Of a stretch of 38,496 bases of DNA, positions 1 through 38,496 are shown in pieces (positions within the stretch are counted from its first letter, which is position 1; every line of letters begins with the position of its first letter). Below the pieces are notes generated by a model that did not search any database, was not told the origin of the DNA, and saw nothing but the letters and a program-made list of their open reading frames with translations. This DNA is from Planctomycetota bacterium (GTDB lineage: Bacteria > Planctomycetota > B15-G4 > JADJEK01). The position numbers were made by a program, and so were the translations under genes. The stretch spans positions 10,656-49,151 of the forward strand of contig JACQZJ010000054.1 in assembly GCA_016213895.1 (NCBI GenBank), read 5' to 3'.

Positions 1-61
1 CGGGGTCAGGGCTCCCGCTGGGGGACTCGGCTCCACGCATGCACCAACCTGGGGGTGCGGC

Positions 62-1567
62 ATGCTCGCTGTTCTCGGGAAGAACTCCGTCCTCGTTTCG
101 CTGCTGCTTGCGGCCGCTTCGGGCCTGGCGCGCGCGGATTCGGCCTGTCCGAGCTTCGTCGAATCCCCGCTCGAGCCCGGCGTCTTCTGCCGGGCATTCC
201 CGCTGGAGCAGCGGCCCGCCCTCGGCGCTCCGCACGCGCGCTCTCTCAGCGCGGGCGTGCGTGCCCTCCCGGGCTTCTTGAATCCGGGAGCGGTCTTCCT
301 CGCCGGCGGTTCGCTGTACGTGGTGAACAACGGCGCCAGCCTCGTGAGCGAGGTGGACATCGCCACGCCGGGCCAGGAGGCGATCATCGGCACGATCTCC
401 ACGCCCGTCAACCCGGTCGACCTCGCGGTCGTGAACGGCACGCTCTACGTGATCGACCAGCAGCGCGACAAGCTCCACTACCGGCCGCTCGCGGGCGGGA
501 GCTGGGCCTTCGTGCAGCTCCCGGCGGCTGCCCCGCGCTGGTCGTACGGGAACGTGATCTTCCCGCACGCGTCCCTGGGCAAGATGTTCGTGCTCCACTT
601 CTGGGAGAACACCATCCACGTGGTCGACCTGGCCACGAAGCAGATCGATACGTCCATCACGAACGTGCACCACCTGCCCGACCGCGTGCGCTTCGCCTCC
701 GGCGGCACGCGCATGCTGGTGCTGTGCGTCGGTCTCGACGCTCCCTCCTGCACCGCCACCGGCCCGCACTGGGAGCTCTTCGACCTCGCGAGCGGCTACC
801 AGAAGCTCCTCGAGGTGCCGGTGAACGGCGACTGCGCGGAGACGCTCGCCGAGCAGGGCGGCGACGTCTTCGTGGTGCGGGACAGCGGCGTGCTGTCCTT
901 CGACCTGACAAGCGGAGCGCCCCAGGGCGCCCTCGGCGGGCTTGGCCTGGGCCGGCACGCCGAGCACAACGGCGCCGCGCTCTTCGTGCAGGACGACACG
1001 GGCGCGGTCCTGGCGGTCGACCCCGCGCTCTCGGGCGTGGGCTTGAGCTACGGGCTGCTCGCCAATCCGCAGATCTGGTATCCGCCCCTCGAGGAGATGG
1101 CCGCGGCCGCGGCCGTGGACGGCCGGGTCTTCGTGGCGAACCGCAACGACGGCTGCCTGTCGATCATCGATTGGCCGGCGTGCTTCGCCTATGGATCGGG
1201 CTGCCCGGGCTCGGGAGGCAGCGTGCCGCTCCTCGCGGGCGGCGGCTGCCCGGCCGCGGGTCAGAGCTTCTCCCTCGCCCTGAGCGGCGGCCTCGGCGGC
1301 GCGCCCGCGTTCCTCTTCCTCGGCACGGGCACGGCGTTCCTGCCGCTCGCCGGGGAATGCGTCTTCCTGCTCGCGCCCGTGCAGCCGCCGGCGGCCGTGA
1401 TCGTGCTGAGCGGCGCCGGGCCGGGCGCGGGCGCGTTCGCATTGGACATCCCGGTGCCGGCCGCGGTGCCGCCCGGGTACAAGGCGGCGCTTCAGGTCCT
1501 CATCGCCGACCCGGGCGCCGTGCCAGGCTATGCGGCCAGCAATGCCCTGCACCTTGCCACGCAGTGA
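62..1567 (+). CDS. Secreted beta-propeller-like protein with C-terminal Cys/Gly-rich domain
   Basis: A 501-residue protein starting at ATG 62. Residues 1-25 form a signal peptide (hydrophobic VLVSLLLAAASGLA, cleavage near ARA-DS), so it is exported. Residues about 75-370 hold repeated strands of the 'GSLYVVNNG', 'GTLYVIDQQ', 'GRVFVANRN' kind, as in NHL/YVTN-type beta-propellers. The C-terminal ~120 residues begin GSGCPGSGG and are Gly/Ala/Pro-rich with strand-like hydrophobic patches; I associate this layout with planctomycetal secreted proteins, by memory only. No catalytic motif is visible. A G-rich stretch (CTGGGGGTG) just before the ATG may act as ribosome-binding site. The Asp-box gene starts 14 nt after its stop, so the two are probably co-transcribed. 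Substrate or binding partner unknown. Confidence 0.85.
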   Translation: MLAVLGKNSVLVSLLLAAASGLARADSACPSFVESPLEPGVFCRAFPLEQRPALGAPHARSLSAGVRALPGFLNPGAVFLAGGSLYVVNNGASLVSEVDIATPGQEAIIGTISTPVNPVDLAVVNGTLYVIDQQRDKLHYRPLAGGSWAFVQLPAAAPRWSYGNVIFPHASLGKMFVLHFWENTIHVVDLATKQIDTSITNVHHLPDRVRFASGGTRMLVLCVGLDAPSCTATGPHWELFDLASGYQKLLEVPVNGDCAETLAEQGGDVFVVRDSGVLSFDLTSGAPQGALGGLGLGRHAEHNGAALFVQDDTGAVLAVDPALSGVGLSYGLLANPQIWYPPLEEMAAAAAVDGRVFVANRNDGCLSIIDWPACFAYGSGCPGSGGSVPLLAGGGCPAAGQSFSLALSGGLGGAPAFLFLGTGTAFLPLAGECVFLLAPVQPPAAVIVLSGAGPGAGAFALDIPVPAAVPPGYKAALQVLIADPGAVPGYAASNALHLATQ

Positions 1568-1581
1568 ATGGGAGTGAAGGC

Positions 1582-3975
1582 ATGAACTCGAGGCTCATCC
1601 GCGCGCCGCGCTGCCTGTCCCTGCTGTCTCTCGCCGCCCTTTGCCTGACCACGGGCTCGCGCGCCGGAGCGCACGCGCCGCACGACGTCGCGTACCTGGC
1701 CGCGGTCTCGCCGAACTACGGCCAGGATCAGACCGTGCTCCTTTCGGTTCAGCTCACGGACCACGCGCTCATGGCGCGGAGCTGCAATGCTGGGCGCTCC
1801 TGGACGCACTACGGCACTCCTTTGTGCGCGGCGGGCGTGGCCGCCCTGGCGTTCTCACCGGCGTTCGCCGCTGATGCGACCGTGTTCGCGGCGACCAAGT
1901 ACGCGGGCGTGTGGCGGAGCACGGACGGCGGCGTGAGCTGGGCGCCGGCGGGCGTGGGCCTGAGTTCGGTCAAGACCCATGCGGTGAGCGTGTCGCCGGC
2001 CTTCGCCGTCGACCACACCGTGCTGGCAGCGACCGAAACCGGGCTGTTCCGCTCGCAGGACGGCGGCGCCACCTGGGCCGCGGTGCTCTCCGGCACATCC
2101 GGCAAGAGTCCCACGACGGTCACCTTCGCGCCGGACGACGCGCAGAAGGCCTTCGCCGCGGGCACGGTGCTGCGCTGCTCCAGCGACGGCGGCGCCACCT
2201 GGCACGCGACCTGGACCTTCGTCCATACGGTGAAGAGGATGGTCGTCTCTCCGCACTTCAGCGTGGATGGGACTCTCGCCGTGTGCTTCGGCGGCCAGTG
2301 GCAGGACGGCGTGCTCGCCAGCAAGGACGGCGGCGCGAGCTTCGCGGAGAACCCGCTGGGACTGACCGACCGCAGGGTGAACGACGTGGCCATCGCCGAC
2401 GACGGCACCTTCTTCGCCGTGTCGGACGAGGCGGCCTGCTTCCGCGCGGCCGCCGCGCTCGCGCCGTGGCAGCTCTTCTCGGCTGGGTTCGAGGAGCTGT
2501 CCGACCAGGCGCAGCGGCACTATACGTCCGTGGCGCCCTCGCCCTCCTTCAGCGCGGACGGCACGCTTCACGTCGCCTCCTTCGAGGGCATCTTCAAGTC
2601 CACGGACCGCGGCGAGACGTGGCGCCAGGGGGACCTCTATCACCAGCGCATCGCACGACAGCTGGTCTGCTCGCCGACCTTCGCGCAGGACGGTCTCCTG
2701 TACGCCGGCGACTACGGCGGCGGGCCGCACCTCTGGAACAACCAGACGGGGATCTGGCAGGGTCTGGCCAAAGGCGTCGAGAGCCTCTGGTCCGGCGCCC
2801 TTTCCGCGTCGCCGACGTTCGCCGCCGACCAGACGCTCTTCTACGGATACGGCGGCCTGTGGATCTCGAAAAACGGCGGCGTGGACTGGACGAGGCTGCA
2901 CTCTCCCGTGGGCATGGTGCGCGCGGTCGCCATGTCGCCCGACTTCGCTCTCGACCAGCACCTCTATCTCAGCGCCTCGGAAGACGGGATCTACGAGTCC
3001 TACACTGCCGGCGCGCAGTGGTGGAAGATCGGCGGAGGGTATCCGGCGGCGGCCTCGACCAAGTGCATCGTGCTCTCGCCCCAGTTCCCCGCGGATCCGA
3101 CGCTCTTCGCGGGCACGGCCGGGGCCGGTCTCTGGCGCTCCTTGGACATGGGCGCCGCTTGGCAGAACGTGGGCATGGTGCAGCGCTCGCTCACGATCCG
3201 CGCCCTGGCCGCGTCTCCCGCCTTCGCCGCCGACCAGATGCTGCTCGCCGGCACGGTGGGGGCGGGGCTCTTGCGCTCGGACGACCGCGGCGCCACCTGG
3301 GTCGCGGTGAGCGGCCTCCCCTCCGGGAGCACGGACATCATCGAGGGAATCGCCTTCTCCCCGGCCTTCGCCGTCGACCGGACCGTCTTCGTGACCAGCC
3401 TGTACGACGGCGTGCTCGTGTCCACGGACGGCGGCGTCTCCTGGCAGAAGTCGAGCGCCGGCCTGCCGGGCGTGGCCCTGCGCGGCATCACCGTCTCGCC
3501 CGACTTCCCGAACGACCGCGTGGCCTTCGCCAGCACGCACGAGTGGATCTACCGCAGCACGGACGGCGGAGCGAGCTGGCTCAGGCTCCCCGGCTACCTG
3601 CGCGTGGACGAGAAGCACCCGGCCGTGCTGCACAGCGGGACCTGGACCATGCCGAGCCAAGGCGCGAGCAACGGCGGGAGCGTGAAGGTGAGCAACCAGG
3701 CCGGCGCCAGCGAGGAGTACGACTTCCACGGCGACTCGCTCACCTGGTTCGCCTTGAAGGACACGGAATGCGGCCTGGCCGACGTGCTGGTCGACGGCGT
3801 GCTCGCGGCCACGGTGGACCTCTACTCGATGGCGGCCGTGCCGCAGCAGCCGGTCTTCCAGCAGACCTTCCCGTCGGTCGGCTGGCACACGATCCGCATC
3901 GAGGTCACGGGTCAGAAGAGCCCGGCGGCGAGCGGGTGCAGGGTCAAGAGCGACGGCTTCGACTTCACCTTCTGA
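1582..3975 (+). CDS. Secreted Asp-box (BNR/sialidase-like) repeat protein with C-terminal jelly-roll-like domain
   Basis: A 797-residue protein. I chose ATG 1582 because it gives a signal peptide (CLSLLSLAALCLTTGSRAGA) and follows a GGAG-containing stretch at 1571-1580; the frame is open further upstream but only as a shadow of the preceding gene. About ten Asp-box motifs (S-x-D-x-G-x-T/S-W: STDGGVSW, SQDGGATW, SSDGGATW, STDRGETW, SDDRGATW and others) alternate with 'SPxFAxDxTxF' strands, giving a repeat of roughly 55-65 residues typical of a beta-propeller. The last ~110 residues (from about 'HSGTWTMPSQG', with 'DVLVDG' and 'GWHTIRIEVTG') resemble jelly-roll carbohydrate-binding modules. Sialidase catalytic residues are not apparent, so I infer a binding or structural surface protein rather than an enzyme. 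Confidence 0.85.
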   Translation: MNSRLIRAPRCLSLLSLAALCLTTGSRAGAHAPHDVAYLAAVSPNYGQDQTVLLSVQLTDHALMARSCNAGRSWTHYGTPLCAAGVAALAFSPAFAADATVFAATKYAGVWRSTDGGVSWAPAGVGLSSVKTHAVSVSPAFAVDHTVLAATETGLFRSQDGGATWAAVLSGTSGKSPTTVTFAPDDAQKAFAAGTVLRCSSDGGATWHATWTFVHTVKRMVVSPHFSVDGTLAVCFGGQWQDGVLASKDGGASFAENPLGLTDRRVNDVAIADDGTFFAVSDEAACFRAAAALAPWQLFSAGFEELSDQAQRHYTSVAPSPSFSADGTLHVASFEGIFKSTDRGETWRQGDLYHQRIARQLVCSPTFAQDGLLYAGDYGGGPHLWNNQTGIWQGLAKGVESLWSGALSASPTFAADQTLFYGYGGLWISKNGGVDWTRLHSPVGMVRAVAMSPDFALDQHLYLSASEDGIYESYTAGAQWWKIGGGYPAAASTKCIVLSPQFPADPTLFAGTAGAGLWRSLDMGAAWQNVGMVQRSLTIRALAASPAFAADQMLLAGTVGAGLLRSDDRGATWVAVSGLPSGSTDIIEGIAFSPAFAVDRTVFVTSLYDGVLVSTDGGVSWQKSSAGLPGVALRGITVSPDFPNDRVAFASTHEWIYRSTDGGASWLRLPGYLRVDEKHPAVLHSGTWTMPSQGASNGGSVKVSNQAGASEEYDFHGDSLTWFALKDTECGLADVLVDGVLAATVDLYSMAAVPQQPVFQQTFPSVGWHTIRIEVTGQKSPAASGCRVKSDGFDFTF

Positions 3976-3993
3976 CCGCGTGCCGGACCGAGG

Positions 3994-4021
3994 GCGCGGC
4001 GGCTGAAAAGCCGCGCCGCGC
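3994..4021 (+). terminator. GC-rich hairpin with GAAA loop after the Asp-box gene
   Basis: GCGCGGCGGCT (3994-4004) pairs with AGCCGCGCCGCGC (4009-4021) around a GAAA tetraloop, leaving a two-base bulge on the 3' side. It begins 18 bases after the stop codon at 3975. There is no T-run behind it, so it is a candidate terminator or mRNA-end stabiliser rather than a classical intrinsic terminator. Confidence 0.5.
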
Positions 4022-4050
4022 GCCGTCGCCGGCGCTACCATGTCCCGCCG

Positions 4051-4902
4051 GTGGCGGTAGTGCAGGACGCAATGATCGGAAGCGCGGTGGTGAAGGACGC
4101 CCTCCAGGTCCTGGAAGCAACCAGCAGGACCTTCTTCATTCCGATCCGCCGGCTGCCGGACGGGCTGCGCGAAGCGGTCGCGTCCGCCTATCTCTGCATG
4201 CGCTCCATCGACGAGATCGAGGACCACCGCCTGCTCGGCCGGGAAGAACGCGCGCGCCTCCTGCGCGCCATCAGCCTCGCCTTCCAGGCCACGAAGGACG
4301 GCGCGCCGGCGCGCGAGCTGGCCCTCGTGTTCGCGCCCTTTGCCGCGCGGCTCCCGGAGGTGACGCTGCGCCTCGGCGAGTGGGCGGTGCTCGCGCCGGC
4401 CTCGATCCGCTGGCGCGTGCTCGACGCCACCGCGGCCATGGCAGAGCGCATGGCCCTTTGGGCCGAGAACGGCTTCCGCGTGCGGGACGAGCCGGATCTC
4501 GAGCGCTACACCTACGGCGTCGCCGGCGCGGTGGGGGTCCTGCTCAGCGACCTCTTCGCCTGGCACGACGGCACCGAGACCGATCGCGCGGAGGCGGTCG
4601 GCTTCGGCCGCGGCCTGCAGGCGGTGAACATCCTGCGCAACCGGCGCGAGGACCTGGAGCGCGGCGCGGACTTCTTCCCCGAGGGCTGGCCGGCCGAGAA
4701 GCTCATGCAGTACGCGCGCGCCAACCTCGCGCTCGCCGCGCGCTTCACCGCGCGCCTGGCCGAGGGCCCGATCCGCGAGTTCTGCGCCGTGCCGCTCGCG
4801 CTCGCCGAGGCCACGCTCGACGCGCTCATGCGCGGCCAGGACAAGCTCACGCGCGCCGAGGTGGCGCAGGTGGTGGAGCGCGCCCTGGGACGTGCGCCGT
4901 GA
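4051..4902 (+). CDS. Squalene/phytoene synthase family protein
   Basis: A 283-residue, probably soluble or membrane-peripheral head-to-head prenyl synthase. Family members condense two prenyl diphosphates (FPP to squalene/presqualene-PP, or GGPP to phytoene). Seen: 'SRTFFIPIRRLP' near the N terminus, a first Asp-rich motif 'RSIDEIED' around residue 55, and the second motif 'QAVNILRNRREDLERG' around residue 190, so both Mg-binding sites are intact. The first motif looks closer to squalene-synthase types than to crtB, but I would not fix the substrate. No other carotenoid or hopanoid genes are in the window. Start uncertain: GTG 4051 gives the full length and ATG 4072 is an in-frame alternative; neither has a strong Shine-Dalgarno. 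The stop overlaps the GTG of the next gene (GTGA). Confidence 0.85.
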   Translation: MAVVQDAMIGSAVVKDALQVLEATSRTFFIPIRRLPDGLREAVASAYLCMRSIDEIEDHRLLGREERARLLRAISLAFQATKDGAPARELALVFAPFAARLPEVTLRLGEWAVLAPASIRWRVLDATAAMAERMALWAENGFRVRDEPDLERYTYGVAGAVGVLLSDLFAWHDGTETDRAEAVGFGRGLQAVNILRNRREDLERGADFFPEGWPAEKLMQYARANLALAARFTARLAEGPIREFCAVPLALAEATLDALMRGQDKLTRAEVAQVVERALGRAP

Positions 4903-5480
4903 CGGCGGCGGCCCGGCGCGCGACGATCTCGGTCGAGCCGCTCACGCCGGAGCGCTGGCGCGACTTGGTGGCGCTCTTCGGCCCGCGCGGCGCGTGCGGC
5001 GGCTGCTGGTGCATGACGCCGCGACGAACGCGCCAGGAGTTCGAGCGCGGCAAGGGCAGCGGGAACCGGCGGGCGCTGCGGCGGCTCGTGGCGCACGGGA
5101 CGATCCCGGGCTTGATCGCCTATCGTGGCCAGGAGCCGGTCGGGTGGTGCTCCATCGAGCCGCGCGAAGCGTTTCCGCTGCTGGCGCGCTCGCGCGTGCT
5201 CAAGCCGGTCGACGACCAGCCGGTCTGGTCGATCGTCTGCCTGTTCGTGGCCAGGGAACAACGCCGCACGGGGATCTCGCGCGCGCTCATCGAGGCCGCG
5301 GTGCGTCACGCCCGCCGCCACGGCGCCCGGGTGGTCGAGGCCTACCCGATCGAACCGAAGAAGACGTCCTTCCCGGACGCGTTCGCCTACACCGGCATTG
5401 CCTCGGCCTATCGCCGCGCCGGCTTCGCGGAGGTCGCGCGCCGCTCCCCGACCCGGCCGATCATGCGGCGCGTCATCTGA
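4899..5480 (+). CDS. GNAT-family N-acetyltransferase
   Basis: A 193-residue protein starting at GTG 4899, which overlaps the upstream TGA as GTGA; this overlap decides the start and implies translational coupling. Family knowledge: GNAT enzymes move an acetyl group from acetyl-CoA to an amine. Seen: an N-terminal Cys-rich 'ACGGCWCM' block (residues 32-39), found in a subgroup of uncharacterised GNATs; 'SIVCLFVAREQRRTGIS' (about residues 109-125), which matches strand beta4 plus the pyrophosphate-binding loop; and a C-terminal 'AYRRAGFAEVARR' typical of the fold end. Substrate unknown. The three clustered cysteines could bind a metal or be redox-active, which is speculation. It ends 2 nt from the convergent M28 peptidase stop. 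Confidence 0.8.
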   Translation: MTAAARRATISVEPLTPERWRDLVALFGPRGACGGCWCMTPRRTRQEFERGKGSGNRRALRRLVAHGTIPGLIAYRGQEPVGWCSIEPREAFPLLARSRVLKPVDDQPVWSIVCLFVAREQRRTGISRALIEAAVRHARRHGARVVEAYPIEPKKTSFPDAFAYTGIASAYRRAGFAEVARRSPTRPIMRRVI

Positions 5481-5482
5481 CC

Positions 5483-6475
5483 TCAGCGGTTCGCCAGGTC
5501 GCAGACCACCGCGACCAGCCCGTCGACCGCGCGCCCCAGCGCCTCGCAGTCCACGCGCTCCGGCAGGTCCCCGGGCTCGTGGTAGCACTCGTCGCGAAAG
5601 AGCGCCGTGTCGGTGACCATGATCGCGTCGTAGCTCGCCTGGCGGAACGACCAGTGGTCGGACCAGGACACGCCGGGCAGCGCGCCGGGCAGGGCCGCTC
5701 CCTCGGAGGGGAGGGCGGCGGCCGCGCGAAACGCGCCGATGGCGCGGCGCACGAGCGCGCGGCTGCCGAGGTCGCCGACGAACGCCACGAAGTTCCCGCG
5801 ATCGGGATAGAGCCAGTCGAGAGGCGGCGGGTAGCGCTGGCTGCCGGGCTCCTGGCGGAAGCAGCCCAGACACTCGAGGGCGATCATGGCGGTCACGTCG
5901 TCCCCGCGGTCCCTGCACAGGCGGGCGTAGTGCAGGCTGCCCATGTCCCCGGTCTGGAAGTAGGGCGGCTCCTCGTTCGGAAAGGCGACGAAACGCAGCG
6001 CCCGCGCCTGCGCGCCGCGCGCCGCCAGCTCGCGCGCCAGCTCCAAGAGGGCGGCCACGCCGCTGGCGTTGTCGTTGGCGCCGGGCGTGGAATCGACCGA
6101 ATCGTAGTGCGCGCCCAGGACCACCACTCCGGGCAGGCGGCCGTCGCCCGCGAGCGTGGCCTCGACGATGCGGCACTCGCGGCCGCGCACCTCCTGGAAG
6201 TAGGAGATGAACGACAAGGGTAGAGCGCGGAACTCGGCTTCGATCCAGTCGGCCGCGCGCTCCAGGCTGTCGCCGCGCGCCAGGCTGCGCGGGCCGATCT
6301 CGCCGGCCAGCGCCGCGACCGAGCGCTGCAGGCGCAGGACGCGCGCCGGGTCGGCCGCGCGCGCGCCGGCTCCGGCCGAGGGTCCGGGGAAGAAGCAGAC
6401 GTACCAGGCGGCGAGGAGCGCCAAGAGGGCCGCCAGGGCGGCGAGCAGGGCGAGCTTGATGAGCATGCGTTTCAT
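5483..6475 (-). CDS. Membrane-anchored M28-family zinc peptidase
   Basis: A 330-residue protein with an N-terminal hydrophobic segment (residues about 5-28, LALLAALAALLALLAAWYV) that serves as signal anchor or signal peptide, placing the enzyme in the periplasm. The M28 co-catalytic zinc ligands are visible in order: GAHYDS (His, Asp), GANDNASG (bridging Asp), NEEPP (catalytic Glu plus Glu ligand), ALECLG, and the C-terminal ligand His in 'CYHEPGD'. M28 enzymes are aminopeptidases or related amidohydrolases; the exact substrate cannot be told. It is the last gene of a minus-strand run, 16 nt behind the MDR gene, with no strong Shine-Dalgarno of its own. The second residue set 'MKRM' offers a start three codons later. 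Confidence 0.85.
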   Translation of the reverse strand: MKRMLIKLALLAALAALLALLAAWYVCFFPGPSAGAGARAADPARVLRLQRSVAALAGEIGPRSLARGDSLERAADWIEAEFRALPLSFISYFQEVRGRECRIVEATLAGDGRLPGVVVLGAHYDSVDSTPGANDNASGVAALLELARELAARGAQARALRFVAFPNEEPPYFQTGDMGSLHYARLCRDRGDDVTAMIALECLGCFRQEPGSQRYPPPLDWLYPDRGNFVAFVGDLGSRALVRRAIGAFRAAAALPSEGAALPGALPGVSWSDHWSFRQASYDAIMVTDTALFRDECYHEPGDLPERVDCEALGRAVDGLVAVVCDLANR

Positions 6476-6491
6476 TCCGCCGGCCAGGGGC

Positions 6492-7520
6492 TCACAAGGT
6501 CAGGACGACCTTGCCGAAGACCTCGCGGTCCGCGAGCATGCGGTGCGCCTCGCGCACTTCCTCGAGCGGGAGGACGCGGTGGATGACCGGCTTGAGCTGG
6601 CCGCGGCCCGCCAGGGCCATGACCTGCTGGACCTCGGCCAGGCTGCCCATGGTCGAGCCGAGGATCGAGATGCTCTTGAAGAAGATGGGCCTGAGGTCGG
6701 TCTCGAGCGCGAAGCCGGCCGTGGCTCCGCACGTGACCAGCGCGCCGCCCTTGGCGAGCGCGGCGAGCGTGCGCGAGACGGTCGGCCCGCCCACGTGGTC
6801 GATGGCCACGTCCACGCCGCGCCGGCCGGTGAAGTCCTTCACCGCGCGCGCGAAGTCCTCGGTCTGGTAGTTCACGGCGAGATCCGCGCCGAGTTCCCTC
6901 GCCTTCGCGACCTTGGCGTCGCTGCCGGCCGTGGCGATGACGCGCGCGCCGTGGAGCTTCGCCACCTGGATGGCGGCAGAGCCGACCCCCGAGCCCGCGG
7001 CGTGCACCAGCACGTCCATGCCGGCCCGCAAACGGGCGCGCGCGACCAGCATGTGCCAGGCCGTGAGGAAGACCAGCGGCATGGCCGCGGCCTCCGCGAA
7101 CGACAGGTTCGCCGGCTTCTCCAGGCAGTTGCGCGCGGGCGCCAGCACGAACTCGGCGCAGCCGCCGTTCCGGCTCTCGCCGAAGATGCCGAAGCCGCGG
7201 CACAGGTTGTCATCGCCGCGGGCGCACTCCGCGCACACGCCGCAGGAGAAGCCGGGCGCGACCACGACCTCCTCGCCCGGCCGCGCGTTCGTCACGCCCG
7301 GCCCCACGGCCTCGACCACGCCCGCGGCGTCCGAGCCGGGGATGAGGGGCAGCGGGAACTTGTGCCCGGGCACGCCGCGCCGCACCCAGGTGTCGAGGTG
7401 GTTGACGCCGCAGGCTTTGACCCTGACCAGGACCTCGAGCGGCCCGGGCGCGGGCCGGGGCAGCTCCTCGAAGAGGAGCCGGTCGTAGTCGCCGTGCTCG
7501 CGGATGATGACGGCCTTCAT
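6492..7520 (-). CDS. Zinc-type medium-chain dehydrogenase/quinone oxidoreductase
   Basis: A 342-residue cytosolic MDR-superfamily oxidoreductase. Seen: the GroES-like N-terminal domain with 'KACGVNHLD' (Cys37), 'GSDAAGVVEAVG' (62-73), four structural-zinc cysteines at 93, 96, 99 and 107 (SCGVCAECARGDDNLC), and a Rossmann nucleotide-binding stretch 'AGSGVGSAAIQVAK'. Length is normal. These proteins reduce or oxidise alcohols, aldehydes or enones with NAD(P)H; the substrate is not evident. The ATG overlaps the stop of the upstream molybdopterin oxidoreductase (ATGA, 7517-7520), so the two are translationally coupled and may serve the same metabolic step. Confidence 0.88.
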   Translation of the reverse strand: MKAVIIREHGDYDRLLFEELPRPAPGPLEVLVRVKACGVNHLDTWVRRGVPGHKFPLPLIPGSDAAGVVEAVGPGVTNARPGEEVVVAPGFSCGVCAECARGDDNLCRGFGIFGESRNGGCAEFVLAPARNCLEKPANLSFAEAAAMPLVFLTAWHMLVARARLRAGMDVLVHAAGSGVGSAAIQVAKLHGARVIATAGSDAKVAKARELGADLAVNYQTEDFARAVKDFTGRRGVDVAIDHVGGPTVSRTLAALAKGGALVTCGATAGFALETDLRPIFFKSISILGSTMGSLAEVQQVMALAGRGQLKPVIHRVLPLEEVREAHRMLADREVFGKVVLTL

Positions 7521-9484
7521 GAGTCCCTCCCGTGCTGCGGGCCTTGCGGCATCCTACGCAGGCGCACGCCTTCGTCGTAGTAGTCGCAGCCCTCGCCGTG
7601 GTCGGTGAGACGCGGCCGGATGAGCGCGTTCACGCAGCGCCCGAGCTGCAGCGAGCGCGCGCGCGGCGCGAGCACCGTGTCGCGGCGGAAGTCCGCGTCG
7701 TGGCGCACGACCACGCGCAGGGCGGCGCCGCGGCTCTCGAGCAGCGCCTCGCCGCCGTCCGGGACGCCGGCAGCCGCATCCGGATGCACCGTGGCGGTGA
7801 GCGGCCCTTCTTCCCCTTCTTCCGCCGCGGTGAGCTGCGAGGTCTGCCAGCGCCGGCTCGAGACCGAGCAGAGGAGCAGCGGAAACTCCGGGTCGCTGGG
7901 CGGCGGCGCGCGATGCTCGGTGAGGAAGCGGAACTTGCAGGATGGCGTGGCGAAGCGCCGGCCGGCGAAGGCGACCGCGGGCGCACGCGGATCGAGGCGC
8001 GCGCGCTCGAGCAGGTCGGCGCGGCCGATGCCGTCTTCCTTCAGCCGCGCGAGCAGCCGCTCGCACCACTCCTCGGGCGTGCCGGCCAGGCGCTCACCGA
8101 ACCCGAGGCGCGCGGCCAGCGCCTGGTAGATCTCGAGGTCGCTCAGCGTCCCCGCCAGCCTCTCGGCCACGGGCTGGCACGCGGAGACGTAGTGATGGCC
8201 GTAGGAGCCGACCAGGTCCGCTTCCTCGAGCATCATCGTGCATGGGAGCACGACGTGGGCTGCGCGCGCCGTGTCGGTCAGGAAGGGGTCGATCGCGACG
8301 ACGAACTCGCGCGAGGCGAGAGCCTGCGCCACGCCCGTCGAGTCAGGGAGCGTCGCCACGGGATTGCAGTTGTCGACGACCACGGCGCGGATGGGGGGGG
8401 CCTTGGCCGCGAGGATCTCCTGGCCAAGGAGCGGCATGAGCAGGCGGCGCGGCACCGCGGCAGCGAGGTCCTGGATGCACGAAAGGTCGAAGGGCCGGCG
8501 GCGCGGGGTCGTGAACCAGGCGCAGGCGCCCTCTCGGCCGATGTTGCCGGTGAGCGCATGCAGCGCGGTGATGGCGCGCACCTGCGTGGCGCCGTTTCCG
8601 CGCCGCTGCAGCCCCCAGCCGAGGATGGACGTCACGGGCGCGCGCTCCACCATGAAGCGGGCCAGGTCGAACGCCGCGCTCTCCTCGAGGTCCGCCTCGG
8701 CGCACCAGCCGGCCACGCTGCGCGAGCGCACCAGGGCCTGGAACTCCGCGAGGTTCTCGGAGTAGCGCGCCACGTCTCGATCCTGCAGTCCCTGATCGAG
8801 CACGGCGCGCGCCGCGCCGAGCGCCAGGGCCGCGTCGCCGCCCGGGCGCGGCTGCAGGAAGCGGTCGACCAGGCGGCGCGTCGCGTGCGGGAGCGGGTCG
8901 ATGAGCCAGAGGGCCGCGCCGCTCTTCCTTGCCTGCTGCAGGAGGGGCGCGGTGTGCGGACTGGAGGAGACCACGTTCCGGCCCCAGAGGAGCACGCCGC
9001 GTGCGCGGCAGAGGTCCTCGCGGCCGTTGGCGTCGCAGGCGCCGAGGTCCTCCATGTTGGCGAAGGAGCCCGCGCCGTCGCACACGTCGCCGCAGGTCTC
9101 GGTCGCGCCGCCGAACAGGCGGAAGAACAGGGTATTCAGGTTCTTGAGCATGCCGAGCGAGCCGCCCCCCTGGAGGTGCAGCACGGCCGCTGCTCCGGAC
9201 TCGTCGCGGATGCGGCGCAGGCGCTCCGCGATCAGGTCGAGCGCCTCGTCCCAGCCCATGGCGGCGAAGCGGCCGTTCTCCCGGCGCAGGGGCGTGTTCA
9301 GGCGCTCGGGAGAGGCGAGGCGGCCGAGATAGCGCTGGCCCACGCGAAAGCACAGGAAGCCGCGCGTGATCGGGTGCGCGGGGTCGCCGGAGAGCCGAAT
9401 CACGCGCCCACCCTCGACCGTCGCCATCAGGCCGCAGGCGTCGGGGCAATCTTGGGTGCAGGAAGTACGGATCGAGCGGGTCAT
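7517..9484 (-). CDS. Molybdopterin-dependent oxidoreductase (DMSO reductase family, formate dehydrogenase-like)
   Basis: A 655-residue catalytic subunit binding a bis-MGD molybdenum/tungsten cofactor and one 4Fe-4S cluster. The N terminus has CxxxCPDACG with Cys9, Cys13, Cys17 and Cys45 as cluster ligands. The middle contains 'TETCGDVCDGAGS', the region where the metal-ligand residue usually sits, followed by 'LLWGRNVVSSSPH' and 'GWGLQRRGNGA'. The C-terminal ~110 residues (from 'FPLLLCSVSSRRW') match a molydopterin dinucleotide-binding domain. There is no twin-Arg signal peptide, so it should be cytoplasmic. No electron-transfer subunit is next to it, which fits the stand-alone 'FdhF-like' group. 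ATG 9484 has GGAG five bases upstream. It is the first gene of the minus-strand run. Confidence 0.88.
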   Translation of the reverse strand: MTRSIRTSCTQDCPDACGLMATVEGGRVIRLSGDPAHPITRGFLCFRVGQRYLGRLASPERLNTPLRRENGRFAAMGWDEALDLIAERLRRIRDESGAAAVLHLQGGGSLGMLKNLNTLFFRLFGGATETCGDVCDGAGSFANMEDLGACDANGREDLCRARGVLLWGRNVVSSSPHTAPLLQQARKSGAALWLIDPLPHATRRLVDRFLQPRPGGDAALALGAARAVLDQGLQDRDVARYSENLAEFQALVRSRSVAGWCAEADLEESAAFDLARFMVERAPVTSILGWGLQRRGNGATQVRAITALHALTGNIGREGACAWFTTPRRRPFDLSCIQDLAAAVPRRLLMPLLGQEILAAKAPPIRAVVVDNCNPVATLPDSTGVAQALASREFVVAIDPFLTDTARAAHVVLPCTMMLEEADLVGSYGHHYVSACQPVAERLAGTLSDLEIYQALAARLGFGERLAGTPEEWCERLLARLKEDGIGRADLLERARLDPRAPAVAFAGRRFATPSCKFRFLTEHRAPPPSDPEFPLLLCSVSSRRWQTSQLTAAEEGEEGPLTATVHPDAAAGVPDGGEALLESRGAALRVVVRHDADFRRDTVLAPRARSLQLGRCVNALIRPRLTDHGEGCDYYDEGVRLRRMPQGPQHGRDS

Positions 9485-9814
9485 GCGGTCTCCGGGTGCG
9501 GGGCGGTTCGGGCGCGGTCAAGATAGCAGCTTCGCTCGATTGAGCGGTGGCTTGAGCGAATGCGCACGGCCGCGGGCGTCCGGCGCCGGGCCCCCGAGAC
9601 GCAAACCGGACCGGCCGGGCGGACGCTTCGCGGCCTGAAACCGGCCTTTCCGGGCGCCAGGGCCTCCTTGCACGCGGGAGCGCGTCGAGGCGCGCGTTCG
9701 GGAAGGCGGATTGCTAGGTATGTTGCGGCCTTTCCGAATCGTGCCTGGCCCGCGCTCGCGGACCCCTGCAGAGGCGTCCGTCGCTGCGCGTCTCCTGGAC
9801 CGCTGGAGAACCGC
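9485..9814. other. Divergent intergenic region, molybdopterin oxidoreductase / HEAT protein
   Basis: A 330-base gap between divergent starts. I see no convincing gene. It holds an inverted repeat near the oxidoreductase start (listed separately), an 11-base direct repeat CGGCCTTTCCG at 9642-9652 and 9726-9736, and an A/T-richer patch around 9709-9725 (GATTGCTAGGTATGTTG) that could hold a promoter for the HEAT gene. The upstream extension of the HEAT frame through this gap has shadow-like composition (very Arg/Ala/Pro-rich) and is not counted as coding. Confidence 0.5.
9531..9560. promoter_or_regulatory. Inverted repeat, possible operator upstream of the molybdopterin oxidoreductase operon
   Basis: TTCGCTC (9531-9537) and GAGCGAA (9554-9560) form a perfect 7-bp inverted repeat. 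An extra GAGCG at 9542-9546 pairs with the first arm through a GATT spacer. It lies 47-76 bases before the start codon at 9484. Spacing suits a transcription-factor site, but no regulator is encoded nearby and the match may be chance. Confidence 0.3.
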
Positions 9815-11704
9815 ATGAAATCGATTCTGGCTGGCGCCGCCGTGCTCGGAGCGGTGTTGGCGCTGGCCGGCGACCTCGAGGCGCACGGCGGCATGTACCG
9901 CGGGCCCGGGCCCTCGATCGGGCCGCCAGGGACCGGCGGCGGCCCGGTCACGCCCGGCGGGGGCGGACCCACTACACCCGGCGGCGGGGGAGGGCCGGCC
10001 ACGGGCGCGGGGGGCGGGGCGTTCACCGGCGGGCGAAGGGCGGTCGGGCCGGACTACTCCGGCTGGGAGACATGGTGGAACTTCAACAAGCACGCCTACC
10101 TGAACCTGCGCGCAAGGCTCGGGTCGAGGTACAGCATCACCGGCCTCGGCCGGGACGGCGTCGCGGCCGAGATCCTGCCCGCGGGCGAGTCGCCGCGGCC
10201 GTCGTTCAGCGAGCTGGAGCAGGAGGTGCTCCCGGTCCTGCGCGCGCTGCTCTCCGAGGATGACCCGGACATCGTCGATTCGGCGGTCCTTGCCCTGGCG
10301 CGCGTCACGCCCGCGAGCCGGGCCAGCCTGGTCTTCGACGACATCGTCGGGGCGCTGCAGCACCCCGAGCGCTCGGTAAAGCAGGCGGCGATCCTGGGCC
10401 TGGGCGTGCTCGGCCACGGCCTCGCGGTCCCGCTGCTGATCGAGATCCTGCAGGACAGCCGCGAGGGCCGGCGCCTGCTCAGGCTCACGCAGGAAGTGGA
10501 TGAGATCCAGCGCGCCATGGCGGCCGTGGCGCTGGGCTACCTTTCCGATGCGCGCGCCCTGCCCGCGCTCCAGGACGCGTTCGCGCGCTCGACCGACGCG
10601 AAGGTCGACCTCAAGGCGTCGTGCATCCTGGCGCTTGGGCTCTACCAGGAGGCGCGCTTCGAGATCCTGCCCTTCCTGCTCGAGGAGCTGGAGAACACGC
10701 GCAGCGCGGACGTGATCCGCGCCCAGATCCCGATCGCGATCGCGCGGCACGGGGAAGCCGCCCGCCCCGCGCTGCCGCTCCTGCTGCGGACGGCGCAGAG
10801 CAGGAAGACCCCCGCCTTCGTGCGCCAGTCCTGCGTCGTCGCCCTGGGGCGCCTGGCCGTGCCCGAGGACGCCGAGGTCATCGAGGCGCTCCGCGAGTGC
10901 GCCGAGAAGACGGACGATCAGGTGACCTGGCACTTCGCCTTCATCGCGCTCGGCGAGATCGGAGCACGCGCCGCGGCGGACCCGGCGCGCCACGCGCAGG
11001 TGCTGGACGAGGTCGGCAAATTCCTGCTGCGCCACCTCGTCCGGCCGCGCAACACCTCGCAGCTCCCGTGGTCGGCCACGGCCTGCGCCCTGGTCGGCAG
11101 GTCCTGCGCGGAGGGTTCCGAGGCGCGCAAGCTGTTCGCGGACAAGCTCGGCGACGTCTGGAGCGAGACCAGGAACCCCAGCCAGCGCGCGGCGCTGGCC
11201 ATCGCCCTCGGGCTCCTGGAGGCCAGGTCCATGGGGCCGGCGCTGCTCGCGGAGCTCTCGGACTCGGGCGACCTCGGCGTCAAGGGCGCGCTGGCCGAGG
11301 CGCTCGGCCTCATGGGTTTCGAGCAGGGCGCGCCGGAGCTGAAGCGCCTGCTCGCCGAGGTCAACGACGCGGACTACCGCGTGCAGCTCGCCACCGGCCT
11401 CGGCCTGCTCGGCGACCTCGAGGTCTCGGGCCTGCTCGTCAAGGAGCTGGAGTCCGCGCGCACCCTCTGGGTGACGTCGTCGGTGGCGAAGGCGCTCGGC
11501 AACGTGGGCGATCGCTCCGCGCTCCCGCCGCTCCTCGATCTGCTGAAGAAGAAGAGGCGCCCGGGGCTGGCGCGCGCGTTCGGGGCCGTGGCCCTCGGCC
11601 TGATCGGCGAGAAGCTCGCCTTGCCCTGGAACGCACGCGTGACCGTCGGCTCGAACTACATCGCCGCGTATCACACGCAGTCCGAGATCATGGACATCTT
11701 GTAG
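9815..11704 (+). CDS. Secreted HEAT-repeat protein with Gly/Pro-rich linker
   Basis: A 629-residue protein. Start ATG 9815 is supported by TGGAGAA upstream and by the signal peptide that follows (AGAAVLGAVLALAGDLEAHG). Residues about 27-75 are a Gly/Pro-rich linker (GPPGTGGGPVTPGGGG and similar). A Trp-rich block 'WETWWNFNKHAYLNLR' (about residues 90-105) precedes roughly ten alpha-helical HEAT/PBS-like repeats (for example 'AAILGLGVLGHGLAVPLL', 'AMAAVALGYLSDARALPAL', 'AKALGNVGDRSALPPLL'). HEAT solenoids bind proteins; no enzyme motif is visible. I recall the Trp block preceding HEAT repeats in planctomycetal proteins, which supports but does not prove lineage. It converges on the PDZ-peptidase gene across a long inverted repeat. 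Confidence 0.85.
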   Translation: MKSILAGAAVLGAVLALAGDLEAHGGMYRGPGPSIGPPGTGGGPVTPGGGGPTTPGGGGGPATGAGGGAFTGGRRAVGPDYSGWETWWNFNKHAYLNLRARLGSRYSITGLGRDGVAAEILPAGESPRPSFSELEQEVLPVLRALLSEDDPDIVDSAVLALARVTPASRASLVFDDIVGALQHPERSVKQAAILGLGVLGHGLAVPLLIEILQDSREGRRLLRLTQEVDEIQRAMAAVALGYLSDARALPALQDAFARSTDAKVDLKASCILALGLYQEARFEILPFLLEELENTRSADVIRAQIPIAIARHGEAARPALPLLLRTAQSRKTPAFVRQSCVVALGRLAVPEDAEVIEALRECAEKTDDQVTWHFAFIALGEIGARAAADPARHAQVLDEVGKFLLRHLVRPRNTSQLPWSATACALVGRSCAEGSEARKLFADKLGDVWSETRNPSQRAALAIALGLLEARSMGPALLAELSDSGDLGVKGALAEALGLMGFEQGAPELKRLLAEVNDADYRVQLATGLGLLGDLEVSGLLVKELESARTLWVTSSVAKALGNVGDRSALPPLLDLLKKKRRPGLARAFGAVALGLIGEKLALPWNARVTVGSNYIAAYHTQSEIMDIL

Positions 11705-11711
11705 GAGGGAG

Positions 11712-11818
11712 GCGCGGCCGAGGCTGGAGCGGGTCCTTCAGGTTCACTGTCAATCGCCCGTACGCGGTGGGGCTGCGGGCGAGGAGCCTGAAGTACCCGC
11801 TCCGGCCTCGGCCGCGCG
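11712..11818. repeat. Long imperfect inverted repeat between convergent genes (bidirectional terminator candidate)
   Basis: Bases 11712-11743 and 11787-11818 are about 32-base inverted arms with about three mismatches; shared cores are GCGCGGCCGAGG with CCTCGGCCGCGC, and GGAGCGGGT with ACCCGCTCC. An inner 7-bp stem TCGCCCG (11754-11760) with CGGGCGA (11776-11782) sits inside. The structure fills the 119-base gap between the HEAT stop (11704) and the M28-PDZ stop (11824). Being symmetric, it could terminate transcription from both sides; no T-run follows. It is longer than a usual terminator stem. Confidence 0.75.
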
Positions 11819-11823
11819 CCCGC

Positions 11824-13566
11824 TCACTCCGCGAAGGCGGCTTTCAGCACCACGCTCTCCCCCTGCCTCCGCACCTCGATCTCGAAGGGCTCCGCGGCAG
11901 CGAGCGCGTTCAGTGCGTCCCGCAGGTCGCGGGAGCCGGCGATCGGCGCCGCGCCGACGCGCACGATCACGTCCCCGGTCTGGAGCCCGGCGCGCGCCGC
12001 CACGGAGCCGGCGCTCACCGCGCTGACCGCGACGCCGCCGCCGGACGCGTCCGCGGCGGGGACGAAGCCGAGCCGCCGGCCGCGGGCGGAAGATGAGCCC
12101 ACGCCCAGCCCGGGCGTGGTGTAGGCCGGCCGCGCGTCCCCGTTCGCGACCGCGAGCAGCACGGCGAGCGCCGTCCGGGCCACGCGCGCCGCCTTGTCCG
12201 AGTCGATGCGCCCGGCGTCGTCCGTGGGCGCGTGCAGGTCGGCGTGCATGCCGGTGAAGAGGAAGAGCGTCGGCACCTCGTTCTGCACGAAGGGCAGCGA
12301 GTCGCTTGCAGCCAGGAGGAACGCCAGCCCGGCCTTGGGAGCCAGGCCGTGCCGTGCAGCCGCTTCCTCCGCCAGGAGCAGCAGGTCGTCGCTCGCGTGC
12401 ACGACCTCGACCAGGCGCGCGTCGTTGCGGCTGATCATGTCCAGGTTGATGCACGCGGCGATCTGCTCGAGCGGGACCGGCGGGTCCCTGGCGAAGGCCT
12501 GGGAGCCGATGAGCCCGCGCTCCTCGGCCCCCCAGGCGGCGAAGATGACCGAGCGCCGCGGCGCACGCGGCAGCGAGGCCAGGGCGCCGGCCAGCTCGAG
12601 CACTCCTGCCACCCCCGAGGCGTTGTCGTCCGCGCCGTTGTAGATCTTGCCGAGGTCATTCCTGCCCACGTGGTCGTAGTGCGCCCCGACGAGCACGTAC
12701 TCGTTCCTGAGGATGGGGTCGGACCCTTCCAGCACGCCCACGACGTTGGCCGACACGCTCGCTCCCTCGCGGGCGACGGCGACGGCGATCTCTCCTCCCT
12801 GCTCCGCGGCTTCGACCAGAGAGGCGGCGAGCGCGGAGGCGGCGCGCAGCGCCGGGATCGCTTCTCCCGGCCCGCCTGCCGCCGCCAGGGTCTCGAGCGT
12901 CGCGCCGGCCGCGACCGAACCTTCCTCGTCCCCGGCGGTCGCAGCGCCGCTCGAACGGCGTCCGTCCCCGCGTCTCCTGCCGAAGCGCGGCTCGCTCGAC
13001 ACGAACACCACGGCGAGCGCGCCGCGCCGCGCCAGGTCTTCCGCCAGCGCGCGATCCTCGTCCTCGCCGCCCTGCTCGGCGGCGACGACCACGCGGCCGC
13101 CGGGAGCAGCGGTCGCGAGCGCTGCCTGGCCCTGCGCCTCGCCACAGCCCGAGAACTCCCTGGCCGCGACCTGTTCCCCCTCCCGCTGGATGCGGCCGCC
13201 GCAGGAGAGGACGCAGCGCATGCGCGTGGCGCCGCGGCCGATGTCGAAGGGCATCTGCCAGGAGGCGCAGAGCGGCCGCAGTCCCAGCAGCTCGAACTGC
13301 GTTTCGATGTAGAGGGCGGCGAGCTCCGCGCCGCGCTTGCCGGAGTCGCGGCCTTCGAGGAGGTCGGAGGCGAGGAACTCCACGTGCGCCTGGATCTCGC
13401 GCGCCGTGACCGTCGCGGCGGCATCCTGGGCGCGCGCGCTCCCGGGTGCGGCGAGCGCGGCGAGCGCGGCGGCCGCGAGCAGCGCGGGCAGGAGCGCGAA
13501 GCCCGAGCCGGCCGTGTGGCGCGCCGCGACCTTGCGCCGCGCGCGCTTTGATGCTGCGGGATCCAT
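11824..13566 (-). CDS. Secreted M28 peptidase with PA-like insert and C-terminal PDZ domain
   Basis: A 580-residue exported aminopeptidase-like enzyme. The N terminus has basic residues and then a hydrophobic core (FALLPALLAAAALAALAA) with an ARA-QD cleavage site. Zinc-site motifs are complete: VGAHYDHVG, NGADDNASG, WGAEERGLIGS, 'INLDMISRND' and the late His in 'HADLHAPTDDAG'. Residues between about 120 and 280 look like an inserted PA domain (hydrophobic 'GRVVVAAEQGG', 'GALAVVFVSS'). The last ~90 residues ('VSAGSVAARAGLQTGDVIVRVG') are a PDZ domain. M28-PA-PDZ is a known arrangement in secreted bacterial peptidases; the PDZ probably binds substrate C termini. The start could also be internal, but the signal peptide fits this ATG. 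Transcribed away from the Nudix gene. Confidence 0.88.
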   Translation of the reverse strand: MDPAASKRARRKVAARHTAGSGFALLPALLAAAALAALAAPGSARAQDAAATVTAREIQAHVEFLASDLLEGRDSGKRGAELAALYIETQFELLGLRPLCASWQMPFDIGRGATRMRCVLSCGGRIQREGEQVAAREFSGCGEAQGQAALATAAPGGRVVVAAEQGGEDEDRALAEDLARRGALAVVFVSSEPRFGRRRGDGRRSSGAATAGDEEGSVAAGATLETLAAAGGPGEAIPALRAASALAASLVEAAEQGGEIAVAVAREGASVSANVVGVLEGSDPILRNEYVLVGAHYDHVGRNDLGKIYNGADDNASGVAGVLELAGALASLPRAPRRSVIFAAWGAEERGLIGSQAFARDPPVPLEQIAACINLDMISRNDARLVEVVHASDDLLLLAEEAAARHGLAPKAGLAFLLAASDSLPFVQNEVPTLFLFTGMHADLHAPTDDAGRIDSDKAARVARTALAVLLAVANGDARPAYTTPGLGVGSSSARGRRLGFVPAADASGGGVAVSAVSAGSVAARAGLQTGDVIVRVGAAPIAGSRDLRDALNALAAAEPFEIEVRRQGESVVLKAAFAE

Positions 13567-13750
13567 GTGTCCTCCATGGCGAGCGGAGCGCCTGTCCGGA
13601 GCGTACTCCGGCGGCCGCTTCGCCGCTGCAACGCAACGAGCGAATACAGAAGCACGTCCGGAAAGTCGAAATGTTGGGCACGGATGGCTATCGGACCCTG
13701 CCAGGACGGCAGAGGATCCGGAACGGACGTTGCGCTTCCCGAGGTGCGCC

Positions 13751-14176
13751 GTGACGGCTCTCTACCCGACCCATCAGGTCGTGGTCTACGTCTTCCGGCG
13801 CTCGCTGGAGGGGCCGAGATACCTCGTCGTGCGCAGGCGCCAGGAGCATGAAGGGCTCTGGCGGCCGGTCGTGGGCACGGTGCGGCCGGAGGAAGTGCTC
13901 GAGAGCGCGGCCTTGCGCGAGGTCCGGGACGAGACGGGTATCATCAACCCCAGGTCTCTGATAGACTTCGGTTTCCGGCATCTGGAGCGGATCGGCGATT
14001 TCGATCTCGTGGGCTGGGGCCTGGGCTATGACGTCGGGCCGAGCGAGCCGCGGGTGCGCCTCGGCGCCGAGTACGGCGACTACCGCTGGCTGTGCGTCGA
14101 GGAGGCCTACCGGACCATCGAGTTCGACACCTTGTCCGAGGCGGTGCTGAAGCTCCACCTCCGCCTGGTCGGCTGA
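13751..14176 (+). CDS. Nudix hydrolase
   Basis: A 141-residue hydrolase of nucleoside-diphosphate-linked compounds. Start GTG 13751 is chosen because GAGG lies at 13741-13744 with a six-base spacer and the fold begins immediately (QVVVYVFRRS). The Nudix box spans residues 42-64: G-TVRPE-E-x7-REVRDETGI, with Asp in place of the first Glu of the usual REUxEE; the remaining Mg-binding Glu residues are present. A basic 'LVVRRRQEHEGLWRPV' precedes it. Similar proteins include dihydroneopterin-triphosphate and diadenosine-polyphosphate hydrolases, but the substrate cannot be assigned. It stands between the divergent M28-PDZ gene and the GspK-like gene, 85 nt before the latter. Confidence 0.85.
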   Translation: MTALYPTHQVVVYVFRRSLEGPRYLVVRRRQEHEGLWRPVVGTVRPEEVLESAALREVRDETGIINPRSLIDFGFRHLERIGDFDLVGWGLGYDVGPSEPRVRLGAEYGDYRWLCVEEAYRTIEFDTLSEAVLKLHLRLVG

Positions 14177-14261
14177 TCCGCTCGCGCAGGACGGGAAGGC
14201 AACGTCCCGTCGCACGTCCAATGCAGAGCGTCCGTGATTCCGTTGCGAGATGGGAGCCCAC

Positions 14262-15917
14262 ATGGAGCACTCCGAGCGCCATCGGCGCGAGCGTGGCGCC
14301 GCGCTGCTGCTCACGTTCCTCGCCCTGATGATCCTGGTCGTGGTCATCGGTCAGATGTCCGTGTCGTCGAGCGTCGACCGCAGCATCGCTTTGCACTCGA
14401 GCAAGGACGTGGAGTTCGAGTACGCCGCCCGGGGAGGCTTGGAGATCGCGAAGTCCCTCCTGATCAAGGACCTGAAGGACGAGGAGGAGCAGTCGGAGTC
14501 CGGCCAAGGGGGACCCCAGGGTCCTGGCGGCGGCGACAGCGGGGGCGGGGGCGACAGCGGGGGCGGCGGCGACACGGGCGGAACAGGCGACACGGGCGGT
14601 GGCGGCGATCCGTTCGGGTCAGGTGGAGAGGGCTCGGAGGAGTCCCAGGCCGCGGATTCGCTGGACGACGAGTGGGCGGACGATCAGAAGACCAGCGAGC
14701 AGTTCGGCGACAACATCGAAGTGCGCATCCGCATCATCGACGAGGACCGCAAGTTCAACCTGCTGGCGCTCGTGGCCGAGGACGCCAAGTTCCGCGCCAC
14801 GGCCAAGGACCGCCTCATCCGGCTCATCGACGTCTTCCGCGAGGACTCCAAGCACGACCTGAGCGCGGGCGACGGCAAGGAGATGGCCGACGGGTTCGAG
14901 GAGTGGCTCAAGGGACAGCGCGACAAGGACTTCCCGGTGCCCCTGCAGTCCACGGAGAAGACGGAAGACAGCAAGCTCGCCTGGAGCGAGGAGCGGTTCA
15001 AGGAGAAGCAGGATTCCGAGGTCGTGTATCCGCTCGGGCTGGACGAGCTGGTCTACGTCGACGGCATGAGCGAGTTCATCCTCAAGGGCTTCATCGACGG
15101 CGAGCGCTACGTGCCGGGCCTCGAGGACGTGGTCACGGTCTTCTCCAACCTCAGATTCGATGAAGAAGCCCTGGAGGAGGACGAAGAGGAAGAGAAGTTC
15201 GAGAACCCCTTCGACAAGGAGGAGGACAAGGAGAACGAGGAAGAGGGCGATCGCGGCGGCGGCGAGGCTCCGGGCGCCCAGTCGGACAGCGAGCAGGCCA
15301 CGGAGACGAACCAGGGGCGCGTGAACATCAACACCGCGCCGCTGTGCGTGCTGCGCTGTCTGCTCGAACCGCACGACCTGCCGCTCTCCGTGCTGGAGAA
15401 GATCGACGAGTTCCGGCGCGAGCTGTTCGAGGAGCAGTACGAGAAGAAGAACGACCCCTTCGGCAGCTCGAGCGAGGACGGCGACAAGTGGTCCTTCGAC
15501 AACGAGGACGACGAGGACGGCGACGGCGAGGACGACGACGAGGCCGGCCGAGAGAAGGAGGACTACGTCTTCCAGTCGACTGAGGCGGCGCTGGGGGAGG
15601 TGGCGGACTACTACAACACGAGCTTCAACCTGACCGAAGCCGCGGAGAAGGAGTTCGCCGAGGGCATCGCGGTGAAGAGCAACGTGTTCACCATCCTCCT
15701 GGAGCTGCGCTACCAGAAGGAAGGGGGCGGGGGAGGTTCGTTCTTCGGCGAGGAGCACGAGGCGCCGCCGGACCGCGTGTACCGGGCCGTGGTCTGGCGC
15801 CGCAAGGGGGGCGAAGACGAGTACCAGTGCATCACGCTGGTGCCGCTTCACCCTTGGACCGGCGTGCTGCCGCCGAGCAGCGAGGAGTACCGCAAGAAGT
15901 TCCCGCTCGGGTTCTGA
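14262..15917 (+). CDS. GspK-like type II secretion minor pseudopilin with acidic and Gly-Asp insertions
   Basis: A 551-residue protein. ATG 14262 is preferred because GGGAG (14252-14256) lies five bases before it; ATG 14250, four codons upstream, is the alternative. The N terminus has 'RRERGAALLLTFLALMILVVVIG', a prepilin-like basic stretch followed by a hydrophobic helix. Further on, 'EVRIRIIDEDRKFNLLAL' and 'GRVNINTAP' (the latter near residue 350) are typical of GspK/XcpX, the tip pseudopilin of type II secretion. Odd features: a Gly-Asp-rich repeat at residues 80-126 and two strongly acidic stretches (about 301-346 and 398-433) that are absent from ordinary GspK (about 300-350 residues). 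No other Gsp gene is in the window. Identity as GspK family is likely; role in secretion is inferred. Confidence 0.75.
   Translation: MEHSERHRRERGAALLLTFLALMILVVVIGQMSVSSSVDRSIALHSSKDVEFEYAARGGLEIAKSLLIKDLKDEEEQSESGQGGPQGPGGGDSGGGGDSGGGGDTGGTGDTGGGGDPFGSGGEGSEESQAADSLDDEWADDQKTSEQFGDNIEVRIRIIDEDRKFNLLALVAEDAKFRATAKDRLIRLIDVFREDSKHDLSAGDGKEMADGFEEWLKGQRDKDFPVPLQSTEKTEDSKLAWSEERFKEKQDSEVVYPLGLDELVYVDGMSEFILKGFIDGERYVPGLEDVVTVFSNLRFDEEALEEDEEEEKFENPFDKEEDKENEEEGDRGGGEAPGAQSDSEQATETNQGRVNINTAPLCVLRCLLEPHDLPLSVLEKIDEFRRELFEEQYEKKNDPFGSSSEDGDKWSFDNEDDEDGDGEDDDEAGREKEDYVFQSTEAALGEVADYYNTSFNLTEAAEKEFAEGIAVKSNVFTILLELRYQKEGGGGGSFFGEEHEAPPDRVYRAVVWRRKGGEDEYQCITLVPLHPWTGVLPPSSEEYRKKFPLGF
14521..14640 (+). 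repeat. In-gene Gly-Asp codon repeat
   Basis: Within the GspK-like gene, units of GGCGGGGGCGACAGC-type sequence repeat and encode GGGGDSGGGGDSGGGGDTGG-like tracts. The repeat keeps the reading frame and is probably a flexible, possibly Ca-binding linker. Prone to slippage, so length may vary between strains. Confidence 0.7.
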
Positions 15918-15921
15918 CGCG

Positions 15922-15948
15922 CCGCGCGCCGGGCGTGCGCCCGCGCGG
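15922..15948 (+). terminator. Hairpin after the GspK-like gene
   Basis: CCGCGC (15922-15927) pairs with GCGCGG (15943-15948), and GGGC (15931-15934) pairs with GCCC (15939-15942) around GTGC, leaving a three-base bulge. It begins five bases after the stop and separates this gene from tpiA. Only two T residues follow, so classical intrinsic termination is uncertain. Confidence 0.45.
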
Positions 15949-16034
15949 TTCCCGTCCGGCCGCGCCGAGGAAGCTCATTGACCCGCGGCCGGAAGGGCCC
16001 TAGACTGGCCCGTTTCCTCGTGGCGACGAAAACC

Positions 16035-16802
16035 ATGCGTACTCCGTTCATCGCCGGCAACTGGAAGATGAACCTCGACAGGGGTTTAGCGCGTTCCCTC
16101 GTCCAGGGTCTGGCCGCGGCGCGCGCGTCCCTGGGAGGCGCCTCCTCCTGCGACGTGGGCGTGTTTCCTCCGTTCACGCTGCTTCGCGAGGTCGCGGTCG
16201 AGGCGGCGGGCACGGGCCTGATCGTCGGCGCCCAGGACTGCCATGCGGAGGCGAAGGGGGCGTACACCGGCTGCGTGTCGGCGGCGCTCGTCAAGGACGC
16301 GGGCGCCACGCACGTGATCCTCGGCCACTCCGAGCGGCGCCGGGACTTTCGCGAGGACGAGGCGCTCCTGGCGCAGAAGCTCCGGGCCGCGCTTGCCGCG
16401 GGACTGCAGCCGATCCTCTGCGTGGGGGAGTTGCTCGAGGAGCGCGACGCCGGCCGCACGCTCGCCGTGGTGCGCGGCCAGGTGCTGGGCGCGCTGCGCG
16501 GCTTCCCGGCCGCGGACCTCGCCGGCCTGACCATCGCCTACGAGCCGGTCTGGGCCATCGGCACCGGCCGCACCGCCACGCCGGAACAGGCCGTGGAGGT
16601 GCACCGCGCCATCCGCGCCTGCGCCGCCGAGCTGCTCGGGGCGCCGTTCGCCGCCCGGCTGCGCATCCAGTACGGCGGCTCGGTCAATGCCAAGAACGCC
16701 GCCTCATTGCTGTCGCAGGAGGAGATCGACGGCGCGCTCGTGGGCGGCGCGTCGCTCGAGCTTGACTCGTTCATCGGAATCGTGAAGGGAGCGCTGGCCT
16801 GA
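16035..16802 (+). CDS. tpiA: Triosephosphate isomerase
   Basis: A 255-residue cytosolic TIM-barrel enzyme interconverting dihydroxyacetone phosphate and glyceraldehyde 3-phosphate. Start ATG 16035 matches the conserved N terminus FIAGNWKMN; longer in-frame starts add a non-conserved basic stretch. Catalytic residues are visible: Lys11, His98 in ILGHSERR and Glu170 in AYEPVWAIGTG. The phosphate-binding ends YGGSVNAKNA and VGGASLE are also intact. No clear Shine-Dalgarno is present. It is followed 19 nt later by secG, a pairing common in bacteria, and opens a housekeeping run reaching rpoZ. Confidence 0.96.
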   Translation: MRTPFIAGNWKMNLDRGLARSLVQGLAAARASLGGASSCDVGVFPPFTLLREVAVEAAGTGLIVGAQDCHAEAKGAYTGCVSAALVKDAGATHVILGHSERRRDFREDEALLAQKLRAALAAGLQPILCVGELLEERDAGRTLAVVRGQVLGALRGFPAADLAGLTIAYEPVWAIGTGRTATPEQAVEVHRAIRACAAELLGAPFAARLRIQYGGSVNAKNAASLLSQEEIDGALVGGASLELDSFIGIVKGALA

Positions 16803-16821
16803 GCCGCGCCGGAGGAACACT

Positions 16822-17154
16822 GTGGGCGTGATCATCGGCCTGCTCTGGTTCGTGTTCGTGGTCGCCTGCCTCCTGCTGGGCCTCATCATCCTCATCCAGG
16901 AGGGCAAGGGCGGCGGCCTCGGGGAGGCGTTCGGCGGCATGGGCGCGGAGACGTTCGGCGTCAAGGCGACCGGCGTCAACCGCGTGACGGCCATTCTCGC
17001 CGCCGTGTTCGTGCTCTCGGCCGTGCTCATCAACAAGTGCTCGCTGCAGGGAACGTACATATACGGCCCCGAGCCCGAGCAGCAGACGCCGGCGGAGGGC
17101 GACTCCGGTTCGGGCGGCGGCGCTCCGGAGCAGGGCGGCGGCGAGGACAAGTAG
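16822..17154 (+). CDS. secG: Preprotein translocase subunit SecG
   Basis: A 110-residue inner-membrane protein, the small accessory subunit of SecYEG. GTG 16822 has GGAGG (16811-16815) six bases upstream. Two transmembrane helices (about residues 3-26 and 53-72) flank the conserved loop 'LIQEGKGGGLGEAFGG'. The ~30-residue tail is Gly/Ser/Glu-rich and low complexity, as is frequent in SecG. Six bases separate its stop from the pyrE ATG. Confidence 0.93.
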   Translation: MGVIIGLLWFVFVVACLLLGLIILIQEGKGGGLGEAFGGMGAETFGVKATGVNRVTAILAAVFVLSAVLINKCSLQGTYIYGPEPEQQTPAEGDSGSGGGAPEQGGGEDK

Positions 17155-17160
17155 GGTCGG

Positions 17161-17760
17161 ATGGAAGATCAGGAAGTCCTGCGGCTGCTCAAGGAGAGCG
17201 ACGCGCTCCTCGAGGGCCACTTCGAGCTGTCGTCGGGCAACCGCTCCGACCGCTACGTGCAGTGCGCGCTCGTGCTGCAGCATCCGGCGCGCGCGGGGCT
17301 CTTGGGCGTGGCGCTCGGCGAGAAGTTCCAGGAGGAGCGGATCGACGTCGTGGTCGGGCCGGCCATGGGCGGCATCATCATCGCTCACGAGGTCGCGCGC
17401 TTCCTCGGCGCGCGCTGCCTCTTCACCGAGCGCGTGGAGGGGAAGATGACCCTGCGCCGCGGCTTCATCGTCAAGCCGGAGGAGTGCGCCCTGGTGGTCG
17501 AGGACGTGGTCACGACCGGCGGCTCCGCCCTCGAGGTGGTGGAGGTCCTGAGGAAGCTCGGCGTGCGCGTGGCCGGCGTCGGCTGCATCGTGGACCGCAC
17601 GCGCGGGGCCGAGGTGTTCGATGTCCCATTCCGCGCGCTGGCGCAGGTCGACGCCCAAGTCTGGACCCCGGCGGAGGACCCGCTCGCCCGGCAGGGGTCA
17701 GTCCCGGTGAAGCCGGGCAGCCGCGCCCTCTCGGGGCGGGGCGCCGCGGGCAAGGCGTAG
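17161..17760 (+). CDS. pyrE: Orotate phosphoribosyltransferase
   Basis: A 199-residue cytosolic enzyme that joins orotate and PRPP to give orotidine 5'-phosphate in pyrimidine synthesis. Seen: 'GHFELSSGNRSDRYVQC' near the N terminus, 'VVVGPAMGGIIIAHEVA', the catalytic-loop segment 'FTERVEGKMTLRRGF', and the PRPP-binding motif 'LVVEDVVTTGGSA'. The C-terminal 'GSVPVKPGSR' is typical of one PyrE branch. No other pyr gene is nearby; it sits between secG and yicC and appears co-transcribed with them. Confidence 0.95.
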   Translation: MEDQEVLRLLKESDALLEGHFELSSGNRSDRYVQCALVLQHPARAGLLGVALGEKFQEERIDVVVGPAMGGIIIAHEVARFLGARCLFTERVEGKMTLRRGFIVKPEECALVVEDVVTTGGSALEVVEVLRKLGVRVAGVGCIVDRTRGAEVFDVPFRALAQVDAQVWTPAEDPLARQGSVPVKPGSRALSGRGAAGKA

Positions 17761-17788
17761 TCAGCGGGGCGGAGAGGCGGAGCGCTTC

Positions 17789-18670
17789 ATGCCGAACTCC
17801 ATGACCGGCTTCGGTCGAGCCGAGGTGTGCGCCGGCCCGCTCTGCGTCACCGTGGAGGCGCGCACGGTCAACAACCGCTACCTCAGCGTCAAGCTCAGGC
17901 TGCCGCCGCGCCTCATGCGCTTCGAGGCGCGTCTCGAGGAAGAGGTGCGGCGCGTGGTGGCGCGCGGCACGGCCGAGGTGTTCGTGCGTTTGCGCGGCGC
18001 TCCGCCCGGGGAGGCGCCGTCCGTGGACGCCGCGCTCGCCGCCGGCTACGTCGCCGCGCTGCGCAAGCTGGCGGAGGCCACCGGTCTGCCGGCGGACCTG
18101 CGCCTGGAGACGCTCGCCATCTTCCCGGGAGTGGTGACGCTCGAGGAGAGCGACCAGGTCGGCGAGCCCGAGATGGCGGCGATGAGCGCGGCCCTTAAGG
18201 GCGCGCTCCGAGACCTCGGCAAGGGGCGCAGGGAGGAAGGCGAACGCCTGGCGCGCGAGCTCTTGCTGCTGCTCGAGAACGCGGAGAAGGCGGTGCGGGC
18301 GATCGCCAGGCGGGCGCCGGCGATCCCGGGCCAGCACCGCCGCAAGCTGCACCAGCGCATCTCCGGCCTGCTCGCGGGCACGCAGGTCGCCCTCGATCCG
18401 GGCTGGTTGGAGCGCGAGATCGCGCTGCTTGCCGACCGCTCTGACATCGCCGAGGAGCTGGCGCGCCTGGGGAGCCACTTCAGCGGCTTCCGCGCCGCCC
18501 TCGGCAGGAAGGGGCCGGTCGGCCGCACCCTCGACTTCCTGGTGCAGGAGATGGGCCGCGAGGCGAACACCATCGGCGCGAAGAACCAGGACGCGGCGAT
18601 CGGCCGGCGCGTCATCGAGCTGAAGACGTGGATCGAACGGCTGCGCGAGCAGGTGCAGAACCTGGAATGA
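17789..18670 (+). CDS. yicC: YicC family endoribonuclease-like protein
   Basis: A 293-residue protein of the YicC/YloC family, whose E. coli member has been linked to RNA cleavage. Seen: the hallmark N terminus 'NSMTGFGRAE', then 'VEARTVNNRYLSVKLRLP', and the conserved C-terminal DUF1732 block 'LDFLVQEMGREANTIGAK' followed by 'IELKTWIERLREQVQNLE'. Start ATG 17789 leaves the usual few residues before MTGFG and has GGAG-type sequence upstream. Its stop overlaps the gmk ATG (ATGA), an arrangement conserved in many bacteria (yicC-gmk-rpoZ). Confidence 0.93.
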   Translation: MPNSMTGFGRAEVCAGPLCVTVEARTVNNRYLSVKLRLPPRLMRFEARLEEEVRRVVARGTAEVFVRLRGAPPGEAPSVDAALAAGYVAALRKLAEATGLPADLRLETLAIFPGVVTLEESDQVGEPEMAAMSAALKGALRDLGKGRREEGERLARELLLLLENAEKAVRAIARRAPAIPGQHRRKLHQRISGLLAGTQVALDPGWLEREIALLADRSDIAEELARLGSHFSGFRAALGRKGPVGRTLDFLVQEMGREANTIGAKNQDAAIGRRVIELKTWIERLREQVQNLE

Positions 18671-19284
18671 CGGACGCGGTGGAACAGTCGGGCAAGACGG
18701 GCTTCCGCGGCGGACTCGTGGTCATCTCCGGCCCCTCGGGCTCGGGCAAGACCACGATCGTCGACCTCCTGGCGAAAGACCCGCGCGTCGAGGTGGCGGT
18801 GACCGCCACCACGCGGCCGCTGCGGCCCGGAGAGGTCGACGGGGTTGACTACTTCTTCCTCTCGCGCGAGGAGTTCCTCGCGCGCGTGGCCCGCGGCGAC
18901 TTCGTCGAGTACAACGAGGTCTTCCGCAACGGCCACCTCTACGGCTCGCTCAAGGCGCCGCTGCTGCAGGCGCTCGCGCGCCGCGACCGCTACTACGTGC
19001 TCGAGATCGACATCGAGGGCGGCATCACCCTCATTGATCGGGGCTTCGCGGGCATCTATCTGTTCATCGCTCCGCCTTCTCTCGAGGAGCTGCGCCGCCG
19101 CATCGAGCGCCGCGGCACCGAGAGCGCGGAAGCGATCGCGGCTCGCATCCGCAAGACGGAGCTGGAGCTGGCGCTCAAAGAGAAATACGATCGTGTCGTG
19201 GTGAATGACGTCCTGGAGCGCGCGCACCGCGAGGTGCGGGCGCTCCTTGGTCTGGACGAACCGGCGGCGATCGCGCGGCAATGA
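18667..19284 (+). CDS. gmk: Guanylate kinase
   Basis: A 205-residue cytosolic kinase that converts GMP to GDP with ATP. ATG 18667 overlaps the yicC stop. Walker A is GPSGSGKTT at residues 22-30. The GMP-binding part contains 'TATTRPLRPGEVDGVDYFF' and 'FVEYNEVFRNGHLYGS', and 'YVLEIDIEGG' corresponds to the conserved D-x-(D/E)-x-x-G strand. Length and motif order are normal. Confidence 0.96.
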   Translation: MTDAVEQSGKTGFRGGLVVISGPSGSGKTTIVDLLAKDPRVEVAVTATTRPLRPGEVDGVDYFFLSREEFLARVARGDFVEYNEVFRNGHLYGSLKAPLLQALARRDRYYVLEIDIEGGITLIDRGFAGIYLFIAPPSLEELRRRIERRGTESAEAIAARIRKTELELALKEKYDRVVVNDVLERAHREVRALLGLDEPAAIARQ

Positions 19285-19330
19285 CGGCGCCGCGGGGCGG
19301 CAGCGTCCGTCCCGCAGGAGGTATGGACCG

Positions 19331-19657
19331 ATGGATCAGCAGCTGGTTTGGGACCTGAGCGAGCGCTGCGGCGGTGTCTTCAAGTTCACCGTGCTCCTGC
19401 AGAAGCGCATTCACGAGCTGGTGCGGGGCGCCCCGAAGCTCATCGAGGACTCCTCCATCGATCCGATCGACATCGCGCTCAAGGAGATCGCGGCCGGGGT
19501 GATCGAGCTGGAGCAGCTCTCGCCCGCGGAGATCGACGAACTGAAGCGCAGCATGGAGGAGCAGACCGCGGCCCAGTCGCTCCTCGCGCGCGAGCAGGCG
19601 GGCAGGCCGGGCGAGCCGAGCACCCAGGCGATCGCCGACTACCTCAAGTCGTCCTAG
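19331..19657 (+). CDS. rpoZ: RNA polymerase omega subunit
   Basis: A 108-residue protein. AGGAGGT at 19316-19322 with an eight-base spacer points to ATG 19331; the nearer ATG at 19323 is out of frame. 'GVFKFTVLLQKRIHELVRG' followed by 'SSIDPIDIALKEIAAGVI' matches the conserved omega core, and position directly after gmk agrees. Omega assists folding and assembly of beta-prime. The C-terminal half is Glu/Gln-rich and less conserved. The TAG stop (19655-19657) is part of the left CTAG flank of a MITE-like element, so insertion took place exactly at the gene end without altering the product. Confidence 0.88.
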   Translation: MDQQLVWDLSERCGGVFKFTVLLQKRIHELVRGAPKLIEDSSIDPIDIALKEIAAGVIELEQLSPAEIDELKRSMEEQTAAQSLLAREQAGRPGEPSTQAIADYLKSS

Positions 19658-19820
19658 CAGCCTCTTGAAGAAGTCATCCTGCCTCCGGCGGCGCCTCTCG
19701 GCCGATCTCTGCGTCGCGAGATCCTCGGGGAATCCCCCGATTCGCCTCGGGTCTCGCTCCTTGATCTCGACCGAGATGCGCTCGCCTCGGCGACGGAGCA
19801 CTTCTTCAACAGGCTGCTAG
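19654..19820. mobile_element. MITE-like element, 159 bp, with 17-bp terminal inverted repeats and CTAG flanks
   Basis: The body is 19658-19816. The left end CAGCCTCTTGAAGAAGT (19658-19674) matches the reverse complement of the right end ACTTCTTCAACAGGCTG (19800-19816) at 16 of 17 bases. Both ends are flanked by CTAG (19654-19657 and 19817-19820), which fits a target-site duplication. There is no transposase, so it is non-autonomous. The TIR core resembles ends I recall from IS1182-type elements (CAGCCTGTTGAA...), by memory only. The internal part has a near-palindrome GGGGAATCCCC around 19726-19736 and GC-rich sequence. It lies between convergent rpoZ and TPR genes. Confidence 0.75.
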
Positions 19821-19827
19821 CAGCCCG

Positions 19828-21522
19828 CTACTGCCGCGTGCGGCGCCCTGCCCCCGGGCGCGTGGCGCCCGCGCGCAGCAGGCGCAGGTTGTTGCCCGCG
19901 TCCTGCACCGCGGTCGCGGCGTTTTCGCGCGCGAACGAGTCGGCGGCGGGATCGGCCAGCACGCGCTTGCCTTCCTCGATGGCGCGCTGGTACAGCTCGG
20001 CGGCGTGTTCCAGGTCGCGGCGCAGGTGATAGTGCAGGATGAGCGCCGCGTCGTTCAGCAGGTTCGGATTGCCGCCGTCGATGTCCAGCGCCCGCAGGTA
20101 GGCGGCGTACGACTCCTCGTAGCGCCCGGTCTCGCGGCAGAAGAACGCGTAGTTGTTCCAGTCGTCGGCGCTCGTCTCGAGGGTCTCCGCGGACAGGCGG
20201 AAGAGGTCGCGCGCCGCCTGCAGGTCGCCTGCGCGGTAGGCGTTGTCGGCGAGCGAGCGGATGAGGAGCGCCTCGTCGCGCGGGTCCGGCTGGGAGGCGA
20301 CCACGGCCTGCAGCGCGGCGAACGCCTCGGCGCCGGAGGCGGCCTGTTCGCCGAGGATCCGCGCCGCCTCCTCCTGGCGGCCGTCGCGCGCCAGGCCGCG
20401 CGCGCGCTGGTAGCAGCAGGCAGCCGCGAGATCGGGGTCGAGGCGCGCGGCCTCGGCGAGATCGCGATCCAGCAGGTCGCCGTCGCGCACGCCCGCGGCG
20501 GCCAGGCCGCGCTCATACAAGGCGCGCGCGCGTCCGCGCCGGCGCTCGTCGCCGTCCCGGAAGCGCAGGGCGCCCTCCACCACGTCGTCCAGGAGCCGCG
20601 CGTAGCGCTTTCTGTCCTCGAGCGACCCGGCCAGCAGGCGGCCCAGGTTCTCGTAGCTGTCGTCGATCGTCGGGTTGGCGACGAGCGACTGGCGGAACCA
20701 CTCGATCGCCGCCTCGGCGTCGCCCGCCTGCATGTCCACCCAGCCCAGCCCGTTCATGGCGAAGCCGTTGTCCGCTTCGATCGCGAGCACGTCGAGGTAG
20801 ACGCGGCGGCACAGCTCCTTGGCGTCCGCGGCCGCCTCGGCGCCCTGCATGCCGAGGATCTCCCAGTAGGCGTCGAAGCGCAGGCTGCCGATCTCGAGCA
20901 GCGTGTCCACGTGGCGCGCATCGAGGTCGTGCGCCCTGAGCGCGAGCTGCAGCGCCTCGTCGCGCCGCCCCTGCTCGCGCTCGACGCGCGCCGCGCCGAG
21001 CCAGGGCGCCGCCTCAGGGCGCTCCGCCGCCGCCTGGTCGTAGAAGCGGCGCGCGTCCAGGAAGGCCAGGCCCGCGGCCGCGGGATCGTCGTCCCAGGCG
21101 GCCTGGCGCCCTTGCAGGAAGAGCGCGTCCGCGAGCGCGAGCAGCACGTCCGGGTCGTCCTCGCTGAGGCGCAAGGCCGAGACGAGCGTGTCCACCGCGG
21201 CCGCGGCCTCGCCGAGAGCCGCCTGCGCCCGGCCGAGCCCGAGCAGCACGCGCCGGTCCGGCGGCGCCGCGGCGGCGAGGCGCGCGAACTGTTCGAACGC
21301 CTCCTGCGCGCGGCCGGCCGCGAGCGCCGCGCCGGCGCGCGCCAGCAGGTCCTCATCGAGCACGGCCGGCGCCTTTTCCGCCGGCGCCGGCTCCTCCTGC
21401 GCGGCGGGCGCCTTCTCCTCCGGAGTCGGCCTGTCCTGCGCGGCGGCCGCCAGGGACGCCAGGAGCGCGGGCGGCAGCAAGAGGGCTGAGAGCGCCCGGC
21501 GATGCGAGGTGCGGTTCGTCAT
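19828..21522 (-). CDS. Secreted TPR-repeat protein (downstream paralogue)
   Basis: A 564-residue protein. ATG 21522 is chosen because it gives a compact signal peptide (ALSALLLPPALLASLAAAAQ-D); ATG 21561 overlaps the upstream stop (ATGA) and would add 13 residues, so translational coupling from there is a real alternative. After a Pro/Ala/Glu-rich stretch (about residues 25-55) come helical TPR-like repeats: 'AFEQFARLAAAAPPDRRVLL', 'AIEWFRQSLVANPTIDDSY', 'DDWNNYAFFCRETGRYEESY'. The final basic tail is low complexity. No catalytic motif. TPR proteins scaffold complexes. Its C-terminal third aligns with that of the neighbouring TPR protein, so the two are tandem duplicates. The stop lies eight bases beyond the MITE. 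Confidence 0.8.
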   Translation of the reverse strand: MTNRTSHRRALSALLLPPALLASLAAAAQDRPTPEEKAPAAQEEPAPAEKAPAVLDEDLLARAGAALAAGRAQEAFEQFARLAAAAPPDRRVLLGLGRAQAALGEAAAAVDTLVSALRLSEDDPDVLLALADALFLQGRQAAWDDDPAAAGLAFLDARRFYDQAAAERPEAAPWLGAARVEREQGRRDEALQLALRAHDLDARHVDTLLEIGSLRFDAYWEILGMQGAEAAADAKELCRRVYLDVLAIEADNGFAMNGLGWVDMQAGDAEAAIEWFRQSLVANPTIDDSYENLGRLLAGSLEDRKRYARLLDDVVEGALRFRDGDERRRGRARALYERGLAAAGVRDGDLLDRDLAEAARLDPDLAAACCYQRARGLARDGRQEEAARILGEQAASGAEAFAALQAVVASQPDPRDEALLIRSLADNAYRAGDLQAARDLFRLSAETLETSADDWNNYAFFCRETGRYEESYAAYLRALDIDGGNPNLLNDAALILHYHLRRDLEHAAELYQRAIEEGKRVLADPAADSFARENAATAVQDAGNNLRLLRAGATRPGAGRRTRQ

Positions 21523-21557
21523 GGTTGGGCTCGTTCCCGCGGTCTGGGAAGATGTCC

Positions 21558-23264
21558 TCATTCCGCGCCGGAATCCTCCGGCTCCGCGGCCGCGCCGAGC
21601 AGGGCGTCGACGCGGCGCAGGAGCTCGGCGAGGTCGTCGTTCTCGGGCGCGGCCTGCTCCAGGAATAGCTTCAGGCGCCGCAGGTCGCTGAGCGCGTCGC
21701 GATCGGCGGGGGCCTTCTCCAGCGCCCCTGCCGCCTCCTCGACGCTCCTCTTCAGGAAGTCGATGTCGCGCCGCGCCAGCGCGAGCTGCAGCACGCTGAT
21801 CTGCAGGTCGAGCCGGCCGCCGTCGAAGTCGCGCAGCCTGGCGAAGGCCTGCTCCGCCTCGGCGAAGCGCTCTTCCTTGGTGTAGAGCACTCCCAGGTTG
21901 AGCATGGCGTCGCCGAGCGCGGAGCGCAGGTAGGCCTCCTGCTCGGGGTCCTGGCGCGCCGCCGCGTATTGGGCCTCGCCGAGGGCGATCGCCTGCTGGA
22001 AGAGCTCCTCGGCGCGCGCCAGGTCGGTGTCCAGGTGATAGAGCAGGATCAGGCCGGTGTCGTTGACGTAGCGCACGTCGTCGGGCGCCAGCTCGATGCA
22101 GCGGCAGTACGCCTGGTACGACTCCTGGTAGGCGCCGGCGTCGCGCGCGAACAGGGCGTAGTTGTTCCACCAGCTCGGGTCGTCGGCGACGAGCGCGGTG
22201 GCCCAGCGCCAGAACTCGCAGAGCGCCCGCATGCGCTCCGCGCCGCCCCCCTCGCCGCCCGCGGCCAGGTAGAGCGCGTCGCCCAGGTTGGCGACGTCGC
22301 GCCGCATGGCCTCGCTGCCCGCGGCGTGCGCCGCTTCGATGGCCGCGCGCGCCTCCTCTGCCGCGCGCAGGGCGGCCCCGAAGTCGTCCATCTCGCCAAA
22401 CACCCGGACGATGCCGACGCGGTGGAAGGCGGCGTAGCGCGCGGCGTCCGCGGCGAACTCGGGGTGAAGCAGGGCCGCCTTCTCGAAGCAGAGCAGGGCC
22501 GCGGCCAGCGCGCTGCGCGTCCGCTCGAGCAGGTCGAGCGCCTCCGGCCGGGTCGCGGCCGCGGCCGCGTCGAGACGCAGCTTGTCCGCCTTGGCGGCGA
22601 GGAGCTGGCCCTGGTAGTTCCGGCAGCGGCAGCGCGCCGCGGCGCTGAGCTCGCCGAAGGACAGCCCCTCGTAGAAGCTCGCGAGCCGGTCATAACTGAG
22701 AGCATCGCCCAGGTAGCTCCACAGCTCGGCGTGCGGCTCGTCGGCCATGGGGTCGAGGGCGATGGCGGCCTGCAGCATGCCGATGGCGCCGTCCGCGTCG
22801 CCCGCGGCCTTCCTGAGCCAGGCCAGGCGCTGGATGGGCAAGACCGAGGCAGGCGCGACCTCGGCCCAGCGCAGATAGAGGCGCTCCGCCTCGCTTCTCG
22901 CCGCGGCCGCCAGGTAGTCGTTCTCGGTGTTCACCCACTGGCCGAAGCGGCTGGCGTGGAGGTCGCCCGCCAGTTTCAGGACCGCGGCGTCGGAGAAGCC
23001 CAGCTCCACCGCCTTCTCCAGCACGGAGTCGGCCGTCTCCTCGCCCTGGGAGTCGAGCACGTGGCCGAGCAGGACCTGGGCCATGGCGTCGTTCGGGTCG
23101 GCGGCGGCCAGCTCCTCGGCCAGGCGCCGGGCCTGCTCCAGGTCGCCCAGATACCAGGCGTTCCAGGCGGCGTCGTACTTGGTCGCCTCCTGGGCAGCGA
23201 GCGCGCCGCCAAGAAGCGCGGGAACAAGGGCGATGATCGCCACGGACTTGGTGAGGGCAAACAC
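21558..23264 (-). CDS. Secreted TPR-repeat protein (upstream paralogue)
   Basis: A 568-residue protein. GTG 23264 is preferred: GGAG lies six bases upstream and a clean signal peptide follows (FALTKSVAIIALVPALLGGALAAQ-E). Longer in-frame starts add a non-conserved Arg/Pro-rich extension. TPR-like helices run through the protein ('AWYLGDLEQARRLAEELAAA', 'AIGMLQAAIALDPMADEPHA', 'NNYALFARDAGAYQESYQAY'). The segment W-NNYA-F-R-x2-G-x-Y-x-ESY and the later 'ND-x4-L-YHL-x2-DL' are shared with the downstream gene. The C terminus is acidic. First gene of a two-gene unit; divergent from the MCE operon. Function unknown; periplasmic scaffold is an inference. Confidence 0.82.
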   Translation of the reverse strand: MFALTKSVAIIALVPALLGGALAAQEATKYDAAWNAWYLGDLEQARRLAEELAAADPNDAMAQVLLGHVLDSQGEETADSVLEKAVELGFSDAAVLKLAGDLHASRFGQWVNTENDYLAAAARSEAERLYLRWAEVAPASVLPIQRLAWLRKAAGDADGAIGMLQAAIALDPMADEPHAELWSYLGDALSYDRLASFYEGLSFGELSAAARCRCRNYQGQLLAAKADKLRLDAAAAATRPEALDLLERTRSALAAALLCFEKAALLHPEFAADAARYAAFHRVGIVRVFGEMDDFGAALRAAEEARAAIEAAHAAGSEAMRRDVANLGDALYLAAGGEGGGAERMRALCEFWRWATALVADDPSWWNNYALFARDAGAYQESYQAYCRCIELAPDDVRYVNDTGLILLYHLDTDLARAEELFQQAIALGEAQYAAARQDPEQEAYLRSALGDAMLNLGVLYTKEERFAEAEQAFARLRDFDGGRLDLQISVLQLALARRDIDFLKRSVEEAAGALEKAPADRDALSDLRRLKLFLEQAAPENDDLAELLRRVDALLGAAAEPEDSGAE

Positions 23265-23468
23265 GTCGGTCTCCGCGGGTCGTCGTTCCGGTCGGGTGAC
23301 CGGTGATTCCCCCTGGTAACGAGGGGATGGGGTGCGAGTAACGCCTCCGGCTCCACCCAGCAAGCGGCGGCCCATTCGGCGGGCCTGCTCCCGCCTGCCC
23401 CGCGAGAATCGAACGGCGGCGGGGGGACGGGACGGGCGAAGCCGACTACACTACCGGCCGCGGCGCGT

Positions 23469-24638
23469 GTGCTCAAGGCGGGGGTGGTTCTGGACGGCGA
23501 GCCCGAGATCGTTCCCATGACGGCGGAGACGTCGATCCGGGGTCCTGACCGGATCGTGCGCCTGCAGGGGGACCTGCTGCGCGGCCACATCGCCGTGGTC
23601 GAGCGGGCGGTGGACGAGGCGTTGCTCTCCGGCGCGGACGTGCTCCTCGACGCGCGCTGCGTGGGCCGCTTCGACTCGGCCGGCGCCGAGCTCCTGGTGC
23701 GCCGCCTCAAGGCAGCGGAGGGCCGCCTGCTGCTCATGAACGCGCGCCAGGAGCTGCGCGCCTTCCTCGAGGCGCTGCCGCCGCCGGAGGTGTTCAAGGG
23801 GGAAATGACCTCCTTCCTGCGGCCGGCGGTCGCCGACCTCCTGGTGGACACCGCGACCGAGGTGGTCGAGCGCATCACCGACAAGGTGCGGCGCTTCGTC
23901 GTCCTCTTCCTGCAGTTCGTCTACTTCGTGACCGTCGGTCCGTTCCTCGGCCACCGCCTGCGCCTGGACCGCGCCGCGGGCGAGACCATCGCGGTGGGCA
24001 TCGACGCCCTGCCCATCGTCGCGCTGGTGGCGGTGCTCATGGGGCTCATCCTCGGCTTCCAGTCCGCGGCCCAGCTCGAGAAGTTCGGCGGCGAGGGGCT
24101 CTACATCTTCTCGGCCAACCTGGTCGGCGTGGCGATCACGCGCGAGATCGGGCCGATCCTGACCGCCATCCTCATCGCCGGACGCAGCGGCTCGGCCATC
24201 ACCGCCGAGATCGGCACCATGGCGGTGACCGAGGAGCTGGACGCGTTGCGCGTCATGGGCCTGAACCCGGTGTCCTTCCTGGTCGTGCCCAAGATCCTGA
24301 GCCTGGTGATCTCGCTCCCTTGCCTGGTGATGTTCGCCGACCTGGTCGGCATCGGCGGCGGGTTCATCACCGGCTGCCTGGTGCTGGGCGTGCCCTTCTC
24401 CGAGTACTGGGCCCAGACGCAGGAGGCCATCCACCTGAGCGACGTGTTCACCGGCCTGGCCAAGGCGGCGGTGTTCGGCATGCTCATCGGGCTGACCGGC
24501 GCCGCGCACGGCATGATGGTGCGCGGCGGCTCGACCGACGTGGGCCTGAAGACCACCTCGGCGGTCGTGGTCTCGATCGCCCTGGTGATCTGCTCCGACC
24601 TCATCTTCACCATGCTGTTCTTCCTGGGGGACGTGTGA
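23469..24638 (+). CDS. MlaE-type lipid ABC transporter permease with N-terminal STAS domain
   Basis: A 389-residue inner-membrane protein. Residues about 17-110 form a STAS domain ('IVRLQGDLLRGHI', 'DVLLDARCVGRFDSAGAELL'), the MlaB-like part that contacts the ATPase. From about 140 onward is the MlaE/TTG2B permease with about five to six membrane helices and the signature 'TREIGPILTAILIAGRSGSA' plus 'EELDALRVMGLNPVSFLVVP'. MCE-type systems move phospholipids between inner and outer membranes. STAS-permease fusion is a known form; E. coli has separate MlaB. Start is uncertain: GTG 23469, GTG 23484 or ATG 23517 (the last would begin just before STAS). Its stop overlaps the ATPase GTG. Confidence 0.9.
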   Translation: MLKAGVVLDGEPEIVPMTAETSIRGPDRIVRLQGDLLRGHIAVVERAVDEALLSGADVLLDARCVGRFDSAGAELLVRRLKAAEGRLLLMNARQELRAFLEALPPPEVFKGEMTSFLRPAVADLLVDTATEVVERITDKVRRFVVLFLQFVYFVTVGPFLGHRLRLDRAAGETIAVGIDALPIVALVAVLMGLILGFQSAAQLEKFGGEGLYIFSANLVGVAITREIGPILTAILIAGRSGSAITAEIGTMAVTEELDALRVMGLNPVSFLVVPKILSLVISLPCLVMFADLVGIGGGFITGCLVLGVPFSEYWAQTQEAIHLSDVFTGLAKAAVFGMLIGLTGAAHGMMVRGGSTDVGLKTTSAVVVSIALVICSDLIFTMLFFLGDV

Positions 24639-25432
24639 GCGCGGACGCCGCCGATCCCGTCGTGGTCAAGGACCTGTGCGTGAGCTACGGCGAGCGAGCG
24701 ATCCTGCGCGGCGTCGACTTCCGGGTGAAGAAGGGCGAGATCTACGTGCTGATGGGCCCCTCCGGCTGCGGCAAGACCACGGTGCTGCGCTGCCTGGTGG
24801 GGCTCCTGCGGCCCTCTTCCGGCGCGGTGACCGTGCTCGGCCGGGAACTGAGCAGCCTGGACGAGGATCAGCTCGACCGCTTCCGGCCGCAGGTCGGGAT
24901 GCTGTTCCAGTTCGGCGCGCTGCTCAACTCGATGACGGTCGGCGACAACGTCGCTCTGCCCCTGCGCGAGCGCACCGACCTCGACCCGGCCACGGTGCAC
25001 GCCATCGTCAAGCTCAAGCTGTCGATGGTCGGCCTGGAGGGCACGCACCGCCGCATGCCGGCCGAGCTGTCCGGCGGCATGCGCAAGCGCGCCGGGCTGG
25101 CGCGCGCCATGGTGCTCGATCCGCAGGTGTACTTCTTCGACGAGCCGACCTCCGGGCTCGATCCGGTCACGGCCGCGGAGTTCGACCAGCTCGTGCTCAC
25201 GCTCAAGGGCGCGCTCGGCATGACCGCCGTGGTGGTGACGCACGACCTCGATTCGGCCTTCCGCATCGCCGACCGCATGGGCGTGCTGATCAACGGCCGG
25301 CTGGTCGCGGAGGGCACGCCGGACGAGATCCGGCGCGTCAAGGAAGGCCGCATCCACAGCTTCGTGAACCGGACGCCCCGCGCCGGCCAGGACGATCGGG
25401 AGGTCTGGGCGAGGTTCTTCGTCTATGCGTGA
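24635..25432 (+). CDS. MlaF-type ABC transporter ATP-binding protein
   Basis: A 265-residue cytoplasmic ATPase starting at GTG 24635, overlapping the permease stop (GTGA). Walker A GPSGCGKTT at residues 41-49; Q-loop in 'GMLFQFGALLNSM' ('LFQ-x-GALLxSMTVxxNV' is typical of the Mla/Ttg2A group); signature 'LSGGMRKRAGLARA'; Walker B 'VYFFDEPTSGLD'; H-loop 'VVVTHDLDSAF'. It energises the MlaE permease. The C-terminal ~25 residues after 'GRIHSFVN' are variable. Thirty-seven bases separate it from the MCE gene. Confidence 0.93.
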   Translation: MSADAADPVVVKDLCVSYGERAILRGVDFRVKKGEIYVLMGPSGCGKTTVLRCLVGLLRPSSGAVTVLGRELSSLDEDQLDRFRPQVGMLFQFGALLNSMTVGDNVALPLRERTDLDPATVHAIVKLKLSMVGLEGTHRRMPAELSGGMRKRAGLARAMVLDPQVYFFDEPTSGLDPVTAAEFDQLVLTLKGALGMTAVVVTHDLDSAFRIADRMGVLINGRLVAEGTPDEIRRVKEGRIHSFVNRTPRAGQDDREVWARFFVYA

Positions 25433-25469
25433 GGACGCGGCGCGGGCGGCCGCGCTCCGGGAGTGCTAG

Positions 25470-26489
25470 ATGGCATCGAGGAAACAGAAGGTCTTCGCCG
25501 GCCTGTTCATCGTCGCCTCCGTCGCCCTGCTGGTCAGCGCGGTGGCCTTCATCGAGCGCTGGAACCGCGAGCGCGGCGAGGAGTACGCCGTGCACTTCCC
25601 GGCCGACATGTCGGTGGACGGCCTGTCGAAGGGCGCCAAGGTCAAGTTCAAGGGCGTGCCCATCGGCCGCGTCGCCGAGGTGGACCTGCTCGACGGTTCG
25701 GCGGGACCGTTCGCCGTGGCCCAGCTCGAGGTCGAGACGCGCTTCGCGCCGTTCCTGAACGCGCGCACGCGCGCGCGCCTGGTGATGGGGGGGATCACCG
25801 GCAGCTTCTCCATCGACCTGACGGACGTGGAGGAGACGGCGGAGGACGCCGCGACCCAGGCGCGCGCGGACGAGGAGTGGCGCTCGGCGGAGCGGCCGGT
25901 GATCCACGCCGAGGAGAGCAACCTGGCGCGCATCCTGGAGCGCACTCCCGAGGTGATCCAGGAGGCGCACGAGCTGGTGGCGCGCCTGAACGGCGTGCTC
26001 GTGGGCAACGAGGCGCGCTTCTCCGGCATCGTGGCGGCTCTCGACGTGCTCGCCTCCGAGGCCACGCCGCGGCTCTTGGCGGTGCTGGAGCGCGCCGATC
26101 AGGTGCTCGACCGAGCGGACGAGCGCGTGCTCGCCCGGGGAGGCGCGCTCGACCGCGCCGAGGGCTCCTTCGAGCAGTCGCTCGAGAGCCTGACGCGCGA
26201 CGTGTCGCAGGCCGCGGGGCGGGTGGCGGCCGACGTCTCGCGCACGCTCGCCGCCACGGAGGAGCCGACCGTGCGCACCCTGGAGGCCGTGCAGGCGGCG
26301 CTCGCCGACATCCAGACGCTGGCGCGCGAGATGCACGACGTGCTGCGCGGCAACCGCGAGGCGTTCCGCGAGATGGTCGCGGAGCTGCGCGACGCGTCCG
26401 AGGCCGTGGAGAAGGTCATGCTGGAGCTGAAGGGCAACCCGTCCGCGCTGATCTGGGGCGAGCCCGCGCAGGATCGGAGGGCGCCATGA
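25470..26489 (+). CDS. MlaD-type MCE-domain lipid-binding protein
   Basis: A 339-residue inner-membrane-anchored periplasmic protein. ATG 25470 has GGGAG (25459-25463) six bases upstream. One N-terminal membrane helix (about residues 7-28, AGLFIVASVALLVSAVAF) is followed by the MCE domain (about 35-120; 'SVDGLSKGAKVKFKGVPIGRV', shown here in part). Residues about 145-330 are helical and coiled-coil-like with many Ala/Glu/Leu heptads, as in longer MCE proteins that form a tube or stalk toward the outer membrane. The end 'GNPSALIWGEP' is typical of single-MCE MlaD relatives. It overlaps the auxiliary lipoprotein gene by ATGA. Confidence 0.92.
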   Translation: MASRKQKVFAGLFIVASVALLVSAVAFIERWNRERGEEYAVHFPADMSVDGLSKGAKVKFKGVPIGRVAEVDLLDGSAGPFAVAQLEVETRFAPFLNARTRARLVMGGITGSFSIDLTDVEETAEDAATQARADEEWRSAERPVIHAEESNLARILERTPEVIQEAHELVARLNGVLVGNEARFSGIVAALDVLASEATPRLLAVLERADQVLDRADERVLARGGALDRAEGSFEQSLESLTRDVSQAAGRVAADVSRTLAATEEPTVRTLEAVQAALADIQTLAREMHDVLRGNREAFREMVAELRDASEAVEKVMLELKGNPSALIWGEPAQDRRAP

Positions 26490-28219
26490 GGAACCGCCTG
26501 CCGCTCGCCGCCGCGCTCGCCGTGCTCGCCGCGTGCGCCACGACCGCGCCCGTCGTGCATCTCTACGACCTGGCTGCGGCGCCGCCGCCCGCGGCCGCGG
26601 CGCAGCTTCCCCTCACGCTGCGGGTCGAGCCCTTCACCGCCCGCGCCGGCAGGGACCAGCACGAGTTCGCCTACGGCGCCGCCGGCCGGCTCTACCATCA
26701 CGATCTGCACCGCTGGCTGTTGCGTCCCTCGGAGGCTGCTCTGCGGGCGGCCCTCGAGGGTCTGCGCGCCGCAGGCTGCTTCCTGCGCGTGGACGGCCCG
26801 GGAGGGGGCAGCGCGGCCGACCTGGTCCTCGCGGCCGAGGTGGTCAGGTTCGAACAGGTCTTCGCCGGCGAACGCGGCGAGGGCGCTTCGGTCGCGCTCG
26901 TCGAGATCGAGGCGCGGTTGGCGCGCACGCGGGCCGAGGCGACCGCGGCGCCGCTCATCCTGCGCGCCCGCGGCGAGGAGGCAATCGGCGCCCCCGATCG
27001 CGAGGGAGACCGGCGCGGCGTGCGGGACGCCCTCGAGCAGGCGCTCTCCACGGCGATCGCCGAGCTCTGCGCGAGCGTGGCGCAGGGAGCGGCCTCCCTG
27101 GCAGAGGAACCCGCCCCGCGGGCCGCGCCGGCCGCGGCGGCCGAGATCGACCTGCGCGCCGTCGCGGGCATCCAGCCTCTGGCGCTCGCGCGGCCGGTCG
27201 TGGTGCGCTTCGGCGGGATCCTCTCCGAGGGCAGCCTGGACCGCCTCGAGGTGCTGCGGCGCGTGAGCGAGCATCGCTGCGCCGCCGACACGGACCTGCG
27301 CTGGCTGCGCCCGCCGTCTTGCATGGCGGGCGACCTGCTGCAGGACGCGCTGCGCGCGGCGCTCGGCGCGCAGGGCAGCGTGCGCCAGAGCGGAGAAGAC
27401 GGGCTCGAGGTCGGCGGCGTGCTCAGGATGTTCGCGCTGGACGTGACGCGCGAGCCGGCCGAGGCGCTGGTCGAGCTGGCGGCGGCAATCGGCGGCGCGA
27501 GCGAGCTGCTCGTGGAGCGCGAACCCCTGGCGGACTCCAGTGCCGAAGCCGTGGCCGCGGCCTTCGAGGCTGCCCTGGCGCGTGTCGCGGCGCGCGTGGT
27601 CCTGCTCCTCGAGCGCGAGATCTCGGCCGCGGCGCCGGTCGCGGCCGAGCCGGAGCCGCCCGAGCAGCGCCTCGCGCTGCGCTGGCGCGCGCCGGCCGAG
27701 GTGCAGCTGCGCGCGGCCAGGGGCTCGGCGCGGGTCGCGCGCCTGGAGGTGCGAAGCGGCCTGAATCGCCTCGAGGTGCTGCGCCGCGTGAGCGAGCACG
27801 TGGTCGAGGCGGACCCCGCGCTGCGCTGGGAACGCTATCCGGGAGAGGTGGCCACGGACGCGCTGCTGCACGCTCTGCAGGAGTCCGGGGCCTTTCCCGG
27901 CGGGACCGCCGGCCCGGGCGCCGCCAGCGTCCACGACTTCGAGGTGCGCGGAGTGCTGACTTCCTTTCACCTGGAACTTCAGGAAGGAAGCTGGCGCGCC
28001 GACGTCTCCATGGAACTCGAGGTGGAGCGCCGGGCTCTCTCCGCCGAGGCCGGCCCGCGGGCCGCGGCAGGACCGCTGCGGGTGCAGGGCACGGCGGACC
28101 TGGCGGGCAGGACCGGCGAGGAAGTCGCGGCCGCCATGAGCCTGGCCGTGACGCGCGCCCTCGAGGCCGCGGTGGTCGAGGTCTCACGGGCGGCGGCGGA
28201 GCTTCTCGCCGGCGGGTGA
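26486..28219 (+). CDS. MCE-transport auxiliary lipoprotein with three ABC_trans_aux-like modules
   Basis: A 577-residue predicted lipoprotein: signal sequence with lipobox LAAC at residues about 15-18. Ordinary PqiC/ABC_trans_aux lipoproteins are about 180-220 residues with one domain. Here three units are recognisable: residues about 25-205 ('EFAYGAAGRLYHHDLHRWLL' then 'SEAALRAALEGL'), about 220-385 ('LDRLEVLRRVSEH' then 'ADTDLRWLRPPS' and 'GDLLQDALRAAL'), and about 393-577 ('LNRLEVLRRVSEH' then 'ADPALRWERYPG' and 'TDALLHALQESG'). Units 2 and 3 share a 32-base stretch with one mismatch (27242-27273 and 27767-27798). It likely works in the periplasm or at the outer membrane with the MCE protein. 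ATG 26486 overlaps the MCE stop. Confidence 0.82.
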   Translation: MRNRLPLAAALAVLAACATTAPVVHLYDLAAAPPPAAAAQLPLTLRVEPFTARAGRDQHEFAYGAAGRLYHHDLHRWLLRPSEAALRAALEGLRAAGCFLRVDGPGGGSAADLVLAAEVVRFEQVFAGERGEGASVALVEIEARLARTRAEATAAPLILRARGEEAIGAPDREGDRRGVRDALEQALSTAIAELCASVAQGAASLAEEPAPRAAPAAAAEIDLRAVAGIQPLALARPVVVRFGGILSEGSLDRLEVLRRVSEHRCAADTDLRWLRPPSCMAGDLLQDALRAALGAQGSVRQSGEDGLEVGGVLRMFALDVTREPAEALVELAAAIGGASELLVEREPLADSSAEAVAAAFEAALARVAARVVLLLEREISAAAPVAAEPEPPEQRLALRWRAPAEVQLRAARGSARVARLEVRSGLNRLEVLRRVSEHVVEADPALRWERYPGEVATDALLHALQESGAFPGGTAGPGAASVHDFEVRGVLTSFHLELQEGSWRADVSMELEVERRALSAEAGPRAAAGPLRVQGTADLAGRTGEEVAAAMSLAVTRALEAAVVEVSRAAAELLAGG

Positions 28220-28223
28220 GGCT

Positions 28224-28251
28224 GCCCGAGCGCGGTCCGTGCCGCGCGGGC
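28224..28251 (+). terminator. Hairpin after the MCE operon
   Basis: GCCCG (28224-28228) and CGCGG (28231-28235) pair with CCGCG (28242-28246) and CGGGC (28247-28251) around TCCGTG, with a two-base AG bulge. It starts five bases after the stop and marks a likely end of the MCE transcript. No T-run follows. Confidence 0.45.
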
Positions 28252-28295
28252 GAGGGCGCTTGGGTGGTGATCGGAGGCAGGGTATCCTCGTGGAC

Positions 28296-29351
28296 ATGAG
28301 GTTTGGACCATCGCGGTGGGCGGCGCGCCGCGGGCGCGCGCTCCTTTGCTGCGCGCTCGCTGCTTCGCTCCTCTTCTGGGCGTGCGAGAAGCAGGACCAG
28401 ATCGGGTCGATCTCGCAGTATCAGCGCGGCGCGGGCGACGGGGACGGCGGCGACGGGCGGGATCTCCCGGCCAGCGGCGTCATCACCCTGAAGGCGCTCT
28501 ATCCCGGCGCCCAGCTCGGTCAGGGTGAGCCGAGCGTGAACCAGTTCGGCCCGCCCGATTCGCAGGGGCAGGGATTCCAGCAGGGCGGAGCGGCCGTGAC
28601 GACGCCCGTGGTCGCGATCTTCTCCGAGTCCATGGACACGGACACGATCACGGACAAGTCCTTCATCCTCACGAGGGGAGGCGGGGGAGGAGGCGGGATC
28701 TTCGATACCATCGGCGGCGGCGGCCAGACGGTCCAGGCCTTGGTCGCGGCCGACCCGACCACCATGGGGCGCGTGGCCGTGCTCCTGCCGGTCAACGTCC
28801 TCGAGCCCGGCGTGAGCTACACCGCGACGCTCGGGTCCACGATCACGGATCTCGAGGGCAAGCCGCTCGCCGCGACCGCCGGCTCCGACCTGGGCGGCGC
28901 GTCGGGCACTTCCTTCACCTTCCGCACCGCGAGCTTTGATCAGCCCTTCGAGGTGATCGGCATGTACCCGCCGCCGGAGGACAGGAGCGCTCCGGTCGAC
29001 ACGATGATCTACCTCTATCTGTCCATGCCGGCATCCAAGGGCGCGCCGGCCGGGATCGATCTCTCGGGCAAGGTGCAGGTGACGCTGCTCGGCTCGACCG
29101 GTCTGATCGAGGGCAAAGTGAAGGTCCTCCCCGACCCGCGCGTGGTGAGCTTCGATCCGAAGCAGCCCTTTCCCCAGGGCGCGACGGTCAGGGTCCGGGT
29201 CCTGAAGGGCGTGGCGAGCGCGCCGGTCACGGTCGAGGGCCAGACGCTCTCCTCCACGCTGCAGAAGGACTACGAGGGGCGCTTCACGGTCAACAGCGTG
29301 CCCATCCCCACCCAGGTCAAGCTGGTGGACAACCAGCCGCTGACGGTCTAG
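28296..29351 (+). CDS. Ig-like lipoprotein, N-terminal part before an in-frame TAG
   Basis: 351 residues up to the amber codon at 29349-29351. Start ATG 28296 gives a basic N terminus, a hydrophobic core (ALLCCALAASLLFWAC) and a lipobox-like FWAC, so a lipoprotein is predicted. An Asp/Gly-rich linker follows (GAGDGDGGDGRD). Residues about 95-210 resemble a SbsA-type Ig-like domain: 'TTPVVAIFSESMDTDTITDK', 'NVLEPGVSYTATLGSTITDL'. A second similar unit follows ('APVDTMIYLYLSMPASKG', 'VVSFDPKQPFPQGATVRVRV'). The reading frame continues past the TAG with no change in composition, so this is probably the front of a single 1,084-codon gene. It could be a functional truncated product, a nonsense mutant or a base error. 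Confidence 0.7.
   Translation: MRFGPSRWAARRGRALLCCALAASLLFWACEKQDQIGSISQYQRGAGDGDGGDGRDLPASGVITLKALYPGAQLGQGEPSVNQFGPPDSQGQGFQQGGAAVTTPVVAIFSESMDTDTITDKSFILTRGGGGGGGIFDTIGGGGQTVQALVAADPTTMGRVAVLLPVNVLEPGVSYTATLGSTITDLEGKPLAATAGSDLGGASGTSFTFRTASFDQPFEVIGMYPPPEDRSAPVDTMIYLYLSMPASKGAPAGIDLSGKVQVTLLGSTGLIEGKVKVLPDPRVVSFDPKQPFPQGATVRVRVLKGVASAPVTVEGQTLSSTLQKDYEGRFTVNSVPIPTQVKLVDNQPLTV
29349..29351 (+). other. In-frame amber codon interrupting the Ig-like lipoprotein frame
   Basis: The frame reads ...QPLTV-TAG-GAGFDGRLTQENLKSF and stays open to 31550. No frameshift, start site or Shine-Dalgarno sits at the junction. TAG is used as an ordinary stop by at least eight genes here (the HEAT gene, secG, pyrE, rpoZ, a TPR gene, queC, a small lipoprotein gene and rpsO), so general TAG reassignment is unlikely. 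Confidence 0.8.
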
Positions 29352-29408
29352 GGCGCGGGCTTCGACGGGCGCCTCACCCAGGAGAACCTGAAGAGCTTCA
29401 AGAGCACC

Positions 29409-31550
29409 GTGAAAGTGCCGCAGAGCGGCGGCGGCGCCGACTCGGTGACGCTGCTCTTCTTCCAGCAGAAGGGCGCGGGCATCTCGGCGGCGCGCGGCTT
29501 CAAGAAGGAAAACACGCCGGGCCTGGTCGACTTCGACGTCAACCTGTCCAAGGGAGGCGAGACCGCGGCGTTCGCCGACACGCGGAGCCTGGAGCAGACG
29601 CTCCTGGTGGGGGCCTTCGCCAGCCGCGGCAACCTGAACTCGCCGGTGGGGCCGGCCGACCTCACCACGGTCTTCGTCAAGACCTCCCTGCCGGAGGTCA
29701 CCCTCGGGCCGCCGAGCGAGGAGGGCTCGCCCTACGAGCTCCGCACCGTGCTGGCCGAGCCGGCCATCTACGGCACGGCGAGCGAGCAGATCACTTCCTT
29801 CCGCGCCGTGGTGAACGCTACGTCCTTTCCCTCGACCTTCGAGGCCCTGCAGCTCTCGGGCGTTCTTGGCGTGGCGGACGAGAACCTCTTCTTCATCACC
29901 GCGCTCGCCGAGGCCGTGTTCCCCGGCACCGAGCTCGGCTCCGCGCCGCGCTACCTGCCGCTGCCGCTGGACGAGGTGCGCTTCCAGGACTTCATCGGCA
30001 ACCAGGTCATCGCCCGGCCGCCCGAGACGGGCGCTCTGCATTTCGAGGGCTCGATCGGCGGGCCGATCGGCGCGGCGCAGAAGGGCGACCTCTTGGTGCG
30101 CGTGGTGCGCGAGGACACGCTGCAGCCGCTGAAGAACGCCACGGTGCGCGTGACCGGCTTCCCCTACGACCCGCTCCAGGTCCCGGTGAAGCACAGCACC
30201 GGCGGCGACGGGGAGGCGGCGTTCAGCCACGCCCAGCTTCTCGCCTTCGGCCCGCACGTCATGCTCACCGCGGAGAAGGGCAAGTACGACCTGTTCACGC
30301 TCGCGGGCTTCGAGAACCCGGGCGTCACGGGCAAGCGCTTCGGCGTGAGCGTGGTCCTCAGCCGCACGGAGGACGCGCGCGCGCGCGTGACGGTCGAGGC
30401 GCAGAATCACGTCCCGGTCCCGGAGGGCGGCAAGGCTGCCGCCTTCTTCGCCGCGGCCTCCGGGACCGGCCTTCCGGTTGCCGCCGATCAGGCCAAGTAC
30501 CTGGGCAAGGACTTCTCGGACGAGCGTTTCTTCCTGCGTTCGCTGCCGGACGCGAAGACCACGCGGGCCTCGGCCCTGCTCGACGTCGAGAAGAACCGGC
30601 CGCAGGTGATCAGCACCTTCGAGCACGACGGCCAGGCCAGCCCCATGGGCGCCTACGTGTTCTATCCGCGCTCGGTCGAGGCCTTCGGCCAGGACGCCAC
30701 GCTCCTGCTCAACTACACCCTGGCGGGCGCCAACGTGTCGCAGAGCGTGGCGAACACCGTGGTCACCTGGGCGGACATCCAGGCGGCGGGGATCACCGAT
30801 CCCCCGCCGGACGTGACGCGCGGCCGCCTGGTGGGCGCCATCCCGGGGCTGTGCGGCCTGCTGCCGCTCTCGTTCTCGCCCCTGCCCGTGAACCCGAACG
30901 ACCTGGTCAACGTCACGCTCTTCGCGGCCATTCCCCAGAGCCTTTGGGTGAACGAGGCTGCGCCTGCGCTCGATCCCGCCTACGAGCTGCTCCTGCAGCC
31001 GGACGCCGGCCTCGGCGCCCTGCCGCCCGCGGAAGCGCTCCTGGAGCAGGCCTTCCGCTTCGAGGTGGAGGCGGCCGACGTGGACGGCAGCCGCCTCACC
31101 CGCCACCGGGCGCTGCTCGACTTCACGTACAACGTCCAGGCCGTGACCGCGCCGGCCGATCCCCCGGACCTGCCGGTCGTGCCGGTGGTTTCGGTGCAGC
31201 CGGCCACGCATCCGCCCGCTCTCACCATCGACATCGACGACGGCGGCACGCCGGACATGGTGCCCGCGGATTCGCTCTACCGCTTGACACTGCGCCACAA
31301 GAAGCACGCGCGCGCCTGGACCGTGCTCTTCTCGGCCGAGGCGGCCACCACGGTGCCCGGGCCGGTGAACTTTGCCTTCCCGGCGACCAAGGCCGACCCC
31401 TTCGACGCGGCCGGCAAGTACCTGCTCGAGGTCGAGTCGATCGAGTTCGAGGCCGGGCAGTTCGACTTCGACTCGTTCGTCTTCTCGGACGTCGAGCGCC
31501 GGCACCGGCGCCTGTCGCGGCGCGCGCTCGAGATCAACACCAAGCCATGA
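29409..31550 (+). CDS. Ig-like lipoprotein, C-terminal part after the in-frame TAG
   Basis: The frame reopens directly after the TAG (29352); the first usable start is GTG 29409, which has no good Shine-Dalgarno and would drop 19 residues of matching sequence. From GTG it would be 713 residues without any signal peptide, which is odd for a protein so rich in extracellular-type strands ('VGPADLTTVFVKTSLPEVTL', 'DLLVRVVREDTLQPLKNATV', the latter like a carboxypeptidase-regulatory/CNA-B-like fold). This supports the view that it belongs to the upstream lipoprotein. The middle and end hold 'NYTLAGANVSQSVANT' and a late 'LTIDIDDGGTPDMVPADSLY'. No enzyme motif. The TGA stop overlaps the queC ATG, so expression of queC may depend on translation reaching this point. 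Confidence 0.65.
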   Translation: MKVPQSGGGADSVTLLFFQQKGAGISAARGFKKENTPGLVDFDVNLSKGGETAAFADTRSLEQTLLVGAFASRGNLNSPVGPADLTTVFVKTSLPEVTLGPPSEEGSPYELRTVLAEPAIYGTASEQITSFRAVVNATSFPSTFEALQLSGVLGVADENLFFITALAEAVFPGTELGSAPRYLPLPLDEVRFQDFIGNQVIARPPETGALHFEGSIGGPIGAAQKGDLLVRVVREDTLQPLKNATVRVTGFPYDPLQVPVKHSTGGDGEAAFSHAQLLAFGPHVMLTAEKGKYDLFTLAGFENPGVTGKRFGVSVVLSRTEDARARVTVEAQNHVPVPEGGKAAAFFAAASGTGLPVAADQAKYLGKDFSDERFFLRSLPDAKTTRASALLDVEKNRPQVISTFEHDGQASPMGAYVFYPRSVEAFGQDATLLLNYTLAGANVSQSVANTVVTWADIQAAGITDPPPDVTRGRLVGAIPGLCGLLPLSFSPLPVNPNDLVNVTLFAAIPQSLWVNEAAPALDPAYELLLQPDAGLGALPPAEALLEQAFRFEVEAADVDGSRLTRHRALLDFTYNVQAVTAPADPPDLPVVPVVSVQPATHPPALTIDIDDGGTPDMVPADSLYRLTLRHKKHARAWTVLFSAEAATTVPGPVNFAFPATKADPFDAAGKYLLEVESIEFEAGQFDFDSFVFSDVERRHRRLSRRALEINTKP

Positions 31551-32257
31551 CCGCGGTCGCGCTGCTTTCCGGCGGTCTCGATTCCACGGTGGCGGCGGCC
31601 GCCGCGGCGCGGAGCGGCGCGCCGCTCCTGCTCGCGCTCACCGTCGACTACGGCCAGCGCGCGGCGGCGAACGAGATCCGGGCGGCGCGCGCGGCGGCGC
31701 GCGCGCTGGGCGTGCGCCACCGCCAGGTCAGCCTCAGCTTTCTCGGCAAGCTGACCACCACGGAGCTGGTGAACCGCAGCCGTGCGCTGCCCTTCCTCGC
31801 GGATGGCGAACTCGACGACGCGCGCGGCGCCGCGGCCGAGTCCATGCGCGCGGTGTGGGTGCCGAACCGCAACGGCCTGTTCATCGCGATCGCGGCCGCC
31901 TTCGCCGAGAGCCTGGGCGCGGGCGAGGTGGTCGTTGGCTTCAACCGCGAGGAGGGGGCCACCTTCCCGGACAACTCGGCGGCCTTCCTGGAGCGCATGA
32001 GCGCCGCGCTCGAGCTGTCCACGCTCTCCGCGGTGAAAGTGGTTTCTCCGACGCTGGGGCTGGACAAGGGGGAGATCGTTCGACTGGGATACGAGATCGG
32101 TGCGCCGCTCCGGCAGGTGTGGTCCTGCTACGCGGGCGGGCGCCGGCACTGCTGGCATTGCGAATCGTGCAGGAGGCTCGAGCGGGCCCTGAGAGCCGCG
32201 GGAATGTGGGAGCGCTTCAACGATGAATGGAAAGCGGATGGTGTCGAGAGCGGCTAG
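31547..32257 (+). CDS. queC: 7-cyano-7-deazaguanine synthase
   Basis: A 236-residue cytosolic enzyme converting 7-carboxy-7-deazaguanine to preQ0 with ATP and ammonia, in queuosine and deazapurine synthesis. Seen: ATP-pyrophosphatase loop 'LLSGGLDSTVA' at the N terminus, 'ALTVDYGQRAAANEIRAARA', 'VPNRNGLFIAIAAAFAE', and the zinc-binding cysteines near the end in 'SCYAGGRRHCWHCESC'. ATG 31547 overlaps the preceding stop (ATGA). queD, queE and queF are not in the window. The 3' end overlaps the next gene by 35 bases in another frame. Confidence 0.95.
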   Translation: MTAVALLSGGLDSTVAAAAAARSGAPLLLALTVDYGQRAAANEIRAARAAARALGVRHRQVSLSFLGKLTTTELVNRSRALPFLADGELDDARGAAAESMRAVWVPNRNGLFIAIAAAFAESLGAGEVVVGFNREEGATFPDNSAAFLERMSAALELSTLSAVKVVSPTLGLDKGEIVRLGYEIGAPLRQVWSCYAGGRRHCWHCESCRRLERALRAAGMWERFNDEWKADGVESG

Positions 32258-32696
32258 GTTGCTGGGACGCTGGGGCGGGCTGCTCGGCCTGGGCCTGTTG
32301 GCGTCGTGTATGACGGCGCCGGCGGTCTCCACTCCCGCGCAGCCGCCTTTCACCATCGCCGAGTACGCGGCGCGCGCGCCCGTGAAGATCGCGGAGGTGC
32401 CGCCTGCGGCCTCGACCACGTTCCGGTCGGAGGACAGCCGCCGCTTCAGGGACCACGTCTACCGCCAGTTGATCCTCAAGGGCTACACGCCGCTCGCGCC
32501 GGAGTACGTGGACGGCAAGCTCGAGCGGCTGCTCGCGCGCCGCGTGGATCGCTCCGAGCGCCTGCGCGTCTCGGCGCTGAAGGACGCGGTCGAGGCCGAG
32601 GGCGCGGACGAGAAGCTCTCGCCGCCGCAGGTGGACGACCTGCTGAAGCGCTACTCGAGCCGGCTGCTCACGGCCCTGCCGGCGCGGAGATCGTAG
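32223..32696 (+). CDS. Small predicted lipoprotein, unknown function
   Basis: 157 residues. A basic N terminus, a hydrophobic stretch (LLGRWGGLLGLGLLASC) and lipobox LASC around residue 29 predict an outer- or inner-membrane lipoprotein. The mature part is charged and helical, with 'RRFRDHVYRQLILKGYTPLA' and a Leu/Arg/Glu-rich end; I recognise no family. Start ATG 32223 has GGGAG ten bases upstream; ATG 32238 is five codons later and gives a shorter signal sequence. Either start lies inside the end of queC, so translation is probably coupled. No clear link to queuosine. Confidence 0.75.
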   Translation: MNGKRMVSRAARLLGRWGGLLGLGLLASCMTAPAVSTPAQPPFTIAEYAARAPVKIAEVPPAASTTFRSEDSRRFRDHVYRQLILKGYTPLAPEYVDGKLERLLARRVDRSERLRVSALKDAVEAEGADEKLSPPQVDDLLKRYSSRLLTALPARRS

Positions 32697-32713
32697 GCGC
32701 GCTCCGCGCTTGA

Positions 32714-32890
32714 GCTCCTTCCGGGGTCCGTCGTAGGATCGACCACGACCCGACGCTGCCGAGCAGCGCGATCGTCTTGCTGGACGGCGACAACGACGGG
32801 GTTTTCGACCCGCCCGGCCTCGTGGACATGGACGAGTGGCACGCGCTGGGGTACGCCCTGGCGGAGGCGTGGGTCCGGATCGACAAGTAG
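32714..32890 (+). pseudogene. Possible gene remnant with an Asp-rich Ca-binding-like loop
   Basis: The frame ending at TAG 32888-32890 is open back to 32714 and reads 'AIVLLDGDNDGVFDPPGLVD' then 'MDEWHALGYALAEAWVRIDK'. The DGDNDGVFD stretch looks like an EF-hand or dockerin-type calcium loop and the composition is protein-like, unlike the Arg/Pro-rich shadows common here. There is no ATG or GTG with a Shine-Dalgarno that covers the loop; TTG 32777 is the only start that would. I take it as a degraded 3' end of a gene or a very short peptide. Weak call. Confidence 0.3.
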
Positions 32891-32940
32891 GCGGGAGGTT
32901 CTCATCGGCCTCCTCCATGGCCGTCCGCCGAGCGACGTGA

Positions 32941-34989
32941 TCAGCGCATGTCCCAGCCGAGGTCCGTGGCCAGGCGGACAGCTACTCCGGCGACCTCACG
33001 GTCGCAGTCCTCCCTACGCTCGAAGACGGCCCGCCGGACTTCCGGGCAGTCGACGCCGTGTTCCTCGACCATCCGCACGGCGAATCGCCGCTCCGAGCAC
33101 GTTCCCCAGCGCATCGCCGCGACCAGGAGCGCCACGTCGTTCGGAGACGGGCGGGTGATGGCCAGCACGTCATCGAGCCCGAACACGCTCCAATGCTCGG
33201 CATTCCCTGGCAACCAGGCCTTCGTTCGCATCCTTCCCGCCACTTCGATGGACGCCTCGCCCTGCGCGGCGAGCAGTTGGTCCAGCGCCCTCGTCGGCAT
33301 GATGGCCTCCAGGTGGCAGATCATGGCCTGCTCCCGGCGAGTGAGGGTCCGGCGGGCCAGGATGCGCGCCGCGGTCGCCTGTTGCTCGGAGAAGCTCTCG
33401 TCGTTGATCAGGATCTCGATGAGGATCCCGCGGATTTCGGGAGAGTCGAGGTCCAGCGCCTCGAGATTCCAGAGAGCGCGGAGCCAGTAGTCGCCCCAGC
33501 CGCCGCCTCCGGCCGACAGGTAGCCGCCTCGCAGGATGTCGAGCAGCCTCTCCAGCTCGGAGGAGAAGTCCTGGCCCCGCTCGCGCAGAGTGCGGATCGT
33601 CAGGCCGAGCAAAAACGCCTTCGTCGAATTGTCGTCGTCCGGTCTGGGCAGCCACACGGCGCGAACCGGGCAGGCCTCCAGCCACAACCAGGCCCACGGA
33701 ACCTCCGTGCAGTGCTGCTTCACGATTTCGCGCGCCATCCAGGACGTTTCCGTGTCCAACAGTGCCGCCGCTCCGAGCGGGAACGCCGTCTCCCGGGTCG
33801 GCAGCTTGCGGTACAACTCCTCGAGGAGGGAGAGCGTCTCGTCGTCGTGGCGTTGCAGGCAGGGCACCTCCACCACGGAATCGGCCGAGTAGTGGAAGGT
33901 CCGCGCGAAGTCGGCATAGCGGCGGCGGATCTCGGCGTCTGATTCGTCGAGGTGGCAGAGCAGACAGAGAGCCTGGTGGCTCAGCGGACCGTCCGCTTGC
34001 ATGACCAGTCGCAACACCGGAACTACCGCAACCCGGAGCCGCTCGTCGTGCAGGGCCATCCGGCCTACCGTACTCAGTTGCTCGTCGGTCAGCCGATCCG
34101 AACGCAGAAGAGCTTCCACCAGCGGTGGAAGATAGATCCCCAGCGCCCTGCCAAGCCCGTCCGAAGCCAGTGGCGTCCGGCTCCACGGGTCGTGGAACTT
34201 GACGTGACCGTCGTACGGGCTGACCCCCGCCAGTCGGCACAGAGTACCCAGCACCCGTGGCAGGAGCGATGGTCGCTCGAATCCTAGCGCGGCAACGAGC
34301 TGCGCCGCCGTCTCGCGCGACTCCGCGGTCCACAGATCGGCCATCGAGACAGCGAACAACCTGATCTCGACCGACGCCTCCTGGTCCGCGACCACCTCGA
34401 GCACCGCGTCGTCCCAGGCCGTGCCGGTCAATTCGCGTACTCGAATCATGGACGCCCAGTAGGTGTCGTCCGATTCGTGACAGGCCTCGATGAACGCCCG
34501 CGCCGCGCGCCGGACCTGTCGCTGGCGACTGGCAAGCGTCACGGCCGCGTTCTTGCGGCGTTGCGGGTCCTTCGACTCGAGTTCGCCAAGAAGGGTCTCG
34601 TCGTCCAGCCGGAGCCACTCCGGCGGGCGTGACGGCTGGAAGGCGAGCGGCACGCAGGGATCAGGCACGTCCCAATGACACAGAAGCGTCTGGATGTCGA
34701 CGCGCGCAGCTTCGTCCGGCGTGGTCCTGCACACCTGGACCAGACGGTCGACGACGGACTGGGACCGATCATCGTGGTAGAAGACCGACCACAGGGCATC
34801 GTGATCGCGGCCCTCGGTCTCTTCTACCTGCCTCAGCCACGTGTCTACGTCGCGTCGAGCGAAGTCGAAGGCTGGAAGGACGAGGTCCGTGATCCGCTTC
34901 CAGTCCGGTCCGGTAGGGTCGGGATACTGGGCGCGCGCCGTCGCATGCAGCGCGAGTACGAGGACGGCAACTGCGCTTGCTCCGCGCAT
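32941..34989 (-). CDS. Secreted alpha-solenoid-like protein, unknown function
   Basis: 682 residues. ATG 34989 has GGAG six bases upstream and is followed by a short signal peptide (ASAVAVLVLALHATARA-QY). The body is helical with spaced Leu/Ala patterns resembling HEAT/ARM repeats: 'KDPQRRKNAAVTLASRQRQV', 'EASVEIRLFAVSMADLWTAE', 'LSTVGRMALHDERLRVAVVP', 'LVAAMRWGTCSERRFAVRMV'. No catalytic motif or lipobox. Base composition looks less GC-extreme than in neighbouring genes, with more A/T at third positions by eye, so recent acquisition or low expression is possible. It stands alone on the minus strand, convergent with the small lipoprotein gene and divergent from rpsO. Repeat class is a guess; the gene itself is solid. 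Confidence 0.75.
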   Translation of the reverse strand: MRGASAVAVLVLALHATARAQYPDPTGPDWKRITDLVLPAFDFARRDVDTWLRQVEETEGRDHDALWSVFYHDDRSQSVVDRLVQVCRTTPDEAARVDIQTLLCHWDVPDPCVPLAFQPSRPPEWLRLDDETLLGELESKDPQRRKNAAVTLASRQRQVRRAARAFIEACHESDDTYWASMIRVRELTGTAWDDAVLEVVADQEASVEIRLFAVSMADLWTAESRETAAQLVAALGFERPSLLPRVLGTLCRLAGVSPYDGHVKFHDPWSRTPLASDGLGRALGIYLPPLVEALLRSDRLTDEQLSTVGRMALHDERLRVAVVPVLRLVMQADGPLSHQALCLLCHLDESDAEIRRRYADFARTFHYSADSVVEVPCLQRHDDETLSLLEELYRKLPTRETAFPLGAAALLDTETSWMAREIVKQHCTEVPWAWLWLEACPVRAVWLPRPDDDNSTKAFLLGLTIRTLRERGQDFSSELERLLDILRGGYLSAGGGGWGDYWLRALWNLEALDLDSPEIRGILIEILINDESFSEQQATAARILARRTLTRREQAMICHLEAIMPTRALDQLLAAQGEASIEVAGRMRTKAWLPGNAEHWSVFGLDDVLAITRPSPNDVALLVAAMRWGTCSERRFAVRMVEEHGVDCPEVRRAVFERREDCDREVAGVAVRLATDLGWDMR

Positions 34990-35316
34990 GGTGTTCTCCG
35001 ACGCCTGTCGACCAGTGTCCCTTCCTCCTCGCGCAGCGGAGGTAAAGGGGTTGTAACCTCTCGCCTCGGCCGCCCTTCGCTGTCGGCGAGGGGCGGCCGG
35101 ATTCTCCGCCATCAGGAATCACGAGTCCGGGGTAGGCGCATCCGTCCCCAGTAGCGCTCAGCCCACACTACTCCGCCTTTGCCTCGCCATCGTCGCGATC
35201 ACACGCACCTTCTTGACGGAGCGATCGTCGTGGAACGGAACCGCCGGGAAACCGCGGGCTCGGCCAAGCGCTTGCCCTCCCGCCGCGGTCCCTGCGGCCG
35301 CTCTGTGCGGACGCGG

Positions 35317-35340
35317 CGAGTGGGAATGGTTTCCCACTTG
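35317..35340. promoter_or_regulatory. Palindrome / hairpin upstream of rpsO
   Basis: GTGGGAA and TTCCCAC (35320-35326, 35331-35337) pair perfectly around TGGT, and the stem extends to ten pairs (CGAG with CTTG, one G-T wobble). It lies about 200 bases before rpsO and about 105 bases before the promoter-like hexamers. It may be an operator or a structured RNA element; no T-run follows. Confidence 0.4.
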
Positions 35341-35442
35341 GCGCCGGGACGAGCTGGGATGCGGTGGGTTCGCCTCGGAGCTGCGGCGCAGAACGTGCCT
35401 GCGGCGACCGTCCCAGGCCGGAATCCAAATGCCGAAAGGCCC

Positions 35443-35471
35443 TTCCCGTCAGGCCCTGCGGCCGCTAAACT
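35443..35471 (+). promoter_or_regulatory. Candidate promoter for rpsO-pnp
   Basis: TTCCCG (35443-35448) and TAAACT (35466-35471) are spaced by 17 bases. The -10-like box matches TATAAT at four of six positions; the -35-like box is weak. Start of transcription would fall about 60 bases before the rpsO ATG. Reading by eye only. Confidence 0.3.
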
Positions 35472-35539
35472 CCGCCTCGAATTCGTTGAGAGTGAAGTCG
35501 TGAGGATGTGCGCCAGGCCACCGGCGTTCGGACGAGCAC

Positions 35540-35809
35540 ATGGTTCTGACGGTTGATAGCAAGGCGAAGATCATCGACGCCTACAAGCAGCACGACGGGG
35601 ACACGGGCTCCGCCGAGGTCCAGATCGCGATCCTGAGTGAAAGGATCCGGCAGCTGACCGAGCACCTGAAATCCCACAAGAAGGACCATGCGTCGCGTCG
35701 CGGACTTCTGATGATGGTGGGCAGGCGGGCCAAGTTCCTCAAGTACCTGCGCGCGACCGATGAACCCAAGTACCGGGAGATCGTGCGCAGGCTGGAGCTC
35801 AGACGCTAG
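35540..35809 (+). CDS. rpsO: 30S ribosomal protein S15
   Basis: 89 residues, the usual length. S15 binds 16S rRNA in the central domain early in 30S assembly. Seen: '[19 protein letters not shown]' and '[20 protein letters not shown]', the best-conserved S15 stretches, then '[20 protein letters not shown]'. ATG 35540 has only a weak GGACGAG upstream. pnp follows after a 330-base gap, the rpsO-pnp order common in bacteria. Confidence 0.96.
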
Positions 35810-36139
35810 CCAGAACATCGTGGCGCGAGCGCACCTTCGGGCGCGACCGGGTTTGAAACGCAACCAGCTTCTGCGAGACGCCTTCGCATCTACAGGCTCG
35901 CCCGGGCCTCAAGAGGGCGGTTCGCGCGGTTCGGGGAGCAGCGTTTCCAGCACATCCCTTCACTCCTTTTCCCGCACCCGATCGCGGGGTTCGTGTTGGC
36001 GTTGTTGAAGTCGTGATGTTCCCTTCGGCTCCGGGGGGAGCCGTACAGGGTGGCTGCCGCGCCGGATGGCGGGGGCGAGCAGGGACGGGCGTCCCGCGCG
36101 ACCCGCGCAGACCAGGCCGGCGGCCGGGAGGTTCAAAGA
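35810..36139 (+). other. rpsO-pnp intergenic region / pnp leader
   Basis: 330 bases with no gene that I can support. It has a strong hairpin at 36021-36050 and a smaller one, GGGAC-GGGC-GTCCC (36082-36095). In E. coli the corresponding leader is cut by RNase III and then bound by PNPase to limit its own synthesis. A similar role here is inference from position and structure. Confidence 0.5.
36021..36050 (+). promoter_or_regulatory. Hairpin in the pnp leader
   Basis: CGGCTCC (36026-36032) pairs perfectly with GGAGCCG (36037-36043) around GGGG; outer CCCT (36021-36024) and AGGG (36047-36050) extend it across a small internal loop. No T-run follows, so it is more likely an RNA-processing or stability element than a terminator. 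Confidence 0.5.
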
Positions 36140-38496
36140 GTGTCCCGAGTGAAAGTTGAGAAGATGATCGGAGGGCAGAAGCTCTCCATCGAGACCGGCG
36201 CCCTGGCGAAGCAAGCCGACGGCGCCGTGGTCGTGTCGTACGGCGATTCTGTGGTGCTGGTGACGGCGCAGTCGGCCAAGGGACGGGAGGGCATCGACTT
36301 CTTCCCGCTGACGGTCGAGTATCGCGAGAAGTTCTCGTCGGGCGGGCGCTTCCCGGGCGGGTTCATCAAGCGCGAAGGCAGGCCATCGAACCGCGAGATC
36401 CTGACCATGCGCCTGATCGACCGCCCGATGCGGCCGCTCTTCCCGGAAGGCTACGTGCAGGAAGTCCAGATCATCGGCAACCTGCTCTCCGCCGACCGGC
36501 AGAACGATCCGGACGTGCTGGCGCTGACCGGCGCCTCGGCCGCTCTGACGATCTCCAGCATCCCGTTCCTCGGCCCCATCGCCGGGGTGCGCGTGGGCAT
36601 GGTCGACGGCGAGTTCATCCTCAACCCGAAGACGGATGAGCGGGAGCAGTCGAGCCTCGACCTGATCGTCGCCGGCACGCGCGACGCCGTGGTCATGGTC
36701 GAGGGCGGAGGGAAGCAGGTCTCCGAGAAGGACGTGGTCGAGGCCATTCAGTTCGGCCACGAGGCGATCCAGGAGATCATCCCCATGATCGAGGAGCTGC
36801 GCGAGAAGGCGGGCAAGCCCAAGGCCGAGTTCGCGCCGCCGGAGGCGGACGGGGCGCTGGCGGCGCGGCTGCGCCGCGGCTTCGAGGCGCGCCTGCGCGA
36901 TGCGCTGCAAACCGAGGGCAAGCTCGCCCGGCAGCAGGCGATCGACGCCCTGCGCGAGGAGGCGGTCGCCGCGGAGAGCGCGGGCATCGAGGACGCGGGC
37001 GAACTGCTGGTGCGCACCAAGGAAGTGGTGAAGGCCTTCGGCGAGATGGCCTGGCAGAACGAGCGCGCGCTCATCCTGGACAAGGGCCGGCGCGTGGACG
37101 GCCGCGCTCCGGACGAGATCCGCGCGATCAGCGTCGACCTGGGCGTGCTGCCGCGCACGCACGGCTCGGCGGTCTTCACGCGCGGCGAGACGCAGGCGCT
37201 GGCCACCGCGGTCCTTGGCACGGCCGACGCCGAGCAGCGTGTCGAGCACGTGATGGCGGACTACCGCAAGCGCTTCTACCTCGACTACAACTTCCCGCCG
37301 TACTCGGTGGGCGAGGTGCGGCCGATCCGGGGAGTGGGCCGGCGTGAGATCGGCCACGGCGCCCTGGCCGAGAAAGCCCTGGACACGGTCATTCCTTCGG
37401 CCGACAAGTTCTCCTACACGATCCGCGTGGTCTCGGACATCCTCGAGTCGAACGGCTCCTCGTCCATGGCCACGGTCTGCGGCGCGACCCTCTGCCTGAT
37501 GGACGCGGGCGTGCCGATCCAGGCTCCGGTCGCGGGCATCGCCATGGGTCTGGTCATGGAGGGCGAGCGCTACCGCATCTTGTCGGACATCGCCGGCTCC
37601 GAGGACCACAACGGCGACATGGACTTCAAGGTCGCGGGCACGCGTGACGGGATCACCGCCCTGCAGATGGACATCAAGGTGGGCGGCCTCACCACGGAAC
37701 TCCTGGAGCAAGCGCTGGAGCAGGCCCGCGCCGGCAGGCTGTTCATCCTGGACAAGATGAACGAGGCGATCAGCGAGCCGAGGAAAGAGCTTTCTCCCTA
37801 CGCTCCGAAGCTCCGGCGTCTCTGCATCCCGGTCGAGAAGATCGGCCTGCTGATCGGCCCGGGCGGCCGCCAGATCAAAGCGATTCAGGAGGAAACGGGG
37901 GCCCACATCGAGGTGGGCGACGACGGCGTGGTCCTGGTCTCGGGCGAGACGGACGAGAGCGTCGAGAAGGCCGCGGCCCAGGTGAAGGCGATCACGACCG
38001 AGGTCGAGGTCGGCCAGGTGTTCGACGGCAAGGTCGTCTCCATCAAGGACTTCGGCGCCTTCGTCGAGCTGGCGCCCGGGCAGGAGGGGCTCTGCCACGT
38101 TTCTGAGCTGTCCGCGGACTACGTGCGCGACGTGAACGACGAGGTCCAGCTCGGCGACGTCATCAAGGTCAAGGTGATCCACGTCGATCCGACCGGCCGC
38201 ATCAAGGTGTCGCGCAAGGCGGTCCTCCTCGAGGGAGAGGCGGGCGCGCCGGCCGCTGCTGCCGAGGGTACGGCGGAGGGAGCGCGGCCGGCCGAGGCCG
38301 GTCCGCGCGAGCGTTTCGACCGCGGCGGGCGCGGAGGCCGCGGCGGCCGGCCGGACCGCGGCGAGGACGCGGATCGGGGCGAGCGCTCCGACCGCGGCGA
38401 CCGGGGCGGACGGCGGGACCACGGCGGCCGCTTCGAGCGCGGCCCGCGGCGTGGCGACCGCGGCGGCGACCGCGGCGGCGAGCGCGGCGGCGACCG
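36140..38496 (+). CDS. pnp: Polyribonucleotide nucleotidyltransferase (PNPase), 3' end beyond the window
   Basis: 785 residues visible, still open at the window edge. GTG 36140 has GGGAGG (36126-36131) eight bases upstream. PNPase degrades RNA 3'-to-5' with phosphate and is part of the degradosome. Domains in order: RNase PH 1 (to about residue 215), helical linker, RNase PH 2 (about 320-550) with 'NGSSSMATVCGA' and 'GSEDHNGDMDFKVAGT' at the active site, KH (about 555-620; 'IGLLIGPGGRQIKAIQ'), S1 (about 624-695; 'GKVVSIKDFGAFVEL'). After residue ~700 comes an Arg/Gly/Asp-rich tail (RGGRGGRGG, DRGERSDRGDRGG) of at least 85 residues, beyond the E. coli length. Such RGG tails bind RNA nonspecifically in other proteins. 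Confidence 0.96.
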   Translation, partial: MSRVKVEKMIGGQKLSIETGALAKQADGAVVVSYGDSVVLVTAQSAKGREGIDFFPLTVEYREKFSSGGRFPGGFIKREGRPSNREILTMRLIDRPMRPLFPEGYVQEVQIIGNLLSADRQNDPDVLALTGASAALTISSIPFLGPIAGVRVGMVDGEFILNPKTDEREQSSLDLIVAGTRDAVVMVEGGGKQVSEKDVVEAIQFGHEAIQEIIPMIEELREKAGKPKAEFAPPEADGALAARLRRGFEARLRDALQTEGKLARQQAIDALREEAVAAESAGIEDAGELLVRTKEVVKAFGEMAWQNERALILDKGRRVDGRAPDEIRAISVDLGVLPRTHGSAVFTRGETQALATAVLGTADAEQRVEHVMADYRKRFYLDYNFPPYSVGEVRPIRGVGRREIGHGALAEKALDTVIPSADKFSYTIRVVSDILESNGSSSMATVCGATLCLMDAGVPIQAPVAGIAMGLVMEGERYRILSDIAGSEDHNGDMDFKVAGTRDGITALQMDIKVGGLTTELLEQALEQARAGRLFILDKMNEAISEPRKELSPYAPKLRRLCIPVEKIGLLIGPGGRQIKAIQEETGAHIEVGDDGVVLVSGETDESVEKAAAQVKAITTEVEVGQVFDGKVVSIKDFGAFVELAPGQEGLCHVSELSADYVRDVNDEVQLGDVIKVKVIHVDPTGRIKVSRKAVLLEGEAGAPAAAAEGTAEGARPAEAGPRERFDRGGRGGRGGRPDRGEDADRGERSDRGDRGGRRDHGGRFERGPRRGDRGGDRGGERGGD
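38310..38496 (+). repeat. Arg-Gly-Asp codon repeat in the pnp tail
   Basis: Near-repeats of CGCGGCGGCGACCG and CGCGGCGGCGAGCG occur up to the window edge and encode DRGG/ERGG units in the pnp frame. They are coding repeats, likely to vary in number and hard to assemble, so the window end may reflect an assembly break. Confidence 0.7.

Follow-up and report, generated by a model that had tools for sequence, protein, structure and literature searches.

In-frame amber (UAG) codons that are read through, suppressed or reassigned, including those decoded as pyrrolysine, are one natural comparison for the locus described here, which shares with them a TAG flanked by conserved coding sequence. It differs from them in that the stop is not conserved, no tRNA with a CUA anticodon was found, PylS stays below its cut-off and TAG is a common terminator in the genome. 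A second comparison is with pseudogene-like consensus errors in draft metagenome-assembled genomes. Here the likeness lies in isolated stops and missing stretches that occur in one assembly, sole-copy core genes included, and that are intact in relatives; the difference is that in the present case these defects are known from the assembled sequence. A literature search for cases in which assembly errors account for premature stops in metagenome-assembled genomes returned nothing relevant. Oxidised guanine is a well-described source of artefactual G>T changes (PMC12390751), and the in-frame stops of pseudogenes come mostly from transitions, such as those that start from TGG (PMC8629427). At the protein level, the gene resembles bacterial Big_5 lipoproteins (PF13205) in its Big_5 domain, its N terminus looks like a signal peptide with a lipobox, and it has orthologues in three relatives. 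By contrast, its 732-residue C-terminal part gave zero Pfam matches and, in a sequence search against solved structures, chance matches only.

The window, by which we mean the whole stretch of 38,496 nucleotides that was analysed, contains a frame of 1,084 codons consisting of 351 codons, the TAG, 732 further codons and a terminal TGA at 31548–31550 (Table 1). A sequence-only reading of this DNA had described one continuous lipoprotein frame split by a single TAG, and that description holds: both halves translate in the same frame with strong codon bias, and homologues from three relatives span the junction as one protein. The Big_5 match in the first half is significant (E = 1.8e-11, Pfam), and the domain also exceeds its gathering score in orthologues from relatives (46.0 and 54.5 bits). 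As that reading had also stated, the translation of the second half carries no signal peptide, and its sole candidate start is a poorly placed GTG at 29409 with no Shine–Dalgarno-like sequence at the right distance. The proposed overlap between the end of the frame and queC was likewise confirmed, with two relatives showing the same ATGA arrangement. The locus is best explained as a single, ordinary gene that codes for a large Ig-like lipoprotein of the cell surface and lies directly upstream of queC.

Table 1. Features of the lipoprotein locus and of other loci in the same assembly. Plain coordinates are positions in the window.
Feature	Location	Strand	Evidence or state in relatives
Single gene for a large exported lipoprotein, broken by one TAG in the assembly	28296..31550	+	Translation; continuous frame in three relatives
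Apparent signal peptide with lipobox (LLFWAC)	28296..28385	+	Read by eye from the translation; N termini of relatives similar
Big_5 Ig-like domain (PF13205), residues 98–209	28587..28922	+	45.1 bits versus a cut-off of 23.6
In-frame TAG, private to the assembly	29349..29351	+	Codon alignment: sense codons in relatives (same genus, GAG; same family, GCG in both)
Downstream 732 codons under purifying selection, without own start site or export signal	29352..31547	+	dN/dS 0.34; start scan
ATGA overlap of lipoprotein stop and queC start	31547..31550	+	Sequence comparison; conserved in two relatives
TAG in probable ATPase	L088:3424		GAG in G001
TAG in probable hydrolase	L093:16630		GAG in G001 and G002
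TAG in E2/sucB	L132:4226		GAG in G001
TAG in grpE	L148:15406		GAA in G003
TAG	L077:712		CTG in G001
TAG	L073:3212		GGG in G002
TAG	L195:5516		Frame open in G001 and G002
TGA in rsmB	L217:9556		Frame open in G001 and G002
gatB, missing stretch and frame change	L091:4544
icd, missing stretch and frame change	L219:7985
mutL, missing stretch and frame change	L079:4347
tRNA-Sec (UCA)	G000:C97:39338-39428 (L149)
tRNA-Sec (UCA)	G000:C214:11416-11509 (L150)
Thioredoxin-like UxxC protein, likely selenoprotein	L139:1628-1630		TGA common to G001 and G002
Peroxiredoxin-like protein, likely selenoprotein	L196:18784-18786		TGA common to G001
FG-GAP-like repeat protein, in-frame TGA (GGS-UGA-GNHFG)	L062:801-803 = G000:C59:40801-40803	-	TGA common to the same-genus relative

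A homologue search across 98 genomes recovered the gene in three relatives, all from the same family-level group: one of the same genus (the sister, G001), whose copy appears to lie on public contig DYIW01000264.1, and two of the same family. All three encode a single uninterrupted lipoprotein whose frame is open through the TAG site, where the codon alignment places sense codons (Table 1). Measured against the sister, dN/dS was 0.44 before the TAG and 0.34 after it; coding constraint persists past the stop, as programmed readthrough would predict and as an error or a young mutation would predict equally. Downstream of the TAG, we counted 31 private residue changes in this genome versus 28 in the sister. 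Of the 172 downstream columns that are invariant in the three relatives, 8 are changed in this genome, and the sister is changed at 6 of the 170 that are invariant in the other three genomes. No further stop occurs among the 732 downstream codons, of which 132 could become one in a single step. An old nonsense pseudogene was rejected, given the missing second stop and the symmetry of changes with the sister. Given the lack of downstream decay, the TAG must be very young, bypassed or not real.

Isolated stops of this kind recur in the same draft genome. Scanning 2.37 Mb for codon bias and then comparing the candidates with relatives yielded eight further in-frame stops without a counterpart in relatives, seven TAG and one TGA (Table 1), a count that leaves out L089:5868. 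Most of the in-frame stop candidates from this survey were ordinary gene ends with a new start a few codons on; L131:4996 and L206:7051 were also set aside as ordinary gene ends, the sister too having a stop nearby. The names sucB, grpE and rsmB are those of the best NCBIfam matches when reading across the stop. A frame-switch scan gave 31 candidate frame breaks. Each of gatB, icd and mutL falls into two pieces that match one and the same family, with approximately 80–120 profile positions missing between them. These missing stretches and frame changes in core genes, together with a single N in a glycine dehydrogenase-like gene at L094:1989, are signs of local misassembly. The scaffolds contain runs of N. 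Separately, at L148:12384, with a run of N approximately 140 bases before it, a GroEL-like frame seems to break off mid-protein and to be followed directly by a GroEL-like N terminus in another frame, as tandem copies or misassembly might produce.

The assembly contains no second copy of grpE, rsmB or gatB, and only distant paralogues of E2 and icd are present elsewhere in it. A living cell with a broken sole grpE and a broken sole gatB is not credible, and the assembly therefore contains errors. Because the same assembly breaks sole-copy core genes, the TAG in the window is most simply one of these errors, and we infer that the window base is to be counted among them. The stop at 29349 is present in the given sequence and most likely absent from the organism; it would be a wrong consensus base in a draft metagenome-assembled genome, a reading to which we assign a probability of about 65%.

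The type of base change bears on how such errors might have arisen. Wherever the sister has Glu at a private stop (the window, L088, L093 and L132), its codon is GAG (4 of 4), one G>T from TAG. With all relatives counted, Glu is aligned at five of the nine private stops including that of the window. In the probabilities for GAG>TAG given below, the grpE site is counted as GAG, the codon read there being GAA in a distant relative. These nine stops comprise eight TAG, one TGA and no TAA. GAG accounts for 5.7% of codon usage in the genome. Under uniform mutation, GAG>TAG is expected to make up 24% of nonsense changes (P(≥5/9) = 0.044), and under models biased towards transitions or towards GC>AT the expected share is 16–18% (P(≥5/9) = 0.008–0.013). 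With almost exclusively G>T or C>A changes, the expected share is 45% (P(≥5/9) = 0.39). The excess of TAG among the private stops is itself expected because of codon usage, TAG making up 68% of random nonsense changes under uniform mutation (P(≥8/9 TAG) = 0.17). The CTG and GGG aligned with two of the private stops are not explained by a single G>T. The miscall in the window would probably be a G>T of the kind made by oxidised guanine, and we infer oxidative damage as the chemistry of the TAG errors, from numbers that are small and with two sites that misfit.

Of the alternatives, a real nonsense mutation that arose very recently in the population sampled survives best, although we consider it rather unlikely. 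Such a mutation would truncate or abolish the lipoprotein, with possible polarity on queC. It would take one base change from the GAG of the sister, would likewise show no decay and would fall in a gene not known as essential, but real mutations cannot account for every stop and missing stretch seen in grpE, rsmB and gatB, each of them present once only. GAG>TAG is moreover a transversion, over-represented relative to a transition-biased expectation. If the stop were real in some cells, the product would be a 351-residue fragment, and the 2.2 kb left untranslated could lower queC expression.

If a suppressor tRNA or near-cognate decoding inserted Glu, or a different residue, at UAG with some frequency, the full lipoprotein would be made; we regard this as very improbable. 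The preponderance of TAG among the private stops and their alignment with Glu are what suppression would predict, but that preponderance is equally predicted by codon usage; the stop in rsmB is TGA, and the lost stretches in gatB, icd and mutL are beyond the reach of suppression. None of the 37 tRNAs in the assembly (approximately 95.5% complete) has a CUA anticodon, in a tRNA list that lacks about eight of the tRNAs expected, including those for His and Ile, a gap that leaves some room for suppression. When the whole assembly was searched for the pattern of a CUA anticodon loop with a T-arm after it, three places matched, and no CUA tRNA was among them. As the genome has two tRNA-Sec genes, a tRNA-Sec with a CUA anticodon was also considered, but both read UCA. 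Pyrrolysine decoding was rejected, the top PylS match scoring 19.8 bits where the cut-off is 178.15. The check for a suppressor tRNA that had been proposed from the sequence alone lent readthrough no support. TAG terminates 338 of 1,280 gene-like frames (approximately 26%) across the 2.37 Mb, which agrees with the earlier judgement that whole-genome recoding is unlikely; in place of the at least eight local TAG-ended genes cited in its favour, we count five further coding-like frames that end in TAG within the window, considering frames of at least 60 codons only. TAG being common as a terminator, with no tRNA-CUA found and PylS below its cut-off, strong UAG suppression in this genome is therefore unlikely. 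The more specific version, in which the lineage reads UAG as Glu at low to moderate efficiency through a suppressor tRNA absent from the draft and retains UAG as a terminator, has a slimmer chance still. If suppression were the true reading, UAG would serve two purposes in one bacterium, which would be new.

We give next to no probability to programmed readthrough at the TAG site, or to a pair of separate genes there: the frame is open on either side and a GTG follows, but the stop is conserved in none of the three relatives, an Rfam scan around the TAG found no element, and the second half has neither a ribosome site by the GTG or near the TAG nor an export signal. One continuous protein and a sense codon at the site in all three relatives therefore exclude both a true split gene and conserved programmed readthrough. 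Of the four options offered by the sequence-only reading, nonsense mutation and sequencing error thus remain, and the two-protein version fails once homologues are aligned across the junction. Suppression and readthrough together retain a small chance, against which a consensus base error remains our preferred reading.

A separate lead concerns UGA. The assembly holds two different tRNA-Sec genes with the same UCA anticodon (73.1 and 71.8 bits), which is unusual. This pair and the in-frame TGAs shared with relatives (Table 1) are signs of a real recoding system. Among the proteins concerned, the FG-GAP-like repeat protein is a candidate new selenoprotein. Measured against the same-genus relative, dN/dS is close to 0.21 before as well as after its TGA, and one substitution occurs in the 57 bases that follow; a hairpin with a GGUCU motif is predicted approximately 15 bases past the TGA. 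A full-text literature search for FG-GAP, selenoprotein and selenocysteine together found no paper.

These results carry a caution for the interpretation of isolated amber codons. Of the codons that a single G>T turns into a stop, GAG is far more frequent than any other in GC-rich draft genomes, and damage-type errors will therefore give isolated TAGs that mimic amber readthrough. Inspecting core genes that the assembly in question carries in one copy is a quick test that separates error from amber readthrough. The conserved in-frame UGA of the candidate FG-GAP selenoprotein is more interesting than the TAG in the window.
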